Source of the DNA: Dethiosulfovibrio peptidovorans DSM 11002
GTDB taxonomy: Bacteria > Synergistota > Synergistia > Synergistales > Dethiosulfovibrionaceae
Assembly: GCF_000172975.1 (NCBI RefSeq)
Contig: NZ_ABTR02000001.1
Location: 1,154,501 to 1,218,500, forward strand
Reading direction: 5' to 3'
Length of the DNA: 64,000 nt
In this document: piece by piece, positions 1 to 64,000 of the stretch
How positions within the stretch are numbered: the first letter of the stretch is position 1
Layout of the letters: each line of letters opens with the position of its first letter
The notes under the pieces: model-generated
The model's database searches: none
What the model was told of the DNA's origin: nothing
The model's input: only the letters and a program-made list of their open reading frames with translations
Program-made: the position numbers and the translations under genes

Positions 1-53
1 CCGCTGAGGGCGACCGTCAGTGTCAAAGCCAGTACGATGTTCTTTTTCTTCAC
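1..53 (-). CDS. N-terminus of a secreted protein (partial)
   Basis: Only the first 17 codons lie in the window; the gene continues to the left. It starts with GTG at 53 behind a GGAGGT ribosome site (positions 62-67). The visible residues (MKKKNIVLALTLTVALS) have a lysine-rich head and a hydrophobic core, so this is the start of a signal peptide. The mature protein cannot be identified. Such leaders are common on periplasmic binding proteins, but that is only a guess. Confidence 0.6.
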   Translation of the reverse strand, partial: MKKKNIVLALTLTVALS

Positions 54-94
54 ATTCGTTACCTCCAAGAAAAAATATTTGCGTTCAGTAAACG

Positions 95-103
95 TTTATA
101 CCA
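95..103 (-). promoter_or_regulatory. Extended -10 promoter for the leftmost gene
   Basis: Read on the minus strand this is TGG followed by TATAAA, a TGn-extended -10 element about 40 nt upstream of the GTG start. No good -35 hexamer is visible, which is typical for extended -10 promoters. Confidence 0.5.
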
Positions 104-204
104 GAAAAGAGGGCCTTGATCCATAGGCACATCTACGGAAAGGGAGCCTCCAAGCTTGACTGTCCTCTCCTGTGGCTGTTATTCTGCCATGGGAGGTGGT
201 CCTA

Positions 205-456
205 TTGATTCAGGTCGTTTCACTCTCTTGGGAGGAATTCAAGAGAGCTTTCGCTCACATCTTCAGGGAGGTTGACCATTTTCTGAAGGGGCTTACCGAG
301 CATACCCTTTCCGCCAGGTGCCCCGAGTGGTGTCTACGGATAGACCACGATCGAGGCTGGATAATCTTCGACTACATGGGAAGAAAACCTCCGGAGAACC
401 TGACCAGGCCCAAGGGGCCCCATCTTTTCAAGATAGAGGGATGCCCTTACCTGTAG
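205..456 (+). CDS. Small hypothetical protein
   Basis: An 83-residue protein of unknown function. The reading frame is open from further upstream (GTG at 172). I choose TTG at 205 because it follows GGGAGGTGG at optimal spacing. The sequence is soluble and mixed, with two cysteines near residue 40 (CPEWC, a CX3C pair), an aromatic-rich centre and a Pro/Gly-rich end. A good terminator follows immediately, which supports a real transcript. No family is recognised. Confidence 0.5.
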   Translation: MIQVVSLSWEEFKRAFAHIFREVDHFLKGLTEHTLSARCPEWCLRIDHDRGWIIFDYMGRKPPENLTRPKGPHLFKIEGCPYL

Positions 457-470
457 ACCGCATTATTCGA

Positions 471-503
471 AGCTCCCGGGAACAACCTCGGGAGCTTTCT
501 TAT
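471..503 (+). terminator. Rho-independent terminator
   Basis: AGCTCCCG (471-478) pairs with CGGGAGCT (489-496) and is followed by TTCTTATT. It closes the small gene before it and insulates the regulator gene that follows. Confidence 0.75.
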
Positions 504-584
504 TGTCCGGTTCCCCTAGAGGTTTGACACCGTAACTCCACTTGGGTATTCTCAGGATAGAACATTTTAGAAAGCGGTGACGGC

Positions 585-1262
585 ATGGCCATAACTGAGC
601 GTATAGAGGATTATCTGGAGACCGTTCTGGAGATAGAGCTGGAGGGCTCGGTTCCTTCAGTAACAGAGCTTGCATCCCGTCTGGGAGTCCGAAAGGCCAC
701 GGTGGTCGTGGCTGTCCGCAAGATGGTCGACATAGGGCTTCTGGACCACCAGAGATACGGAAAGATCGAGCTCACCAGGAAGGGCAGGGAGAAGGCCCTG
801 GAGACCTACAGAAGACACCAGCACATGACCTTTCTCTTCTCCGAGATTTTGGGGGTGGAGGATCCTATCGCGGAGGAGATGGCCTGTGCCGCCGAGCACT
901 GTCTCGACTCTACCACCGAACGGCGTCTTGCCGCCTTTGTCGATTTCTGCTGTCGCTCCAAAGCCGAGGGGCGAGGTTGGATAGCGGCTATGGAGAAATT
1001 CGTCGCCTCGCCGGAACATCTCTCTATTCCCCTCACGATGCTTCTGCCGAGACAGAGGGCCAAGGTCCTTCGTATAACCGCCTCGGGCCCCAAGAGGACC
1101 GCCCTCAGGGATAGGAGGTTTCTGCCCGGAGAGGAGATAAAGAGGCTGGACGACGGCAGGGGAAAGGACGTCGAGGTCCGTCTGGGAGATCGAACCGAGG
1201 TCCTCGGAAGCCTGGATGCCCTGGCCATTTGGGTGATTCCGTCGGAGGACGGCGATGAATGA
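585..1262 (+). CDS. DtxR/MntR-family metal-dependent transcriptional regulator
   Basis: A 225-residue predicted cytoplasmic DNA-binding repressor. Residues 1-60 form a winged helix (VTELASRLGVRKATVVVAVRKM is the recognition helix region). About 70-140 is the dimerisation/metal-binding domain, with acidic and His residues where MntR/IdeR ligands sit (DYLETVLE near the start, YRRHQH near 80, EEMACAAEH near 100). The C-terminal ~75 residues resemble the SH3-like/FeoA domain of the longer DtxR branch. Its stop overlaps the start of the ABC ATPase gene, so the two are translationally coupled. The metal (Mn, Fe or other) cannot be told from sequence. The pairing with a nucleoside-type importer is unexpected. 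Confidence 0.8.
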   Translation: MAITERIEDYLETVLEIELEGSVPSVTELASRLGVRKATVVVAVRKMVDIGLLDHQRYGKIELTRKGREKALETYRRHQHMTFLFSEILGVEDPIAEEMACAAEHCLDSTTERRLAAFVDFCCRSKAEGRGWIAAMEKFVASPEHLSIPLTMLLPRQRAKVLRITASGPKRTALRDRRFLPGEEIKRLDDGRGKDVEVRLGDRTEVLGSLDALAIWVIPSEDGDE

Positions 1263-2772
1263 ACTTTCCGCTTTAAACGTCACCAAGAGTTTCGGCCCCT
1301 TCACAGCGGTGGACGATCTGTCTCTGACGGTCAAGGGAGGGACGATCCACGCAGTCGTCGGAGAGAACGGCGCAGGTAAATCCACCTTGATGAAGTGTCT
1401 CTACGGTATCTACCGACCCGACGGGGGAAGCTTCCGGATGGACGGCAAGCCTCTGTCCATAGGTTCCCCCAGGGACGCCATGGGATACGGCATAGGTATG
1501 GTGCATCAGCACTTCATGCTGGTGCCGTCCATGTCCGTCTGCCGTAACGTAGTTCTGGGCGACGAGCCTAAAAGAGGGATCGCCTTCGACCTGGACGGAG
1601 CCCGTACCAGGGTGGGAGAGCTGATCGACCGATACGAACTGGACATATCTCCGGACGTGCCGGTAGGACACCTCCCGGTGGGCCGACAGCAGCAGGTGGA
1701 GATACTCAAGCTCCTCTATCGTCGTGCGGAGATACTCGTATTCGACGAGCCGACGGCGGTTTTGTCTCCTAAGGAAGTCGACGGACTCTTCGAGACGATT
1801 CGAGGCTTCCGCGAGGAGGGACGGACCGTAATCTTCATAGCCCACAACCTGGGCGAGGTCCTTGAGATCTCCGACACCGTCTCCGTGATGAGAAAGGGAC
1901 GGCTGATAGACACCAAACCAGCCTCAAAGCTGGACAGGTCTTCCCTGGCCGAACTCATGGTAGGTCGCTCCATAGACATGCCATCGGTATCTGAAGCTCC
2001 CAGGCTCTCTCCCGATCCGATTCTGGAGCTCAAGTCCGTCTCCGTCTCAGGTGACCCGCGGCCCCTCCTCGAAGACGTCTCCCTCGAGGTCTTCGGAGGG
2101 GAGATACTTGGGATAGCCGGTATCACCGGAAACGGCCAGAGCGAGCTAGAGGAGGTTTTGTCCGGGCTCAGAGGCTGCGAAGGCACGGTCGTCATAGATG
2201 GCCTAGACGTCTCGAAGCTGGACTCTCTGGGCAGACGGAGCCTCGGACTGGCCTATATACCGGAGGATCGGATACGGACCGGACTGGCCTCCCTGGCGGA
2301 CCTGGTCGATAACACCCTCATGGGCTACCAGTACGATCCCCGGTTCGGAAAGGGGATATTCAGAAACTACGGTGCCTCGGTGGTCCACGCCGACTCGGTG
2401 ATGGAGCGCTACGGTGTTGCAGCCGCCCACAGAGGAGTACAGGCTGGGACTCTGTCGGGAGGCAACATGCAGCGTCTCGTCATGGGCAGGGAACTGGAGC
2501 ACGACCCCAAGGTCCTCTTGGTATCCCAGCCGACGAGAGGGGTCGATATCGGCGGAGCCGAGGAAATCCACCGTCACATACTGGACCTTCGCTCCAAGGG
2601 CAGCGCTGTTTTGCTCATATCATCCGACCTGGACGAGGTCCTCTCCCTGAGCGACAGGGTGGCGGTCATGTTCAGAGGCAGGATCGTCTCAGTCCTGTCT
2701 TCCACGGAGGCCACCAGGGACAAAGTGGGAAGGATCATGCTGGAGGGAAGGGAGGACGTCGATCTTGTCTGA
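1255..2772 (+). CDS. Nucleoside/simple-sugar ABC transporter ATP-binding protein (NupO/YufO-like)
   Basis: A 505-residue tandem ATPase of the RbsA/NupO type that energises import by the BmpA-class system. The first nucleotide-binding domain has Walker A GENGAGKS at residues 36-43, a degenerate signature (VGRQQQVEI) and Walker B LVFDEPTAVL near 160-170. The second has the degenerate Walker A (GITGNGQSE) usual for this subfamily and an intact LSGGNMQR signature near 400. The gene overlaps the regulator upstream by 8 nt and the permease downstream by 8 nt, so the whole set is one operon. BmpA-type partners downstream favour nucleosides over sugars. Confidence 0.9.
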   Translation: MNELSALNVTKSFGPFTAVDDLSLTVKGGTIHAVVGENGAGKSTLMKCLYGIYRPDGGSFRMDGKPLSIGSPRDAMGYGIGMVHQHFMLVPSMSVCRNVVLGDEPKRGIAFDLDGARTRVGELIDRYELDISPDVPVGHLPVGRQQQVEILKLLYRRAEILVFDEPTAVLSPKEVDGLFETIRGFREEGRTVIFIAHNLGEVLEISDTVSVMRKGRLIDTKPASKLDRSSLAELMVGRSIDMPSVSEAPRLSPDPILELKSVSVSGDPRPLLEDVSLEVFGGEILGIAGITGNGQSELEEVLSGLRGCEGTVVIDGLDVSKLDSLGRRSLGLAYIPEDRIRTGLASLADLVDNTLMGYQYDPRFGKGIFRNYGASVVHADSVMERYGVAAAHRGVQAGTLSGGNMQRLVMGRELEHDPKVLLVSQPTRGVDIGGAEEIHRHILDLRSKGSAVLLISSDLDEVLSLSDRVAVMFRGRIVSVLSSTEATRDKVGRIMLEGREDVDLV

Positions 2773-3820
2773 CGTGAAAAACAGATGGATTCAGGAACAC
2801 AGGGACGGCCTGATCGTACTGGGCTCCTTCGTAGCCAGCGTGTTGTTCGGAGGGGTGATAATAGCTCTCTACGGGGCTAACCCCATGGAGGCCTACGGAG
2901 AGATGATAAACGGCGCCCTGGGCGACTCGGACGCCATGTTGGGCACTCTGGCCAAATGGGTGCCCCTGCTATTGGCCACCTTCGCCATATCCGCGGCCTT
3001 CAACGGCGGAATGTGGAACATAGGAGCGGAAGGGCAACTCTACGTAGGCGCCTTCTCCGCCACGTGGATCGGCCTGACCTTCCCCGCACTGCCGGGTGCG
3101 GTTCTGATGCCGTTGGCCCTTATGGCCGGACTCGGGGGAGCCGCCTTCTGGGCCTGGATCCCGGCCAAGCTCAACCTGGACCACGGGCTCAACATAGTGG
3201 TACTGACCATAATGCTTAACTCCCTGGGCACCCTTGCGACCCAGGCCCTTACAGTCGGACCCTACGCTGGTCATCAGGTGGCGGCGGGAGCCACCGACAA
3301 GATCCCCGAGGCCATGCGCTTCGCCAAACTGACCGACTTCAGCAACCTCAACACCGGAATATTCATAGCTTTGGTAGCCGTGATATTGGTGACTATCGCC
3401 ATGCTGTTCACCATCAGGGGCTACGATTGGAAGATGTGCCGCCTGAACGGTCGTTTCGCTAAATACGGAGGAATCGACGTCAGAAAGGTCAAGATGTCCG
3501 CCATGCTCCTGTCCGGAGCCCTGGCGGGACTTGCCGGAACCCTTCTGGTGATGGGCGAGCAGTACCGTTTTCGGACCGCCATATCGCCGGGTTACACCTG
3601 GACGGGAATGATACTCGCCATGATGGTGGCCTATCATCCTGTGGGGGGGATACTGGCCTCGGCGGTCTACGCTGTGATGGAGTCCGGAGCCCTCCAGATG
3701 GAGCTCATGACCGACGTCCCGGTGGAGGTCGTCCAGATAGTCATGTGTCTGGGAGTGCTGTTCGTCACAGCAGGATTCGCCGTGGCCAATCGAATGGCCA
3801 GCAGGCTCAGGGAGGACTGA
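2765..3820 (+). CDS. ABC transporter permease (NupP-like)
   Basis: A 351-residue inner-membrane permease of the BPD_transp_2 class. It starts with TTG inside the end of the ATPase gene (8-nt overlap). About eight to ten hydrophobic segments are visible, beginning with a helix near residues 15-38. The stretch AAFNGGMWNIGAEGQLYVGA (near 79-98) is the conserved loop of this family. It is expected to pair with the next permease and bind the dual ATPase. Confidence 0.88.
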   Translation: MSDVKNRWIQEHRDGLIVLGSFVASVLFGGVIIALYGANPMEAYGEMINGALGDSDAMLGTLAKWVPLLLATFAISAAFNGGMWNIGAEGQLYVGAFSATWIGLTFPALPGAVLMPLALMAGLGGAAFWAWIPAKLNLDHGLNIVVLTIMLNSLGTLATQALTVGPYAGHQVAAGATDKIPEAMRFAKLTDFSNLNTGIFIALVAVILVTIAMLFTIRGYDWKMCRLNGRFAKYGGIDVRKVKMSAMLLSGALAGLAGTLLVMGEQYRFRTAISPGYTWTGMILAMMVAYHPVGGILASAVYAVMESGALQMELMTDVPVEVVQIVMCLGVLFVTAGFAVANRMASRLRED

Positions 3821-3823
3821 TCC

Positions 3824-4687
3824 ATGACGGAATTCTTTCAGGCGGCGGTTCGCATGGGAACCCCCCTTCTCCTTATGGCCCTCGGCGGAACCTGGACCCT
3901 CCAGACCGGTATACTCAATATAGGCCAGGAGGGAGGTCTCATACTGGCGTCTTTCTTCGCGGTGCTGGGAAACCACCTCTTCGGAAGCTGGATCGTGGGG
4001 ATAGTTTTCGCCGTAGCGGTGGCACTCGTCTACAACATGATCTTCGCCTTTTTCTCCGTTAGCCTGCGCTCCAACATATGGGTCATAGGAATGGCCCTCA
4101 ACATAATGGGATCGGCCCTGTCGATCCTCTTCCTGAAAAGCTTCTTCGGCGTTAAGGGAAGTTTCAGAAGTCCGAACATGGTCAGAATACCGGATGTGGA
4201 GCTCTCCTTCCTGCCTAGCTGGCTGGACGGGTTTTCACTGATCGTCTGGGTGGCGGTTGCCGTATTGGCGGTAGTTGCCTATATGGATTCCAGGACTGTC
4301 CTGGGAATGAGGCTCAAGGCAGCCGGAGAGAATGAGGAGGCCCTCGACGCCGCCGGAGTTCCTGTATGGCGTCTACGTTACGGCGTGCTGGTGGTTAACT
4401 CGGTTATGGTGGGATTGGCCGGCGCCTTCCTTTCCACGTCCTATCTGCTCTCCTTCGTCCGGGGAATGAGCGCCGACAGAGGCTGGATGGCCGTGGCGGC
4501 GGTGATCTTCGGAGACGGACATCTGGGCTGGACGGTCTTCGCCGTTATAATCTTCGGGGTGGCCCAGGCAGGGGGATTCCAGCTCCAGGCCATGGGAGTG
4601 CCGAGCCATCTGGCTCTCATGCTGCCCTACGTTCTGGTCATAATAGCACTGGTGACCCGGGGGATCGGAAAAGGCCGATCTTCCTGA
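3824..4687 (+). CDS. ABC transporter permease (NupQ-like)
   Basis: A 287-residue second permease of the same importer, starting 3 nt after the first. It carries the family pattern TGILNIGQEGGLILASF near residue 28 and the later motif ENEEALDAAGVPVWRLRYG near 168, equivalent to the cytoplasmic coupling loop. Multiple membrane helices are evident. With the upstream permease it would form the heterodimeric channel. Confidence 0.88.
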   Translation: MTEFFQAAVRMGTPLLLMALGGTWTLQTGILNIGQEGGLILASFFAVLGNHLFGSWIVGIVFAVAVALVYNMIFAFFSVSLRSNIWVIGMALNIMGSALSILFLKSFFGVKGSFRSPNMVRIPDVELSFLPSWLDGFSLIVWVAVAVLAVVAYMDSRTVLGMRLKAAGENEEALDAAGVPVWRLRYGVLVVNSVMVGLAGAFLSTSYLLSFVRGMSADRGWMAVAAVIFGDGHLGWTVFAVIIFGVAQAGGFQLQAMGVPSHLALMLPYVLVIIALVTRGIGKGRSS

Positions 4688-4714
4688 TCAATAACATATA
4701 GGAGGAATAGAATA

Positions 4715-5716
4715 ATGCGTAAAGTGACGGTACTACTGCTATGCCTCTCCATGTTGCTCGGTCTCGCCGGGGCTTCCCTGGCGGCGGACAAACTCTCCGT
4801 TGCCCTCATAATAGAGGGTCAGCTGGGAGACGCCTCCTTCTACGACAGCGCCAGCCGCGGTTTCGACAAGGCCAAGGCGGAGCTGGGCATAGTGGGCAAG
4901 GTCATAGAGTGCAACTACGACCCGGCCAACTACGTGCCCTATATGGCGACCGCCGCCAAGAAATTCGATCTGGTTCTGTCTGTCGGATTCGGGATGATGG
5001 ACGCCATTGCCGAAGTGGCCCCCAAGTTCCCCGAGACCGACTTCGCCCAGTTCGACACCACAGGCGACATAGCCCACGTAACCTTCATCGACTTCAAACA
5101 GAGCGAGGGCAGCTTCCTGGCCGGAGCTCTTGCTGCCATGATGACCACCAGAGAGGGCGACCCCAGGGTCAACCCCGAGGCCACCATAGGAGTCGTCTGT
5201 GGCGAGGATATACCGGTCATGTACAGCTTCATCGCCGGATACGAGCAGGGCGCCAAGACGGTAAACCCGGACATAAAGATCCTCAGGGGCTTCGTCGGCC
5301 GTTGGGACGACCCTGCCGGTGGCAAGGAGATGACCCTGAACCAGCATAAAAACGGCGCCGACGTCGTCTACCAGGTCGCCGGAGGCACGGGCGAGGGCAT
5401 CATAGCCGCCGCCAAGGAGGGCGGATTCTACGCCATCGGTGTGGACTCCCCTCAGGAACATCTGGCCCCCGAGGCGGTACTGACCTCCATGCTCAAGAGG
5501 CTGGACGTGGTGGTCTACGACCTCATCAAGGCCAAGCAGGAGGGAACCTTCCAGAGAGGAACGATCCTCCGCTACGGACTGAAAGAGGGCGGAGTGGGCC
5601 TTTCCTGGTCCGACAGCGCCCTTAAACTCGTTCCCGCCGACGTGAAGGCCCGTCTGGACGAGCTGACCGAGGAGGTCGCATCGGGAGAGATAGAGGTCGC
5701 CGAGACCACGAAGTAG
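4715..5716 (+). CDS. BmpA-family substrate-binding protein
   Basis: A 333-residue periplasmic receptor of the basic membrane protein/nucleoside-binding family (PnrA-like). A signal peptide (MRKVTVLLLCLSMLLGLAGA, cleavage near SLAA-DK) lacks a lipobox, so it appears to be soluble rather than a lipoprotein as in many relatives. Family blocks are seen: GQLGDASFYDSASRG near 35-50, SVGFGMMDAIAEVAPKFPE near 90, and YQVAGGTGEGIIAAAKE near 217. It is the last gene of the operon and is followed by a strong terminator. The ligand is inferred from the family. Confidence 0.88.
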   Translation: MRKVTVLLLCLSMLLGLAGASLAADKLSVALIIEGQLGDASFYDSASRGFDKAKAELGIVGKVIECNYDPANYVPYMATAAKKFDLVLSVGFGMMDAIAEVAPKFPETDFAQFDTTGDIAHVTFIDFKQSEGSFLAGALAAMMTTREGDPRVNPEATIGVVCGEDIPVMYSFIAGYEQGAKTVNPDIKILRGFVGRWDDPAGGKEMTLNQHKNGADVVYQVAGGTGEGIIAAAKEGGFYAIGVDSPQEHLAPEAVLTSMLKRLDVVVYDLIKAKQEGTFQRGTILRYGLKEGGVGLSWSDSALKLVPADVKARLDELTEEVASGEIEVAETTK

Positions 5717-5740
5717 CCGTTTTTAGCTTTATTTAAATAT

Positions 5741-5785
5741 CCGGGGTCCTGCTTGCGTTAGAGTGCAGGGCCCCGGTTTTACTTT
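5741..5785 (+). terminator. Rho-independent terminator
   Basis: A 12-bp stem CCGGGGTCCTGC/GCAGGGCCCCGG (one G-T pair) followed by TTTTACTTTG. It ends the nucleoside importer operon. Confidence 0.88.
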
Positions 5786-5830
5786 GTCCTCTTTGAAGAT
5801 CGATATAGAATCGTTACGTTAAGCTGCAGG

Positions 5831-5839
5831 TGGTACAAT
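5831..5839 (+). promoter_or_regulatory. Extended -10 promoter of the chemoreceptor gene
   Basis: TGGTACAAT: TG, one spacer base, then TACAAT, 35 nt upstream of the GTG start. The -35 region is weak. Confidence 0.5.
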
Positions 5840-5873
5840 GCTTTAAACTACAAAAGTAAGGGGGGTCTCTTTC

Positions 5874-8018
5874 GTGAGTGGACAGGCAGAGAGCAAGGGG
5901 TTGTCCGTAGGTGTTCAGGTAGTGGTGGTGGTCGGTGTCATTATAGCCGTCCTGCTTGCGGTGGTAGTAGGAGTGGCGTCCGTCAGGGCCGGAAGGATGT
6001 TGGAGAGGACCATCGACGATGGAGGTCTGGGCTTCGTCGAAAGCCTCCAGACCGGAGTGGCCCAGGAGATAGAGAGCCTGAGGATCAGTAACCGATCCTA
6101 CGTCAACATAGTGGTCCAGAGACTGGCCGGCAAGAGAGTCTTCGACAATCAGGAAACTATCCCTATCGGCGATCGTCAGGTTCCTAAGATCTTCATCATG
6201 GACGAAGGACTACAGCAGATAACCGGAGACGAGATGTTGGTCCAGGAATGGCAGAACGCCATGGGAAGCCAGTTTTCCGTCCTGCAGGTAGTGGACGAAG
6301 GCCTGGTCCGCGTCGCCACTACCCTCAAGGACTCCGATGGCAACATCCTATGGGGAAAATTCTACGATAAGGCCTCTCCTCTGTACAAAGCCACAGTGGA
6401 GAACAAAGGAGATTACGAGGACATCGTGGAGATAGACGGGATACCTCATCTGGCCTGCTACAAGGCGGTGACCGACGCCGACGGCGACGTCAGGATGGTA
6501 GTCTTCTCCGGAACCTCCCTTCAGACCGTCGAATGGCGCGTGGCCTACTCCAGCCTCGGAGAGGGCAGCTACGGAATAATCTTCGATACGGACGGCAAAG
6601 TAGTAGTCCATCCCAAGGTGGAGAGGGGAGCCTCCATGGCGGAGAGCTGTCCTCCCCTCTGGAGCGCCTGTGAATCGGCGGGGCTATTCGACACGACGGA
6701 CCCCGTGAGTGTCGAATACGACTTCAACGGTCGTCTATCCAGGGGATACGTGCAGAAAATAGAGGGAACCGACTGGTACGCCATGATGGTGGTCAACGCC
6801 GACCTTGCCATGGCTCCGATCGGAGCCATGAAGAGGGGGCTCCTGCTCTGGACCCTTCCTCTGGCTTTGGTCGGTCTTGCCCTTCTGGCCTTCGCCGTCA
6901 TGAAGCTGGTGTCTCCCCTCAAGGAGGTCGTCACCGTGGCGGACCGCATAGCCCAGGGAGACCTTTCCATGGAGATAAGGGGAGACTCGTCCAACCGCAA
7001 CGAGATAAAGAAAGTGATGGCCGCTTTCGGCCGCATCCTTGAGGAATACCGGACCCTTGTGCAGAAGGTAGAGGACATGAACCGCCGGATAGCCGAGGGA
7101 TCCAAGGCCATGAACGAAATATCCCGAGACGTCCACGAATCGCTGACCTCGGTGGACGAAGCCTCCAAAGCCGTCGCCGAGATGGTGGACTCCATAGCGG
7201 CCTCCGCCGAGGAGACCAACGCCGGAGTGGAGGAAGTATCCTCCGGAGTGGCCAGCTCCACCCAGGTGGTTACCGAGCTGAGCGAACAGGCCAGCGTGGT
7301 ATCGGAGAACGCCGAGGAGGGACGCAGGTCGGTCGAGGCGGTGACGGACGGAACCGGCAAGGCCGGAGAGGTCAGCGGTCGAGTAGAGGAAGCCGTGGCG
7401 GAGCTTGGCAAATCGGTCGAGGGAATAAGCGGCTTCGTCAACACTATAGCCACCATAGCGGACCAGACCAACCTATTGGCTCTGAACGCCGCCATAGAGG
7501 CGGCCAGGGCCGGAGACGCCGGTCGAGGCTTCGCGGTTGTGGCGGAGGAAGTCAGGAAACTGGCGGAGGAAAGCAACGAAGCCGCCTCGAACATCCGCAA
7601 GGTCATAGAGGAAGTCCAGAAGGACATGTCCGTAGCTGCGAAGGACACCAGGGAAGCCGGAACAGTAATGGGCGATCTGCTGGAGCGTTCCAGACAGGCG
7701 GCGGCCAAGATATCGGAGGTGACGGGAGGAGTCGCCTCCATGGCGGAGGGAATCCAGTCCATAGCGGCCGCCTCTGAGGAACAGGCCGCCAGCACCCAGG
7801 AGATAGCCCGGGCCATAGACACTATAGCCTCGATGCTCAACGGAGGCCGTGACTCCGCCAAGGACACCGAGAGGGCCGCCAAGGAGATGGCCTCTCGCAT
7901 GGAAAACCTTCAGATGATAAGAGAGGACCAGCATAACCAGCTCGTCGAGCTGCGGGAGCTGACCTCCATATATCGCCTGAAGCCCTCGGACGGAACCCCT
8001 CCGGCGATAGAGGGATAG
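5874..8018 (+). CDS. Methyl-accepting chemotaxis protein
   Basis: A 714-residue transmembrane chemoreceptor. TM1 is near residues 12-35. A periplasmic domain of about 280 residues follows, of the size and style of a dCache ligand-binding domain. TM2 is near 322-345 and is followed by a HAMP linker to about 400. The cytoplasmic signalling domain contains the highly conserved hairpin tip ([20 protein letters not shown], about 528-550). The GTG start follows GGGGGG at 5860-5865. No che genes lie nearby, so it signals to proteins encoded elsewhere. The ligand is unknown; dCache domains often bind amino acids. Confidence 0.93.
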
Positions 8019-8038
8019 ACCCACGGAGGGTATGTCGT

Positions 8039-8067
8039 TTGCCTGTTTTTGAATACCGTGGTATGAT
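8039..8067 (+). promoter_or_regulatory. Promoter of the antitoxin/toxin locus
   Basis: TTGCCT (8039-8044), 17-nt spacer, TATGAT (8062-8067) preceded by TG at 8059-8060, so both a -35 and an extended -10 are present. Confidence 0.65.
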
Positions 8068-8114
8068 TTTAGCATGTAGATGCTTAAGTTTGATTCGTCG
8101 AAGGAGGTGTCTCC

Positions 8115-8393
8115 ATGGGTAAGGTTCTCGTTCAGGCAAAAATAGACGACGGAATTAAAAACGAAGCGGTAGAGATATTCCAGACGTTGGGAATCGACAC
8201 GGCAAGCGCTATAAGGATGTTTTTCCATAGCGTCGTCAACGAGGGAGGATTACCTTTCGACTTGAAGGTGAAAGACCCCTTTTACTCTCCTGCTAATATG
8301 GAGCGTTTGAGGAAGTCTATCGCATCGTTGGAGGCAGGGAAGGGCTCTTCCCACGAATTGGCGGGTACGGAAGATGATAAAGACCTGGTCTGA
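8115..8393 (+). CDS. RelB/DinJ-family antitoxin
   Basis: A 92-residue antitoxin. The N-terminus (VLVQAKIDDGIKNEAVEIFQ, then GIDTASAIRMFFHSVV) is the ribbon-helix-helix of DinJ/RelB proteins, which binds DNA and autoregulates. The C-terminal half (GLPFDLKVKDPFYSPANMERL) is the toxin-wrapping part. A good ribosome site (AAGGAGGTG) precedes the ATG. The toxin start codon at 8374 lies inside this gene, the normal arrangement, but the toxin itself is broken. The antitoxin therefore has no intact local partner. Confidence 0.88.
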   Translation: MGKVLVQAKIDDGIKNEAVEIFQTLGIDTASAIRMFFHSVVNEGGLPFDLKVKDPFYSPANMERLRKSIASLEAGKGSSHELAGTEDDKDLV

Positions 8394-8551
8394 AAGGCGA
8401 TCTTGCTGGTTGGTGGAGTCGCAGGATAAATCGTTTCGACAGAATCGTCTACAGGATAAACGGTGGTGCTATAGAGATAGCACAGTGCAGATCCCATTAC
8501 GGTTCTAAGGATAGCGCTATAAACTGGAGTCCCGATAAAAACGCAAGTTAG
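8374..8551 (+). pseudogene. YoeB/Txe-family toxin with internal deletion
   Basis: The first seven codons (8374-8394, MIKTWSE) match the YoeB N-terminus. After that the frame shifts by +1, and from about 8393 codons read KGDLAGWWSRRINRFDRIVY and then IEIAQCRSHYG to a stop at 8549-8551, which is the C-terminal half of the family. About 40 codons of the usual ~85-90 are missing at the joint near 8393. Compared with E. coli YoeB (family knowledge), the equivalents of Arg65, His83 and Tyr84 remain, but the segment with Glu46 is gone. The remaining frame lacks an initiation codon, so an active ribonuclease is not expected. Confidence 0.85.
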
Positions 8552-8554
8552 ACG

Positions 8555-8586
8555 AAAGAGAGAGGCCCGGCCGGGCCTCTCTCTTT
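8555..8586. terminator. Bidirectional terminator between convergent genes
   Basis: A perfect 16-bp palindrome (AAAGAGAGAGGCCCGG and its complement) with A- and T-rich flanks. It serves both the toxin locus (plus) and the dnaJ-like gene (minus), whose stop codon overlaps the right arm. Confidence 0.85.
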
Positions 8587-9538
8587 ATTTGGGAGCGAAG
8601 GTCGATTCTTCTCGAAGAGCCTCGAAAAGCTCTCTCTCTCGATCTGTCAGCTTCTCCGGAATCACGATCTCGATCTTCACGTAAAGATCTCCGTTTCCGC
8701 TGCCCCTGAGGGGAAGTCCCTTTCCCTTAAGTCTTAGTCTCCTGCCGGACTGGGTTCCCGGAGGCAGCTTTATCTTCACCGGTCCGTCCAGGGTGGAAAC
8801 GGCTAGAGCGTCCATCCCCAAGGCTGCGTCCCAGGGGGTTACCTTGACCGTAGTCGTCAGATCGTGTCCTCTTACCTCGAACCTGGGATCCTCGATCAAC
8901 TTGACCGTGATATGCAGATCCCCTCTGGGGCCCCCTCCGGACTGTCCCCCCTGGCCTTTAAGGGTCAACTTGCTGCCGTCGGCGATTCCTCTCGGAAGAT
9001 TCACCTCCAATGTCCTTCGTCCTCTCGGCCCCTGCAAGGTCATCTTCCTCTTTATGGGAGCTTTTGCCGCGTCGGAAAGGGGAATCTCCAGGGTCACTGA
9101 CTGATCCTGTCCTCTGGATGGGGCTCCTCCTCCGAAAAACATATCGTCTTCCATGGACATACCGTCCATTCCCATCCCGCCCATGTTGCCGAAGATGGTC
9201 TTGAAGAAATCGCTGAAGCCCCCCATATCCCCGCCGAAATCCATGTGAACCCTTCCGCCCCCGGGGCCGTAGCTTCCGTATCCCCCGCCGGGAGGGGCGA
9301 AATCCTGGCCGTTCTGCCAGTTGGGGCCAAGCTCGTCGTACAGCTTTCTCTTCTTGGGATCCCGAAGCACCTCGTAGGCCTCGTTGATCTCTTTATATCT
9401 CTTCTCTCCCTCGGCGCTCTTGTTCACGTCGGGGTGATACTTCTTGGCCAGCTTCCTGTATGCTCGCTTTATCTCCGATTCCTGAGCGTTTCTGGAAACG
9501 CCCAGAATCTCGTAGTAGTCCTTGTATTGTACCGACAT
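8585..9538 (-). CDS. DnaJ/CbpA-type J-domain co-chaperone
   Basis: A 317-residue type II J-protein, a cytoplasmic partner of DnaK. The J domain spans residues 5-70 with the HPD motif at 35-37. A long Gly/Met-rich linker (about 75-140) follows. Two substrate-binding beta-sandwich domains follow from about 145 ([13 protein letters not shown] ... [10 protein letters not shown]). The cysteine zinc-finger domain of canonical DnaJ is absent, so it is closer to CbpA. No dnaK or grpE is adjacent, and no CIRCE-like element is seen in front. The protein ends with [10 protein letters not shown]. Confidence 0.9.
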
Positions 9539-9584
9539 GGGACGGCCTCCCTTATCTCATGTTTGACATATCTTGACCTTGGAG

Positions 9585-9613
9585 ATTATACAGTGATATG
9601 CCCCCTTTGTGAA
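9585..9613 (-). promoter_or_regulatory. Promoter of the dnaJ-like gene
   Basis: On the minus strand: TTCACA (9613-9608), 17-nt spacer, perfect TATAAT (9590-9585), about 47 nt upstream of the ATG. Confidence 0.75.
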
Positions 9614-9641
9614 CCCCTGACCTTAAATCCCACTAGAAAGC

Positions 9642-9670
9642 TTGTGTTTTGTCTCCCTATGGCATATACT
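9642..9670 (+). promoter_or_regulatory. Probable promoter of the Fe-S assembly operon
   Basis: TTGTGT (9642-9647), 17-nt spacer, TATACT (9665-9670), giving a leader of about 75 nt. A second candidate is TTGACA (9563-9568) with TATACA (9587-9592) at 18-nt spacing. It overlaps the divergent dnaJ promoter. Confidence 0.45.
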
Positions 9671-9698
9671 CTCTTCGTAGGGGAAAAGGTCTTTTTTT

Positions 9699-9726
9699 AT
9701 GGCGACGTCCGTCGCGATATCGCCAT
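9699..9726 (+). other. Inverted repeat in the leader of the Fe-S operon
   Basis: ATGGCGA (9699-9705) pairs with TCGCCAT (9720-9726). A competing inner stem GCGAC/GTCGC lies in the same stretch. It sits in the untranslated leader just before the ribosome site of the first gene, so it could be a protein-binding site or a translation-control hairpin. It has no U-tract and is not a terminator. Confidence 0.4.
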
Positions 9727-9748
9727 TTATATGGAGGAGGAATGGGGA

Positions 9749-10573
9749 ATGAATTCGACGACACTGTTGGAGGTCAACGACCTTCACGTGGAGGTCGAGG
9801 GCCGGGAGGTCCTGAAGGGCGTGTCCCTGAAGATCGGCGAGGGCGAAGTCCACGCCGTCTTCGGACCGAACGGTTCTGGCAAGACGACCCTTCTAGGAAG
9901 CGTCATGGGGCTCGGTAAATACCGTGTCACTAAAGGGACGATTCTGTTCGGAGGAACCGACATCACCGGTATGTCCGTGGACGAAAGGGCCCGCCTCGGC
10001 GTGGGGATGTCGTTCCAGAGGCCTCCGACCATAAACGGCGTAAAGCTCAGATCGCTGCTCGAGATATGCGACGGAGGCGACTCCGCCGAGATAGAGGCCC
10101 TTTCGGAAAAACTGAACGTAACTCCTTTTCTGGACCGAGAGGTCAACGCCGGACTGTCCGGCGGCGAGCTCAAGAGGGTGGAGTTGCTTCAGTTGCTACT
10201 TCAGAAGCCCGAGCTGGTATTTCTGGACGAGCCCGAGTCCGGCGTTGACCTGGAGAATATGGCCCTCATAGGGCGGGCCTCCGCGTCGGTGCTTGGAAGG
10301 GAGAGGCCCATGTCCGCCTGCGACGGCTGTCCCGGAATATCCTGTAGGGTGGACATCTCCCTGAAGGAGATGAAAGAGCTTCGCTACAAGGCGGGGCTTA
10401 TCATAACCCACACGGGCCACATAATGGACTATGTCAACGTGGACAAAGGCCACGTCATGATGGACGGACGGATAGTCTGCTCCGGAAACGCCGGGGATAT
10501 CCTGGCGGAGATCCGTCGAAGCGGATACTCCGAGTGCTTCCGCTGTCTCGTAAAGGAAGGGGTGCGGAGCTGA
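9749..10573 (+). CDS. SufC/SmsC-like Fe-S assembly ATPase
   Basis: A 274-residue cytoplasmic ABC-type ATPase of Fe-S cluster assembly. ATG 9749 is chosen because GGAGGAGGA lies 7 nt upstream; an in-frame ATG at 9731 has no such site. Walker A GPNGSGKTT is at 39-47, signature LSGGELKR near 136 and Walker B LVFLDEPESGVD near 155. Unlike standard SufC it carries an insertion with Cys191, Cys194 and Cys199 (CX2CX4C, in CDGCPGISC), and a CX2C (CFRC) near the C-terminus. It overlaps the next gene by one base (TGATG). Two genes only, with no sufS, sufU or sufE, match the minimal SUF-like (SMS) arrangement described in anaerobes. Confidence 0.85.
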   Translation: MNSTTLLEVNDLHVEVEGREVLKGVSLKIGEGEVHAVFGPNGSGKTTLLGSVMGLGKYRVTKGTILFGGTDITGMSVDERARLGVGMSFQRPPTINGVKLRSLLEICDGGDSAEIEALSEKLNVTPFLDREVNAGLSGGELKRVELLQLLLQKPELVFLDEPESGVDLENMALIGRASASVLGRERPMSACDGCPGISCRVDISLKEMKELRYKAGLIITHTGHIMDYVNVDKGHVMMDGRIVCSGNAGDILAEIRRSGYSECFRCLVKEGVRS

Positions 10574-11706
10574 TGGACATAGATAGAAAGGCCTACGGAC
10601 ACAGGGCTCCCGAGAGGCCCGAGCTGTCCAGACTGGCAGACCTTCCCGAGGAGGACAAAGCCACACTGGTCCGAAGCGGAATAGACCCGGACGCCCAGGT
10701 CTCCGGCAGCTTCATGCTGACCGACAGCTCCACCGTTCACTGCGACTGCTCCGATCCCAACGTCGAGGTGCTTCCTATGCAGACCGCCATGGATCTTCAC
10801 GACGGTCTGAAGGAATACAGCTGGAAGCTCATGGAAAAGGAATCGGACCAGGTCGACGGAGGCTATTTCATAAGGTCCAGGCCGGGAGCCACCGTCACAT
10901 ATCCGCTCCAAACCTGTCTCTACCTGGCGGAGGATCGATCCGCCCAGGACGTCCACAACATAGTGATAGCCGAGGAGGGATCCACCCTCAACATACTGAG
11001 CGGCTGCGCCTCCGCTCCGGGGGTGCGGTCCGGTCTACACGTGGGGATATCGGAGATCTACGTCAAAAAGGGAGCGACCCTGTCGTTCACCATGGTCCAC
11101 AACTGGGCGGAGGAAATGGCGGTCCGTCCCAAGACCAAGATAATGGTGGAGGAAGGGGGTACCTTCATCTCCAACTACATATGCCTGAAGCCGGCCAAGG
11201 ACCTGGTAATGTACCCTACCGCTACCCTTAACGGCCAGGGGGCCGTGGCCACCTTCAACAGTGTCTTTCTGTCCACTCCGGGATCCACCATAGACTCGGG
11301 GTCTCGGGTGATATTGAAGGCCCCCGACACCAGGGCCGAGGTCGTCTCCAGAGCCGTCTCCATGGGGGGAAAGATATACGCCAGGGGGCATCTGGTGGGA
11401 GAGGTGCCGGGGGTGAAGGCCCATCTGGAGTGCGACGGCCTCATCCTCTCCGATAGCGGACTTATCCACGCCATTCCCGAGCTTGAGGCCCGCTGCAACG
11501 ACCTGGAGATGTCCCACGAGGCGGCGGTGGGAAAGATAGCCCAGGAGGAGATAGAGTATCTCATGGCCCGGGGGGTCTCTGAGGAGGACGCTCGGTCGCT
11601 CATAATAAAGGGATTCCTGTCGCTGGACATAATGGGCTTGCCCGACGAGCTCAAGAGAGACATGGAGGAAACCATCCAGAAGGCCGGATCGGAAGGAGCC
11701 ATGTAA
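10573..11706 (+). CDS. SufB/SufD/SmsB-like Fe-S scaffold protein
   Basis: A 377-residue member of the SufBD family. The first Met after the ATPase stop (one-base overlap) is the likely start. The core is the parallel beta-helix typical of SufB/SufD (from about residue 90 to 300), ending in HLECDGLILSDSG and IPELEA, the conserved block of this family. An all-helical C-terminal part (MSHEAAVGKIAQEEIEYLMA onwards) is also typical. As the only SufBD protein here it would form a homodimer on two copies of the ATPase. Cluster assembly in the cytoplasm is inferred from the family. Confidence 0.85.
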   Translation: MDIDRKAYGHRAPERPELSRLADLPEEDKATLVRSGIDPDAQVSGSFMLTDSSTVHCDCSDPNVEVLPMQTAMDLHDGLKEYSWKLMEKESDQVDGGYFIRSRPGATVTYPLQTCLYLAEDRSAQDVHNIVIAEEGSTLNILSGCASAPGVRSGLHVGISEIYVKKGATLSFTMVHNWAEEMAVRPKTKIMVEEGGTFISNYICLKPAKDLVMYPTATLNGQGAVATFNSVFLSTPGSTIDSGSRVILKAPDTRAEVVSRAVSMGGKIYARGHLVGEVPGVKAHLECDGLILSDSGLIHAIPELEARCNDLEMSHEAAVGKIAQEEIEYLMARGVSEEDARSLIIKGFLSLDIMGLPDELKRDMEETIQKAGSEGAM

Positions 11707-11731
11707 CATCCGAAAGGACGGAGGTATAGCC

Positions 11732-11929
11732 ATGACGAGTCATTTGCTCAAGGTACCGGATATGTCCTGCGCCCACTGCGAGGCCAGGATAACCGCCATA
11801 CTGGAAGAAATGAAAATTCCCAGTTTCTCGGTAAACCTGTCGGAAAAGACCGTCACGGTCGAGACAGACGACCTTAAAAGGGTGATAGATGCCCTCGACG
11901 ACGGCGGCTACGAGGCCGAGGAGATCTAG
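11732..11929 (+). CDS. Heavy-metal-associated (HMA/CopZ-like) protein
   Basis: A 65-residue ferredoxin-like HMA domain with the metal site MSCAHC (Cys11, Cys14 region). It is the size of CopZ chaperones. A ribosome site GGACGGAGG precedes it. It lies between the Fe-S operon and copA and is followed by its own terminator. It is a likely soluble copper(I) chaperone for the P-type ATPase downstream, though HMA domains can bind other soft metals. Confidence 0.85.
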   Translation: MTSHLLKVPDMSCAHCEARITAILEEMKIPSFSVNLSEKTVTVETDDLKRVIDALDDGGYEAEEI

Positions 11930-11951
11930 CGGGGGAAACCCCGCTTTTTTT
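11928..11951 (+). terminator. Rho-independent terminator
   Basis: AGCGGGG/CCCCGCT stem with an AAA-containing loop and a seven-T run. It overlaps the stop of the HMA gene. Confidence 0.85.
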
Positions 11952-11956
11952 ATCCC

Positions 11957-12181
11957 ATGAAATACGGACGGTTTCTATGGGTCTCGTTTCTCGGAGGGAT
12001 CGCCAGAGGCGTAGGCTTCGCCCTGGGCCTGACCGTGGTGGCGGCGGCCCTTCTTTGGGGACTGGTCGGGTTTCTCAATACAGTGGTGGACTGGAACCTG
12101 CCCTTCGTCGGTAAATACGTGGCCCAGTTTCTGCAGGTGGTAAACGATCAGATGCATCTGCTTCAAAACGGCGTCAGATAG
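11957..12181 (+). CDS. Small membrane protein, DUF5665-like
   Basis: A 74-residue protein with one or two hydrophobic segments (about residues 8-40, GFALGLTVVAAALLWGLVGF) followed by an amphipathic tail. The size and the pattern LGGIARGVGFALG resemble small DUF5665-type membrane proteins of anaerobes. The start follows directly on the preceding terminator and no strong ribosome site is visible. It sits just upstream of copA with a 23-nt gap, so co-transcription is likely. Function unknown. Confidence 0.6.
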   Translation: MKYGRFLWVSFLGGIARGVGFALGLTVVAAALLWGLVGFLNTVVDWNLPFVGKYVAQFLQVVNDQMHLLQNGVR

Positions 12182-12204
12182 GGCGACTGTGAAAGGATGA
12201 GAGC

Positions 12205-14358
12205 ATGGGAGAGGAGAAAAAGAGCGTATCGCTCACAGTGACTGGGATGACCTGTGCATCCTGTTCCAGAATAGTGGAGAAAAGACTTTCGAAGATCGAC
12301 GGAGTCGCCTTCGCTGCGGTCAACCTGGGCACCGAGACGGCCTTCGTCGTATTGGAAAAGGACGTGCCGCTTCAGACCCTGGAGGAGGCCGTGACCAAGG
12401 CGGGATACGGCATCTCTTGGGAGAGACCGGCGGATCTGGAGAGCAGGCGTTACTTCGAGGCCAGACGAAACCTTATCCTCGCCTGGGTCGTCACAGGCCC
12501 CCTGATGGCCCTGATGATACCCCACATGGCGGGCTATCACGTCTTTGGTTATCACTGGATGGAGATAGCCGGAGGTGCTCTGGTGATATTCGGTGCCGGA
12601 TGGCGTTCTCTCAGAGGGGCCTGGATAGCCCTCAGCCACGGACACGGCAACATGGACGTGCTGGTCTGTCTCGGAGCTCTGGCGGCGTGGTCCACGGCCA
12701 TACTGGCCCAGTCCGGCGTCGCCGTATCGTCCTTCGGGGCGGTGGGGGCCATGATAGTTGCCCTTCACGTAACGGGACGGTTCATAGAGTCTCACCTAAG
12801 GGACAGGGCCTCCAAGGAGATCAGGGCCCTTGTGGGAATACAGGCCCGGGAGGCCAGAGTGGTCCGAGACGACGGAGAGGTCACCGTTCCGATAGAGGCG
12901 GTGTCGTCCGGGATGGTCCTGTCGGTTCGGCCGGGAGAGAGGATACCATCCGACGGAGTCGTGCTATCCGGCCGCTCCGCCGTGGACGAGTCCATGATAA
13001 CAGGGGAGCCCATTCCGGTATCCAAGGAAGAGGGGCACGAGGTCACTGGGGGGTCCGTCGCTGTGACGGGGTCTTTGAAAATAGAGGTTACCCGCACCGG
13101 AGAGGACACGTTTTTGTCCAGAATGATAGCCCTCATAGAGGAGGCCCAGGGAGCCAAGATACCCATACAGGCCTTCGCAGACAGGATGACCGGGGCCTTC
13201 GTGCCGGTGGTGGCCTTCTTGGCACTGGCATCCGGTCTGTTCTGGTATCTCGGGGTGGACCGTTTCGGATGGATACTGGACCAGGCATCCCGCTGGATAC
13301 CCTGGGTCGTCTCCGCAAGAGATCCCCTCTCGGTAGGGCTCTTCGCCTTCGTCACCACCATAGTGATAGCCTGTCCCTGCGCCCTTGGGCTGGCTACCCC
13401 CATGGCCCTCATAACCGGAACCGGCGCCGCCTCCAGAAAGGGCATAGTGATAGGCAACGCCGAGGCCATACAGACCGCCGGAGACGTAACGGTGGTGGTG
13501 CTGGACAAGACCGGCACCCTGACGGAGGGGCACCCCGAGGTGACTCGGATATCTCTGGATCCCCGATCTCTGGCCGTGGCGGTGGCCATGGAGTCGGCGT
13601 CCAACCACCCTCTTGCCAAGGCCATAGCCGCTCTGGATGCCGACCCCATAGACATGGAATCGGTGGAGGAGATAGCCGGAGAGGGACTGACCGCCGTAGT
13701 GGACGGCGAGACCTGGACCCTGGGACGACCGAAGTCCATGGAAAACTACGAGGAGATGACCCAGGCGGGCCGGACCGTGGTGGAGGTCCGAAAGGATGGC
13801 GAGGTCATGGGATTTCTGGCCCTGGAGGACCCCATCAGGCCGGAGTCGGCCGACGCAGTGTCTGAGCTTAAAAAACTGGGCATAAGGCCGGTGATGGCCA
13901 CCGGAGACAACCGAGGCGCCGCCGAGCTGGTGGCGGACGCCGTCGGAATAGACCGATCGGATGTCCATGCCGGTATTAAACCGGAGGACAAACTGGCCAT
14001 AATCCGATCAGAGCAGAGCAAGGGCGGCAAGGTCCTGATGGTGGGAGATGGCATGAACGACGCCGCGGCCCTCAAGGGCGCCGACGTCGGGGTCGCGGTA
14101 GGATCCGGTACCGACTTGGCCATAGATAGCGCCGACATGGTTATAGTCTCCGGCGGAGCGGAACGCATCGCCCAGGGAATAGCCCTTTCCAGAAAGACCT
14201 TCTCCGTCATAAGGCAGAACCTGTTTTGGGCTTTTGGCTACAACCTGTTGGCCCTTCCCCTGGCCATGGCGGGATTGCTTCATCCGGTGGTGGCCGAGGT
14301 CGCTATGACATTCAGCTCCATATCGGTGATACTCAACTCCATGAGAGTCGGTCGTTGA
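12205..14358 (+). CDS. copA: Copper-type P1B ATPase (CopA-like)
   Basis: A 717-residue heavy-metal exporting ATPase in the inner membrane. One N-terminal HMA domain has Cys17 and Cys20 (GMTCASC). The actuator loop has TGE (MITGEPIPV). The membrane metal site is CPC (residues about 390-392 in ACPCALGLATP), the signature of the Cu+/Ag+ subgroup. The phosphorylation motif is DKTGTLTEG near 434, the HP motif is SNHPLAKAI, and the hinge is GDGMNDAAAL. It exports Cu(I) from the cytoplasm. Neighbours are an HMA chaperone-like protein upstream and a NapH-like ferredoxin and glutaredoxin downstream. The stop codon overlaps the next promoter. Confidence 0.93.
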   Translation: MGEEKKSVSLTVTGMTCASCSRIVEKRLSKIDGVAFAAVNLGTETAFVVLEKDVPLQTLEEAVTKAGYGISWERPADLESRRYFEARRNLILAWVVTGPLMALMIPHMAGYHVFGYHWMEIAGGALVIFGAGWRSLRGAWIALSHGHGNMDVLVCLGALAAWSTAILAQSGVAVSSFGAVGAMIVALHVTGRFIESHLRDRASKEIRALVGIQAREARVVRDDGEVTVPIEAVSSGMVLSVRPGERIPSDGVVLSGRSAVDESMITGEPIPVSKEEGHEVTGGSVAVTGSLKIEVTRTGEDTFLSRMIALIEEAQGAKIPIQAFADRMTGAFVPVVAFLALASGLFWYLGVDRFGWILDQASRWIPWVVSARDPLSVGLFAFVTTIVIACPCALGLATPMALITGTGAASRKGIVIGNAEAIQTAGDVTVVVLDKTGTLTEGHPEVTRISLDPRSLAVAVAMESASNHPLAKAIAALDADPIDMESVEEIAGEGLTAVVDGETWTLGRPKSMENYEEMTQAGRTVVEVRKDGEVMGFLALEDPIRPESADAVSELKKLGIRPVMATGDNRGAAELVADAVGIDRSDVHAGIKPEDKLAIIRSEQSKGGKVLMVGDGMNDAAALKGADVGVAVGSGTDLAIDSADMVIVSGGAERIAQGIALSRKTFSVIRQNLFWAFGYNLLALPLAMAGLLHPVVAEVAMTFSSISVILNSMRVGR

Positions 14359-14383
14359 CAATCATACCCCCTTAGGGTATATT
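14355..14383 (+). promoter_or_regulatory. Promoter with CsoR/CstR-like operator
   Basis: TTGACA (14355-14360), 17-nt spacer, TATATT (14378-14383). The spacer and -10 are covered by a palindrome, ATACCC(CCTTA)GGGTAT at 14364-14380, of the kind bound by CsoR/CstR-family copper or persulfide repressors (family knowledge). A bound repressor would block the -10 directly. It controls the NapH-like gene and probably the glutaredoxin. Confidence 0.7.
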
Positions 14384-14414
14384 TGAGGCGAACTAGAGAG
14401 GGGGTCGTTCCATC

Positions 14415-14864
14415 GTGAGCGGAAAGTCCATTCGCTGGATATCGGCTTTTGTTTATGGTACCGTTATGGTAATAGGGTGGTGGTATCCCGTGGTCGCCCT
14501 CGCCGTTTTTCTCCTGATGGGGTTGGCCCTTTTGGCGGGGAAACGCAGGAAGTGGTGCGGTTCCTACTGTCCGAGAGGAAGCTTTCTCGACCTAGTGATG
14601 AAGAGGATATCGCCTAAGAAACCCATCCCCAGGTGGATGACGGGAAAGAGAATATGGTATATATCGATAGCGGTATTCCTGTGTATGTTCGGTTTTCAGG
14701 TGGTCGCCAGCGGATTGCTTGAGAGTTTTTCCTGGAAATTGATGGGAAAAGTAGCCTACAGGATGTGTTTCGTCACCTCCATGGTGGCGTTGCCTTTGGC
14801 GTTATGGAGAAACCATCGGGCCTGGTGTTCGATCTGTCCGGTTGGCAACTTGTTAAGACGTTAG
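14415..14864 (+). CDS. NapH/FixG-like membrane 4Fe-4S protein
   Basis: A 149-residue inner-membrane protein with three to four hydrophobic segments and two cysteine motifs, CGSYCPRG near 49-56 and CSICPVG near 140. These resemble the polyferredoxin-type CXXXCP patterns of NapH, FixG and CcoG. It is much shorter than NapH (about 270-300) and lacks the cytoplasmic ferredoxin repeats. It starts with GTG after GAGAGGGGG. The operator in front suggests induction by copper or sulfane sulfur. A role in membrane electron transfer to a thiol or metal target is an inference. Confidence 0.7.
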   Translation: MSGKSIRWISAFVYGTVMVIGWWYPVVALAVFLLMGLALLAGKRRKWCGSYCPRGSFLDLVMKRISPKKPIPRWMTGKRIWYISIAVFLCMFGFQVVASGLLESFSWKLMGKVAYRMCFVTSMVALPLALWRNHRAWCSICPVGNLLRR

Positions 14865-14903
14865 TTATCGCATATTTTTTCAGCCGAAAAAGGAGGAGTC
14901 GTC

Positions 14904-15134
14904 ATGACCGTAAAAGTTTACTCGACCCAGAGCTGTATCTGGTGCAAGAGAGTCAAGGAATATCTTACCGAGAAGGGCGTGGATTTCGAGCCTATAGACG
15001 TAGGAGCCGATAGAGAGGCTGCGAAGCAGATGGTCGCCAAGACCGGTCAGATGGGGGTTCCCGTCATAGATGTGGACGGTCGCTTTATCGTAGGCTTCGA
15101 CAAGGCGGCGTTGGACGAAGCCCTGGGGCTTTAG
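14904..15134 (+). CDS. Glutaredoxin-like protein (NrdH/YruB type)
   Basis: A 76-residue thioredoxin-fold protein with the active site CIWC (Cys11, Cys14) and the cis-proline block GVPVIDVDGRFIVGFD that binds glutathione-like or thiol substrates. It has AAAGGAGG in front and lies 39 nt after the NapH-like gene, probably in the same transcript. A strong terminator follows. A role in thiol or persulfide handling fits the operator upstream, but this is inferred. Confidence 0.88.
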   Translation: MTVKVYSTQSCIWCKRVKEYLTEKGVDFEPIDVGADREAAKQMVAKTGQMGVPVIDVDGRFIVGFDKAALDEALGL

Positions 15135-15158
15135 GTTAATCCGACAGTATATGTTTTT

Positions 15159-15190
15159 CGGCGGAGATCTGCTCTCCGCCGATTTTTTTA
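15159..15190 (+). terminator. Rho-independent terminator
   Basis: CGGCGGAGA/TCTCCGCCG stem followed by ATTTTTTTA. It ends the NapH-like/glutaredoxin transcript. Confidence 0.9.
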
Positions 15191-15271
15191 TCTTTTGCTC
15201 GACCCGGAGTTTTTATACGGAGAGTCTCTCGTGATAACATATAAAGATAAACGAGAGAGGAGCGAGAGCGC

Positions 15272-15676
15272 TTGAACTTGAAGAAAACCTTGGCGATGGT
15301 AGTCGGTTTAACGTTGTTGGTCGTGGCGATCTTTTTCGCCACGGAGCTTTACGATCACCGATCCATCTTGGGGACGGCGTTTTACAGGGAGAGGATATCT
15401 CTTCCCGATGGGTGTCGTTTTATAGTGATACTCTCGGAGGAAAATGAGGGAACCAGGATCCCCGTGGCGTCGGTATCTCGAAAACTGGAGGGCGAACAGG
15501 TCCCTCTTCCCTTCGAGCTGCTTTACAGGGAAAAGACGATATCGGAAGGAGCGGTCTACTCGCTTTCCGCCAGAATAGAGAGCGGGACGGGAGAACTGTT
15601 GTTCCTTACTGAAGATCCGGTTCCCATGCCGAAAGACGACGAGCCTGTCGAGATAATGTTGATATCGGTGAGATGA
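15272..15676 (+). CDS. YbaY/YscW-like secreted protein
   Basis: A 134-residue protein with an N-terminal membrane anchor or uncleaved signal (LAMVVGLTLLVVAIFFATEL). The following domain matches the YbaY/YscW style seen in small envelope proteins: YRERISLPDGCRFIVILSE, then VPLPFELLY and YSLSARIES. No lipobox Cys is present. It starts with TTG at 15272 after AGAGGAGCGAG; a TTG two codons later is possible. It lies alone between two terminators. Function unknown; in other bacteria such proteins sit in the envelope. Confidence 0.6.
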   Translation: MNLKKTLAMVVGLTLLVVAIFFATELYDHRSILGTAFYRERISLPDGCRFIVILSEENEGTRIPVASVSRKLEGEQVPLPFELLYREKTISEGAVYSLSARIESGTGELLFLTEDPVPMPKDDEPVEIMLISVR

Positions 15677-15714
15677 AGAAACCGCCCTGCGATTTATCGC
15701 AGGGCGGTTTCTTC
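15675..15714. terminator. Bidirectional terminator between convergent genes
   Basis: A perfect 19-bp stem (GAAGAAACCGCCCTGCGAT and its complement) with a TT loop, A-rich on one side and T-rich on the other. It separates the YbaY-like gene from the Spy-like gene. Confidence 0.88.
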
Positions 15715-15737
15715 ACCGGTTCTGTCTTCTATTGTCT

Positions 15738-16490
15738 CTAGCCGTTGCGTTTCCTCGAGTCGAATCTGGCGCCGCATTTTCCGGGGGTGGAGTCCTTCCT
15801 CATCTGGAACCTCTCTTTGCCCATGTTCTCGATCATCTGAAGTCGGAGCTCAACCTTTTTCTCCGCCAGGGCGGCCAGGTCCTCTGCCGATGCGTTGCCT
15901 GTCATTACCGAGTGGATTTCGTCCCTGAGGGCGTCCATTGCCTTCCGGTTGTCGGCTCTGGCCTTTTCAACGGCTTCGTTCCTGCCGGATCTGCCGGGCC
16001 TTCTCCCTCTGTCGTCGTGCCCTCTACGGAAGGGGCCTTCCTGGTGCCTTTTGTCCGCCAGCTTTTTCTGATCCTCGTCGAGAAGACCGTAGAGGTCGCG
16101 ATGAAGCTCCATCCTCTTGATCTCCAGGGCCACCATGTCCTTCTTCATCTCGGCGACCTTGCCCTCGTCTATAGTTCTCCCCGCCGACAGGTCGTAGCGA
16201 TAGTCCCTCAGGGCCCAGGCTGTTTTCCTAGCGAGTTCCGAGTTATCGTCGAACCACTTGCGCTCTATCTCTCCCATTTCGAGTTTCTGCTTCGCCGACA
16301 GGCTCAGATCGTCGCCCCAGCGGTTCATTCCCTGGCCGAAACCCATCATCGTCTGTCCGTCGTGATGCGTCCTATTACCTCGGTCCTGTCCTCTGCATCC
16401 GTCCCAAGCCTCGGCGCTCGCAGACATCGAACCGATCGTAACCGCCGCTACCGCCGCCAAAATAGCCAGTGTTCTCTTTCCCTTTTTCAT
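15738..16490 (-). CDS. Spy/CpxP/ZraP-like periplasmic stress protein
   Basis: A 250-residue secreted, highly charged helical protein. The start at 16490 follows GAGGAGG. The signal peptide is MKKGKRTLAILAAVAAVTIG with cleavage near SASA-EA. The mature part has two copies of the LTxxQ-style motif of the Spy/CpxP family in variant form (LSLSAKQKLEMGEIE near 65-80, and LLDEDQKKLAD near 138). It is rich in His, Met and acidic residues, as in ZraP. Members act as periplasmic chaperones or metal sensors and repress their two-component kinase. It is divergent from a CpxRA-like pair and shares a matching operator with it, which supports a Cpx-type circuit. Confidence 0.75.
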   Translation of the reverse strand: MKKGKRTLAILAAVAAVTIGSMSASAEAWDGCRGQDRGNRTHHDGQTMMGFGQGMNRWGDDLSLSAKQKLEMGEIERKWFDDNSELARKTAWALRDYRYDLSAGRTIDEGKVAEMKKDMVALEIKRMELHRDLYGLLDEDQKKLADKRHQEGPFRRGHDDRGRRPGRSGRNEAVEKARADNRKAMDALRDEIHSVMTGNASAEDLAALAEKKVELRLQMIENMGKERFQMRKDSTPGKCGARFDSRKRNG

Positions 16491-16555
16491 CTCTGAATTC
16501 CTCCTCTTGTCGATATAAGCTTCCCGTTCGGGGCTCTCTCTTTCGCTGTGACCCC

Positions 16556-16609
16556 ATTCTAGCCCGGGGCAGGTCAAGGTGCCTTATAGGAACGGTAAAG
16601 GAATGTAAG
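16556..16609 (-). promoter_or_regulatory. Promoter and CpxR-type box of the Spy/CpxP-like gene
   Basis: A -10 TAGAAT is read at 16561-16556 on the minus strand. Upstream of it, GTAAA-GGAAT-GTAAG (16595-16609 on the plus strand) matches the GTAAA-N5-GTAAA direct repeat known for E. coli CpxR in 9 of 10 bases. The box would lie about 45-60 nt before transcription start, a normal activator position. Confidence 0.6.
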
Positions 16610-16627
16610 GGAGGTAGCCGCATCGGT

Positions 16628-16667
16628 AAAAAAAGGGGACCCCCTGCCATTTGGGGGTGGCAGGGGG
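16628..16667 (-). terminator. Rho-independent terminator (minus strand)
   Basis: On the minus strand CCCCCTGCCA pairs with TGGCAGGGGG, followed by TCCCCTTTTTTT. It ends the unit that starts at the cobalamin riboswitch, about 50 nt after the gene remnant's stop. Confidence 0.85.
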
Positions 16668-16714
16668 GATGGGGAAAGAGTTTGCATCCCTATGGGGATG
16701 TCTCAGGAAGGGTC

Positions 16715-16831
16715 TTATTGATCGGGGACCATGGTCCCCTTTTCGATGTAGTTCAGGTGCCAGCCCAGGGCGGAAGCCAGATCGTGAGGTTCGTGTCCTC
16801 CCTTGGCCTCGCCGCTGTTTAGGTTCTCCTC
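16715..16831 (-). pseudogene. C-terminal remnant of the cobalamin-riboswitch target gene
   Basis: A 38-codon open stretch without any usable start codon, bounded upstream by TGA (16834-16832). Its translation looks like real protein (EAKGGHEPHDLASALGWHLN, ending in GTMVPDQ), with Gly/His-Asp motifs and a tidy stop followed by a terminator. It begins only a few bases after the riboswitch terminator. I read it as the tail of a deleted gene once controlled by cobalamin. The family is not recognised. A non-canonical start or an error in the sequence is the alternative. Confidence 0.5.
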
Positions 16832-16836
16832 TCACG

Positions 16837-16868
16837 AAAAAAAGAGACGCCCCCTGAAGGACGTCTCT
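16837..16868 (-). terminator. Riboswitch expression-platform terminator
   Basis: Minus strand GAGACGTCC-TTCAG-GGGGCGTCTC followed by seven T. It lies about 80 nt downstream of the cobalamin aptamer and just before the gene remnant, the right place for regulated attenuation. Confidence 0.85.
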
Positions 16869-16949
16869 GAATCGCAACGAAATAAAACCGATCGGCCGAT
16901 GAGCCGACGGGTTCTCGCCGATTACCCCGAGTCCTCGCAGGGTGGATGG

Positions 16950-17105
16950 GTCACGTGTTCAGGCCGGTATCCTGGCTTCCCTCATCCATCGCCGAGCCTT
17001 CCCGGAGAAACTCTCCAGTGGCGTTTTAGACGACGTCGGGTATACAGTGGCGGGTCCGCGCCGGATTCTCACCGGTCTTCCCTGTCACCTGAACTCGATC
17101 GATTA
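16950..17105 (-). ncRNA. Cobalamin riboswitch
   Basis: On the minus strand all landmark blocks of the B12 aptamer occur in order: GGTGACAGGG, CCGGTGAGAATCCGG, GCGGACCCGCCACTGTA (the B12 box region), GCCACTGG, GGGAAGGC and the closing GCCAGGATACCGGCC. It is transcribed from a good promoter at 17141-17114 and ends in a terminator at 16868-16837. Ligand binding normally turns such units off. The only coding sequence downstream is a 38-codon remnant, so the riboswitch now appears to control nothing intact. Confidence 0.93.
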
Positions 17106-17113
17106 TGAAGGTC

Positions 17114-17141
17114 ATTATATACTTTTTTTTGACGAGGTCAA
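17114..17141 (-). promoter_or_regulatory. Promoter of the cobalamin riboswitch transcript
   Basis: Minus strand TTGACC (17141-17136), 16-nt spacer, TATAAT (17119-17114). Both hexamers are still near consensus although the target gene is decayed. Confidence 0.75.
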
Positions 17142-17158
17142 CCCCCGGCGAGAAAATC

Positions 17159-17208
17159 GTAAAGAATGGTAAGGGAGCTCCCTACTTCGTGTTTCAGCGC
17201 GATATAAT
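17159..17208 (+). promoter_or_regulatory. CpxR-type box and promoter of the response-regulator gene
   Basis: GTAAA-GAATG-GTAAG at 17159-17173, then a perfect TATAAT at 17203-17208 without a good -35. This is the pattern of an activator-dependent promoter, with the box roughly 40-55 nt before transcription start. It fits positive autoregulation by the encoded CpxR-like protein. Confidence 0.6.
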
Positions 17209-17260
17209 AAATTATTGGAGAGTATCGTGAAAAACTGTGATTCGAGGGAGGTTTTTCCTT

Positions 17261-17944
17261 ATGGATAAAATTTTAGTCGTAGACGACGATAGGGAGCTGG
17301 GCGAGCTCCTGGCGGAGTATCTCGGAGGAGAGGGCTTTCAGGTAAGCCTCAGCTACGACGGTAAAAACGGGGCCCTGGAGGCCGCCGCAGGAAAGCACGA
17401 TCTGGTCGTGTTGGACGTCATGCTGCCAGGTCAGAGCGGTTTCGAGGCCCTGAAAGAGATCAGGAGGACGTCGTCCATCCCGGTGATCATGCTGACCGCC
17501 AAGGGAGACGAGGTGGACCGGGTCTTGGGGCTGGAGATGGGAGCCGACGACTATCTTCCCAAGCCATTCAGTCCCAGGGAGCTTTTGGCCAGGGTTCGGG
17601 CGGTCATGAGGAGGCGAAACGGTCCGTCCGATCCGGAGCGGCTGACGGTGGACGATCTGGAGATGTTCGTCCGTTCCAGACAGGTGATGTTGGACGGCAT
17701 CATAGTGGATCTGACCTCCATGGAGTTTCGGCTGTTGGAGGTGTTGCTCCGCTCGGCCGGTCAGGTTGTGTCCAGAGACGAGCTGTTTCGTAAGGTGCTC
17801 GAGAGATCGGCGGCTCCTTTCGATCGCAGCCTGGATATGCACGTCAGCAATCTCAGAAAGAAGCTCGGACCCCACGAGGACGGAACGGACCGAATAAGGA
17901 CCGTCCGGGGCGAGGGCTATCTCTATACTCTTCCGGTGAACTGA
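17261..17944 (+). CDS. OmpR/CpxR-family response regulator
   Basis: A 227-residue two-component regulator. The receiver domain (residues 1-115) has acidic residues DDD at 8-10, phospho-acceptor Asp52 in VVLDVMLPG, and the conserved Lys in LPKPFSPREL near 105. The C-terminal winged helix (about 130-225) includes RSLDMHVSNLRKKLG and VRGEGYLY. ATG 17261 is chosen because GGGAGG lies in front; an upstream in-frame ATT start is unlikely. The kinase gene follows after one base. The nearby Spy/CpxP-like gene and the paired boxes suggest an envelope-stress system. Confidence 0.92.
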   Translation: MDKILVVDDDRELGELLAEYLGGEGFQVSLSYDGKNGALEAAAGKHDLVVLDVMLPGQSGFEALKEIRRTSSIPVIMLTAKGDEVDRVLGLEMGADDYLPKPFSPRELLARVRAVMRRRNGPSDPERLTVDDLEMFVRSRQVMLDGIIVDLTSMEFRLLEVLLRSAGQVVSRDELFRKVLERSAAPFDRSLDMHVSNLRKKLGPHEDGTDRIRTVRGEGYLYTLPVN

Positions 17945-17945
17945 G

Positions 17946-19349
17946 ATGTCCTGGCTGAGGTCCGCCACTCTGTTCAGAAAGATCTTTTTAGGTTTTTTGC
18001 TGGCGATCGCAGCGGCGTCGGTGCTTCACGTTGCGGTTACGGGGCTTGTCGTCCGGTTGGGTCTTCTAGATCTGTCTCTGGAGGCCAAGCTCAGAAAGGA
18101 GCTGAATAGGGAGGCTCCGTCTCTCGTGGCTCTTTACGAAGAGAGAGGGGCCGACGCCCTGAAGGACGAGCTCGGTCGTTTGAGGGAGGAGAGGCGGCTG
18201 TTGTTCGTCATTCTGGACGATAGAGGAGCTCCTCTGGCGGGTATGGTCCCTTCCCGAGGAGAGAGGATGATGCCCGACATCAGGCGTCATCACGGTCTCT
18301 CTGGCCCCCCCCGCACCTCCTGGATGAAGGATCTTCCCGCCGCCACCGAACCGGTAGTCTCTTCCGGCGGCGCGACATACGTGGTCACTCTGTTCGCCCT
18401 TCCCGGAGCCCTTCCTCCCAAGGATGGCTTCTACCTCTCTCTGGTCCTATACTTCGCCGTTTTGATGGCGGTGGGAGGGGCGGTGAGCTACTTTCTCGCT
18501 CGACATATATGCTATCCGGTAGAGGCTTTGAGCAGGGCCTCTCTGGCTCTGGCTTCGGGGGATCTGTCCGTAAGGGCCGAGAGGGAGGGGCCCTTCGGCG
18601 ACGATGAGATAGGTCAGCTGGCCAGAAATTTCGATTCCATGGCCGATCACGTCGAGAGAAACATCACAGGTCAGAGCAGGCTCCTCGGGGACATTTCCCA
18701 CGAGCTTAGGTCTCCTCTTACTAGGCTGAACCTGTCGCTGGAGCTGCTTCGAAACAGGCTTCCCGAGGACCTGGACGGCCTTATGGACAGGATAGAGCGG
18801 GAGTCGGAGAGGATGAACCGCATGATCGGCGATCTTCTCGGGCTCGCCAGGGAGGAGTCTCGCTTCGGAGGGGAGCGGAGGGAGTCGGTTTCCCTGATGG
18901 ATCTCCTGTCCTCCGTGGCGAAGGACGGCCGTTTCGAGGCGCATGCCTCCGAGAAGGACGTTGTTTTAGGGGACGTTCCGGACGTTGCCGTATCGGTCGA
19001 CAGAGGGGCCATGGAAAGCGCCCTGGAGAACATCGTGAGAAACGGAGTCAGGTACACCGCCCCCGGCACGGTGGTGGAGCTGAGGGCCGAATACGAACCT
19101 GAAGAGGAGCTTCCCCTCTCGATAATAGCGGAGGATCGCGGGCCCGGCGTGGCGGAGGAAAATCTGGAGGCCATATTCAGGCCCTTCTTCCGAGAAGGTG
19201 AGGCCAGGGACAGGGCTTCCGGCGGAGTGGGACTCGGCTTGGCCATAGCCCGTCGGGCTGTGGAGAGGCACGGAGGAATCGTGGAGGCGGCCAACAGGGA
19301 CGGAGGTGGTCTGTCTGTCAGGATCAGACTTCCCCTGGGATTCGGCTAG
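17946..19349 (+). CDS. CpxA-like sensor histidine kinase
   Basis: A 467-residue membrane kinase. TM1 is near residues 10-35 and a periplasmic sensor of about 120 residues follows, with a His/Arg-rich stretch (MMPDIRRHHG). TM2 is near 160-182, HAMP is from about 183 to 235, and the H-box is ISHELRSPLTRL with phospho-acceptor His252. The ATPase domain carries N, G1 (EDRGPGVAEE), F and G2 (GGVGLGLAIARRAVE) boxes. It pairs with the regulator just upstream. The domain order equals CpxA, and the local CpxP-like protein is a plausible periplasmic inhibitor, though the signal is unknown. Confidence 0.9.
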   Translation: MSWLRSATLFRKIFLGFLLAIAAASVLHVAVTGLVVRLGLLDLSLEAKLRKELNREAPSLVALYEERGADALKDELGRLREERRLLFVILDDRGAPLAGMVPSRGERMMPDIRRHHGLSGPPRTSWMKDLPAATEPVVSSGGATYVVTLFALPGALPPKDGFYLSLVLYFAVLMAVGGAVSYFLARHICYPVEALSRASLALASGDLSVRAEREGPFGDDEIGQLARNFDSMADHVERNITGQSRLLGDISHELRSPLTRLNLSLELLRNRLPEDLDGLMDRIERESERMNRMIGDLLGLAREESRFGGERRESVSLMDLLSSVAKDGRFEAHASEKDVVLGDVPDVAVSVDRGAMESALENIVRNGVRYTAPGTVVELRAEYEPEEELPLSIIAEDRGPGVAEENLEAIFRPFFREGEARDRASGGVGLGLAIARRAVERHGGIVEAANRDGGGLSVRIRLPLGFG

Positions 19350-19936
19350 CCTCCCAGAAGAGGGCTTATCCTTTTGTAGAGCCAGAAGGTCGATATGGAT
19401 ACGACGGTCCCCTTCAGAAGGTTGAAGGGGACTATTCCGTATATCACCAGAGACGGAACGTCCTCTATCGCAGGGATTGCCGCACCGGCCATGGATATGA
19501 TCGTGTCGATCGGGACGAACTTGGAGTACAGGGGAATCAATACCGTGCCGTTTAGGATCGCCGCCGTGGCTGTCATGGTAGCCACCCCCGCCGCCATGCC
19601 TACCAGGGCCCCGGTTTTCGTCTTGTTCGCCCGATAGATAAGTCCCGCCGGGAGGACCAGAGCCGACCCCATGACGAAGTTGGCCATCTCCCCGACTCCT
19701 GCCGAGGAGGACGCCGCGCAGTGCAGCAGGTTCTTCACCGCCTCTATGGCGACGCCGTTGCCTGGGCCCCAGGCGAAGGCTCCTATCAGTGCCGGAACGT
19801 CGGACAGGTCCATCTTCAGAAACGACGGAAAAAGAGGCATCACCGTGTCTACATACATGAGCACGGTGGCCAGCCCGGAAAGCAGGGCACCCCACACCAT
19901 CTTGCGGACGTTCTCGTTTCCCCTCGCTCGTTCCAT
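19346..19936 (-). CDS. ECF transporter S component, RibU-like
   Basis: A membrane S component of 196 residues, or 199 if the ATG at 19945 is used. I prefer 19936 because GGAAGG then sits about 10 nt upstream. It has six hydrophobic segments. The N-terminal block LPSFLKMDLSDVPALIG in local form (FPSFLKMDLSDVPALIGAFA) and IEAVKNLLH are typical of RibU riboflavin-specific subunits. Its function needs an EcfA/A'/T energising module, which is not in the window. No FMN riboswitch is visible in front. It overlaps the kinase gene end by 4 nt, tail to tail. Confidence 0.8.
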   Translation of the reverse strand: MERARGNENVRKMVWGALLSGLATVLMYVDTVMPLFPSFLKMDLSDVPALIGAFAWGPGNGVAIEAVKNLLHCAASSSAGVGEMANFVMGSALVLPAGLIYRANKTKTGALVGMAAGVATMTATAAILNGTVLIPLYSKFVPIDTIISMAGAAIPAIEDVPSLVIYGIVPFNLLKGTVVSISTFWLYKRISPLLGG

Positions 19937-20041
19937 ACCGATCATTCCCTTCCTTTATCTCTATCTCGAATGTCAGGCCGTCGTCCTAACGGCCGGGTAA
20001 CCACGTATGATATCCTATTTTCGTTTCGGTCGCCACGAAAT

Positions 20042-20070
20042 TTGGGCGATATGGGTGCATAAGTTATAAT
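20042..20070 (+). promoter_or_regulatory. Promoter of the DegSU-like operon
   Basis: Perfect TATAAT (20065-20070), 17 nt after a weak TTGGGC (20042-20047), 29 nt before the start codon. Confidence 0.5.
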
Positions 20071-20099
20071 TAGGAACGGATCCTGGAGGAGGTTTAACA

Positions 20100-21236
20100 A
20101 TGGCTCGTGATTCGTCCGACACTCTGCATCAGGTTATGGAGAAGATCCGAAAGGACCTTGCGGACAGCATGGTCACCGTGTCGGATTTTCGAAAGGACGA
20201 AGACGACCGGTTGAGCGTCATAAGATCCGAGTTGACTAAGACCCGTTCTGAGCTGGAACAGGTGATATCCGAGATGGACGAGATGACGTCTCTATATTTC
20301 GCCGCCAGGAGCGAACTGTCCCAGTCTGTCAGAGGCGGCACCGAGATGGAGCAGAGGAGGGCCTACGAGAAGGCGGAGGAGTACCTGTTTCGTAAGGCCG
20401 CCCTGGCCGAGAGGGAGAAAGGCCTTAGGCAGCTTCGAGATTATCTCGAGAGGGACGAACGCAGGGTGGCCTCCAGGGTAGAGAAAAGCGACTCCGCCGT
20501 AGGAAGACTTAGGGTCGCTCTCAACGTCGTCAGCGACAGGATCGAGACCATAGAGATAAACGAGGAGAAGGGCGGGGCCAGGCGGTTGGCTCAGGCCTAT
20601 TCTCTGGTGGAGAGGGAAAGCATGAGTCTGGCCCGGGAGCTTCATGACGGCCCGGCCCAGAAGTTCTCCGGTGCCCTGATGTCCATGGATTTCGTGAGGC
20701 GCCTTCTTCGAAAGGACCAGGTGGAGAGGGCCTCAGAGGAACTGGACAAGGTAAGGGAGCAGATGGTGGAGACGATGGACGAGATAAGGTCGTTTCTGCA
20801 TCTTCTCTATCCCAGAGACCTGGAGGACGGTCTGATGGTCGCCCTGGACAGATGGGTCGAGGCCACGTCCAGCCGCTACGGTGTGTCGGTCAATCTCAAG
20901 ACTATGGGGCCGGTGGAGGAGATCCCCGGGGGTATGGCACCCCATCTCTACAAGATCGTTCGTCAGGCGGTGGGCAACGCCGTTACCAAAGGGGAGCCTA
21001 AGAGGGTTACTGTGTTGTTCTCCGTGAGGGGCGATTTGCTGTTCGTCAAGATAATGGACGATGGCTTCGGCTTCGATGTAGAGACCGCCAGGGAGGAGGC
21101 CAAGGAGAGGGGCTCTTACGGGATAGTCTCCATGGAGGAGAGGTCCAGAATACTCGGAGGGGATTTAAACGTCGACAGCGTCCCGGGGCAAGGGACGATA
21201 GTCTCTTTAAAGGTGCCGATAAGGAGTGATAGCTGA
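20100..21236 (+). CDS. Cytoplasmic DegS-like sensor histidine kinase
   Basis: A 378-residue soluble kinase of the HisKA_3 class. There is no membrane segment. Residues 1-165 are charged coiled coil, as in the DegS sensor region. The H-box is ARELHDGPAQKFSGA with His182. The HATPase part has N-box IVRQAVGNAV and G-boxes DDGFGFD and GSYGIVSMEER. It has AGGAGG in front and ends overlapping the next gene (TGATG). With that regulator it forms a DegS/DegU-type pair that would sense a cytoplasmic cue. Confidence 0.88.
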   Translation: MARDSSDTLHQVMEKIRKDLADSMVTVSDFRKDEDDRLSVIRSELTKTRSELEQVISEMDEMTSLYFAARSELSQSVRGGTEMEQRRAYEKAEEYLFRKAALAEREKGLRQLRDYLERDERRVASRVEKSDSAVGRLRVALNVVSDRIETIEINEEKGGARRLAQAYSLVERESMSLARELHDGPAQKFSGALMSMDFVRRLLRKDQVERASEELDKVREQMVETMDEIRSFLHLLYPRDLEDGLMVALDRWVEATSSRYGVSVNLKTMGPVEEIPGGMAPHLYKIVRQAVGNAVTKGEPKRVTVLFSVRGDLLFVKIMDDGFGFDVETAREEAKERGSYGIVSMEERSRILGGDLNVDSVPGQGTIVSLKVPIRSDS

Positions 21237-21904
21237 TGGAAAAAACCATCCGTGTCCTGGTGGTGGACGATCACGCCATATTCAGGACCGGCGTGATAAA
21301 CACCCTTTCCCTGGAGGACGATATAGAGGTGGTCGGAGAGGCCGGTGACGGGCTGGAGGCGCTGGAGTTCATGAAAAAGGTGGACTTCGACGTCGCCTTG
21401 GTGGACGTGACCATGCCGAGGATGGGCGGGGTGGAGCTGGTGAGCAAAATGGAGGAGACCGGGATGGCCCGATCGGTGATAGCCCTGACTGCCTTGGAGG
21501 ACGACCGGGATATGGTGTTTCTGTCCAAAGCGGGGGTCAAAGGCTTCGTCCTGAAGACCTCCGGCTTCGACGAGCTGATCTCCGCCATAAGGACGGTATC
21601 CGGAGGGGACAACTACGTCGATTCCCGGGCCGCCGGTAAGCTTCTGAACTGTTTCTCTGAGGACACCTCTCGGGAGAGGGGTATGTCCAGACTTTCCGAA
21701 AGGGAGCTGGAGGTGCTCTACTGGCTGGCTCAGGGACTGAACGGCCAGGAAATAGCGGAACGGCTGTCGCTGTCGGACAAGACGGTGAAGAACCACATAA
21801 GCCATATCCTGGCCAAGCTGAAGGTATCCGACAGGACCCAGGCAGTGGCTTGGGCCTGGCGGTCCGGTCTGGCTTCGAAGGATCCATCGTTTTTCAAAGA
21901 CTGA
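21236..21904 (+). CDS. NarL/DegU-family response regulator
   Basis: A 222-residue regulator. The receiver has DD at 11-12, phospho-acceptor Asp57 (VALVDVTMP) and a conserved Lys in FVLKTSGFD near 103. The C-terminal LuxR-type helix-turn-helix contains LSERELEVLYWLAQGLNGQEIA and KTVKNHISHILAKL. It is translationally coupled to the kinase. Targets are not evident locally. The radical SAM gene downstream has its own terminator-separated promoter. Confidence 0.92.
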   Translation: MEKTIRVLVVDDHAIFRTGVINTLSLEDDIEVVGEAGDGLEALEFMKKVDFDVALVDVTMPRMGGVELVSKMEETGMARSVIALTALEDDRDMVFLSKAGVKGFVLKTSGFDELISAIRTVSGGDNYVDSRAAGKLLNCFSEDTSRERGMSRLSERELEVLYWLAQGLNGQEIAERLSLSDKTVKNHISHILAKLKVSDRTQAVAWAWRSGLASKDPSFFKD

Positions 21905-21930
21905 GACTTCCATATCTTATCCGTATCTAC

Positions 21931-21964
21931 GGGGAGCCCTTTTCGGGGCTCTCCGTTTGTTTTG
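21931..21964 (+). terminator. Rho-independent terminator
   Basis: GGAGCCC/GGGCTCT-type stem within 21931-21954, followed by GTTTGTTTT. It closes the DegSU-like operon. Confidence 0.7.
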
Positions 21965-21989
21965 AAAAAACAACAAAAAGGGCTACAAT
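21962..21989 (+). promoter_or_regulatory. Promoter of the radical SAM gene
   Basis: TTGAAA (21962-21967), 16-nt spacer, TACAAT (21984-21989), directly behind the terminator. Confidence 0.6.
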
Positions 21990-22026
21990 GGGGCCGAACA
22001 TAAGGACGATTGAGGAGGGATCGATT

Positions 22027-23427
22027 ATGGCGGTTTCGTTGTTCCGGAAGGCGAAGGGTTTCGTGACCCGTTCAGTTTTGGATCGGGCCATCGAAAAGGT
22101 TCGAAAGGGAGAGATGGGCGATCTAGCCGATATGTTGGAGTCCATAGGAAGATTGGCCCCGGCCCGATATCACAGGGAGGCCCTGGGCAGGATGGCTAAG
22201 ATGGTCCGTTCCGAGGATCCGTCGGTAGCCTTCCTGGTTCGGGCCGTTCGGGAGCTGTCGCCGCTGGCTCTGGAGAAGATGATCCGAAACCTGATAGTCA
22301 ACTTCATGGTGCTGGGCCGAGGAGTCAGGGAGGAGAAGGAGGCCGAACTGGACGTCCATCTGCCAAACTTCATGGTGATAAGCCCTACTATGAAGTGCAA
22401 CCTTCACTGCACCGGATGTTATGCCGGAGAGTACGACAGAGAGGGAGAGCTGACCTTCGAGGAGCTGGACGACCTTCTGATGCAGGGGAAGGAGCTCGGG
22501 ATGTATTTCTACACCCTCTCGGGAGGGGAGGTCCTGCTTTATCCCCGTATATTCGATCTGTGGAAAAAGCACGACGACTGCTACTTCCAGTTCTACACCA
22601 ACGGCACCCTGCTGGACGACGGTACGGTGGATAGTCTGGCCGCTCTGGGGAACGTGGCTCCCATGGTGTCGGTGGAGGGAACGGAGGAGCAGACAGATGC
22701 CAGAAGGGGAAAGGGAACCTACCGCAAGGTTCTGGAGGCCTTCTCCAGGATGAGGGAGCGGGGGATGCTCTTCGGCTTCAGCGCCACCTGCACGTCCCTG
22801 AACTCGGATTATCTGGCTAGCGACGAGTTCATCGGCTCCATGGTGGAGCGGGGCTGTATGGTGGGGTGGTTCTTTCAATACGTTCCCGTAGGGGTGAGCC
22901 CCGATCTTACCTACATGGCCAGTCCCGAACAGAGGGCCGTTCTTCACGATAGCGTCTCTCGCTGGCGTTCCAGCGGGGAGTACCCCATATTCACCGGTGA
23001 TTTTTGGAACGACGGCCCCTACGTGGACGGGTGCATGGCGGGAGGCAGCCGCTACTGGCACGTCATCTCCGACGGCAGGGTCGAGCCCTGCGTGTTCGTA
23101 CCCTTCGCGGTGGACAGCATAAGGGAGAAGAGCCTGGTGGATATCGCGAGGAGCCCGTTCTTCTCGGCCATAAGGTCTGCCCAGCCCTACGATGGCGACG
23201 ACGACCTTCTGTGTCCCTGCATGATACTGGACCATCCCCACGTTCTGAGGGAACTGATAGATCGTTTCGACGCAAAACCCTGTCATCCCGGGCTGGAGAG
23301 GATGCTGTCCGGCTCTGTGGCGGAGGGGTTGGACGATTACGGAAAGGCGATAAGATCCTTATACCGCCCCCTATGGGAGGGGTGCGAGAGGGAGAGATAC
23401 CGTAAAAGGGTCTCCATGGAGGAATGA
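22027..23427 (+). CDS. Radical SAM protein with SPASM-like C-terminus
   Basis: A 466-residue radical SAM enzyme. ATG 22027 follows GAGGAGGG; the frame is open further upstream, but that part overlaps the previous gene and terminator. After about 110 helical residues comes the cluster motif CNLHCTGC (Cys124, Cys128, Cys131), then the GGE motif (TLSGGEVLL). C-terminal cysteines (CMAGGSRYWH, RVEPCVF, LLCPCMILDHP, KPCHPG) suggest auxiliary clusters as in SPASM/twitch proteins. The substrate is unknown. Its stop overlaps a 40-codon ORF (ATGA). Confidence 0.85.
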   Translation: MAVSLFRKAKGFVTRSVLDRAIEKVRKGEMGDLADMLESIGRLAPARYHREALGRMAKMVRSEDPSVAFLVRAVRELSPLALEKMIRNLIVNFMVLGRGVREEKEAELDVHLPNFMVISPTMKCNLHCTGCYAGEYDREGELTFEELDDLLMQGKELGMYFYTLSGGEVLLYPRIFDLWKKHDDCYFQFYTNGTLLDDGTVDSLAALGNVAPMVSVEGTEEQTDARRGKGTYRKVLEAFSRMRERGMLFGFSATCTSLNSDYLASDEFIGSMVERGCMVGWFFQYVPVGVSPDLTYMASPEQRAVLHDSVSRWRSSGEYPIFTGDFWNDGPYVDGCMAGGSRYWHVISDGRVEPCVFVPFAVDSIREKSLVDIARSPFFSAIRSAQPYDGDDDLLCPCMILDHPHVLRELIDRFDAKPCHPGLERMLSGSVAEGLDDYGKAIRSLYRPLWEGCERERYRKRVSMEE

Positions 23428-23546
23428 GAGAGGAAGGGTTGCTGGTCCTGGACGAAGACGGAAGGTCTGTCTGGCTCTATGGCACCGTCTATATGTTCCC
23501 GGACCAGTCCCCGTCTCTACCTTTCGGAGAGCTCCAGCAGTACTAG
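23424..23546 (+). CDS. Possible small protein coupled to the radical SAM gene
   Basis: A 40-codon ORF starting at ATG 23424 in a 4-base overlap with the radical SAM stop and ending at TAG 23544. Peptide features: MREEGLLVLDEDGRSVWLYG, then a Pro/Ser/Phe-rich part ending in ELQQY, with no cysteine. Codon use resembles the neighbours. The last 30 nt overlap the convergent phosphoesterase gene. It may be a genuine small partner or substrate, or simply a chance extension. Confidence 0.35.
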   Translation: MREEGLLVLDEDGRSVWLYGTVYMFPDQSPSLPFGELQQY

Positions 23547-24620
23547 CTCCGGTCGGGAGCTCGTCCTTATCGGCGGGCCCCAGACCCCGACTCCGCAGGA
23601 CACGTAGGCCCATGTCTCTCCGTATCGTTTCAGCCCCCAGTCCAGGTCGAACAGGGCGGATGTGACGAACTGGAAGGGGAAGGTCTGGCCGTGGTGGGTG
23701 TGTCCCGACAGAACCAGCGACGCCCCGGCCTCTCTCGATTCCTCTATGGACGACGGGGTGTGGTCCAGGACGATCGTAGGCAGGTCGTCGTCGGGGATCA
23801 GTGAGGCCAGCGGTGCCCTGGGTCGTCCCATTCTGGCGGACTGCACGTCCTCCCGGCCGATTATCCAAAGCCGGTGATCCAGCTGATTTCGGTCGTCCAT
23901 CAGCACCGTTATGCCGTTGCTCTCCATTATGGTCCTGGCACCGTCTATGCCGAGGTAGTACTCGTGGTTGCCCGGACAGGCGTATGTTCCCATAGGGGCC
24001 TTCAGCTCCGCCAGTCCCGCGGCGGCTTTCTCCAGGGCGGGGCCGTCCGAGCCGTCCAATATGTCGCCTGCCATCAGAATTACGTCCGGCGACAGCTCTC
24101 GGACCGAGTCGGTCACCCGTTTCAGCCAGGTCCGGGAGGTCTCCGAGTCCACGTGGAGGTCGGTCAGGAGGACCGCCCTGATCGGAGGGCCCGATAGTTC
24201 CGGTATCTCGAGCTTCAGATGTCTCACGGCGGGAAAACGGGCGTTGACAGCTCCGGCCGTCACCATCAGGATCGAGGCGGCGGTCCAGACGAGGAATATT
24301 CTTCCGTTCGCCCTGGGGCCCGGGCTCTTGCCGAGGAGACAGGTTATCAGGCGGAACAGGTCCCATATCAGGGCCGGTATGACGAGAGCGGGAAGCAGCG
24401 CCATCCAGATCTCGCCTATCTGGACGAGACCGTGCCGAGCGGCCTCGGGAATTACTCCCGAGGCCGCTCTACCTATTGGCAGGGCGAGAGCTCCCAGGGC
24501 GGCCAGCCCAAGGACCGTCCTTCTGAGCGGATTGGACGAAATCGTGCTGGTCCATCTCAGAGCCCCGTAGGAGCTGAGCCCGAGGTAGACCGTAATGAAA
24601 ACCGCTATAAACCATCTCAT
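23517..24620 (-). CDS. Membrane-anchored metallophosphoesterase (YkuE/YaeI-like)
   Basis: A 367-residue calcineurin-like phosphoesterase. Three or four N-terminal hydrophobic segments (to about residue 125) anchor it. The catalytic domain shows all metal motifs in order: DLHVD near 153, GDILDG near 185, GNHEYYLG near 220, and GHTHHGQTF near 307. Homologues such as YaeI/LpxG-type enzymes act on lipid phosphates at the membrane, which may apply here. It is convergent with the radical SAM gene, and its start lies 3 nt from the oxidoreductase gene upstream, so it is probably in the same minus-strand operon. Confidence 0.88.
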   Translation of the reverse strand: MRWFIAVFITVYLGLSSYGALRWTSTISSNPLRRTVLGLAALGALALPIGRAASGVIPEAARHGLVQIGEIWMALLPALVIPALIWDLFRLITCLLGKSPGPRANGRIFLVWTAASILMVTAGAVNARFPAVRHLKLEIPELSGPPIRAVLLTDLHVDSETSRTWLKRVTDSVRELSPDVILMAGDILDGSDGPALEKAAAGLAELKAPMGTYACPGNHEYYLGIDGARTIMESNGITVLMDDRNQLDHRLWIIGREDVQSARMGRPRAPLASLIPDDDLPTIVLDHTPSSIEESREAGASLVLSGHTHHGQTFPFQFVTSALFDLDWGLKRYGETWAYVSCGVGVWGPPIRTSSRPELVLLELSER

Positions 24621-24623
24621 GAT

Positions 24624-25487
24624 CTAGGTCATGGAGTCTATGGTCTCTCTCACCTTGTCGACGTCGGGGCTGCGACGGTGGAGAGGGGTGTCGTCCTTTT
24701 CGTAGATCCCCAGAGAGTCCTCGAAGGTGGGACGTCCCTCCTCGCGGTAGAGGATCCCCAGGGGGAATCGCTCCGTCTCCATCGCCAGAGACAGGGCCGC
24801 CGATCTGTTCGAGCTGTCGTGTTCGTCTTCCAGCCTGTAGGTGTGGTCCTTGAACCACTTGAAGGTGTTTGTTTTATTGAAGGAAACGCAGGGCTGGAAT
24901 ATGTCCACCAGGGCGTAGCCTCTGTGTTCTATGGCTGCCTTCATCATCTCCGCAGTGTGGTCCACGTCGCCGGAGAAGGCCCGAGCCACGAAGGTGGCTC
25001 CCTGCACTATCGCAAGGGCCAGAGGGTTGACTGGCTCGCTGGATACCCCCCTGGTCTGAACCGGCGTCACCATCCCCTTGGGAGAGGTCGGAGAGGCCTG
25101 TCCCTTCGTCAGTCCGTACACCATGTTGTTATAGACGAAGTTGGCTATGTCGGGATTTCTCCTCACCGTGTGGAGGAAGTGGTTTCCCCCCTCGCCGTAC
25201 ATGTCGCCGTCGCCTCCCACCGCCACCACGGTCAGCTTGGGATTGGCTGCCTTTACCCCTGTGGCGTGGCTCAGGGCCCTGCCGTGGAGGCCGTTTAGGA
25301 AGTTGCACTTCATGAAGTGGGGGGTCTTGGCCGCTTGGCCTATTCCGGACACCACCACCACGTCCTCCGGGGCCATGTCCATGTCGGCCAGGGCCTTCTT
25401 GAGGGCCTCCAGTATCTTGAAGTCCCCGCATCCGGGGCACCAGGCCAGATCGGCTTCGGGGAGGTCGAATATTCTGGGATCGGTCAT
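24624..25487 (-). CDS. 2-oxoacid:acceptor oxidoreductase, beta subunit
   Basis: A 287-residue thiamine-pyrophosphate-binding subunit. ATG 25487 follows AGGAGGTG. Residues near 17-20 (CPGCG) and [15 protein letters not shown] near 95 (the TPP/Mg motif GDG followed by an Asn-containing loop) are diagnostic, as is [18 protein letters not shown]. Together with the fused gamma-alpha subunit just upstream it forms the two-subunit KorAB/OorAB-like enzyme. This oxidatively decarboxylates 2-oxoacids to acyl-CoA with ferredoxin. No ferredoxin-like delta subunit is adjacent. Exact substrate unclear. Confidence 0.9.
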
Positions 25488-25501
25488 CTTAATGACACCT
25501 C

Positions 25502-27211
25502 CTAACCGAGTATTTCGGAGAGGCCCATTCGGACCTGCTCCACCGAGAACTGAAGGCCGCAGTAGTTCCTGAGGTGTCCCTGGGCGGAACGTCCCGTAAC
25601 CGATTTGATCAGGTTCTCCAGCTGGCCGTCGTGATTGCCCTCCACGAATATCAGCTCGTCGGCCCTCTCCACCGCGGCAGCGACGTCCTCCGCCACGGGC
25701 CAGATCTGCCGGACCCTCATGAGGGCGGTATCGGGAAGTTTCAGATCTCTCAGGGCCTCCGAGACTATCGGTCCCGTCGAGCCCCAGCATAGGACGAGCC
25801 TGGTCCAGTTTTCCGGGCCCCGGATGTCGGCGGGGACGAAGTCTTCTTTCAGGAGTTCCCCTTTTCTGAAACGTTTGTCCGACATCCTAACCCTCAGGTC
25901 GAAATCCTCGAAGACGTGGCCTTCCTCGTCGTGTTCGTGGCTGTCGCACCCAACGATTCCTTTGCCCAGTCCCGGTACGCTCCTGGGGGATACCCCGTTC
26001 GGGACGTCCTCGTATCTTCTGTATCCCGGCCCAGAGGTCACAAGGCACTTGTCCGGCTTCGCTGCGATCAGGTCGTCGGGGTCGACGTCTCTGAAGGTGT
26101 TGAGAAGGTACTGGTCGGTCATCACTACTGACTGTACCTGATACCGGTGGGCTATCTCGAAGGCTCTGGCCGTCAGGCTATAGGCCTCCTCTATGGTTCC
26201 CGGTGCCAGCACCAGCCTGGGGAACTCGCCGTGTCCCGCGTGGACGGCGAGGTTCAGGTCTCCCTGTTCGGTCCTGGTGGCCATTCCCGTGGCGGGGCCG
26301 GGTCTCTGGGCCAGGTGCACCACCAGGGGGGTCTCCGCCACCCCGGCCAGGCTGAAGCCCTCGTACATCAGGGAAAACCCTCCCCCTGAGGTTGTCACCA
26401 TAGGGCTCGCCCCGGCGTAGGACGCTCCTACCGCCATGTTCACGGCGGATATCTCGTCCTCCACCTGCTCCACCGCCAGGCCGAAGTCGGAGGCGTTTTG
26501 GGCTGCGAAGGCAAGGACGCCCGTGGCGGGCGACATGGGATAGGCGGTCACGAAGTCGCATCCCCCGGCTATGGCCCCAAGCGAGACGGCCTGTACGCCG
26601 TTCATTACCCTTCTGCTGGAGGTGTCGTCCTTTTTAGGAGGGGCCAGATCGGGGAATTTATCCGCTATACTTCTACCCAGCTCCAGCCCTTTTCCGCAGG
26701 CGGAGCGGTTTTCGTCCACTACCTTGTCTCCCTTTTTGCCGAATCGGGAGAGGAAGTACTCCTCCGCCTGGTCGGTCGAGGCGTCCACAATTCCCAGGAC
26801 AAGCCCGGCGGCGATGACGTTGGCATAGACGGCTCCTCCCGCCTCTTTGGCCATCTCTCCGAGGGGAACATCGAAAAAGGCGCCGTCCGTTTTTTCGAAT
26901 TCCTCTCCTACGGACGATCGGTCCGCCGCTATCACGGTGTTTTGGGTTATTCTGCGCCTTATGTTCTCCCTCACTCCGGGGCTGAGCACGACGAGCAGGT
27001 CTATTTCGTCCACCATCCCGTCCACCGGGGTCGAGGATATCCTTATCTCCGTCGAGTTGTTGCCTCCTCTGACCCGGGACATGTACTCCCTGGTGGCGAA
27101 GACGTGGTATCCCGATCTCTTGAGGACCTTGGCCAGTATGTCCTCCACGGTCTGAACTCCGTATCCGGCTCCGCCGCAGATGACGACGGAGAGGTCTTTT
27201 CCGGAAGCCAT
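25502..27211 (-). CDS. 2-oxoacid:acceptor oxidoreductase, fused gamma-alpha subunit
   Basis: A 569-residue protein (571 from an ATG at 27217; 27211 fits the ribosome site better). Residues 1-190 are the gamma domain ([34 protein letters not shown]). From about 205 the alpha domain starts (GNEA-like [20 protein letters not shown], then YPMSPATGV). The pyrimidine-binding site, [18 protein letters not shown], carries the catalytic Glu. The order gamma-alpha equals KorA-type enzymes. It is translated 14 nt ahead of the beta subunit. In peptide fermenters these enzymes oxidise oxoacids from transaminated amino acids. Confidence 0.9.
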
Positions 27212-27351
27212 TCCCATTCCCCCTTTCGTTTGGGACCGGTTCGAAGGTCCCTTTCATATGATCCTACCACAAGGTCCCTTGTGCGTCGTCACCACGGAGG
27301 GTATCATTAAGCTTTATCCTGTAGAAAGACCCTGTGGGGGGTGTCTGTGGA

Positions 27352-28281
27352 ATGAGAGGTTTTCTTACCATACTTCCGGTGGTTTTGGTCATGGCGGCGG
27401 GATGGGGGCTGAAGAGGCTCGATAGGATGGACCAGAGGGGAGCGGACCAGATCAACTCGGTCCTGTTTTGGCTGATAATGCCCGCCATTTTGCTGGAGGC
27501 GGGGATGGACATAGACGTTTCGGTCTTTTCAGACTGGGGCTATATATCGGTGCTGTACGGCGCCTTCGCGGTGGTGGTACTGTCGGTCTTCGCAGTGGTG
27601 TCCCGTTTGGGGCTGCCGAAAGAGAGGGCTGCCGTGTCCGTGCTGGGGGCTGTGAGGAGCAACGTCGTGTTCGTCGGGCTGCCTCTGGTATCGACTCTCA
27701 TGGGAGATGTGGGAGTCAGCGCCCTGACGATCTATCTGTCCATAGGCATGATCTTCTACAACACCTTCCCCATCGCCTGCGCTCAGATGGCGATGGAGGG
27801 CCGTTTTTCCCCGGCGTCGGTCAATCAGGCCCTTGTCAAGGCCTTGCGAACCCCTCTCATCCTGGCCGGTTTCACCGGGATAATGCTGTCGGTCACAGGG
27901 ATAAAAGATACCTTTCCCCAGTGGTTCTTCGAGGGGCTGGAGCTTCTGACCGACTGCGGCAGCGGCATGGCGCTGCTGGTCATAGGGGCGTCGCTTCGTC
28001 TGGAGAAGCTGGCCGCCGGTCTGGCCCGTTCCTGGGGCGATCTTCTGGTTAAGCTGGTGCTGTTTCCCGCAGCGATGTACGTCGGTTTCCATCTTTTGCC
28101 TCCCAGAGACCCGCTGTTGGCCAGGACCACCGTGCTGATAGCCTCTCTGTCTCCGGCCTTCAACACCTATATCCTGGCCAACGGCATGGGTCTCGATTCG
28201 GACTACGCCGCCGAGTACGTGGCGACCGCTACTGTGGTGGGCATAGTAACCACGGCGGTATGGATAGAGATACTGTTTTAG
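27352..28281 (+). CDS. AEC-family transporter
   Basis: A 309-residue inner-membrane carrier of the auxin efflux carrier/malonate transporter family (MdcF/YwkB type) with about ten helices. ATG 27352 is preferred (GGGGGGTG about 10 nt upstream); a GTG 18 nt earlier is in frame. Typical features are NSVLFWLIMPAILLEAG near 33, the broken helix region RSNVVFVGLPLVSTLMGD near 102, and the C-terminal NTYILANGMGLDSDYA. Substrate unknown, probably an organic or amino acid. It runs convergent with the cysteine desulfidase gene. Confidence 0.88.
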   Translation: MRGFLTILPVVLVMAAGWGLKRLDRMDQRGADQINSVLFWLIMPAILLEAGMDIDVSVFSDWGYISVLYGAFAVVVLSVFAVVSRLGLPKERAAVSVLGAVRSNVVFVGLPLVSTLMGDVGVSALTIYLSIGMIFYNTFPIACAQMAMEGRFSPASVNQALVKALRTPLILAGFTGIMLSVTGIKDTFPQWFFEGLELLTDCGSGMALLVIGASLRLEKLAAGLARSWGDLLVKLVLFPAAMYVGFHLLPPRDPLLARTTVLIASLSPAFNTYILANGMGLDSDYAAEYVATATVVGIVTTAVWIEILF

Positions 28282-28282
28282 C

Positions 28283-29572
28283 TCAACAGGTCCAATTTGA
28301 GATGATGTCGATGATGACCGAGTCGACGTCCTTCATTCCCTTTACGTTCAGGGCCACCGCATTTTCGACCGTCTTGGCTATGTCGGAGGGGTCCACCACG
28401 CCCTGGGCGCCCTTGAGATGGTTACCTCCGAGGACGGTCATGGCTGCCAGGTATGCCTCGGCGGCTCCGGTGGACACCTTGAGGGCGCAGGTCTCCTTGG
28501 CTCCGTCGCAGACCATCCCCACCAGGTTTCCCAGGACGATCTCCATTGCCTTTATGGAGAGCTCCACCGATCCGCCCAGGAGCCTGACTATTCCCGATGC
28601 AGCTCCCGCCCCGGCCGCGACGGCGCAGCCGCATACGGGGCTCAGCCGTCCCATACGGCTCTTTATGTAGCTAGTGCTGAGGTGGCTGAAGGCTATTGCC
28701 TCCGCCGTTTCCCTCCGGCTCTTTCCGTGAAAGTCGGCTGCCACGTACACGGGGAGGATCGCGGTTATACCGTGATTGCCGCTTCCGGCGCTGCTCATTA
28801 CGGGGAGGGAGGCGCCGTCCATTCTGGCGTCGGCCGCCGCCGCCGCGTAGCTCCTTATCCTGGCAGCCAGGTCTCGGTCGAAGAAGTCTCCCGCCATGGA
28901 CCTGACCGTACTTCCCAGGTTGAGTCCTACGTCGTGGGCAAGGCCGTAGTCGGCTATCTTCAGGTTCATGTCCACCCCGGCCATGACGGTATCCACGTCC
29001 TCGTCGTCCAGCTTTTCGGCCAGCTTCACCAGCTCCCGGTAGTCCATTTCCGCCACCTGGGAGGATACGGAGCGGGCCTTCGAGGCGGAGGAGTTCCCTT
29101 TTTCCTTTTTGAAGATCGTCTCTCCGTCTTTCTCCACCGAGACTATCCCAGTGTGGCTGTCCTCTATGACGCAGGTCGATTCGTGTCTCTCTCCGGAGAC
29201 GACCGCCCTGACGTAGACTCCGTGTCTGGCCATGTCGGCCTCCAGGGAGACCCGATTTTCCGACACCATCGTCTTCGCCGATCGGATGTCCTCTTCGGTG
29301 AGGTCCTTCAACACCTCCAGGCCGTAGTCCGATCTGCCGCAGACGACCGCCAGAGCCGCCGCTATCACGTTACCCCTCAGACCTCCGGTTCCGGGGATCC
29401 CCACAGCCACCCCGTTCTTGAATATGCTGTCGCTGACCGTGACGGACACCGACTCCACCGGGGCTCTCAAGGCCTCGGTCGCCCGGGCCACGGCCAAGGC
29501 CACGGCTCCGGGCTCGGTACACCCTAATGCAGGTTTTACCTCTTGACGCAGAAACTCCTTGATAGTGAACAT
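28283..29572 (-). CDS. L-cysteine desulfidase / UPF0597 family protein
   Basis: A 429-residue cytoplasmic Fe-S lyase family member (CyuA/CdsB-like, related to L-serine dehydratase alpha). The N-terminal block EVKPALGCTEPGAVALA contains Cys18. Further Cys are in SPVCGCAVAAG (about 310) and CDGAKETCALK (about 353-360). These match the four-Cys pattern known to hold the [4Fe-4S] cluster in the archaeal enzyme, which converts cysteine to pyruvate, ammonia and sulfide. Serine dehydration is an alternative activity. In a peptide fermenter this would supply pyruvate and H2S. Confidence 0.85.
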   Translation of the reverse strand: MFTIKEFLRQEVKPALGCTEPGAVALAVARATEALRAPVESVSVTVSDSIFKNGVAVGIPGTGGLRGNVIAAALAVVCGRSDYGLEVLKDLTEEDIRSAKTMVSENRVSLEADMARHGVYVRAVVSGERHESTCVIEDSHTGIVSVEKDGETIFKKEKGNSSASKARSVSSQVAEMDYRELVKLAEKLDDEDVDTVMAGVDMNLKIADYGLAHDVGLNLGSTVRSMAGDFFDRDLAARIRSYAAAAADARMDGASLPVMSSAGSGNHGITAILPVYVAADFHGKSRRETAEAIAFSHLSTSYIKSRMGRLSPVCGCAVAAGAGAASGIVRLLGGSVELSIKAMEIVLGNLVGMVCDGAKETCALKVSTGAAEAYLAAMTVLGGNHLKGAQGVVDPSDIAKTVENAVALNVKGMKDVDSVIIDIISNWTC

Positions 29573-29853
29573 CTTTTTTTCCTCCCCGTAAGACTATGGT
29601 TTTTTCCTTTTCCACCCTATAGTATAGACCGATCTAACGATTATCGCTCTCATCTTATTGTCGGTATCCAAATACAGGAAAATAATTGCATCCATTCTTT
29701 AGCTGTAACTGATGATATAATCCGGTTGAGCCCTTCGTCTACGGTCTGACTTGAGGAAAAACTGCCTAAAAACTGTCAATTACGGTTATGGACTATGGAT
29801 CTCGAGTATCGCGAGGGATGGGCTAAAAGACAACTTATAGGAGGGATTTGACG
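29573..29853. other. Divergent intergenic region
   Basis: This 281-nt AT-richer gap separates the cysteine desulfidase gene from the peptide importer. A perfect TATAAT at 29716-29721 points to the importer, but without a clear -35. For the minus strand TATACT near 29624-29619 is a candidate -10. I see no riboswitch, T-box or coding potential. Confidence 0.5.
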
Positions 29854-31362
29854 ATGAAACGCAGTGCTTTTTCGGTTTTTGCCTTGGCGGGGCTTCTGAT
29901 GATCGCCACGGCGTCCGTAGCGATCGCCCAGGATACCCTTACGGTGGCTATGGCTCAGGACGCCAAGACGCTCGATCCTCATGGATCCAACGACCTGGCC
30001 TCCAACACCGTGATGAACCAGATCTATCAGAATCTTCTCGTGCTCGATTCCGAGGGCAAGTTGGTTCCCCAGCTGGCGGAGAGCTACGAGCAGCTCGACG
30101 GCAAGACCTACCGGTTCAAGCTGAGAAAGGGTGTGCTGTTTCACAACGGCGAGGAGCTCAAGGCTTCCGACGTGGTCTACTCCTTTAAACGGGCCATCTC
30201 TCCCAAGGGATCGGCGGTCAGCACCTATGCGTCGGCCATAGACCCCGAGGGATTCGAGACCCCCGACGACTACACTGTGATCATACGCACCAAGGAGGAG
30301 AACACTCCCTTCGTGGCGTCCCTGTCTCACGTGGGATTCGGCTGCATCATAAACGAGAAGGCCACGGAGGAGGCTGGCGACGACTACGGTCAGCATCCGG
30401 TGGGTACCGGTCCCTATCGTTTCGTGAGCTGGGCCAAGGGAGATCGGATCGTACTGGAGAGGTTCGATAAATTCTCCGGTCCCGCTCCTGCGGCGGAGAC
30501 AATGGTGATTCGCCCCATAACCGAGGCGACCACCAGGACCATCGAGCTGGAGACCGGAGCGGTGGACATCGCCCTGGACATAACCCCTAACGATATGAAG
30601 AGGGTGGAGGAGAACGACGACCTCCGGCTTCTCCGCAAGGTCGGCAACATGACCAGCTACATCGGGATCAACACCGCCAAGGCTCCCTTCGACGATATCA
30701 GGGTTCGCAGGGCCATAAGCCTGGCGATAGATGCGGAGGGAATCTGCGACGTGGTCTTCCAGGGGGTCGGCAGCCTTCCCAAGAGCCCCATGTCTCCCGG
30801 AGTGATGTATTACGACGACGGTCAGAAAGCTCAGGGCTACGACGTGGAGGCGGCCAAGAAGCTCCTCGAGGAGGCCGGAGCCACTGGGATGAAGATACAG
30901 ATCTGGACCAGCGATAGGAAGGACAGAGTCGACACCGCCACCTTTGCCCAGGCGATGCTTCTCGAGGTCGGAATAGAGGCGGAGATAAAGGTCCTCGAGT
31001 GGGGAGCTTTCCTGGAGGGACTCAAGGCGGGGCAGCACGATCTCTTCGTCCTCGGCTGGATCCCCTCGGTTCCCGATCCCTCATTCGCGCTTGACGCCTG
31101 CTTCACCACCGGCTCGGTGTGGAACTTCTCCAGGGTTTCCGACCCCTCAATCGACGAACTGCTCAAGAAGGGCAAGACGATCCCCAACGGGGAGGAGCGT
31201 GCGTCGGTCTACGGCGAGCTTCAGTCCAAGATCAACGAGTACCTTCCCTGGGTCTACATCCAGAACAACGAGTTCCTTATAGGAACGGGAAAATCGGTCA
31301 AGGATTTCGAGCCCTCGTCCAACGGGGTGCATCACCTCTACGAGGTCGCCTTTGAGGAGTAA
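29854..31362 (+). CDS. Peptide ABC transporter substrate-binding protein (DppA/OppA-like)
   Basis: A 502-residue periplasmic receptor of the SBP_bac_5 family. ATG 29854 follows AGGAGGGA at 7 nt. The signal peptide runs to about residue 26 (ATASVAIAQ-DT). The family entry block LTVAMAQDAKTLDPHGSND and the domain hallmark YRFKLRKGVLFHNGEEL near 85-100 are clear. It binds di- or oligopeptides (or related solutes) for the permeases and ATPases encoded downstream. No lipobox is present, which fits a diderm cell. Confidence 0.92.
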   Translation: MKRSAFSVFALAGLLMIATASVAIAQDTLTVAMAQDAKTLDPHGSNDLASNTVMNQIYQNLLVLDSEGKLVPQLAESYEQLDGKTYRFKLRKGVLFHNGEELKASDVVYSFKRAISPKGSAVSTYASAIDPEGFETPDDYTVIIRTKEENTPFVASLSHVGFGCIINEKATEEAGDDYGQHPVGTGPYRFVSWAKGDRIVLERFDKFSGPAPAAETMVIRPITEATTRTIELETGAVDIALDITPNDMKRVEENDDLRLLRKVGNMTSYIGINTAKAPFDDIRVRRAISLAIDAEGICDVVFQGVGSLPKSPMSPGVMYYDDGQKAQGYDVEAAKKLLEEAGATGMKIQIWTSDRKDRVDTATFAQAMLLEVGIEAEIKVLEWGAFLEGLKAGQHDLFVLGWIPSVPDPSFALDACFTTGSVWNFSRVSDPSIDELLKKGKTIPNGEERASVYGELQSKINEYLPWVYIQNNEFLIGTGKSVKDFEPSSNGVHHLYEVAFEE

Positions 31363-31429
31363 ATAGCTACGATTCGGGACCTGCCGGAGGCTCAGCCGTC
31401 GGCAGGTCCTCTTAGAGAGGGGTTAAGGG

Positions 31430-32359
31430 ATGATCAAATACGTGGCGAGAAGGGTGTTGGCCCTGGTTCCTGTCCTTTTCGGGGTGGCCTTCATTGTTTT
31501 CACTTTACTCTATATAACTCCGGGCGATCCGGCCAAGCTGGCCTTGGGACAGCAGGCCACGGACGAGGCTCTTCAGGAGTTCAGGGATCGTAACGGTCTG
31601 GACGATCCCTTTCTGGTGCAGTTCGGGCGGTATATATCGAACGCGGTGTTCCGGGGAGATATCGGCCGTTCCTACGTTACGAAGAGGCCGGTCAGCTCGG
31701 AGATAATGGATACCTTCAAGGTGACTCTCAGGCTGGCGGTGTTCTCCATGGCTATATCCATCGTGCTGGGCATCCCCTTCGGCATCATATCCGCTATAAA
31801 ACAGTATTCCATATTCGATTCGATCACGATGGTCCTGGCTCTGGTGGGCATATCCATGCCGGTGTTCTGGCTGGGGCTGCTGTTGATACTGCTTTTCTCC
31901 GTCCATCTGGGATGGTTCCCCTCGTCCGGGATGGGGTCCTTCGCCGCCATGGTGTTGCCCTCTCTGTCCCTGTCGGCCCAGGGGGTGGCCATAATCACCA
32001 GGATGACCCGTTCCAGCATGCTCGAGGTGGTCCGCCAGGACTACATAAGGACAGCTCGGGCCAAGGGACAGAAGGAGTCTGTGGTCATATGGCGTCACGC
32101 CCTGCCCAACGCCCTCATTCCTGTGGTCACGGTGATAGGCATACACTTCGGCTATCTGCTGGGTGGAGCGGTTCTTACCGAGTCGGTCTTCTCGATTCCC
32201 GGGGTGGGGCGGCTGATGGTGGAGGCCATAAAGATGAGAGATTACCCTATAGTCCAGGGGGGGGTCCTCTACATAGCCATAGCCTACAGTCTGGTCAATC
32301 TCCTGGTGGATCTCGTCTACGGCTGGATCGACCCCAGGATAAAGGCCCAGTATCGTTAG
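31430..32359 (+). CDS. Peptide ABC transporter permease (DppB-like)
   Basis: A 309-residue inner-membrane permease. It opens with VARRVLALVPVLFGVAFIVFTL and LYITPGDPAKLALG, the N-terminal signature of DppB/OppB. It contains the EAA loop DYIRTARAKGQKESVVIWRH near 203-222, which contacts the ATPases. It lies 67 nt after the binding protein and 12 nt before the partner permease. Six helices are visible. Confidence 0.93.
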   Translation: MIKYVARRVLALVPVLFGVAFIVFTLLYITPGDPAKLALGQQATDEALQEFRDRNGLDDPFLVQFGRYISNAVFRGDIGRSYVTKRPVSSEIMDTFKVTLRLAVFSMAISIVLGIPFGIISAIKQYSIFDSITMVLALVGISMPVFWLGLLLILLFSVHLGWFPSSGMGSFAAMVLPSLSLSAQGVAIITRMTRSSMLEVVRQDYIRTARAKGQKESVVIWRHALPNALIPVVTVIGIHFGYLLGGAVLTESVFSIPGVGRLMVEAIKMRDYPIVQGGVLYIAIAYSLVNLLVDLVYGWIDPRIKAQYR

Positions 32360-32371
32360 GAGGGACCGTCT

Positions 32372-33226
32372 ATGAATTCGAGAAAAAAGGGCAAGGGCGG
32401 AGACGTTTTCCTTCGACTCAGGAGAAACAGGCTGGCCATGATAGGCCTGGCCATAGTGGTGATACTGATACTGGTGGCGGTTTTTGCCGATTTCATAGCT
32501 CCCTACGGCTACGCCAAGCAGAATATCCGTGAGACCCTTCAGTCTCCGTCCATGAAGCACCTGTGCGGAACCGATCAGTTCGGCAGGGATATATTCAGCC
32601 GGATAATCTACGGAAGCCGGATCTCCCTGAAGGTGGGCTTCATAGCCGTCTCCATCGCCATGGTGACAGGAGGGCTGTTGGGGGCCATCTCGGGATATTA
32701 CGGCGGTAAACTGGACAACCTGATAATGAGGGTGATGGACGTGCTCCTATCGATCCCCCAGATACTCTTGGCCATCGCCATAGCGGCGTCTCTCGGCCCG
32801 GGCTTGTTCAATCTCATGATAGCGGTGGGAATATCGTCCATACCGGGCTACGCCAGGATAGTCCGAGGCTCGGTCCTCTCCATAAGAAATCAGGAGTTCG
32901 TAGAGGCCGCCAGGGCCATGGGGTCCGGGGATCTCAGGATAATACTGAGGCACATACTGCCCAACTGTATGGCCCCTGTAATAGTCCAGGCCACCCTGGG
33001 GGTCGCCTTCGCCATTCTCACCGCCGCGGGGCTGAGCTTCATAGGTCTGGGCATACAGCCTCCCTCCCCCGAGTGGGGCGCCATGCTTTCCGGAGGACGG
33101 GTCTATATAAGGGACCACTCCTATATGACCTTCTTTCCCGGTCTGGCCATCATGATAACCATATTGGCGCTCAATTTCTTGGGCGACGGCCTCCGGGACG
33201 CCCTTGATCCCAAGCTGAAGAGGTAG
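32372..33226 (+). CDS. Peptide ABC transporter permease (DppC-like)
   Basis: A 284-residue second permease with the DppC/OppC N-terminal RLRRNRLAMIGLAIVVILI segment. The periplasmic block HLCGTDQFGRDIFSRIIYGS and the EAA loop EFVEAARAMGSGDLRIILRH follow. Paired with the preceding protein it forms the transmembrane channel. The gene ends 6-12 nt before the first ATPase. Confidence 0.93.
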   Translation: MNSRKKGKGGDVFLRLRRNRLAMIGLAIVVILILVAVFADFIAPYGYAKQNIRETLQSPSMKHLCGTDQFGRDIFSRIIYGSRISLKVGFIAVSIAMVTGGLLGAISGYYGGKLDNLIMRVMDVLLSIPQILLAIAIAASLGPGLFNLMIAVGISSIPGYARIVRGSVLSIRNQEFVEAARAMGSGDLRIILRHILPNCMAPVIVQATLGVAFAILTAAGLSFIGLGIQPPSPEWGAMLSGGRVYIRDHSYMTFFPGLAIMITILALNFLGDGLRDALDPKLKR

Positions 33227-33238
33227 GGGGAGATGGAT

Positions 33239-34216
33239 ATGAACCAGGAGCTTTTGCTCGACATAAAGGGGCTGACCGTCCGCTACCACACCGACAGCGG
33301 AGTGGTCCAGGCGGTCGATAAGCTCGATCTGAAGCTGGCCCCGGGCGAGTCGCTGGGCTTTGTGGGGGAGACCGGCGCAGGAAAGACCACCACGGCCCTG
33401 TCGGTGATGCAGCTGATACAGAGCCCTCCGGGGGAGATAGTGGAGGGGGCTATCTCCTTTCAGGGAAGGGATATGCTGTCTCTGAGCGAGTCGGAGAAGA
33501 GGATCGTCCGAGGCGGCAGGATAGCCATGATATTCCAGGATCCCATGACGTCTCTGAACCCGGTTATGCCGGTGGATCGTCAGATAATGGAGATGGTCCA
33601 ACTTCACGGCGACATGGACGAGAAGAGGGCTCACGAAAGGGCCCTGGAGATGTTGGAGCTGGTCGGTATCCGTCCGGAGAGGGCGGGAGACTATCCCCAT
33701 CAGTTTTCCGGAGGCATGAGGCAGAGGGTCGTCATAGCTATAGCCTTGGCCTGCGATCCGGCTCTTCTGATAGCCGACGAGCCCACTACCGCCCTGGACG
33801 TCACCATACAGGCCCAGGTGCTGGAGCTGATGAAGGACCTGAAGAGGAAGTTCAACACGGCCCTGATGCTGATAACCCACGACCTCGGCGTTGTCGCCGA
33901 GATCTGCGACAAGGTCGCCATAATGTACGCCGGGTCCGTGGTGGAGTACGGCGACACCGACTCCCTCTACGAACACAGGATGCATCCCTACACGGAGGGA
34001 CTTTTCAACTCTATTCCGGACGTGGACGCCCCCCGTTCTCGGTTGCAGGTCATACAGGGACTTACCCCGGATCCTACCGACCTGCCCAGGGGATGCCGGT
34101 TCCACCCCCGTTGTTCCTACGCCCTGCCGTCCTGTTCGGAGGCTCGGCCGAAGATGGTGGAGTGGCGTCCCGGCCATTTCGTGGCCTGTCCCGTCCGTTG
34201 CGGCGGCCTGTCCTGA
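33239..34216 (+). CDS. Peptide ABC transporter ATP-binding protein (DppD-like)
   Basis: A 325-residue ATPase; ATG 33239 is favoured over 33233 because GGGGG lies 8 nt upstream. Walker A is GETGAGKTTT near 43, signature FSGGMRQRVVIAIAL near 158, Walker B LLIADEPTTALDV near 180, with H-loop THDLG. The C-terminal oligopeptide/dipeptide transporter extension includes Cys residues in GCRFHPRCSYALPSC. In DppD/OppD relatives this region binds a [4Fe-4S] cluster. Confidence 0.92.
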   Translation: MNQELLLDIKGLTVRYHTDSGVVQAVDKLDLKLAPGESLGFVGETGAGKTTTALSVMQLIQSPPGEIVEGAISFQGRDMLSLSESEKRIVRGGRIAMIFQDPMTSLNPVMPVDRQIMEMVQLHGDMDEKRAHERALEMLELVGIRPERAGDYPHQFSGGMRQRVVIAIALACDPALLIADEPTTALDVTIQAQVLELMKDLKRKFNTALMLITHDLGVVAEICDKVAIMYAGSVVEYGDTDSLYEHRMHPYTEGLFNSIPDVDAPRSRLQVIQGLTPDPTDLPRGCRFHPRCSYALPSCSEARPKMVEWRPGHFVACPVRCGGLS

Positions 34217-34229
34217 GGAGGTCTGACAG

Positions 34230-35216
34230 ATGGTAAAAGAGAAAGAGGCCCTGATAGAGGTCGAGGGTCTGACCAAGTATTTCGATACCCCTCGGGGAAA
34301 GCTTCACGCGGTGGACGGACTTGGATTTTCCATAGCCTCGGGAGAGACCCTGGGACTGGTGGGAGAGTCGGGATGTGGCAAGTCCACCACAGGGAGGGTC
34401 CTGATAAGGCTTCTGGAGGCCACGGGAGGCGAGGTCCTTTATCGGGGGGAGGACGTGCTTTCCGCCGGAGGATCCAGGATGAAGGCCTTGAGAAGACAGA
34501 TGCAGATAGTGTTTCAGGATCCCTATTCGTCGCTGAACCCTCGGATGACAGTGTCGGAGCTCATTGCCGAGCCTCTGGTGGTCAACGGAGCCGGGATGGG
34601 CGGCAGGGCCAGGAGGGCCAGGGTGTCCGAGCTGATGGACACAGTGGGCCTGGCGGAGAGGCTGACCGATTCCTATCCCCACGAGCTGGACGGAGGTAGA
34701 CGTCAGAGGATAGGCATAGCCCGAGCCCTGGCGCTGGAGCCGGAGTTCATAGTTCTGGACGAGCCGGTGTCGGCGCTGGACGTGTGTATCCAGGCCCAGA
34801 TACTGAACCTGTTGGACGATCTTCAGAGGGAGGCGGGATATACCTATCTGTTCATCTCTCACGATCTGTCGGTGGTCAAGCACGTGTCGGATCGCATAGC
34901 CGTCATGTATCTGGGCAAGATGGTGGAGCTCACCGACTCGGAGAGGGTTTTCTCCAATCCGCTTCACCCCTACACCAGAGCGCTGCTGTCGGCCATACCG
35001 ATAGCCAAGAGGGGCGTCGAGAGAAACAGGATAATTCTGGAGGGAGACGTCCCCAGTCCGATCGATCCTCCCGAGGGCTGTCGCTTCTCCGGAAGGTGTC
35101 CCTACCGCAGGGACCTCTGCACAGAGGCTACCCCGGAGCTGAGGGAGATATCGCCGGGACATTCGGTGGCCTGTCATTTCGCTGGAGAGCTGGATTTCGA
35201 GGAGGCGGCGTCTTGA
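34230..35216 (+). CDS. Peptide ABC transporter ATP-binding protein (DppF-like)
   Basis: A 328-residue ATPase, partner of the preceding one. Walker A is GESGCGKSTT near 46-55, Walker B FIVLDEPVSALDV near 174, H-loop SHDLS. The signature motif is unusual, ELDGGRRQRIGIARAL in place of the usual LSGGQRQR. The serine that contacts ATP gamma-phosphate is Asp, so one composite ATP site may be weak. The C-terminal Cys-containing extension (GCRFSGRCPYRRDLC) is present. Its stop overlaps the TTG start of the amidohydrolase. Confidence 0.9.
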   Translation: MVKEKEALIEVEGLTKYFDTPRGKLHAVDGLGFSIASGETLGLVGESGCGKSTTGRVLIRLLEATGGEVLYRGEDVLSAGGSRMKALRRQMQIVFQDPYSSLNPRMTVSELIAEPLVVNGAGMGGRARRARVSELMDTVGLAERLTDSYPHELDGGRRQRIGIARALALEPEFIVLDEPVSALDVCIQAQILNLLDDLQREAGYTYLFISHDLSVVKHVSDRIAVMYLGKMVELTDSERVFSNPLHPYTRALLSAIPIAKRGVERNRIILEGDVPSPIDPPEGCRFSGRCPYRRDLCTEATPELREISPGHSVACHFAGELDFEEAAS

Positions 35217-36397
35217 GGGGGGATCTCCTTAACCGAGCAGTTGAGCTTAGCCCCTGGATGGTGGAGCTCCGCAGGGATTTTCACCGTTTTCCCGAGCTGG
35301 CCTTTCAGGAGTTCAGGACCTCCGCCAAGGTGGCCGAGATCCTGAAGTCGCTGGACATTCCCTTCGAGACCGGCATGGCCGAGACGGGTGTGGTAGCCAG
35401 GCTCGGAGGGGCCGGACCCTCTGTGGCTCTGAGGGCGGATATGGACGCTCTTCCCCTGACAGAGTGCGAGGGCCGGGAGTACCGATCCACCGTGGAGGGA
35501 GTGATGCACGCCTGCGGTCACGACGCCCACACTGCTATTCTACTCGGGGTGGCCAGACTGCTGTCTGGGATGGAGCTTCCCGGTCCGATCGTCCTGATCT
35601 TCCAACCCGCCGAGGAGGTCGCAGGAGGCGGGGCGGCGGTGGTCCGTTCCGGGGTTTTGGAGCGAAACGAGGTGAAGGCCGTCTTCGGCCTTCACGTCAC
35701 CGTTCCCATGGAGGTAGGGACCATAGGGGTGAACAGGGAGAAGTGCTGCGCCTCCGTGGACAACTTCCAGGCGGTGATCCGGGGAAAGAAGGCTCACGGA
35801 GCCTATCCCCATCTGGGAAGGGACGCCGTGGTGATGGCAGGTCAGGCATTGGTACAACTTCAGTCGCTGGTCTCCAGGGAGATTGATCCTCTGGAGGGTG
35901 CGGTGGTGACCGTCGGATCGGTCCACGGGGGAACGGCGCCCAACATAATAGCCGACGAGGTGGTCATGGAGGGAACGGTCCGTTCCTATCTTCCGGAGCA
36001 GAGAGGATATCTGACCGACCGGGTGAAGGAGATAACGACCTCCGTCGCCTCCGCCGGAGGAGGTTCGGCGGAGGTTACGGTGAGGCGGGGGTCCCCCGCC
36101 GTGGTCAACGATCCCGCCATGGCGGAGATGGTGCTGTCCGTCGGGAGGGATTTCCTGGGGTTCGATTCCGCCGCTTTTCTGGATTGCCCCACCATGGGTG
36201 GAGAGGATTTCTCCTATCTTTCCGAGGCCGTGCCGGGGGCCTTCTTTCGTCTCGGGTCGGGCAACGAAGAGAGGGGCATCGTTCATCCCGCCCACACCTC
36301 CGATTTCGACGTGGACGAGGGGTGCCTGCCCGTGGGAGCCGCCATGATGGCGGAACTGGCGCTGAGGTGGCACGAGGAAGGCCGGGGCCGTGGATAG
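35213..36397 (+). CDS. M20-family amidohydrolase (N-acyl amino acid / hippurate hydrolase-like)
   Basis: A 394-residue cytoplasmic metallopeptidase homologue. The start is TTG 35213, overlapping the ATPase stop by 2 nt, with GGAGGCGG upstream. Metal-binding motifs are GVMHACGHDAHTAILLG near 98-114, QPAEEVAGGGA near 135 and the late His in IVHPAHTSDFD near 357. The small dimerisation domain lies between (HGAYPHLGRDAV). Similar enzymes cleave N-acyl amino acids or the ends of modified peptides. Its place as the last enzyme of a peptide importer operon supports a role in processing imported substrates. Confidence 0.88.
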   Translation: MRGDLLNRAVELSPWMVELRRDFHRFPELAFQEFRTSAKVAEILKSLDIPFETGMAETGVVARLGGAGPSVALRADMDALPLTECEGREYRSTVEGVMHACGHDAHTAILLGVARLLSGMELPGPIVLIFQPAEEVAGGGAAVVRSGVLERNEVKAVFGLHVTVPMEVGTIGVNREKCCASVDNFQAVIRGKKAHGAYPHLGRDAVVMAGQALVQLQSLVSREIDPLEGAVVTVGSVHGGTAPNIIADEVVMEGTVRSYLPEQRGYLTDRVKEITTSVASAGGGSAEVTVRRGSPAVVNDPAMAEMVLSVGRDFLGFDSAAFLDCPTMGGEDFSYLSEAVPGAFFRLGSGNEERGIVHPAHTSDFDVDEGCLPVGAAMMAELALRWHEEGRGRG

Positions 36398-36947
36398 CGG
36401 TGCTTCAGGACCGTTCTCCTGGTCCGTAGGGGTCCCTCTGGGCACCAACCGCCTGTATCTGAAAAAGGCCGCCGTATTTTCCGCGGTCCTCATGGCCTGC
36501 GTCGTCGGGGTGACCCTGGCGACACAGGCCTTTTTTGGATCGTCCCTCAAGCTGGAACATTTCGTGGCTGCGCTGGATCTGGGGTTGAGGTCCGTCGGCC
36601 TGGTCGCCTTGCCGTGGGCTCTGGTGGTCTTCGGGGTCCTGGACAACAGGCTCCTGATGAGATACAGGATAGGCCCGGAGGGGGTTCGCTGCGATACCGT
36701 CAGGATAAAAAGGGGCGACTGGCGGTCCCATCGCATGTCCTTCCATCCTTTCGAGGCCCCCGATTCCTGTCGGGAGATGAGGAGTTCGTCCAGGCTGATA
36801 AACTGGTCCGATCTGTCCTCCGCGAAGGGGCTGGAGGACATGAACACGGTGGTTTTGAGAAGAGGCGGCTGGACCGTAGCCTGTCTGTTCTGTCCCGACC
36901 GGGACACCTACCTCAAGGTGCTGGGGTACTCGAAAGGACACCTCTAA
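36390..36947 (+). CDS. Hypothetical membrane protein
   Basis: A 185-residue protein of unknown function, starting with GTG 36390 inside the end of the amidohydrolase gene. Two strong hydrophobic segments lie near residues 27-50 and 66-88; the rest is a cytoplasmic basic/aromatic domain (RYRIGPEGVRCDTVRIKRGD and onwards). A PH-like or bacterial membrane-flanked domain is possible but not secure. The last codons (GHL-stop) are inside the left end of a palindromic element, so the natural C-terminus may have been altered by its insertion. Confidence 0.65.
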   Translation: MDSGASGPFSWSVGVPLGTNRLYLKKAAVFSAVLMACVVGVTLATQAFFGSSLKLEHFVAALDLGLRSVGLVALPWALVVFGVLDNRLLMRYRIGPEGVRCDTVRIKRGDWRSHRMSFHPFEAPDSCREMRSSSRLINWSDLSSAKGLEDMNTVVLRRGGWTVACLFCPDRDTYLKVLGYSKGHL

Positions 36948-37182
36948 AAACGCCGGTCCTCGGAGAGGTCGTTCCGACTCCGCCCTGTCTCGCCCAAACG
37001 TATTTCCGACCGGCCTGTTTCGTACGAATCGCCTCGGAGGGCACGTCCTGTGCCCCCTCGGCTTGGGGCGACGTCCTGTCGCCCCATCCGTACTACACGA
37101 CGGCCGGTCGGAAATACGGGCTCGAACGGGCTCCGTCGGAACGACCTCTCCGAGGAGACTTTGACGTGATTTTAGATATGTC
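36937..37182 (+). repeat. Palindromic structured element, copy A
   Basis: A ~246-nt element with nested inverted repeats. The outer imperfect arm GACA..TCTAAAA ends at 37182. A perfect 21-bp stem pairs 36958-36978 with 37135-37155. A perfect 17-bp stem, CGTATTTCCGACCGGCC (36999-37015), pairs with 37102-37118. The core has two hairpins with the same GTCCT loop: GGGCAC/GTGCCC at 37039-37055 and GGGGCGAC/GTCGCCCC at 37065-37085. A second copy lies at 51041-51288 in the same orientation. It fills the 311-nt gap before the amidohydrolase gene and overlaps the upstream stop codon. Confidence 0.93.
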
Positions 37183-37200
37183 TCAAGGAGTGTCCTGAAG

Positions 37201-37209
37201 TGTTAGAAT
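37201..37209 (+). promoter_or_regulatory. Extended -10 promoter
   Basis: TG-T-TAGAAT, 49 nt before the amidohydrolase start and 19 nt after the palindromic element ends. Confidence 0.5.
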
Positions 37210-37258
37210 CGTGGCATGACAGGGCTTCGAGAAGAAGCTTCAGAAAGGGGATCTTAGC

Positions 37259-38419
37259 ATGATAGGAGATCTGTTGGTCCGGGGCGGAACGGTCTGGACC
37301 GTGACGGACGGCGTAAAGGATAACTGTGACGTCCTGGTTTCTAAGGGGCGGATCGCTCGAGTCTCTCCGGACATAGACGCTCCCGAAGGGGCCGATGTAC
37401 TGGAGGCCCGGGGCAGAATAGTCACTCCCGGACTGATAGACTGCCACTGCCATCTTGGCCTGTGGAAGGAGGGATATCCGCTGGAGGAGGCGGGCGGCAA
37501 CGAGAAGACCGACTCCCTTACCCCTCACCTTAGGGCCCTGGACGGATTCGATCCGGAGGACACGTCCTTTCTGGACGCCAGAAGGGCGGGCATAACCACC
37601 GTGCAGATCCTTCCGGGCAGCGCCAACGTGGTGGGAGGGGTCGGGACGGTCCTGAAGACCTGGGGTGGTTACGCCGACGAGATGGTGAGGCTTCATCCGT
37701 CGGGTATGAAGGCCGCCTTCGGCGAGAACCCCAAGAACCTTCACAAAGACAGAGGCGGTATGCCCACCACCAGGATGGCTGTAGCTGCCATGCTCCGATC
37801 CGCACTGGTCGACGGGCTGAACTACGGCAGGAAGCTGGATAAGGATCCCGATTTTCCGAGGGATCTCCGCCTCGAGGGATTGCTGTCGGTGATTCGAAGG
37901 GAGGTCCCCCTCAGGATCCATGCCCACAGGGCGGACGATATAATGTCCGCCGTCAGGGTGGCCGAGGAGTTCGACCTGGACTATTCCATAGAGCACTGCA
38001 CCGAGGGACACAAGGTGGCCTCGGTCCTCGGAGAGAAGAGGGTGATGGCGGCCTTCGGACCCTTCATGATATTCAAGTCGAAGCTCGAACTTAAGGACTG
38101 CGCCGCATCCAACGTGGTCTCCCTTCATAGGGCGGGGGCCCATGTCTCCCTAATAACCGACTATCCCATGATTCCGGTCAGCTGCCTGATGGTACAGGCC
38201 GCACAGATCGTCAGAGAGGGACTGTCCAAAGAGGAGGTCTTCCGTTTCGTGACTATGAATCCGGCTGAGCATATCGGTCTGGCCGACGAGCTGGGGTCCA
38301 TAGAGGAGGGCAAGATAGGCGACCTGGTGATGTGGGACGGCGATCCCTTCGACGGAACCCGTTCCCCCGACGTAACCATCATAGACGGAGAGGTCGTGTT
38401 CCGGAAAGATGGCCGCTAA
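37259..38419 (+). CDS. Imidazolonepropionase-like amidohydrolase
   Basis: A 386-residue metal-dependent hydrolase of the amidohydrolase superfamily (COG1228 type). The metal site begins with GLIDCHCHLGLWKEG near 60-74. Later ligands are in RIHAHRADDI near 221, SIEHCTEGHK near 244, and an Asp in LITDYPMIP near 302. The C-terminal beta-sandwich ends GDLVMWDGDPFD. Substrate unknown; relatives act on imidazolonepropionate, prolidase-type peptides or cyclic amides. The last 11 nt overlap the CDF transporter gene, so both are one transcript. Confidence 0.87.
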   Translation: MIGDLLVRGGTVWTVTDGVKDNCDVLVSKGRIARVSPDIDAPEGADVLEARGRIVTPGLIDCHCHLGLWKEGYPLEEAGGNEKTDSLTPHLRALDGFDPEDTSFLDARRAGITTVQILPGSANVVGGVGTVLKTWGGYADEMVRLHPSGMKAAFGENPKNLHKDRGGMPTTRMAVAAMLRSALVDGLNYGRKLDKDPDFPRDLRLEGLLSVIRREVPLRIHAHRADDIMSAVRVAEEFDLDYSIEHCTEGHKVASVLGEKRVMAAFGPFMIFKSKLELKDCAASNVVSLHRAGAHVSLITDYPMIPVSCLMVQAAQIVREGLSKEEVFRFVTMNPAEHIGLADELGSIEEGKIGDLVMWDGDPFDGTRSPDVTIIDGEVVFRKDGR

Positions 38420-39305
38420 GAGCAGATCCCGTCAGGCCGTCGATGCTTCCTGGGTCGGCCTTACGGTGGACTGTGTTCTCACGGTAGGCAAGATATCGGC
38501 CGGAATTCTGGGAAACAGCGCCGCCATGGTCGCAGACGGAGCCCATTCCCTTTCCGACGTGGTCACCGACGTCGTGGCCATACTGGGCTTTCGGATGGTG
38601 GCGCAGCCGGCGGACTCGTCCCATCGCTACGGCCACGGCAAGTTCGAGACCCTGTGTTCCGCCTTCGTAGGGGTGGCCCTGATAGGGGCCGGACTGGGGA
38701 TCCTGTGGGGCGCCGGTTGCCGCATCGCCGAGGCCTTCGACGGGGTGATGCCGGAGGCCCCGGGCGAGATAGCCCTATGGGCGGCTGGGCTTTCTGTGAT
38801 CGTGAAGGAGATACTGTATCGGTACACCGTGGCGGTAGCCCTGCGTCTGGACAGCCCGGCCCTGAAGGCCAACGCCTGGCATCACAGGTCCGACGCCCTG
38901 TCGTCCGTGGGAGCCTTCCTCGGAATAGGCGGTGCCATGGCCCTTGGAGGATGGGGAAGGCTCCTGGATCCCGTGGCAGGTGTGGCGGTTAGCCTGATAG
39001 TCGTCAAGGTGGGGCTCTCCATAGCCTACGACGCGATCAACGAGCTGACCGAGGCCGCCCTTCCGGAGGATGTCTCCCGGGATATCGTGCTCTGCGGAGA
39101 GTCCGTCCCGGGAGTCAGAGACCTCCACCGCCTCAGGACCAGGAGGGTCGGAGCCGTCGTAGCCATGGATTTTCACCTGTTGGTGGATCCTGATATAACG
39201 ATCAGAGAGGGCCACGACATCGCCACTGCGGTGGAGGACGCCATAAGGGAGAGAATGGGCCGGGACACGATGATATCGGTCCACGTGGAACCCGACGACG
39301 GTTAG
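38409..39305 (+). CDS. Cation diffusion facilitator (CDF) metal exporter
   Basis: A 298-residue inner-membrane divalent cation/proton antiporter. Metal site residues are HSLSDVVTD (HXXXD) in helix 2 near 47-55 and HHRSDALSS (HXXXD) in helix 5 near 157-165, plus the HRYGHGKFE motif near 74. A C-terminal cytoplasmic dimerisation domain runs from about residue 205. The HxxxD pair resembles Zn/Fe/Mn CDFs; the metal is not decidable by eye. Translationally coupled to the amidohydrolase. Confidence 0.9.
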   Translation: MAAKSRSRQAVDASWVGLTVDCVLTVGKISAGILGNSAAMVADGAHSLSDVVTDVVAILGFRMVAQPADSSHRYGHGKFETLCSAFVGVALIGAGLGILWGAGCRIAEAFDGVMPEAPGEIALWAAGLSVIVKEILYRYTVAVALRLDSPALKANAWHHRSDALSSVGAFLGIGGAMALGGWGRLLDPVAGVAVSLIVVKVGLSIAYDAINELTEAALPEDVSRDIVLCGESVPGVRDLHRLRTRRVGAVVAMDFHLLVDPDITIREGHDIATAVEDAIRERMGRDTMISVHVEPDDG

Positions 39306-39322
39306 GATCATCGATTGTAGCC

Positions 39323-40150
39323 CTATCTCTTGACGATGGAAACCCGACACCTCTTTATGACGTGGTCCGGCAGGGCGGCAATCCTGGCGGCGTCGGCCTC
39401 GCTGACCACTATGTCCACGTTCTGAGGGATCTTTACCCTGAGGGGTTTGATCGTTATCGGACTGTCCGAGACCCTGGGCTGTCCCTTGGCCCAGTTCATA
39501 TTGCTCTGATAGTCGCAGAGCCCCGAGGCCAGAAAGCGCTCCATGTCCACCAGGTCGAATCCGTACACCTCCTTGTCCGACGGCGACAGTATCCTGAATG
39601 TCACGGAGGGGATCAAAGGCAGGTTTCGGCAGTCCAGCACCAGACCGGTCCCTCCGCTTCTGACCTTGGGGCGGGGCTGGGGCTTGGGGGCCTTCTTCTG
39701 TCTCTTCTCCTCCGCCGCCTTCTCCTGTATCACCGGCAGGGCTGCGGTCCGTATCTCCTTCAGAGAGACCCTTCCCGTAACGGTGTATATCTCGCCGTCC
39801 CATTCCGAGTCGGTGACCGCAACGTTCTTTATGAACCCTGTCACGGAGGATACGACCCTGTCGTCGGCCATGAAGTTCTCCATGGTGGTCTCGGAACTTA
39901 TCCTGACTCCCTTCACGAACTCGAGCATGTTTCTCTGAAGGTCCACAACCGCGCCCCTCTTGGCGAGGAGCTTGCCCTGGGCCGACCCTTCCTTGCCGGT
40001 AGGGGCCACGGCCTGTCCGATGGCCTCCACGTAGTCTCCGCTCCAGTCAAGCGTCGCGTTTTGCCCCTGTTGAACTATCGGTTCCTGTGCCGCCGCTGCC
40101 GACGCTATGGCGGCTAGGACCATGGCGACCAGCATAACTTTTCTGATCAT
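39323..40150 (-). CDS. LPP20/FlgT-like secreted protein
   Basis: A 275-residue secreted protein. ATG 40150 follows GGGAGGTAT; the frame is open further upstream without a ribosome site. The signal peptide is MIRKVMLVAMVLAAIASAAA with cleavage near AQ-EP. The mature protein has the LPP20-type domain: WSGDYVEAIGQAVAP, then KLLAKRGAVVDLQRNMLEFV and VTGFIKNV, with a KKAPKPQPRPK linker in the middle. The second half is unassigned. It is convergent with the CDF gene and divergent from the envelope operon at 40316. Confidence 0.7.
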   Translation of the reverse strand: MIRKVMLVAMVLAAIASAAAAQEPIVQQGQNATLDWSGDYVEAIGQAVAPTGKEGSAQGKLLAKRGAVVDLQRNMLEFVKGVRISSETTMENFMADDRVVSSVTGFIKNVAVTDSEWDGEIYTVTGRVSLKEIRTAALPVIQEKAAEEKRQKKAPKPQPRPKVRSGGTGLVLDCRNLPLIPSVTFRILSPSDKEVYGFDLVDMERFLASGLCDYQSNMNWAKGQPRVSDSPITIKPLRVKIPQNVDIVVSEADAARIAALPDHVIKRCRVSIVKR

Positions 40151-40252
40151 GACAGATACCTCCCTTTTTCTTATCGTTCTCGATTTTCTCCGATGCCTCT
40201 CATTATAAGTGTAGACTCGTCTGAAGATAGAGGCAAGTATGTCTTTTTCTCC

Positions 40253-40280
40253 TTGCCCTTTTTTCGCTCTGTGATATGCT
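40253..40280 (+). promoter_or_regulatory. Promoter of the CsgG/TPR envelope operon
   Basis: TTGCCC (40253-40258), 16-nt spacer, TATGCT (40275-40280), 35 nt upstream of the first start codon. A divergent -10 TATAAT for the LPP20-like gene is read at 40207-40202. Confidence 0.5.
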
Positions 40281-40315
40281 GAAAGAAAACCGTTTTTTCC
40301 ACGGGAGGTGGTTTC

Positions 40316-41134
40316 ATGGCCAGAACATGGGAACGTCCGTTTTCGGTGATCCTGGTCGCCTTTATCCTCTCTCTGACGTGCACCTCCTTCGTCCATGCGG
40401 CCCTTCCCAAAAACGGGAGGGTCGCCGTGGTCTTAAGGGGAAGTGGAGGACTGGGAAAGGCCGATCTTACCGCGGCTGGAGCGGCGGTGATAAGGGAGCT
40501 GGTCCGTCGAGGGTACCCTGTGGTGGACAAGGACCGTCTGGAGGCGCTGGAGCACAGCGAGGCGGCGAGGCTGGCCCTGGAGGGAGACGTGGAGGCCATC
40601 ATGGCTCTGGCGAGAAAGTACGGGGTCAGCTATTACGTCAGAGGTACTGCCGAGGGACATAAGCCTGTGTTGAACGAGTTCGGCCTGTACACCGGCACGG
40701 TAACCATATCACTACAGGCCTATAGGGCCAGGGACGGCAAATATCTCTTCTCCGACAGCATAGTGGGAAAGGAGGTCGGCTATACCGCTCAGGAGGCGTC
40801 CTCCAAGGCGCTCATAGCGGCTTCCGGAAGGATGGCCGCCGCTCTCGGAGACGGAGAGCCTGTCACGGAGGTCAAGCCGGAGGTAAGGGGAAAACGTTTT
40901 TCCCTTTTCGTCTCGGGATTGGCAGGCCTGGTGGATGCCGAGTCGTTCAGACAGGATCTGGAAAAGATCCCCGGAGTGCTATCGGCCTCCCTGGGATCGG
41001 GGATCGGGACGGCGGCCTTCACGGTGGAGTACGCCGGAGACGTCGGATCTCTGGCGGACGGATTGGTATCGTCATTTCAAGGACTGGTGGTGGATTCCAA
41101 GACCCCCGGTTCCCTGAGGTTGCGTTTCGAGTGA
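40316..41134 (+). CDS. Secreted CsgG/FlgT-like envelope protein
   Basis: A 272-residue secreted protein; ATG follows GGGAGGTGG. The signal peptide ends near VHA-AL. Residues 33-180 show the alpha/beta layout of the CsgG/LpoB/FlgT middle domain (RVAVVLRGSGGLGKADLTAA, IRELVRRGYPVVDKDRLEAL, YGVSYYVRGTAEG). The last ~80 residues (KRFSLFVSGLAGLVDAESFR) form a separate small domain like those that follow LPP20/FlgT repeats. First gene of a six-gene set; exact role unknown, probably outer-membrane or periplasmic. Confidence 0.65.
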   Translation: MARTWERPFSVILVAFILSLTCTSFVHAALPKNGRVAVVLRGSGGLGKADLTAAGAAVIRELVRRGYPVVDKDRLEALEHSEAARLALEGDVEAIMALARKYGVSYYVRGTAEGHKPVLNEFGLYTGTVTISLQAYRARDGKYLFSDSIVGKEVGYTAQEASSKALIAASGRMAAALGDGEPVTEVKPEVRGKRFSLFVSGLAGLVDAESFRQDLEKIPGVLSASLGSGIGTAAFTVEYAGDVGSLADGLVSSFQGLVVDSKTPGSLRLRFE

Positions 41135-41152
41135 GGAACAGGAGGGATTCCA

Positions 41153-41857
41153 ATGAGCAGAATATCTGTCTTGGCTTTGGCCGTAGCGTCGTTTTTTTCC
41201 CTGGCAGTCTCGGCTTTCGGAGAGGTCCAGCTTTTCGTCACCAAGAACACCGTCAGGCTGTACGATCCTGGTCTGGAAGAGCACTCGGTGTTGAACGATT
41301 TTTCCGTGGCGGGCTGGAAGACCCACAACGATCTAGCGGTAGTCTGGAGCGATAGGGAGGTTCTGGCCTACGATATAAAGACCCATCAGTGGATACCGCT
41401 GGACGGTTTTTCCGCTACCTCCTCCCTCCTGACCGACGGTTTCGCGGTGGTCTGGCAATCAAGAGGCGTCGCGGTGTTCGACTCGTCCAAGCCAGGCTGG
41501 GTGGTCGGTCCGCCTACCCAGAACTCCATCAGGACCGCCCTTTTGTCGAGAAAGATGGCCTTGGCTATGACGAGCAATGAGTTCATGGTCTACGACTCGG
41601 TGCTGGGCAACTGGCAGACCGCCGCCATGGACAACGCCGAGGCCGTCTTCGACGGAACTCTCGGCGACAACCTGGCGGTATGCTGGGATTCGCAGGAGGT
41701 ATGCGTCTACGACATGACCATGCACCGTTGGGATGTCCGACCGATTCAGGGAGTCCAGGTCGCTGTGGTCCTGGATAGGGAGGTTCGGGTCGTAACGGCC
41801 TATAAGATCCATACCTACGATGCCATGAAGCATCGTTGGTTCGAGAGGGACCGCTAG
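41153..41857 (+). CDS. Secreted beta-propeller-like repeat protein
   Basis: A 234-residue secreted protein with signal peptide MSRISVLALAVASFFSLAVS (cleavage near AFG-EV). The mature part is made of about five imperfect ~35-40-residue repeats. Each carries a strand pattern hhhYD-x4/5-W: LAYDIKTHQW, AVFDSSKPGW, MVYDSVLGNW, CVYDMTMHRW, HTYDAMKHRW. This resembles Kelch/WD-type blades. No enzyme motif is seen. Within the envelope operon it may be a binding or scaffold subunit. Confidence 0.65.
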   Translation: MSRISVLALAVASFFSLAVSAFGEVQLFVTKNTVRLYDPGLEEHSVLNDFSVAGWKTHNDLAVVWSDREVLAYDIKTHQWIPLDGFSATSSLLTDGFAVVWQSRGVAVFDSSKPGWVVGPPTQNSIRTALLSRKMALAMTSNEFMVYDSVLGNWQTAAMDNAEAVFDGTLGDNLAVCWDSQEVCVYDMTMHRWDVRPIQGVQVAVVLDREVRVVTAYKIHTYDAMKHRWFERDR

Positions 41858-41860
41858 AGT

Positions 41861-43009
41861 ATGAGGTTTTTCCTCCATATCGTCTCGGTAGCCGTTGCGG
41901 TTGGACTGTTGTTCGGAACGGCTGCCTTTTCCGCCCCTATGACAGTGGCGATAGGGGATTTCAACGCGAGGGGAGCCAGCTACTCCGTAGGTCAATCAGT
42001 GGTGGAGATGCTTTACTCCAGACTGGCCGGTAACAGGGCCTTTCGATTGGTTGAGAGGGGCCAGCTTGATCAGGTGGCCAGGCAGCAGAGAATAACCATG
42101 TCCGGAATGGTGAGCCAGGAGAGCGCGGTCGAGATCGGTCGAATCGTAGGGGCCAAGTACTACGTACAGGGGGCCGTGAGCCACTTTGGGGTGCTTACCA
42201 TATTGACGGCCAGGCTGATGGACGTCGAGCGCCGAACGGTCGTGGCGGCCTATCAATCCATGACCGACGAGGGAGAAAAGGGCGTAAACCTGGCGGTTCG
42301 CACCCTCGCCGCCGACGTGTTGTCCTCCCTTACGGGACCGGCCCCTACCGGAAGCGCTATGGACGACTACAGGAGCTATCTGTACGAGGCGATGGCTTTC
42401 TACAACCAGGGGGATTACGGTCGATCCATAAGGTACTGGGACAAGATGGTGGAGATGAGTCCCAAGAATCCGACGCTGCGTTTTATAGTGGCGGCGATGT
42501 ACTACAGCCGGGAGAGATTTAGAGACGCAGAACTGTCGGCTAAGGAGGCGGTGGTTTTCGATCCCGGTTTCGCCGAGGCCTGGTTGTTGGCGGGGAAGAG
42601 CCTCTTCATGAGGGGAAAAGACTACGAGGCCACCGATTATCTGGAGAAGGCGGTAGACCTCCGGCCGGAATTGGCCGAGCCCTATTTTCTCATAGGTCAG
42701 GCCTACAAGAACAGAGGCCGCTTGGAGGATGCCATGGAGTATTTTTCCCTCGCCATAAGCAAGGACCCGGGTTACCAGGGGGCCTACGTCGCCATGGGGC
42801 AGATGTTGCTCGAGGCGGCCCAGCTGGACCTGGCCCGCAAGGTCTTGGCCAGGGCGGTGGAGCTGGACGGTACCGATCCAGGAGCCCGTTTCCTACTGGG
42901 GACTGCCATGGCTCTTGACGGAGACGACGAGGGAGCCCGAGGCCAGTTGGAGACTCTGAGGGTTCTGGATCGGGGGTTGGCGGAAAAGTTGGAGGAACTT
43001 TTGAGATGA
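41861..43009 (+). CDS. CsgG-like domain fused to TPR repeats
   Basis: A 382-residue secreted protein starting 3 nt after the previous stop. Signal peptide to about residue 25 (FSA-PM). Residues 27-155 are a CsgG/TolB-N-like domain (VAIGDFNARGASYSVGQSVV, LVERGQLDQVARQQRITMSG, GRIVGAKYYVQGAVS). From about 165 onward there are at least five tetratricopeptide repeats (AMAFYNQGDYGRSIRYWDKM, AWLLAGKSLFMRGKDYEATD). It resembles assembly or export accessory proteins of the outer membrane. It lacks the CsgG lipobox, so it is probably periplasmic. Confidence 0.8.
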   Translation: MRFFLHIVSVAVAVGLLFGTAAFSAPMTVAIGDFNARGASYSVGQSVVEMLYSRLAGNRAFRLVERGQLDQVARQQRITMSGMVSQESAVEIGRIVGAKYYVQGAVSHFGVLTILTARLMDVERRTVVAAYQSMTDEGEKGVNLAVRTLAADVLSSLTGPAPTGSAMDDYRSYLYEAMAFYNQGDYGRSIRYWDKMVEMSPKNPTLRFIVAAMYYSRERFRDAELSAKEAVVFDPGFAEAWLLAGKSLFMRGKDYEATDYLEKAVDLRPELAEPYFLIGQAYKNRGRLEDAMEYFSLAISKDPGYQGAYVAMGQMLLEAAQLDLARKVLARAVELDGTDPGARFLLGTAMALDGDDEGARGQLETLRVLDRGLAEKLEELLR

Positions 43010-43034
43010 GTGGGTATGGAGAGGGGAGATCATT

Positions 43035-43772
43035 ATGAAGAGGCTTTTTTCGGTAGTTTTGATCCTGTTATCGGTGCTGTTCGTTGCAGGTTGCGCCTTC
43101 GGCTGAAGCGGAGGAGGAGGCTCCTCCGGTGGAGGAGAGGGCGGGTCCTCCCGTTCGTCCGTTGCTACGAAGAAAGTCATGGCGGCTGCGGTGCAGTACC
43201 TCGAGGACGGCGACTGCGGCCGTTTCATGGCTGTCGCGAAGAGGGACCTTGACGGTATGGACGAGGCCGAGAAGGGAGGCGTGATGTACCTCATGTGCCG
43301 CTGTTACTTCAAGGACGGCGACTACGATAAGGGCAAGGCCCTCATAATGGACATACTGAAGACCCGTTACGATGCGGTGACCGATCTGTTAGGAGACAGG
43401 GAGAAGGTCCGTACCCTGGCCGCCGCCCTTTTCGCCGGAGAGGCCGGCAAGAGGGGAAAGGCCGAGGACGTTAAGGAGGTTCAGGCGGCCGTGGATAAAG
43501 ATTCCACACTGGATCGTCTGTTGGTGAGGGATTCCGAGGGAACCCTGGTCAGCAGGACCAAGCTTTCCTACGTCCTGCGGTTTCACGAGGCCCAGGCCTA
43601 CAAGAACAGCGACAGGGCCGAGCAGGCACTGTCCATACTCAAGGAACTTTCGTTCTCCTCCGGCAAGATCATGGTCGACGGGAAGATCGAGGGTCTCAGG
43701 GAGGCGGTGGACAGTATGACCGCCGAGATCACCGCCACCGCGATGGTCTGGTTTAAGAGGCTCTTCGTCTAG
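43035..43772 (+). pseudogene. TPR-like lipoprotein gene interrupted by an in-frame TGA
   Basis: ATG 43035 follows GGGGAG and encodes a lipoprotein signal, MKRLFSVVLILLSVLFVAGC, then AFG and TGA (43104-43106). The same frame then stays open to TAG at 43770: a Ser/Gly linker (SGGGGSSGGGEGGSS), then from residue ~49 a helical TPR-like domain (AAAVQYLEDGDCGRFMAVAK). One base change (GGA to TGA) in a glycine linker explains it best. Re-initiation at ATG 43179 would give a 197-residue protein without signal. Sequence error, true nonsense mutation or readthrough remain open. Confidence 0.75.
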
Positions 43773-44251
43773 TGAGATGGAGAGCTACGGCGGCGGCCTT
43801 TATAGCGGCCGTCGCCATAACGTCTCCCGCTTTTGCCGAGTTCGCCATGGCGGTGGCGGATTTCGACACGAACGGGGTTCCTTTCCATCTCGGAGCCGCC
43901 GTCAGCGACATTGTGAGAAACGAGCTTTCCACCTTGCCGGAGATAACCATGGTGGTGGTGGATCGAAACCACATCGTCAAGGCAGCGGGGGAACAGAAGA
44001 TAGGCATGTCCGGCCTGGTGGCCCCGGAAACGGCGGCGAAGGTAGGCAGGATCGTCGGTGCCAGGTACGTCCTTGTGGGGTCGGTCAACTCGCTCGGAGG
44101 GGAGATATCGCTGGATTCCAGACTGGTGGATGTCGAGTCCGGCGAGGTTATAGAGAGCTTTTCCGCCTCCTCCGACGCAGGTCAGGAAGGCCTGCCAGAG
44201 GCGGCTTCTTATCTGGCCGAGGATATAAAGATCGTCCTGACCGGCTCTTGA
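43772..44251 (+). CDS. Short CsgG-like periplasmic protein
   Basis: A 159-residue secreted protein starting with GTG that overlaps the preceding stop by one base. Signal peptide to about residue 22 (AFA-EF). The remainder is one CsgG/LpoB-like domain (MAVADFDTNGVPFHLGAAVS, DRNHIVKAAGEQKIGMSGLV, VGRIVGARYVLVGSVNSLGG), clearly paralogous to the N-terminal domain encoded at 41861. No lipobox. Probable partner of the TPR protein. Confidence 0.78.
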   Translation: MRWRATAAAFIAAVAITSPAFAEFAMAVADFDTNGVPFHLGAAVSDIVRNELSTLPEITMVVVDRNHIVKAAGEQKIGMSGLVAPETAAKVGRIVGARYVLVGSVNSLGGEISLDSRLVDVESGEVIESFSASSDAGQEGLPEAASYLAEDIKIVLTGS

Positions 44252-44286
44252 CCGGTTAAGCCCTATTTTAGAGGGAGGTGGTTTTA

Positions 44287-45498
44287 ATGAAAAGGTGCCT
44301 TTTGCCCTTTGTATTGTTCGCCCTGATTTTAGTGGTTGCCCCGGCCCTCGAGGCGGTGACAATAACCACGTCCGGCGGGGGCGGTGCCTCCGTCAGCCGT
44401 CCAGCCACTGGGGGTGGCGCCGCTCCCAAGGCGTCCGATAAGGGTACGAATGGTCCCGCTTTGCTGGACCTTCCGGCGGCGGAGAAGAACCGTCTGGCCG
44501 ATGCAGCCGAGCTGGCAAGGCTAACCGGTCTTCAGGCCAAGGATGCCCTCAATCAGCTCGTCGATCTTGATGGACGGAACGTCTCGGGGGCGGAGATTCG
44601 AGCCAAACTCATCTATGCCCAGGAGTGCATGGAGTCCATGGAGAAGGCGGGCAAGAAGCTGGAGGATTCGGCTAAGCTCGTCATGATGACCTGGGAGGGC
44701 CGCTTCGGGCCGGAGGATCGTTTGGCCGCCATGGAGGAGTTTCTGGGAGCGATGCCCGCTCTGGCATGGCAGGGAGTTTCGCCTCAGGGAATGGTGAACC
44801 AGGAGTTGGGAAAAATAGGCAGAGGAATGGAGCAGGCCTTCAGCGACGCTATGAGTAAGCTCCAGGCTGGAGGTCGGGCCATAAGCAACTTCGCCTCTAA
44901 GGTGGGAGGGGCTATCAAGAGCGGCGTCGGCAAGGTCACCGGAGCCGTCGGCTACGCCCATCACCAGATAGGCAAAGTGGTGGGGCAGAAGAACTGGGCT
45001 ACTATAATGGCCGGAACTAAGTTCACCGCTACGATCGTAGGAGTAGGGGTAGGTCTAGTTGTGGCCGCTCCAGCGACAACCGCCGGAGCTCTCGGTGCTG
45101 TAGCGATCTACACGGTAGGCAACGTAGGAGCGGCGGTCTCCTTCGCCAACGATATGGCGACGATAAAAGGCGGCTCCGGAGCGTCGGGACTCGACCAGGG
45201 ACTGACCAGGATAAACCAGGGGACCGCCGTCATAGGCATAGTCACCTCCGGGAGCGGTCCCGAGGTCGTGGTGAACGTCATAGGCGTTACAGGCAACGAG
45301 ATTATAGGGACAACCGACATAGGCCATATGACCCCGGAGGAACTCGCCGGTTATCTGGATGAAGACGAGAGAAAGGATTTTCTAGAACAGCTAGGCGCCA
45401 AGCCGACCTATCACGAGCCCACCGATACAGGAGGGGGCGGAGGTGAAGGTGAAGGCGGAGGTAGCGGTGGAGGTGGTGGAGATTGCGGTCGCCACTGA
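44287..45498 (+). CDS. Secreted Gly-rich protein with central hydrophobic segment
   Basis: A 403-residue secreted protein; ATG 44287 follows GGGAGG (a GTG 9 nt earlier is less suitable). Signal peptide to about residue 24 (ALEA-VT). It has a Gly/Ser-rich spacer, then a helical region (about 60-200). A long Gly/Ala/Val hydrophobic stretch follows near 235-285 (GVGVGLVVAAPATTAGALGA). The tail ends in a polyglycine run with a single Cys (GGGGGDCGRH). No family recognised. Last gene of the envelope operon; it could be its exported or membrane-inserted product. Confidence 0.6.
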   Translation: MKRCLLPFVLFALILVVAPALEAVTITTSGGGGASVSRPATGGGAAPKASDKGTNGPALLDLPAAEKNRLADAAELARLTGLQAKDALNQLVDLDGRNVSGAEIRAKLIYAQECMESMEKAGKKLEDSAKLVMMTWEGRFGPEDRLAAMEEFLGAMPALAWQGVSPQGMVNQELGKIGRGMEQAFSDAMSKLQAGGRAISNFASKVGGAIKSGVGKVTGAVGYAHHQIGKVVGQKNWATIMAGTKFTATIVGVGVGLVVAAPATTAGALGAVAIYTVGNVGAAVSFANDMATIKGGSGASGLDQGLTRINQGTAVIGIVTSGSGPEVVVNVIGVTGNEIIGTTDIGHMTPEELAGYLDEDERKDFLEQLGAKPTYHEPTDTGGGGGEGEGGGSGGGGGDCGRH

Positions 45499-45506
45499 CC
45501 TTTATA

Positions 45507-45535
45507 AAGCGGGAGGGGTCAATATCCTTCCGCTT
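45507..45535 (+). terminator. Probable terminator
   Basis: AAGCGGGAGG pairs with CCTTCCGCTT (one G-T pair). The downstream tract is only weakly T-rich, so termination may be partial. Confidence 0.5.
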
Positions 45536-45584
45536 ATCCTTTGACTAGACGGATATCCATGTTTTTTTACGTGGGTATCTCTCC

Positions 45585-45613
45585 TTGCGGATATTCGGGT
45601 ATTCAGGTATTCT
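45585..45613 (+). promoter_or_regulatory. Promoter of the Rrf2 operon with TATTC direct repeats
   Basis: TTGCGG (45585-45590), 17-nt spacer, TATTCT (45608-45613). Three TATTC units at 45592, 45600 and 45608 lie exactly 8 bp apart across the spacer and -10, a likely protein-binding array, possibly for the Rrf2 protein itself. Confidence 0.45.
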
Positions 45614-45640
45614 TTTTCCGAAATAGTGGGAGGAGATCCG

Positions 45641-46120
45641 ATGAACGGTATCTTTCAGGTTTCGGAGGCGATCTCCCTGGCCCTTCACGGTATGGGTATC
45701 CTCGCTCTGGCGGGAAAGCGTATGAGGATAAGGGAGATGGCCAAGGCGGTCGAGGCGTCCGAAGCCCATATGGCGAAGGTCTTTCAGAGGCTGGTAAGGG
45801 CTGGTTTGGTCGGGTCTGTCCGCGGTCCCGCCGGAGGGTTCGAGTTATTGAAAAAGCCTTCGGAGATATCGCTATACGTCGTCTATCGTGCCATAGAGGG
45901 GGATCTAAGGCCTAAAAGTTGTGTCCTGGGGCTCAGCAGATGTCCCTTCAGGGAATGTATGTTCGGGGACTTCCCCAACAGGGTCTACGAGGAGTTCACC
46001 GATCACCTGAAATCCAGGAGCCTGGGGGAGCTGGTTGGATTTGAAGACGAAACGTCCGGGAGGGGTTGGATAGATGGAAGCCAAGGTAATGCGCAGGATA
46101 ATAACCATAGACAAGGATAA
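45641..46120 (+). CDS. Rrf2-family transcriptional regulator
   Basis: A 159-residue regulator; ATG 45641 follows GGGAGGAG. The N-terminal winged helix (ISLALHGMGILALAGKRMRI, REMAKAVEASEAHMAKVFQR) is typical. Three cysteines in SCVLGLSRCPFRECM (C-x6-C-x4-C, near 95-108) match the Fe-S cluster region of IscR/RsrR-type members. It overlaps the ferredoxin gene by 47 nt. A sensor of redox or nitrosative stress is inferred from this kind of operon. Confidence 0.88.
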   Translation: MNGIFQVSEAISLALHGMGILALAGKRMRIREMAKAVEASEAHMAKVFQRLVRAGLVGSVRGPAGGFELLKKPSEISLYVVYRAIEGDLRPKSCVLGLSRCPFRECMFGDFPNRVYEEFTDHLKSRSLGELVGFEDETSGRGWIDGSQGNAQDNNHRQG

Positions 46121-46829
46121 GTGCGACGGCTGCGGGCTTTGCGCCGAGGCCTGCCATGAGGGAGCCATAAGGATGATCGACGGCAAGGCCGAACTGGTCA
46201 GCGAGAGCTACTGCGACGGCCTTGGAGACTGCATAGGCGAGTGCCCCAGAGGGGCGATAACCTTCGAGGAGCGAGAGGCCTCTCCCTACGACGAGGAGGC
46301 AGTCGAGAGGAATGTGGCCTCGACCTGTTCCTCCGGATGCCCGGGGACGATGGCTCGATCCATGGGGGGAGATGCCGCCGATATAAAAGAGCACCCTCTC
46401 GGAAACTCGGAGGGAGCGGTAAGGAGGGAATCGGCCCTACGAAACTGGCCGGTGCAGCTCAAGTTGGTACCGGAGAACGCGCCCTACCTGTCTGGTTCCC
46501 ATCTGGTGATAGCCGCCGATTGTAGCGCTCTGGCCCATCCTGACTTTCACCGTTCCTTTCTGGGGGACGGGAAGGTATGCCTCATGGGCTGTCCCAAGCT
46601 GGATGACGCCGGGGCGTACAGGGACAAGCTCGCCAGGATCATGGCGGCCCATAGTCCCAAGGCCGTGACGGTTATCCATATGGAGGTTCCATGCTGCGGC
46701 GGCATGGTGAGGCTGGTCGAGTCGGCCATAGAGGAGGCCAAGGCGGACCTGGACTACACAAGGATCAAGATCGCCATAGAGGGAGGAGAGCTGGAGCGGG
46801 AGAGCACCCGCTACAGATTCTCCCGTTGA
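46074..46829 (+). CDS. Two-cluster ferredoxin-domain protein
   Basis: A 251-residue protein. ATG 46074 follows GGGAGGGG and overlaps the regulator gene. The N-terminus has a CX2CX2CX3C motif (CDGCGLCAEAC) and a second set CDGLGDCIGECPRG, as in the ferredoxins that accompany Rrf2 regulators and hybrid-cluster proteins. The remaining ~150 residues contain conserved Cys motifs (LMGCPKLDD, VPCCGGM). Likely an electron carrier or Fe-S enzyme subunit in the cytoplasm; the partner enzyme is not in the window. Confidence 0.82.
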   Translation: MEAKVMRRIITIDKDKCDGCGLCAEACHEGAIRMIDGKAELVSESYCDGLGDCIGECPRGAITFEEREASPYDEEAVERNVASTCSSGCPGTMARSMGGDAADIKEHPLGNSEGAVRRESALRNWPVQLKLVPENAPYLSGSHLVIAADCSALAHPDFHRSFLGDGKVCLMGCPKLDDAGAYRDKLARIMAAHSPKAVTVIHMEVPCCGGMVRLVESAIEEAKADLDYTRIKIAIEGGELERESTRYRFSR

Positions 46830-46847
46830 CGGAAGGAGGAAATCCCT

Positions 46848-47180
46848 ATGTCGTACGAAAGCTACGGAGGAGATAAAGGTCCTTTTCGCATGGAGGATCT
46901 GGTCAAGGTTCAGGACGGTTCGGTGGTGAGCCGAACCGTGATAGATAGACCGGAGGGGACCGTGACGGCCTTTGCTTTCGACGGAGGGCAGGCTCTCAGC
47001 GAGCACTCCGCTCCCTACGATGCCTTGGTGCAGATGATCCAGGGAGCGATGGAGATAAAGGTCGGAGGCGTTCCCCACAGTGTGAAGGCAGGGGAATGGC
47101 TTATGATGCCGGCCGACGTTCCCCACTCGGTGGAAGCGATGGAGCCGTCGATAATGGTGTTGACGATGGTCAGAGGATGA
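46848..47180 (+). CDS. Small cupin-domain protein
   Basis: A 110-residue single cupin. The two cupin motifs are visible: LSEHSAPYDALVQMIQG (His/Glu-type metal ligands, near 52-68) and GEWLMMPADVPHSVEA (near 83-98). GGAAGGAGG precedes the ATG, 18 nt after the ferredoxin gene, so it is the third gene of the Rrf2 operon. Function unknown; small cupins often bind a metal and a small ligand. Confidence 0.85.
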   Translation: MSYESYGGDKGPFRMEDLVKVQDGSVVSRTVIDRPEGTVTAFAFDGGQALSEHSAPYDALVQMIQGAMEIKVGGVPHSVKAGEWLMMPADVPHSVEAMEPSIMVLTMVRG

Positions 47181-47203
47181 AGCGATTCCCCTTAAAGGGT
47201 TTC

Positions 47204-47231
47204 TTGACATGCGGTTCCCATAGGGTATAAT
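47204..47231 (+). promoter_or_regulatory. Promoter of the SAM riboswitch-metK unit
   Basis: TTGACA (47204-47209), 16-nt spacer, TATAAT (47226-47231): both consensus hexamers. Confidence 0.85.
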
Positions 47232-47248
47232 TTCGGATCGTACAATCG

Positions 47249-47356
47249 AACTCTTATCGAGAGAGGCGGAGGGACTGGCCCGATGAAGCCCGGCAACCTG
47301 CCCGTAAGGGCATGAGGTGCCAACACCAGCGACCGACAGGTCGAGTGATAAGAGGA
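47249..47356 (+). ncRNA. SAM-I (S-box) riboswitch
   Basis: P1 pairs CTCTTATC (47251-47258) with GATAAGAG (47347-47354). Between them are the S-box blocks GAGAGGCGGAGGGAC, GATGAAGCCCGGCAACC and GGTGCCAACACC, followed by GGAAGGA. It precedes metK and should reduce expression when SAM is high through the terminator at 47376-47412. Confidence 0.96.
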
Positions 47357-47375
47357 AGGACACCTAAGGACTAAG

Positions 47376-47412
47376 GCGGGACCCTTCCTCTACGGACGGG
47401 TCCCGTTTTTTT
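47376..47412 (+). terminator. SAM riboswitch terminator
   Basis: CGGGACCC pairs with GGGTCCCG followed by seven T. The loop contains CTTCCTC, which can alternatively pair with the 3' side of the aptamer, as an antiterminator switch requires. Confidence 0.9.
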
Positions 47413-47449
47413 CGGCCCGGAATACTATACCCTGTGGAGGTATCATTGC

Positions 47450-48652
47450 ATGAGCGAAAAACTTTTAATCTCTTCCGAGTCAGTCACCGAAGGCCATCCC
47501 GACAAGGTGGCGGACCAGATATCTGACGGAATACTGGACGCTATCCTTTCGGAGGATCCCATGGGGAGGGTCGCCTGCGAGACCCTGGTGACCACCGGTC
47601 TGGTCCAGGTGGCAGGAGAGATAACCACCAGCACCTACGTGGACATTCCCAGGATAGCCAGGGAGATAGTTAAGGAGATAGGCTATACCAGGGCCAAGTA
47701 CGGTTTCGACGGCGAGACCTGTGCAGTTTTGACCGCCATAGACGAACAGTCCGCCGATATAGCCATGGGAGTGGACAGGGCCCTGGAGCTTCGCGAGGGA
47801 GACATGACGGAGGAGCAGATCAACGGCATAGGAGCCGGAGATCAGGGCATGATGATAGGCTACGCCAGCGACGAGACCGACGAGTTCCTGCCCATGCCCT
47901 TCGCCCTGGCTCAAAGGTTATCCAGAAGGCTCTCCAAGGTGAGGAAGGACGGCACCATCGACTACCTCCGTCCCGACGGCAAGACCCAGGTCACACTGGA
48001 ATACGACGGGGACAGGGCGGTGAGGGTGGACACAGTCGTTGTGTCGGCCCAGCATAGCCCGGACGTCTCCCTCAGGGATATCCGAGAGGATCTCACCGAG
48101 AAGGTCATAGATCCGATCCTTCCCAGAGAACTCCTCAAGGGAGATATGCGCATCCTGGTCAACCCGACGGGGCGTTTCGTCAAGGGCGGCCCCATGGCCG
48201 ACTCGGGACTGACTGGACGTAAGATCATCGTGGATACCTACGGCGGCATGGTGCCCCACGGCGGAGGGGCTTTCTCCGGAAAGGACCCGACCAAGGTGGA
48301 TCGCTCCGGAGCCTACATGGCCAGGTACGCAGCCAAGAACGTCGTAGCGGCCGGATTGGCCTCCAAGTGCCAGATACAGGTGGCCTATGCCATAGGGGTG
48401 GCCCATCCTGTGTCGATTTTCGTGGAGACCTTCGGTACCGGAAAGGTCTCGAACGACATCCTGGTGTCTTTGGTTCGAAAGTATTTCGACTTCCGTCCCG
48501 CCGCCATGATAAGGGACCTGGAGCTCAGAAAGCCTCAGTACCGTCGACTGGCCGCCTACGGCCATATGGGGCGTATCGATCTTACCCCCGTTCCCGCCTG
48601 GGAGAGGCTGGATCGGGCGGCGGCCCTCAAGACCGACGCCGGGGTTCAGTAA
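47450..48652 (+). CDS. metK: S-adenosylmethionine synthetase
   Basis: A 400-residue cytoplasmic enzyme making SAM from methionine and ATP. Diagnostic blocks are [19 protein letters not shown] near 8-26 (ATP/substrate His), [12 protein letters not shown] near 124, and [20 protein letters not shown] near 268. Length is standard. GGAGG precedes the ATG. Controlled by the SAM riboswitch in front and closed by a bidirectional terminator. Confidence 0.97.
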
Positions 48653-48660
48653 AAAATGTC

Positions 48661-48692
48661 AGAAGGAGCCGGGGGCGATCCCGGCTCCTTCT
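48661..48692. terminator. Bidirectional terminator
   Basis: A 13-bp stem AGAAGGAGCCGGG/CCCGGCTCCTTCT, with A-rich flank on the left and CTATCTAT on the right. It lies between metK and the convergent decarboxylase subunit gene. Confidence 0.75.
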
Positions 48693-48696
48693 CTAT

Positions 48697-49818
48697 CTAT
48701 CCAAGAAACGCCAGCAGCAGCCCTCCTGCCAGTACCGAGCCTATCTGTCCCGACACGTTGGCCCCTACCGCCTGCATCAGTATGAAGTTGCCCTTCTGAG
48801 ATTCCGCCGCCATCTGCTGAACCGTTCTGGCCGACATTGGGAAGGCCGAGATCCCGGCGGCGCCGATCATGGGGTTTATTTTGTCTTTCAGGAAGAGGTT
48901 CAGCCCCTTAGCGGAGAGCACTCCCACCGCTGTATCCAGCACGAAGGCCAGGAAGCCCATGGCCAGTATCAGCAGGGTCTGAGGCTGTATGAACCTCTCT
49001 CCCGTCATGGATGCCGATATCCCCAGTCCCAGAAGGATAGTGACTATGTTCGCCAGCTCGTTCTGGGCCCCCTTGGCCAGGCGGTCGACCACGCCGCTCT
49101 CTCTCAGCAGGTTTCCGAACATCAGAAAGCCGATCAATGCCGCCGAGGGAGGGGCTATCATCCCAGCCACGATGGTTACCGCTATGGGAAAGATTATCTT
49201 CTTCGCTTTCGAAACTTTCTTTGCCGAGTACGTCATGGGAAGCCGTCTCTCCTCCTCGCTGGTGAGGAGCTTTATAACCGGAGGCTGTATCACCGGCACC
49301 ATGGCCATGTAGGAATAGGCTGCCACCGAGATGGGCCCCAGCAGATGGGGCGCGAATCGGGCGGATACGTATATTGAAGTGGGGCCGTCGGCGGCCCCGA
49401 TTATCCCTATGGAAGCGGCCTCCTTGAGGTCGAAGCCTATGAGGAGGGCCAGTCCCATGGTGAGGAAGATGCCCGCCTGGGCGCTCAATCCGAAGAGGAA
49501 GGTCACGGGGTTCTGAAACAGCGGGGTGAAGTCTATCATGGCCCCTACGGCTATGAATATCAGTAAAGGGAACAGCTCGGTGGCTATGCCCATGTCGAAG
49601 AGCAGGCTGAGGGCGCCGTGCTGTATCTGCCCTCCCGCTACGTGGGTGATGGCGGAGGAAAGAGGTATGTTCACCAATATGGTGCCGAACCCCATGGGAA
49701 GCAGCAGGTTGGGCTCGTACTTTTTGACCACGGCGAGATAGATCAGTATAAGTCCTACTGCCATCATGATGGCCTGTTGCGGTGTGAACTGGCTCAATGA
49801 TTGAAAGATGGTTTCCAT
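48697..49818 (-). CDS. Sodium-pumping decarboxylase beta subunit (OadB/GcdB-like)
   Basis: A 373-residue inner-membrane protein with about nine to eleven helices. Family hallmarks are the Asp-containing GIIGAADGPTSIYVSARFA near 137-155 and GISAFPMSARTVQ near 328. These proteins decarboxylate a biotin-bound carboxyl group and export Na+. The alpha (carboxyltransferase), gamma and biotin carrier genes are not adjacent, so the subunit depends on genes elsewhere. The substrate (oxaloacetate, glutaconyl-CoA or methylmalonyl-CoA) cannot be told. Confidence 0.9.
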   Translation of the reverse strand: METIFQSLSQFTPQQAIMMAVGLILIYLAVVKKYEPNLLLPMGFGTILVNIPLSSAITHVAGGQIQHGALSLLFDMGIATELFPLLIFIAVGAMIDFTPLFQNPVTFLFGLSAQAGIFLTMGLALLIGFDLKEAASIGIIGAADGPTSIYVSARFAPHLLGPISVAAYSYMAMVPVIQPPVIKLLTSEEERRLPMTYSAKKVSKAKKIIFPIAVTIVAGMIAPPSAALIGFLMFGNLLRESGVVDRLAKGAQNELANIVTILLGLGISASMTGERFIQPQTLLILAMGFLAFVLDTAVGVLSAKGLNLFLKDKINPMIGAAGISAFPMSARTVQQMAAESQKGNFILMQAVGANVSGQIGSVLAGGLLLAFLG

Positions 49819-49899
49819 ATCGTAGCCTCCCGTTTTTTACCTTGATTATATAACAGGACGGCCCGAAGGGATCCGTTCAAGTATACAGGGGAGAGTTTC

Positions 49900-49928
49900 T
49901 TGACCCGATGGAACATTCTTACTATACT
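49900..49928 (+). promoter_or_regulatory. Promoter of the TAXI binding-protein gene
   Basis: TTGACC (49900-49905), 17-nt spacer, TATACT (49923-49928), with a leader of about 75 nt. Confidence 0.7.
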
Positions 49929-50010
49929 AAGATCGGTTTGAATACCATTATTCATGAGGCGCCGATGGAAAATCGGCAAGGGGAAAGAATATCCTAAAGG
50001 AGGTTGTGTA

Positions 50011-50973
50011 ATGCGCAAATTTTTAACAGCGTTAATGGTCGTCGGCGTTTTGGTAATGTCCGTGGCGGGTGCCGCATCCGCCAAGACCTTCGTTTCTCTG
50101 GCGACCGGTGGAACCGGTGGAACCTATTACCCCGTTGGGGGTGGACTGGCCGACCTTATCTCTCGCCATCTGCCGGACGTGCAAATGACGGGAGAGACGG
50201 GCAATGCGTCTGTGGCCAACCTTAATCTCATCGGAACCCACGAGATAGAGATGGCCTTCGTTCAGAACGACGTGGCCTATTGGGCCTATAACGGAGAGCG
50301 TATGTTCAAGACTCCTTACAAGAACATCCGTCTCGTGGCCTCCCTCTATCCCGAGCACATCCAGTGCATAACCCTCAAAGGCTCCGGTGTCAAGGACATA
50401 ATGGATATCAAGGGCAAGAGGGTCTCCGTGGGAGCCCCCGGTTCGGGAGTCCAGGGTGACGTCTCCGCCATTCTTCAGGTGGCCGGAATCAAGTATGCCG
50501 ACATGAACACCGATTTCCTCGATTTCAACAACACCACCCAGCGCTTCAAGGACGGACAGCTGGACGTCGGTTTCGTGACAGCCGGTTATCCCACCTCGTC
50601 CATCATGGACCTGGCCACTCTCCACGACATCGATCTCGTCTCTTTCAGCGACGAGTTCATGGCGGAGCTGACCGAAACCTTTAGCTATTTCGTCAAGAGC
50701 TCCATTCCCGCCGGCACCTATAACGGCGTTGACCACGATACCCCCACCCCCGCCGTCATGGCCATGTGGGTCTGCGATGCCGATCTTCCCGAGGATCTTA
50801 TCTACAGGATCACCAAGACCTTCTGGGAGAATGTCGAGGAGATGCATAAGGTCCACTCCAAGTGCAAGCTCTTTACCCTCGATACCGCCACCGCCGGCGC
50901 CTCCGTTCCGGTCCATCCCGGAGCTGCCAAGTTCTACAAGGAAGCGGGAATTCCCGTTCCGGATCTCAAGTAA
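50011..50973 (+). CDS. TAXI-family TRAP transporter solute receptor
   Basis: A 320-residue periplasmic binding protein. ATG 50011 follows AAAGGAGG; the frame is open upstream without ribosome site. Signal peptide MRKFLTALMVVGVLVMSVAG, cleavage near ASA-KT. The entry block LATGGTGGTYYPVGGGLADL and ETGNASVANLNLIGTHEIEM are the TAXI hallmarks. The required membrane subunit (fused DctQM) is not adjacent: a terminator and the palindromic element follow. Ligands of this family include glutamate and other carboxylates. Confidence 0.9.
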   Translation: MRKFLTALMVVGVLVMSVAGAASAKTFVSLATGGTGGTYYPVGGGLADLISRHLPDVQMTGETGNASVANLNLIGTHEIEMAFVQNDVAYWAYNGERMFKTPYKNIRLVASLYPEHIQCITLKGSGVKDIMDIKGKRVSVGAPGSGVQGDVSAILQVAGIKYADMNTDFLDFNNTTQRFKDGQLDVGFVTAGYPTSSIMDLATLHDIDLVSFSDEFMAELTETFSYFVKSSIPAGTYNGVDHDTPTPAVMAMWVCDADLPEDLIYRITKTFWENVEEMHKVHSKCKLFTLDTATAGASVPVHPGAAKFYKEAGIPVPDLK

Positions 50974-51003
50974 CATATCTCGATCCATAATTCGTCGATA
51001 GAG

Positions 51004-51040
51004 AAGGCGGGGCCCGTAGCTACGGGCCCCGCCTTTTTAT
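51004..51040 (+). terminator. Rho-independent terminator
   Basis: A perfect palindrome AAGGCGGGGCCCGTAGC and its complement, followed by TTTTTAT. The palindromic element copy B starts at the very next base. Confidence 0.9.
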
Positions 51041-51288
51041 GGGCATCTCTAAAAACTACGTCCGGGTCTCCTCGTAGAGGTCGTCCCGCCTGCGCCCTGT
51101 CTCGCCCGAGCGTCTTTTCGACCTGCCTGTTTCGTACGGACCGCCTCGGAGGGCACGTCCTGTGCCCCTCGGCTTGGGGCGACGTCCTGTCGCCCCATTC
51201 GTACTACACGACAGCAGGTCGAAAAGACGGGCTCGAACGGGCTCTGTCGGAACGATCTCTACGAGGATCAACGTTTTTAGAGATGCCC
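51041..51288 (+). repeat. Palindromic structured element, copy B
   Basis: A ~248-nt element. Its outermost stem is perfect: GGGCATCTCTAAAAAC (51041-51056) pairs with 51273-51288. The next stem pairs 51070-51084 with 51252-51266 (one G-T). The third, CGTCTTTTCGACCTGC (51111-51126), pairs with 51214-51229. The core hairpins with GTCCT loops lie at 51151-51167 and 51176-51196. Compared with copy A (36937-37182) the core is nearly identical, and the stem differences are compensated on the opposite strand. It occupies the 335-nt gap between the TAXI gene and the nitrilase gene. Confidence 0.93.
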
Positions 51289-51308
51289 TTAAATGTCTTC
51301 CGTCGTCT

Positions 51309-52133
51309 TTATCGCCAGTCGTAGGTATCGGGACGTCTGTTTTGAAGGCATGGCACCGAGTGTCTCAGTGATTCAAGTCTGTCCAGGTCCACCTCGGCCA
51401 GGACCAGCCCCTCTCCTGAGGCGCGGCATGCCGTGACGGTTCCCCAGGGATCCACCACCATCGATTTGCCGTGGGCCCTGTACCGAGGCTTCGATCCGAC
51501 CTGTCCAGGGGCCACTACGTAGCACAGGTTCTCTATGGCTCTGGCTCGAAGAAGGGGGTCCCAATGTTCCTTGCCGGTGTCGGAGGTGAAACAGGCCGGC
51601 ACCACCAGTACCTGTGCCCCCCTCAGGGCCAGTATCCTGTACAGTTCGGGGAATCTAAGGTCGTAACATATGGACATGCCGATGTTGCCCAGGGGGGTCT
51701 CTGCTATTACGATCTCGTTTCCCGAAGCGTAGCTAGCCGACTCCCTGACGGAGGGTCCGTCATGGACGTTTACGTCGAAGAGGTGTATCTTTCGATACTT
51801 AGCCGTGACCTCTCCTTCCGGGGAGATGAGAACCGACGTGTTATAGCATTTTTCATTACCCTCGATCCTCTCCAGGAGGCTTCCGCTGTGGACCCATATT
51901 CCGGCTTCCCGTGCTGCCTTGGAGAGCCTGTCGGTGGATGGACCGGGGACCGGCTCGGCTCCCGCTTCCTTTTCGATACCCGACGAGGGCAGCAAGGTGG
52001 ACGTTTCAGGGAAGACGACGAGGGATGCGCCACGTTTCCCCGCCTCTTCGATCATCGTCTCCATATGTATAAGGTTGATCTCTTTTTCCGGTCCGCTATC
52101 CATCTGGGCCGCCGCGACTGTATAGCGTCTCAT
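51309..52133 (-). CDS. Nitrilase-superfamily amidohydrolase (Nit/omega-amidase-like)
   Basis: A 274-residue carbon-nitrogen hydrolase. The catalytic triad motifs are VVFPETST (Glu near 43), YRKIHLFDVN (Lys near 113) and SICYDLRFPELYR (Cys near 155). This matches the Nit1/Nit2 branch, which hydrolyses deaminated glutathione or omega-amides such as 2-oxoglutaramate. Such activity would suit an amino-acid fermenter. Single gene; the start at 52133 has only a moderate ribosome site (GGAGGCG). Confidence 0.88.
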   Translation of the reverse strand: MRRYTVAAAQMDSGPEKEINLIHMETMIEEAGKRGASLVVFPETSTLLPSSGIEKEAGAEPVPGPSTDRLSKAAREAGIWVHSGSLLERIEGNEKCYNTSVLISPEGEVTAKYRKIHLFDVNVHDGPSVRESASYASGNEIVIAETPLGNIGMSICYDLRFPELYRILALRGAQVLVVPACFTSDTGKEHWDPLLRARAIENLCYVVAPGQVGSKPRYRAHGKSMVVDPWGTVTACRASGEGLVLAEVDLDRLESLRHSVPCLQNRRPDTYDWR

Positions 52134-52351
52134 CTCTCAGATCGCCTCCTTCTCGACAATTGTAAGCCATGATGGCCTGGATTCAAAGCGGATTCATATT
52201 GACATCGGCATCGTACAGTGGTATCTTGCCTGCCGTTCCGGGAAATATCGTTTAAAGTCGGTCGAATCGACGATCAAGATTTTCGATTTTTGCCGTGCCG
52301 CGACCTCTTAGGCCCTCCGGCAGAAACTACATTTATCGGGAGGTAAGAAAA

Positions 52352-52906
52352 ATGCCGGAAAGACATTCGAGAAGAGTGGAAAGAGGACCTAGGCCCTATC
52401 TCAAGGCCGAGCTCAGCACCCAGGAAATGAGGCTCAAGCAGATGGGGGCGAAGATAGAGGTTATAAACTCCTTTCTGTGCTACATAAGGTTCGAGGTCGA
52501 CGGGGTTAAGGTAAAGTATGTCTACAATTTGAACAGGAAAGGACAGTTTTTTCTGGAGAGGGTCACTCCCTATCCTCAGCCAGCTGGTACCTTCGATTCG
52601 GAGAAGGACGTGGTCGAGTCCATAAGGAACGACATAGCCCAGATAAAGCAGCTGGCTCGGTCCAGTCACTTTAAAGAGCTGATCGATATGAACTCGGATC
52701 TTCGTTTTCTAGCCCGGCGTCTGGACTCGATCTGTCTCTACTACGACGTCAAGCCGGAGGACATTGCCACCATAAGGGATTCTCTGGAGCACCTTCACGG
52801 TGTGTTCGACGCCATAAGAGGTCACAGCGATAGGGTCTACTTCGACACAGAGCCCTTCTGTCTGGATCGGGAAGGGGAAGTTCCTCCAGATCGCGAGGAT
52901 GATTGA
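52352..52906 (+). CDS. Hypothetical cytoplasmic protein
   Basis: A 184-residue protein of unknown function. ATG 52352 follows GGGAGG; the frame is open for 19 codons upstream without a ribosome site. The N-terminus is basic (HSRRVERGPRPY), followed by an alpha/beta core (KIEVINSFLCYIRFEVDGVK, YNLNRKGQFFLERVTPYPQP) and a helical C-terminal half. It has no signal peptide. Its stop overlaps the start of the permease gene, so they are probably co-expressed. No family is recognised. Confidence 0.7.
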   Translation: MPERHSRRVERGPRPYLKAELSTQEMRLKQMGAKIEVINSFLCYIRFEVDGVKVKYVYNLNRKGQFFLERVTPYPQPAGTFDSEKDVVESIRNDIAQIKQLARSSHFKELIDMNSDLRFLARRLDSICLYYDVKPEDIATIRDSLEHLHGVFDAIRGHSDRVYFDTEPFCLDREGEVPPDREDD

Positions 52907-54185
52907 GATGACCTTCGATTTCCATATCGTCGTCGCCGTGACGGTCTTCCTGGTCACCTACGGTCTTATAGTGGCGGAGAAGATGAACCGCATCTCCGTG
53001 GCCCTGGCGGGGGCGTCGGCGATGCTCTTGATGAGGGCTATCTCACAGGAGGAGGCCATAGCCTCGGTGGATTTCAACACCATAACCCTGTTGGTGGGAA
53101 TGATGCTGATAGTCACAGTGACCAAGAGGACCGGTGTATTTCAGTACGTGGCCATAAAAGCGGCACAGATAGCCAAGGGCGACCCATGGAGAATAATGGT
53201 TCTGTTCGTGCTGCTTACCGCCGTCTCGTCCGCCTTTCTGGACAACGTGACCACCGTTCTGCTTGTAGCTCCGGTGACCATGGTCATATGCGATGTCCTG
53301 GAGTTGAATCCGATTTACTTCTTGATGCCGGAGATACTGGCCTCCAATGTCGGAGGCACCGCCACCCTGATAGGAGACCCGCCCAACATAATGATAGGCG
53401 GGGCCACTGACCTGGGTTTTCTGGATTTCATGGAGAACCTGGCCCCTCCGGCTTTGATAATTCTGGCGGTGGTGCTGGTCTTCTGCCGTTTCGTCTACGG
53501 CCGCCATCTGACGGTCAAGGAGGAGGCCAAGGCGGAGATAATGTCGATGAATCCGGACCTGGAGATATCGGACCACCGTCTTCTGGTCAAATGTCTGGCC
53601 GTTCTGGGACTGGTCATGGCGGGGTTCGTCTTCCATCAGATGCTGGGCTACGAGTCCGCTACGGTGGCCATGGCGGGAGCCGCTATATTGATGGTGATAG
53701 CCGACGTCAACCCGGAGGACCTGCTCCTGGAGGTCGAGTGGGGGACCATCTTTTTCTTCGTGGGGCTCTTCATCCTAGTGGGTACTCTGGAGGGACTGGG
53801 TGTCATAGAATTTCTGGCCGGAGAGGTGGTCAAACTCACCTCGGGAGATCTCATGTTGACAACCTTCATGGTTCTGTGGGTGTCGGCCTTCGCATCTGCT
53901 TTCATAGACAACATTCCCTTCGTGGCGACCATGATACCTCTCATAAAGAGTATCGGAACCCTTACCGCCATGAACGTGACCCCGCTCTGGTGGGCTCTGG
54001 CCCTCGGGGCCTGTCTGGGAGGCAACGGCAGCCTGGTCGGAGCCAGCGCCAACGTCATAGTGGCGGGAATGGTTTCCAGGACGGAACATCCGATAACATT
54101 CGGAGGTTTTTTGCGGGTCGGGTTCCCGGTTATGTTGATCTCCATGACGGTGTGTACCATTTATCTCTGGGTCGTCTATCTCTAA
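52899..54185 (+). CDS. ArsB/NhaD/citrate-type ion permease
   Basis: A 428-residue inner-membrane transporter of the IT superfamily with eleven or twelve helices. The repeated family motif is ASNVGGTATLIGDPPNIMIG near 150-170, and its second copy GGNGSLVGASANVIVAGM near 369. The start is ATG 52899, overlapping the upstream gene by 8 nt, or ATG 52908. Relatives export arsenite, exchange Na+/H+ or move dicarboxylates; the substrate is unknown. No ars regulator is present. Confidence 0.87.
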   Translation: MIEMTFDFHIVVAVTVFLVTYGLIVAEKMNRISVALAGASAMLLMRAISQEEAIASVDFNTITLLVGMMLIVTVTKRTGVFQYVAIKAAQIAKGDPWRIMVLFVLLTAVSSAFLDNVTTVLLVAPVTMVICDVLELNPIYFLMPEILASNVGGTATLIGDPPNIMIGGATDLGFLDFMENLAPPALIILAVVLVFCRFVYGRHLTVKEEAKAEIMSMNPDLEISDHRLLVKCLAVLGLVMAGFVFHQMLGYESATVAMAGAAILMVIADVNPEDLLLEVEWGTIFFFVGLFILVGTLEGLGVIEFLAGEVVKLTSGDLMLTTFMVLWVSAFASAFIDNIPFVATMIPLIKSIGTLTAMNVTPLWWALALGACLGGNGSLVGASANVIVAGMVSRTEHPITFGGFLRVGFPVMLISMTVCTIYLWVVYL

Positions 54186-54278
54186 TCTTTTTCTTGCCTT
54201 CTGTAACGGTTCCTTTTATTATGTAAAAATCCTTCGGGGAAATATTCAAGACGTCCGATCGTTTTACAGGAGGCGCCG

Positions 54279-55481
54279 ATGAAACGAGATGATACCTTAA
54301 ATTTAAGGACCACCTTGAGAAGAGGCTTGGTCTTCCTGGCCTTGATCATCTTGGCATACGTGGTCGTATCTCTTTACGACGCCAAGGTGGAGGTCATGAG
54401 AGAGGTGGATCGCCAGCTCGAGCTGGCCGCTCTGGCCCTTCCGTCCATGTTGGCTCCCGACTTTCATGATAGAGCTACCACTCCCTACTCCATCTCCAAG
54501 GAGGAGGAGCTCCGAAATCGTAGAGTTTTCGGGGATTATGTCTACAGGACCGGTTTCGCCTGGGTCTATACTTTGATAGAGGATGGAGGGCGGTTTTTTT
54601 TCTCCGCTCCTACCGTGACGGAGGAGGAGGCGGCAGAGAGGGCCAGGTGGTATTACTATCCCTATCCGGAGGCTCCTGTGGAGTTTCAAAAAGCTTACGA
54701 ATCGGAGAAGCCGGTCTGGGTTACCTATACCGACAGATGGGGAACTTTCCGATCGGTTGCCTATCCCATGAGGTCCGAGGGGGGCAGGAAGTATCTAGCC
54801 TGTGCCGATATGGATATAGGTTCCATGTGGCATTCCATCTTCAGGAGAGGGCTCACCAGTCTCGCCGTGTCGGCTTTTTTCGTGCTGATGTCTCTGCCGT
54901 TTCTGCTGGCCTATCGTCGCCACTCCAACGCACTTGCCGAAAGGGTCGCCGAGCTTGAGGAAAAGGGTTCCGACCTGGAGGCCCGTCTGACCGACAAGGC
55001 CGAAAGACTGAACGAGGCCATGGAACGGATCGCCAATCTTTCGGTCACGGACTCTCTGACCGGCCTTTACGATCGATCCCACGGTATGGCCATGTTGGAT
55101 GGGATGTGTGATTCCGGAGGATGGCTGTTTCTGCTTGATCTGGACGATTTTAGCAGGATAAACGACGTCTTGGGCTATCAAGGTGGAGACGAGGTCCTCG
55201 CTCGTATAGGGGAGACTATCAGGGGCGCTCTGAGGGAGGGGGAGCTGGCCGCCCGCCGCGGAGGGGACGAGTTTCTCTTTCTAGTGCCTCCCATGAGCGA
55301 ACGCGACGCATCCGACAGGGTTGAGGATCTTCGAAAATTGCTCGTCGCTCTAGGGCACAGATACGGATGGCCTATCTCGGTATCGGTGGGATCAGCCAAG
55401 ATAACCCGAGGGGTTTCGCCCAGGTTGCTGTTGAACGAAGCGGAGAGCAAGATCGACGGTGGGAGGAGATCCCGGTCGTAG
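54279..55481 (+). CDS. Membrane diguanylate cyclase (GGDEF)
   Basis: A 400-residue protein; AGGAGG precedes the ATG. TM1 is near 18-38, a periplasmic sensor of ~150 residues follows (rich in Tyr/Trp, ARWYYYPYPEAPVEF), and TM2 is near 193-215. A coiled linker (AERVAELEEKGSDLEARL) leads to the GGDEF domain from about 250. The active-site motif RRGGDEF is intact, so c-di-GMP synthesis is expected. No inhibitory RxxD is obvious just upstream (EGELAARRGG). The C-terminus is short and lacks the usual A/YxAK end. Confidence 0.88.
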   Translation: MKRDDTLNLRTTLRRGLVFLALIILAYVVVSLYDAKVEVMREVDRQLELAALALPSMLAPDFHDRATTPYSISKEEELRNRRVFGDYVYRTGFAWVYTLIEDGGRFFFSAPTVTEEEAAERARWYYYPYPEAPVEFQKAYESEKPVWVTYTDRWGTFRSVAYPMRSEGGRKYLACADMDIGSMWHSIFRRGLTSLAVSAFFVLMSLPFLLAYRRHSNALAERVAELEEKGSDLEARLTDKAERLNEAMERIANLSVTDSLTGLYDRSHGMAMLDGMCDSGGWLFLLDLDDFSRINDVLGYQGGDEVLARIGETIRGALREGELAARRGGDEFLFLVPPMSERDASDRVEDLRKLLVALGHRYGWPISVSVGSAKITRGVSPRLLLNEAESKIDGGRRSRS

Positions 55482-55549
55482 AGATTTGCTTTGGTTTTCG
55501 GGAGGACGCAAGTGAAGGTGCTATCAAGCCTCCACTTTCGTCCTCCTGA

Positions 55550-55558
55550 TGCTATGAT
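55550..55558 (+). promoter_or_regulatory. Extended -10 promoter
   Basis: TG-C-TATGAT, 37 nt before the flavoprotein start, with a weak -35. Confidence 0.5.
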
Positions 55559-55595
55559 GGAGCGGGATTTATGTAAGAGGACTGGAGGTGTCTTC

Positions 55596-57209
55596 ATGAG
55601 GGAAAGGATAGTCTATCCCGATGGGTTGAGACCCAAGGAGGGCAACCGTTCCGACGGGATAGATAGGTACGATCTGTTGGTCGTGGGGGCGGGTTCAGCC
55701 GGTTTGACCGCAGCCGTCGAGGGGGCCCGGATGGGAGCCAGGGTTGCTTTGATCGAGAGTTCCCTCCTGGGAGGGGAAAGACTACATTCTGGATGCGTCC
55801 CCTCCAAGACGTTCGTGGCTTCGGGCCGTCGGATCCAAGACGTTAAAGACTCTTCCGAATTGGGAGTGTCCGTAGGAGATGTGTCGATCGATTTTCATTC
55901 TGTCAAGAAGCGTATGTCCGATCTGAGGGCCCTGTTGGGAGGGAAGGACTCGGCTCTGAGGCTGTTGAGCGAGGGAGTCGACGTGTTTCCCGGCAGGGCC
56001 GTCTTCGATTCTCCTCGTTCCGTGACGGTGGAGGATCGTAAGCTCGAGTTCACCAGGGCAATAATCGCTACGGGATCCGTTCCGATGATACCATCTATAC
56101 CGGGGCTGAATGAGGTCGACTATCTTACGGACGAGACCGTCTTCGATCTCGAGGAGCTTCCGAGGTCCATGGTCGTCCTGGGAGGCGGAGCCATGGGATG
56201 CGAGCTGGCCCAGGCCTTTCGGCGTCTGGGATCCTCGGTGACCCTGATCCAGGATCGTCGCTGTCTGCTTCCCTATGGAGAGCCGGAGGCGTCCGGGATG
56301 GTCCGTCGTGCCCTGGAAGAGGACGGCGTGGACCTCCGTCTGGGAGTGGATGTGCTGTCGGTCGCAGAAGAGGGAGGAGAGCCGGTACTTAGATGTACCT
56401 CCGGAGACGGCGAGTTTCAGGTTCGAGGGGAACAACTACTCCTGGCGACAGGTAGGGTCCCTCGACTGGATGGACTAGGTCTTGAGAATGCCGGAATCGA
56501 GTGGCGAGACGGCATAAAGGTCGATAGATATCTCAGGACCGAGAACCAAAGGGTTTTCTGTGCCGGAGACGTATGTCTGACTCCCTGCTCCACCCACGGG
56601 GCGATACTGTCGGCCAAGATCGCCCTGAAGAACGCTTTCCTTCCGGTGAAGAGGACCTACGACCCTTCGGGCATGACCCATTGCGTCTACACCACCCCTG
56701 AGGTCGCCTATATCGGGGTAACCCTCGATCAGGCTCTGGCGGAGGGCAAAAAGGTCAGCGAGATAAAGGTGAACCTGGAGGACATGGATCGCTCCAGGAT
56801 CGACGGCGCTACCGAGGGGTTCCTTAAGGTAGTGGTAAACCGAAGGGGGCGTATACTTGGGGGCACCCTCGTAGCCCCCAGGGCGGGTGACATGATATCG
56901 GAGCTGGCCCTGGCGATGCATGAAGGGATCAAGTTAGGCGACCTCTCCTGGGTTCCCCATCCCTATCCCACCGAGGCGGCCGTTTTCCGAAGGGCTGCGG
57001 ATATCTGGCGAGGAAGGACCATGACCCCTCTGAAACGGTCGATACTTCAGATCTGGATGGTCCTGCTGTCGAAGGTCAAGGACAGGGCCCAGAGAGAGGA
57101 GCTCAAGGAGGCCAAGAGGCAAGTTTCAAAGGCTGACCAGCAGCCTGAGCTGACGGAACTGGAGGCACCCTCCGATAAATTGGAGGAGTCAAACGAAAAA
57201 TTGGACTGA
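55596..57209 (+). CDS. MerA/dihydrolipoyl dehydrogenase-like flavoprotein with one active-site Cys
   Basis: A 537-residue pyridine nucleotide-disulfide oxidoreductase homologue. ATG 55596 follows GGAGGTG. The FAD-binding motif LVVGAGSAGLTAAVEGARMG is near 30-48. NAD(P)-binding VVLGGGAMGCELAQAFRRLG is near 193, the second FAD motif is VFCAGDVCL, and the dimerisation domain (CVYTTPEVAYIGV, then WVPHPYPTEAAVFRRAAD) is complete. In the redox motif GGERLHSGCVPSKTF the first Cys of CX4C is Arg62; only Cys67 remains. A charged ~60-residue C-terminal extension is extra. Classical disulfide reduction seems unlikely. Confidence 0.85.
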   Translation: MRERIVYPDGLRPKEGNRSDGIDRYDLLVVGAGSAGLTAAVEGARMGARVALIESSLLGGERLHSGCVPSKTFVASGRRIQDVKDSSELGVSVGDVSIDFHSVKKRMSDLRALLGGKDSALRLLSEGVDVFPGRAVFDSPRSVTVEDRKLEFTRAIIATGSVPMIPSIPGLNEVDYLTDETVFDLEELPRSMVVLGGGAMGCELAQAFRRLGSSVTLIQDRRCLLPYGEPEASGMVRRALEEDGVDLRLGVDVLSVAEEGGEPVLRCTSGDGEFQVRGEQLLLATGRVPRLDGLGLENAGIEWRDGIKVDRYLRTENQRVFCAGDVCLTPCSTHGAILSAKIALKNAFLPVKRTYDPSGMTHCVYTTPEVAYIGVTLDQALAEGKKVSEIKVNLEDMDRSRIDGATEGFLKVVVNRRGRILGGTLVAPRAGDMISELALAMHEGIKLGDLSWVPHPYPTEAAVFRRAADIWRGRTMTPLKRSILQIWMVLLSKVKDRAQREELKEAKRQVSKADQQPELTELEAPSDKLEESNEKLD

Positions 57210-57212
57210 AAT

Positions 57213-57246
57213 AAAGATAGGGGCGACCTAGGTCGCCCCTATCTTT
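57213..57246. terminator. Bidirectional terminator
   Basis: A 34-nt perfect palindrome built on AAAGATAGGGGCGACCT, T-rich on both outer sides, between convergent genes. Confidence 0.88.
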
Positions 57247-57262
57247 TGCGTAGTAACTTGAA

Positions 57263-58162
57263 TCAGACGTCCTTCTTCCAGCTGCCGAAACCCCGCCCCA
57301 GAACCTCCGTGGCGTCGGCGAGACGCAAGAACGCCTTCGGGTCGGTCTTCTGAAGGTATTGTTTGAGCAGCATGGCCTGTCTGGCGGTCAGAAGGGTCAT
57401 GAGTATGTCTCTCGGCGAATCGGAGAAGCCTCCTCTGCCTATGAACACCGTGACCCCTCTTCCCAGCTCCTGGGTTATGAAATGACGCACCCGGTCCGGG
57501 TCGCTGCAGACGATAAGGGCTTCTTTCCTCAGCCCGAAGGATCTCATTGAGCCTCCCATCACGGTGGTGTTTATGTAGGACAGCACCACGCCGTACACCA
57601 CGTTCTCGAAGCTGACCGCCATCAGGAACAGAGCTATCACCAGCATGTTGGCTATCATGGTGAACTGACTGACCTCCATGCCCGTTTTTCTGCGGACCGC
57701 CATGGATATTATATCGGTCCCTCCAAGGGATCCTCCGGCGGTGAATATCATGGCGTAGGAAGCTCCCTGTAGAAGTCCGGCGACCACTATCAGGAGGAAC
57801 CTGTCGTCTATCACCGGCACAGGTAGGGAGGTTTCCGCCACCTTCAGAAAGGCGGTGAAGATCACGGTTCCGTATATGCTCCAAAGGGTGAATCTCCGAG
57901 GGAGGACCTTCCACCCGTATATGAAAAGAAGCGCGTTGAGCCCCCATATCGGTATCGCCAGAGGAATTCCCCACATATAGTTGAGCAGCAAAGCTATGCC
58001 GTTGACTCCCGTTCCGGGAAGCTTGGCGGGAATTACGAAAAGCTGTATGGCTACGGCGTAGATCATAGCCCCCAGGGTTATGGCCACCAGGGATCTGCCC
58101 TCTTCCCTTATGAATCTCCTCGTCTCGGCAAGCATTCCCTTAAGGGTCCTGTTATGTCTCAA
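57263..58162 (-). CDS. YitT-family membrane protein (DUF161/DUF2179)
   Basis: A 299-residue protein. TTG 58162 is the likely start because GGAGGAAGG lies in front; the frame is open upstream. Five or six helices (residues ~20-190) include the family blocks FVIPAKLPGTGVNGIALLLN and FTAGGSLGGTDIISMAV. They are followed by a C-terminal DUF2179 domain (about 210-285, RGVTVFIGRGGFSDSPRDIL). Transport or regulatory function is not established for the family. Confidence 0.85.
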   Translation of the reverse strand: MRHNRTLKGMLAETRRFIREEGRSLVAITLGAMIYAVAIQLFVIPAKLPGTGVNGIALLLNYMWGIPLAIPIWGLNALLFIYGWKVLPRRFTLWSIYGTVIFTAFLKVAETSLPVPVIDDRFLLIVVAGLLQGASYAMIFTAGGSLGGTDIISMAVRRKTGMEVSQFTMIANMLVIALFLMAVSFENVVYGVVLSYINTTVMGGSMRSFGLRKEALIVCSDPDRVRHFITQELGRGVTVFIGRGGFSDSPRDILMTLLTARQAMLLKQYLQKTDPKAFLRLADATEVLGRGFGSWKKDV

Positions 58163-58315
58163 TAACCTTCCTCCTCTATCTATTTTACCGTTGCGTCTCG
58201 AGTTTAGCACAAGCTATGATAGGGACAAGCTATTTTTATAAGGTCCGGTAAAATGTTATTATGAAGGTGTATTTTTATTTTTGGGAACATAGAATCTAGA
58301 TCCAGGAGGTGGAGC

Positions 58316-60934
58316 ATGATCAAGTACGTCTACGACTTTTCCGAAGGTTCGTCCGACATGAAGGCTCTTCTAGGAGGGAAAGGGGCCAACCTGGCCCAGA
58401 TGGTCAAGGAGGGGCTGGCCGTTCCGCCCGGTTTCACCGTTACCACCGAGGCCTGTCTTCGTTATCTGGAGGAGGGAAGGGAGTTCGTTCAGTCTCTTTG
58501 GATCGACGTCGAGACCGCTCTGGAGAGGCTGGAGAGCCAGACAGGCAGGACTTTCGGCTCCGGCCCCGAGCCGCTTCTCGTGTCCGTTCGGTCCGGAGCC
58601 CCGATCTCTATGCCTGGCATGATGGATACGATCTTGAACCTGGGGCTGAACGACGATACCAGATCCGCCTTGGCCGAGATGGTGGGAGACGACCGCTTTG
58701 CCTGGGACAGCTACAGGCGTTTCATCCAGATGTTCGGGAACGTGGTCAAGGGGGTTCCCTCCGAGCGGTTCGAGTCGATCTTGGAGGAGGTCCGAAGGAA
58801 CAAGGGAGTTGCCTTAGATCACCAGCTCGACGCGGAGGCCCTGGCCTCGTTGGTTAAACGTTATCTCTCCCTCTACGAGGAGGTTACTGGAGAGACCTTC
58901 CCCTCCGATCCCTGGATCCAGCTGAGGGAGGCGGTAGAGGCGGTATTCGACAGCTGGAACACCGCTAGGGCGAAGACCTACAGGAAAATTCACGGTATAG
59001 ACGATTCCATGGGGACCGCCGTCAACGTCGTGGCAATGGTGTATGGAAATCTGGGCGGCGACAGCGGAACCGGTGTCTGTTTCAGTCGTAATCCAGCCGA
59101 CGGAGAGAAAAAGCTCTACGGGGAGTTCCTGGTCAACGCTCAGGGAGAGGACGTTGTCGCCGGGATAAGAACCCCTCAGCCGATCGGGGAATTGACCAGG
59201 GTGATGCCGGAGATCTTCGAGGAGCTGAAGGCGACGGCGGACCGTCTGGAGAGACGCTTCAAGGATATGCAGGACATAGAGTTCACCGTCGAACGAGGAA
59301 AGCTGTACATATTGCAGACCAGGACGGGAAAGAGGTCTGCCGAGGCCGCAGTCAGAATCGCCGTCGAGATGGAAAAAGAGGGGTTAATCGATAGGAACGA
59401 GGCACTCGGCAGGATATCTCCCGAACAGGTGGAGAGGCTTCTCCACAGTCAGATCGATCCGAACTGCGTTCCCGATGTAATCTCCCGAGGGCTTCCCGCC
59501 TCTCCGGGGGCTGCTGTGGGGCGTATAGTCTTCGATCCCGACGAGGCGGTGGCTATGGCCGAGAAGGGGGAGTCGGTGGTGTTGGTGAGGCCGGAGACCA
59601 CTCCGGACGATATACACGGCCTCTACGCCGCCAAGGGTATACTGACCTCCCGGGGAGGAATGACCAGTCACGCCGCCGTGGTGGCTCGTGGACTAGGCAA
59701 GCCCTGCGTCAGCGGGGCGGAAGATGTCTCGATCGATCTAGAGGGAGGGCGTCTTCTGACCGAGGATAGGGAGTTCGTAAAGGGCGACTTCATCACGGTC
59801 GACGGTTCCACCGGAAGGGTCATAGCGGGAGAGGTTCCTCTCTCTTTGCCGTCCATATCCGACGAGCTTAATACGGTGCTCGATTGGGCCGACGAGGCGG
59901 CGGACCTTCAGGTATGGGCCAACGGAGATACTCCGGAGGACGCTAAAAGGGCTCGATCCTTCGGGGCCAAGGGAATAGGTCTCTGTCGAACCGAGCATAT
60001 GTTCATGGCGGAGGACCGTTTTCCCGTGATGCAGAGGATGGTCGTGGCCGAGTCTCTGGAGGAGAGGCAGGAGGCCCTGGACGACCTTCGTGCTATGCAG
60101 GTGGAGGATTTTGTCGGCATTTTCCGAGAGATGGACGGCCTTCCAGTCATAGTCCGGCTGCTCGATCCGCCTCTTCACGAATTTCTGCCCAAGATACCGG
60201 AGCTGGATAAAAGGATAGTCGAGGCCGATTCCGCCGGGTATGACACGTCTAAACTTCGAAAGATGAAGAGTCGGGCGGAGTCCCTTCGAGAGGTGAATCC
60301 CATGCTGGGATTCCGGGGATGCCGGTTGGGCATAGTCTATCCCGAGATCTACGGAATGCAGATTCGGGCGATATTCGACGCCATGTCCTCTCTCCCCGAC
60401 GTGAACCTCAAGGTGGAGATAATGATGCCTTTGGTCCAGACCAAGGGAGAGATGGCGTTGCTGAGGGAAATGGTCGACTCCATAGCGTCCGAGTATCCTC
60501 AGGCCTCTCTAAGTTATCTGGTAGGCACCATGATCGAGCTTCCCAGGGCGGCTCTTCGGGCTGCCGAGCTGGCGGAGGACGCCGAGTTCTTCAGTTTTGG
60601 GACCAACGACCTGACCCAGACCTGTCTGGGGCTCTCCAGGGACGACGTGGAGTCCAAGTTCATGAAGGAATACGTCGACAAGGGGATCTTCCCTATCAGC
60701 CCCTTTCACGTTCTGGACAGAGACGGAGTGGGGGAGCTCATGGCGATCGCTTTCGAGAGAGGCAGGAAGGCCAGGCCGGATATTTCCATAGGCATCTGTG
60801 GTGAACACGGAGGGGATCCTAAGAGCGTTGCTTTCTGTCATAGTCTCGGATTGAACTACGTCAGCTGTTCGCCCTTCAGGGTCCCGGTGGCCAGGATGGC
60901 AGCGGGTTGGGCCGCCCTGGGCCTGATAGAGTGA
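58316..60934 (+). CDS. ppdK: Pyruvate, phosphate dikinase
   Basis: An 872-residue enzyme of standard length interconverting pyruvate + ATP + Pi and PEP + AMP + PPi. The N-terminal ATP-grasp domain begins LLGGKGANLAQMVKEGLAVP. The phosphohistidine domain has GGMTSHAAVVARGLGKPCV with His near 455. The C-terminal TIM barrel has GIGLCRTEHMF near 556 and the catalytic Cys in SIGICGEHGGDP near 830. AGGAGG precedes the ATG. It connects pyruvate from amino acid breakdown with gluconeogenesis. Confidence 0.96.
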   Translation: MIKYVYDFSEGSSDMKALLGGKGANLAQMVKEGLAVPPGFTVTTEACLRYLEEGREFVQSLWIDVETALERLESQTGRTFGSGPEPLLVSVRSGAPISMPGMMDTILNLGLNDDTRSALAEMVGDDRFAWDSYRRFIQMFGNVVKGVPSERFESILEEVRRNKGVALDHQLDAEALASLVKRYLSLYEEVTGETFPSDPWIQLREAVEAVFDSWNTARAKTYRKIHGIDDSMGTAVNVVAMVYGNLGGDSGTGVCFSRNPADGEKKLYGEFLVNAQGEDVVAGIRTPQPIGELTRVMPEIFEELKATADRLERRFKDMQDIEFTVERGKLYILQTRTGKRSAEAAVRIAVEMEKEGLIDRNEALGRISPEQVERLLHSQIDPNCVPDVISRGLPASPGAAVGRIVFDPDEAVAMAEKGESVVLVRPETTPDDIHGLYAAKGILTSRGGMTSHAAVVARGLGKPCVSGAEDVSIDLEGGRLLTEDREFVKGDFITVDGSTGRVIAGEVPLSLPSISDELNTVLDWADEAADLQVWANGDTPEDAKRARSFGAKGIGLCRTEHMFMAEDRFPVMQRMVVAESLEERQEALDDLRAMQVEDFVGIFREMDGLPVIVRLLDPPLHEFLPKIPELDKRIVEADSAGYDTSKLRKMKSRAESLREVNPMLGFRGCRLGIVYPEIYGMQIRAIFDAMSSLPDVNLKVEIMMPLVQTKGEMALLREMVDSIASEYPQASLSYLVGTMIELPRAALRAAELAEDAEFFSFGTNDLTQTCLGLSRDDVESKFMKEYVDKGIFPISPFHVLDRDGVGELMAIAFERGRKARPDISIGICGEHGGDPKSVAFCHSLGLNYVSCSPFRVPVARMAAGWAALGLIE

Positions 60935-60964
60935 TTTGCCCGGGACGAATTTTTATCTTGCCCC

Positions 60965-60993
60965 TTTACAACCGTCGAAGGCTTTGATATACT
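60965..60993 (+). promoter_or_regulatory. Promoter of the tRNA cluster
   Basis: TTTACA (60965-60970), 17-nt spacer, TATACT (60988-60993), 21 nt before the first tRNA. Confidence 0.8.
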
Positions 60994-61013
60994 TTCCGAC
61001 GCAACGATAGAGC

Positions 61014-61090
61014 GGGGTCGTAGCTCAGCTGGTTAGAGTGCCGGCCTGTCACGCCGGAGGTCGCGAGTTCAAGTCTCGTCGGCCCCGCCA
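61014..61090 (+). tRNA. tRNA-Asp (GTC)
   Basis: A 77-nt cloverleaf with acceptor GGGGTCG/CGGCCCC (one U-G), anticodon loop CTGTCAC, T-loop GTTCAAG and encoded CCA. Confidence 0.96.
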
Positions 61091-61106
61091 TATACGTTGT
61101 ACAGAA

Positions 61107-61181
61107 GCGGAAGTAGCTCAGGGGTAGAGCACAACCTTGCCAAGGTTGGGGTCGCGGGTTCAAATCCCGTCTTCCGCTCCA
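61107..61181 (+). tRNA. tRNA-Gly (GCC)
   Basis: A 75-nt cloverleaf with acceptor GCGGAAG/CTTCCGC, anticodon loop TTGCCAA, T-loop GTTCAAA and encoded CCA. Confidence 0.96.
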
Positions 61182-61192
61182 TAAGACCGCAT

Positions 61193-61268
<76 letters not shown>

Positions 61269-61279
61269 AGATCATCCTT

Positions 61280-61305
61280 AGGGCCCTCTTCTAGAGGGCC
61301 CTTTT
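61280..61305 (+). terminator. Terminator of the tRNA cluster
   Basis: AGGGCCCTCT-TCT-AGAGGGCCCT followed by TTTT. Confidence 0.92.
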
Positions 61306-61383
61306 TACGTTTCCCTAAGAAGCCACATGGTCTAAAATGGTGGAAGATAACGATGAATATCGTCCGGAATGGAGGGACCCCTT

Positions 61384-62367
61384 ATGGCCGTAAACAGACC
61401 GTATGTAATGTACAAGCTCCTCAAGGTCAAGATAGACATGGGACATGGAGGTTCGGAGGGCCGAATTTTGGCCTACGTCCTCTTCGACAATAAGGGGATA
61501 CGTCTCTGTCACGGTCGCCTGACCGAACCGGACGAGGAGGGGATGCCTCACGGAATAAAGTCCAAGTGGAGGGAGTTCTGCTCTTTCGTGGACGAAATAA
61601 GGTCGGGTGACTTAGAGGAAGAGGAGGACGAGACGGAAGAAGCTAGAGGTGAGAACCAGGAAATACCGTCAGAGGATCTGGAGTTCTCCGTAATGATGAA
61701 AGAACTCCGCAAGTCTCTGGACGAAGCGGGGGTCTATGACCTCAGCGAGGGGAATCTGGTCAAGATAAGATACGTCGAGAAGATATTCCACAAGGTTGCA
61801 GGACTTATTTACACCGGAGATCGCTTCGTCTTTCTCAAGATAGAGACCCTCTCTCATCTGGAAGGAGAGGAACTTATGTCCGCCTTCCCCGAGGAGAGGG
61901 CGGAAAACGAGCCTTGGCGCCCCGGTTCTTCCGGCGGTTCTTCCGGCGGGGACGGCAAGAACCTTCCCAAGGCGGTCTTTTCCTGCTCGGTAATGCTGGA
62001 CCCCGTGGCTGGGGTGGCCGCCTCGGAACTGAAGCCGGGTCAGAGCGTTTGGCTCGATATACCCGAAGAAAGCCTCCTATACTCCATCGCCAAGTTTCAG
62101 CAGGGACCTTCCTTTCAGGGGCAGATCGTCGGAGAGGTTATGTCGGTAGAGCAGAGCGATACGGAGCGTATCATGATACTCTTCAAACTATCCGACGAAC
62201 TCAGGGCAGTTTCTATCGTACAACAAAGCCTCAAGGTCAAGAGGGCTGCGGATAAAGAGGTCGAGAGGGCTTTTTCCTTTCCCGAGATCACCAAGGAGCA
62301 GGGACTGGCCTTGGTGGGAGTGGCCTTTTTTATGGTCGTATTATTGCTATTGTTGATCTTGCGATGA
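61384..62367 (+). CDS. Tail-anchored protein of unknown function, paralogue 1
   Basis: A 327-residue protein; ATG 61384 follows GGAGGGA. There is no signal peptide, but a single hydrophobic helix at the extreme C-terminus (GVAFFMVVLLLLLIL) would tail-anchor it with the bulk in the cytoplasm. The soluble part has an N-terminal block (YKLLKVKIDMGHGGSEGRIL) and an acidic linker (EEEEDETEE). A middle block follows (LSEGNLVKIRYVEKIF). A C-terminal domain (FSCSVMLDPVAGVAASELKP) resembles a beta-barrel. It shares all blocks with the next gene, so they arose by tandem duplication. Family unknown. Confidence 0.8.
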   Translation: MAVNRPYVMYKLLKVKIDMGHGGSEGRILAYVLFDNKGIRLCHGRLTEPDEEGMPHGIKSKWREFCSFVDEIRSGDLEEEEDETEEARGENQEIPSEDLEFSVMMKELRKSLDEAGVYDLSEGNLVKIRYVEKIFHKVAGLIYTGDRFVFLKIETLSHLEGEELMSAFPEERAENEPWRPGSSGGSSGGDGKNLPKAVFSCSVMLDPVAGVAASELKPGQSVWLDIPEESLLYSIAKFQQGPSFQGQIVGEVMSVEQSDTERIMILFKLSDELRAVSIVQQSLKVKRAADKEVERAFSFPEITKEQGLALVGVAFFMVVLLLLLILR

Positions 62368-62416
62368 TGTATAATTTATCGGAGCAACGACTAGCTTTTA
62401 CGGGAGGTGACCCCTG

Positions 62417-63322
62417 GTGGCTGATTCGAGGGGCTACGGCATATATCGTATATTGAAGGGTAGAATAGATGTCGGGCACGGAGGAGAGAGCGGACGAATT
62501 TTCTTTTACGCCCTTTACGGTAAGGGTAAAGTCAAGATATGTCATGCCAAAGAGGTTAGTAACGACGGAGAGGAGCCGCCGAAGGGCGGTATAAAGGCCG
62601 GATGGAAGGATTTTTCCGCTTTCGTGGATGGCGGATGCCCCGATCCATCTCTGTCTTCCGGGATCGGCGCGCTTTTTCAGGATTCTGGGGTCGACGACGT
62701 CAAGGAGGAAAATCTGGCAAAGCTTCGGTATATCGAGAAGATGTTCGGAACCTGGGCTGCCCAGATTCGTGGGGAGGAGTGTGCCGCTTTCGTCAAGGTC
62801 GAGGGCATGACCACCAGCGAGGCCGATGAGCTGCTGTCTCGTTTCCCCGAAGAGGAAGAGGATGAGGATCAAGGGGACAACGCCCCTGAGGCGGCTGCTT
62901 CCCTGGGGGATACGCCCATACAGAGAAAGCTGCCCAAGCTGATCTTCACCTGCTTCACCCGTCTGGACCCGGTGAACGGCGTGGCTGCCTCAGATGTCTC
63001 CCCGGGAGATCTGGTGACCATAACCATTCCGGAGGACAGCCCTCTTTTCGGAACTATGAAGGGACAGAACGAGTCCTTCGACGGTTCACTGAGCGTTCCT
63101 CTGTCGTCGGTGGAAGAGTCCGACTCGGACAGGCTGTTGCTGGAGTTCGAGCTGGGAGACGGTGTTATGGCCGTCGCCATGACACAGAAGAGCCTTCGCA
63201 TCAAGGCGGTAAGGGTCGAGGAGGAGAAGTCGCTCTTCGCCGTCGGGTCTCCCGCTTTCATCGCTCTCGTAGGAGGGTGCTGCGCCGCCCTGTTGGCTCT
63301 GATCGCCTATATACTGTCCTGA
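62417..63322 (+). CDS. Tail-anchored protein of unknown function, paralogue 2
   Basis: A 301-residue protein starting with GTG behind GGGAGG. It is collinear with the preceding protein: YRILKGRIDVGHGGESGRIF, VKEENLAKLRYIEKMFG, TCFTRLDPVNGVAASDVSPG, an acidic stretch (EEEEDEDQGD) and a C-terminal hydrophobic helix (FIALVGGCCAALLALIAYIL). The two differ mostly in linker length. Function unknown. The gene overlaps the convergent MATE gene by 16 nt. Confidence 0.8.
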   Translation: MADSRGYGIYRILKGRIDVGHGGESGRIFFYALYGKGKVKICHAKEVSNDGEEPPKGGIKAGWKDFSAFVDGGCPDPSLSSGIGALFQDSGVDDVKEENLAKLRYIEKMFGTWAAQIRGEECAAFVKVEGMTTSEADELLSRFPEEEEDEDQGDNAPEAAASLGDTPIQRKLPKLIFTCFTRLDPVNGVAASDVSPGDLVTITIPEDSPLFGTMKGQNESFDGSLSVPLSSVEESDSDRLLLEFELGDGVMAVAMTQKSLRIKAVRVEEEKSLFAVGSPAFIALVGGCCAALLALIAYILS

Positions 63323-64000
63323 GAGGACACGAGACATCTTTTTTTCGAGCACCTACGGACCTCTCGGAACAGCAGAATGGAGAGTCCTCCGGATATCACC
63401 TCGGAGATAGGTATCGCCATGAATACTCCCTTTAGTCCGGCTATGTGGGAGAGTATATATATCGCCGGGACCACCAGAACGATCCTCCTGAGCAGGTCCA
63501 GGAGGAAGGCGTCTCTTCCTCTGGACAGCGCCTGGTAGGATCCTGAAAGGACGACCTGAAATCCCCCCAGGGGCATCCCCAAGGCTACGTAGGGGGCCGC
63601 TGCGACCGCTATTTCAAGGGTCTCGCCGGAACAAAAAGGCGACAGGGTCGCAAGCGGGAAAGCCCATAGGGGAAGGGCTCCCGCCAGACATACGGCGGTG
63701 GCCCAGAGGGCCGATAGATCCATGGTCCGCAGTACCCGGCATTGGTCTCCCGAACCGGTGTTGTGGCTTATCAGGGGCATCATGCCCTGCACCAGTCCGT
63801 ACAGAGGCATGGTCACGAAGGTGGATATCCTGTTCAATATCCCCATGGCCGCTAAGGCGGGGTCGCCTCCCATGGATAGTAGGACCCTGTTTAATACAAC
63901 CGCCGTTATGCTGGCCGATCCCTGTCTGACGAAGGCCGAAGACCCTACCGATACTATGGAGCTCACCACCGATCTTCTCAGCTTCAGATCTCTCGGCCTT
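63307..64000 (-). CDS. MATE-family efflux transporter (C-terminal part, partial)
   Basis: The frame is open to the window end, so the N-terminus lies beyond. About 230 residues are visible with six hydrophobic segments. MATE patterns are FVRQGSASITAVVLNRVLLS, GILNRISTFVTMPLYGLVQG and GSYQALSRGRDAFLLDLLRR. The linker RPRDLKLRRSVV before the second half is typical of bacterial DinF/NorM relatives. Drug/Na+ or H+ antiport is inferred from the family. Confidence 0.88.
   Translation of the reverse strand, partial: RPRDLKLRRSVVSSIVSVGSSAFVRQGSASITAVVLNRVLLSMGGDPALAAMGILNRISTFVTMPLYGLVQGMMPLISHNTGSGDQCRVLRTMDLSALWATAVCLAGALPLWAFPLATLSPFCSGETLEIAVAAAPYVALGMPLGGFQVVLSGSYQALSRGRDAFLLDLLRRIVLVVPAIYILSHIAGLKGVFMAIPISEVISGGLSILLFREVRRCSKKRCLVSSQDSI

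Follow-up and report, generated by a model that had tools for sequence, protein, structure and literature searches.

A very probable Cpx-type envelope-stress circuit with a preserved operator in Dethiosulfovibrio peptidovorans (Synergistota)

The window analysed here, a stretch of 64,000 nt (64 kb) from Dethiosulfovibrio peptidovorans DSM 11002, contains a gene on the plus strand for a CpxR-like response regulator of the OmpR family (227 aa, 17261..17944), assigned by its domains, its family ranking and its place in a tree. It is adjoined by the gene of a CpxA-like sensor histidine kinase (467 aa, 17946..19349, plus strand), assigned by family ranking and by its HAMP, HisKA and HATPase_c domains. 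Divergent from both, on the minus strand, lies the gene of a 250-aa exported protein of the LTXXQ (Spy/CpxP-like) type (15738..16490, Pfam PF07813). Between the divergent genes there are two CpxR-type boxes, both on the plus strand. Box 1, GTAAAGGAATGTAAG (16595..16609), is a candidate operator of the LTXXQ gene and is reversed relative to that gene, reading CTTAC-N5-TTTAC toward its ATG, which is 119 nt from the start of the box. Box 2, GTAAAGAATGGTAAG (17159..17173), is a candidate operator of the cpxR-like/cpxA-like operon and reads GTAAA..GTAAG toward the regulator, with 102 nt from its start to the ATG. An earlier note on this DNA had reported GTAAA-N5-GTAAG at these two places, and both boxes were found to be exact and their coordinates correct. 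GTAAANNNNNGTAAR matches nowhere else in the whole window, where 0.06 matches were expected, and none of 100 shuffles of the window produced two or more.

A -10-like hexamer, TAGAAT (16556..16561, minus strand), lies 33 nt beyond box 1 and may belong to the LTXXQ promoter, and another, TATAAT (17203..17208, plus strand), lies 29 nt beyond box 2 as part of a putative cpxR promoter. These distances agree with the further claim that each box precedes the presumed transcription start by about 40–60 nt. The TAGAAT hexamer is kept in the related genomes G001–G005 and the TATAAT hexamer in G001 and G005. No good -35 was found 17 nt from TAGAAT, and the cpxR promoter of the window offered a poor match only; a -10 without a good -35 at both promoters is what would be expected if an activator at the box were required.

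The regulator combines a receiver domain (PF00072) with an OmpR/PhoB winged helix (PF00486). Among 99 NCBIfam families its best match was CpxR, at 233 bits, followed by PhoB at 205 bits; the CpxR equivalog cut-off (PRK10955, 341 bits) was not reached. Its full-length identity to E. coli CpxR is 50%, and the best solved structure for its DNA-binding domain was that of CpxR (4uht), ahead of an RstA chain (75 vs 65 bits). The recognition helix, which we compared with that of CpxR as had been proposed, turned out to be nearly the same rather than completely different: in the 17-residue stretch PFDRSLDMHVSNLRKKL, 13 residues are identical to E. coli CpxR and the remaining four are conservative differences, and 5–10 residues are shared with RstA, OmpR, PhoB, BaeR, CreB, KdpE and ArcA. 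CpxR-type sequences formed one clade (97/94) apart from these same paralogues, whose branches are long. RstA of E. coli, the second-best structural match of the DNA-binding domain, differs in the recognition helix (10/17 residues) and falls outside the CpxR clade.

The best NCBIfam models for the kinase were those of CpxA, at 247 and 244 bits, with WalK next at 157; the CpxA equivalog cut-offs (486 and 800 bits) were not reached (244 and 247 bits, respectively). In its HAMP/catalytic half, 39% of residues are identical to E. coli CpxA over a stretch of 299 aa. The sensor domain is not recognisably of the CpxA type, and its low-confidence model (pLDDT 69) gave weak PAS-like matches and none specific to CpxA, with CpxA 3v67 at a probability of 0.11. 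No other curated family came as close to the regulator as CpxR, or to the kinase as CpxA, in support of the Cpx-like circuit of the earlier note.

The LTXXQ protein scored 33 bits against PF07813 (cut-off 24.3) and has a hydrophobic N-terminus and two LTXXQ-like motifs, LSAKQ and LDEDQ. It did not reach the NCBIfam equivalog cut-offs of CpxP (160) or Spy (174), scoring 24 and 27 bits, and it is 19% identical to CpxP. In a structural model with a pLDDT of 67 overall and about 90 across the hairpin, the most probable Foldseek fold matches were the CpxP structures 3itf and 3qzc (probability 0.99 and 0.95, E 0.3–0.7), with a TM score of 0.63–0.66 by target length; the matches of this model back a CpxP-like fold as support, not as proof. 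With the periplasmic proteins Spy, CpxP and ZraP it has in common PF07813, the two LTXXQ-like motifs and the predicted helical hairpin, whereas it is longer than they are, and its second helical part has no counterpart in CpxP. Also in contrast to those proteins, several LTXXQ proteins of Synergistota (L089, L090, L091 and L096) contain PF07813 twice within the same chain, which may amount to the CpxP/Spy dimer made as a single polypeptide. Since the regulator has the domains, family ranking, tree position and recognition helix of CpxR and all three proteins miss their equivalog cut-offs, we call the system Cpx-type and do not apply the names CpxR, CpxA and CpxP in the strict sense.

Between the boxes, on the minus strand, lies a cobalamin riboswitch (16945..17107; Rfam RF00174, 93.8 bits), which stands outside the Cpx circuit and has the promoter TTGACC-16-TATAAT (17141-17114, minus strand). 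With its own promoter and terminator (16640-17141) it is orphaned in D. peptidovorans. At the riboswitch site, an intact gene for a 511-aa protein, which we take to be CoA-transferase-like, is present in G001 (L064 4474-6009) and G005 (L065 5582-7117); about 1.4 kb of it is missing in D. peptidovorans. The boxes of these two genomes are about 2 kb apart with the intact gene between them, so that each box has remained with the gene it precedes. By this gene between the boxes, the sister species rule out one operator common to both promoters, such as E. coli has. Upstream of the Cpx locus (12205-15131) there are genes for a heavy-metal (copper-type) P-ATPase, a Fer4_5 membrane protein and a glutaredoxin-like protein; no box was found near them, and a metal-related role of the Cpx-type circuit is conceivable. 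The window also contains a small exported protein of the YscW family (PF09619, TTG start, 15272-15673), a SAM riboswitch (47251-47354, plus strand) and a TwoAYGGAY RNA motif (51097-51249, minus strand).

Orthologues of the regulator were present in 24 of 61 relatives, at 54–99% identity, with paralogues at 47% and less. In G000, G001, G005, G036, G043, G045 and G054 an exact box precedes the regulator by 102–107 nt, and G029 has two exact boxes, 82 and 92 nt before it and in the opposite orientation. Exact boxes upstream of cpxR thus span four families of Synergistales (f1, f7 and f10 at -102 to -107; f8 at -82/-92). Sites with one mismatch to GTAAA-N5-GTAAA occur before the regulator at -82 in G020 and at -106 in G050, and sites with two mismatches at -68 in G002–G004; near the regulator, the exact box was absent from the fetched stretches, some of which lie on contigs that end early, in about half of the 24 Synergistota genomes. 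The LTXXQ gene is preceded by an exact box in all six members of the genus that have the gene (G000–G005), 118–121 nt before the ATG and in constant orientation. LTXXQ genes located elsewhere in the genome of G029, or 3' of the kinase in G045 and G054, have sites resembling the box between -86 and -123, with one or two mismatches. PF07813 was detected in 14 of the 61 relatives, each of which also belongs to the 24 that have the regulator, although the genomes are related and these counts are not independent. In G043 the CpxR orthologue is split over two frames (L086 4429-5114), as either a pseudogene or a sequencing error, and the perfect box upstream is retained.

To collect CpxR-type regulators of other phyla, 85,000 species genomes were searched with no more than the DNA-binding domain as query, blind to boxes and neighbours. 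Such domains were found in Acidobacteriota, Nitrospirota, Planctomycetota, Rokubacteria, Deferribacteres, Myxococcota, Thermodesulfobacteriota and Proteobacteria, those outside Proteobacteria coming mostly from metagenome-assembled genomes. Among the 77 CpxR-type loci with a usable start, an exact box lies within 350 nt upstream in 31 and is missing from that interval in 46. In total, 32 exact boxes were counted in 28,029 nt of upstream sequence at these loci, compared with 2 in 558,277 nt elsewhere, and a reversed control pattern occurred once upstream and four times elsewhere. Similarly, 30 LTXXQ genes had 23 boxes (with at most one mismatch) in 8,742 nt upstream and one in 86,409 nt elsewhere, the control giving one upstream and two elsewhere. 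A CpxA-like kinase follows the regulator in 74 of the 77 loci. In 43 of them LTXXQ gene and regulator gene point away from each other, which is the layout of E. coli; these belong to Acidobacteriota, Nitrospirota, Planctomycetota, Deferribacteres, Myxococcota and Proteobacteria. Acidobacteriota, Myxococcota and Proteobacteria have loci that combine the divergent LTXXQ gene with an exact box (cpxP<-box->cpxRA). The loci of Nitrospirota, Planctomycetota and Deferribacteres showed no exact box ahead of the regulator, and one LTXXQ gene of Nitrospirota (L217) has two one-mismatch sites upstream. The suggestion that operator and genes are conserved together is therefore borne out by boxes kept before both genes in the relatives and by the recurrence of this association in other phyla.

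The 2.58-Mb genome of D. peptidovorans holds four exact matches to the box and four to the reversed control. Two of the matches fall within coding frames, and boxes 1 and 2 are the only exact ones outside coding frames. The genome scan that had been proposed thus came out in part as foreseen, with both non-coding boxes at this locus, and in part not, half of the matches being coding and the total equal to the control. No excess appeared with one mismatch allowed (76 sites vs 78 for the control), so that the signal consists in where the two boxes sit and not in their number, and motif counting cannot define the regulon. Sorting the one-mismatch sites by a home-made coding score proved too noisy and was dropped. 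A motif no commoner than its control, with two of four matches coding, fits a very small regulon, made up of the two promoters with exact boxes and perhaps the gene of a transporter, presumably MATE-like. This gene, whose start is at about G000:C1:1242358, is a candidate third target: the near-box GTAAAGGAATGTCAA (G000:C1:1242421-1242435; L250 922-936) lies 77 nt before its ATG, has a TATAAT 22 nt beyond it and is part of a block of about 30 nt that is fully conserved in G001 and G005.

The equality of genome total and control is also a point in favour of taking the boxes for chance matches, and the closeness of box 2 to the riboswitch promoter of the opposite strand, whose -35 is 18 nt away, could suggest that they are parts of the riboswitch or terminator. 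Both ideas are largely refuted: the position, orientation and sequence of the boxes are kept in relatives, the enrichment before both gene families in other phyla is strong, and the riboswitch ends at 17107, with the box outside it, which leaves these explanations hardly any probability. It is also very unlikely, if slightly less so, that a different OmpR-type regulator of similar specificity acts on the boxes and that the neighbouring CpxR-like protein has other targets. The genome does encode other such response regulators (37 candidates at a first look), but the boxes are directly upstream of the CpxR-type regulator in eight Synergistota genomes and in the 31 loci counted above, as expected of autoregulation; moreover, none of six Synergistota paralogue loci has a box within up to 1500 nt upstream, and the paralogues compared have other recognition helices.

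The Synergistota CpxR-type regulators, from six families, formed one clade (99/96), as they did in a quick tree with seven families (SH-aLRT 96), and their nearest neighbours were sequences of Nitrospirota, Myxococcota and Thermodesulfobacteriota (97/78). In a smaller tree with the E. coli paralogues, the deep order within the CpxR clade was not resolved. An origin from enterics was rejected, a placement beside enteric CpxR having p=6.6e-5. Of the two origins offered earlier, ancient or transferred, the ancient one is the better supported by the single clade and the rejected enteric placement, although a clade of Synergistota with all gammaproteobacterial CpxR was not rejected (p-AU 0.108; p=0.11 when rounded). 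A move of the circuit as a unit from gammaproteobacteria into Synergistota would explain why the circuit has the layout and the operator of E. coli, and it is compatible with that last result; we nevertheless regard it as improbable, given the single Synergistota clade, its neighbours from other phyla, the rejected enteric position and the presence of the module in many other phyla. As far as the sequences can tell, the circuit may have been inherited from an early ancestor or transferred early; a recent transfer from enterics would not fit. The best explanation is that the cpxP<-box->cpxRA module was present early in Synergistota and is common to several other diderm phyla. A bolder proposal, which we hold tentatively and at somewhat less than even chances, is that the complete module was an ancestral diderm circuit that predated the split of at least Synergistota, Acidobacteriota, Myxococcota and Pseudomonadota and has kept operator and layout since; if so, it would be among the most deeply conserved regulator-operator pairs known.

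We therefore consider it very probable that D. peptidovorans possesses a genuine Cpx-type envelope-stress circuit with a preserved operator. We infer that a periplasmic signal would activate the membrane kinase, which would phosphorylate the CpxR-like regulator. In its phosphorylated form the regulator would, by analogy with E. coli and Pseudomonas (PMC12802237, PMC5063474), occupy the direct repeat of GTAAR half-sites in each box, presumably as a head-to-tail dimer. Once bound, it would activate its own operon, in positive autoregulation, and the gene of the exported LTXXQ-fold protein. This protein would protect or refold proteins of the periplasm. It may in addition act back on the kinase, as the periplasmic inhibitor of the earlier note, or it could be a Spy-like chaperone without effect on the kinase.

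The circuit resembles CpxRA-CpxP of E. coli in its GTAAA-N5-GTAAR operator, in the same orientation of the operator to both genes and in the divergent LTXXQ gene. It differs in having two boxes, one per promoter, where E. coli has a single box between cpxP and cpxR, and in the sister species, unlike E. coli, another gene separates the two promoters. Its target promoters may number two or three, compared with about 100 in E. coli (PMC12802237). CpxRS-CpxP of Pseudomonas aeruginosa shares the operator GTAAA-N5-GTAAA, with the cpxP box at -81 (PMC12802237, PMC5063474), and has another gene order and a larger regulon that includes RND efflux pumps.

In 2025, Cpx was still assigned to the alpha-, beta- and gamma-Proteobacteria (PMC12802237). 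The open-access literature that we searched held nothing relevant on Cpx in Synergistota or Acidobacteria, and other papers may exist. The circuit is more widespread than described in the literature found, and probably older. What was an enteric stress response becomes a module of several phyla, among them Synergistota, Acidobacteriota and Myxococcota, and a clean example of an operator and its reader that stay matched across deep divergence. For its part, the circuit of D. peptidovorans would be a minimal natural version, suited to testing the core function without the large enteric regulon.
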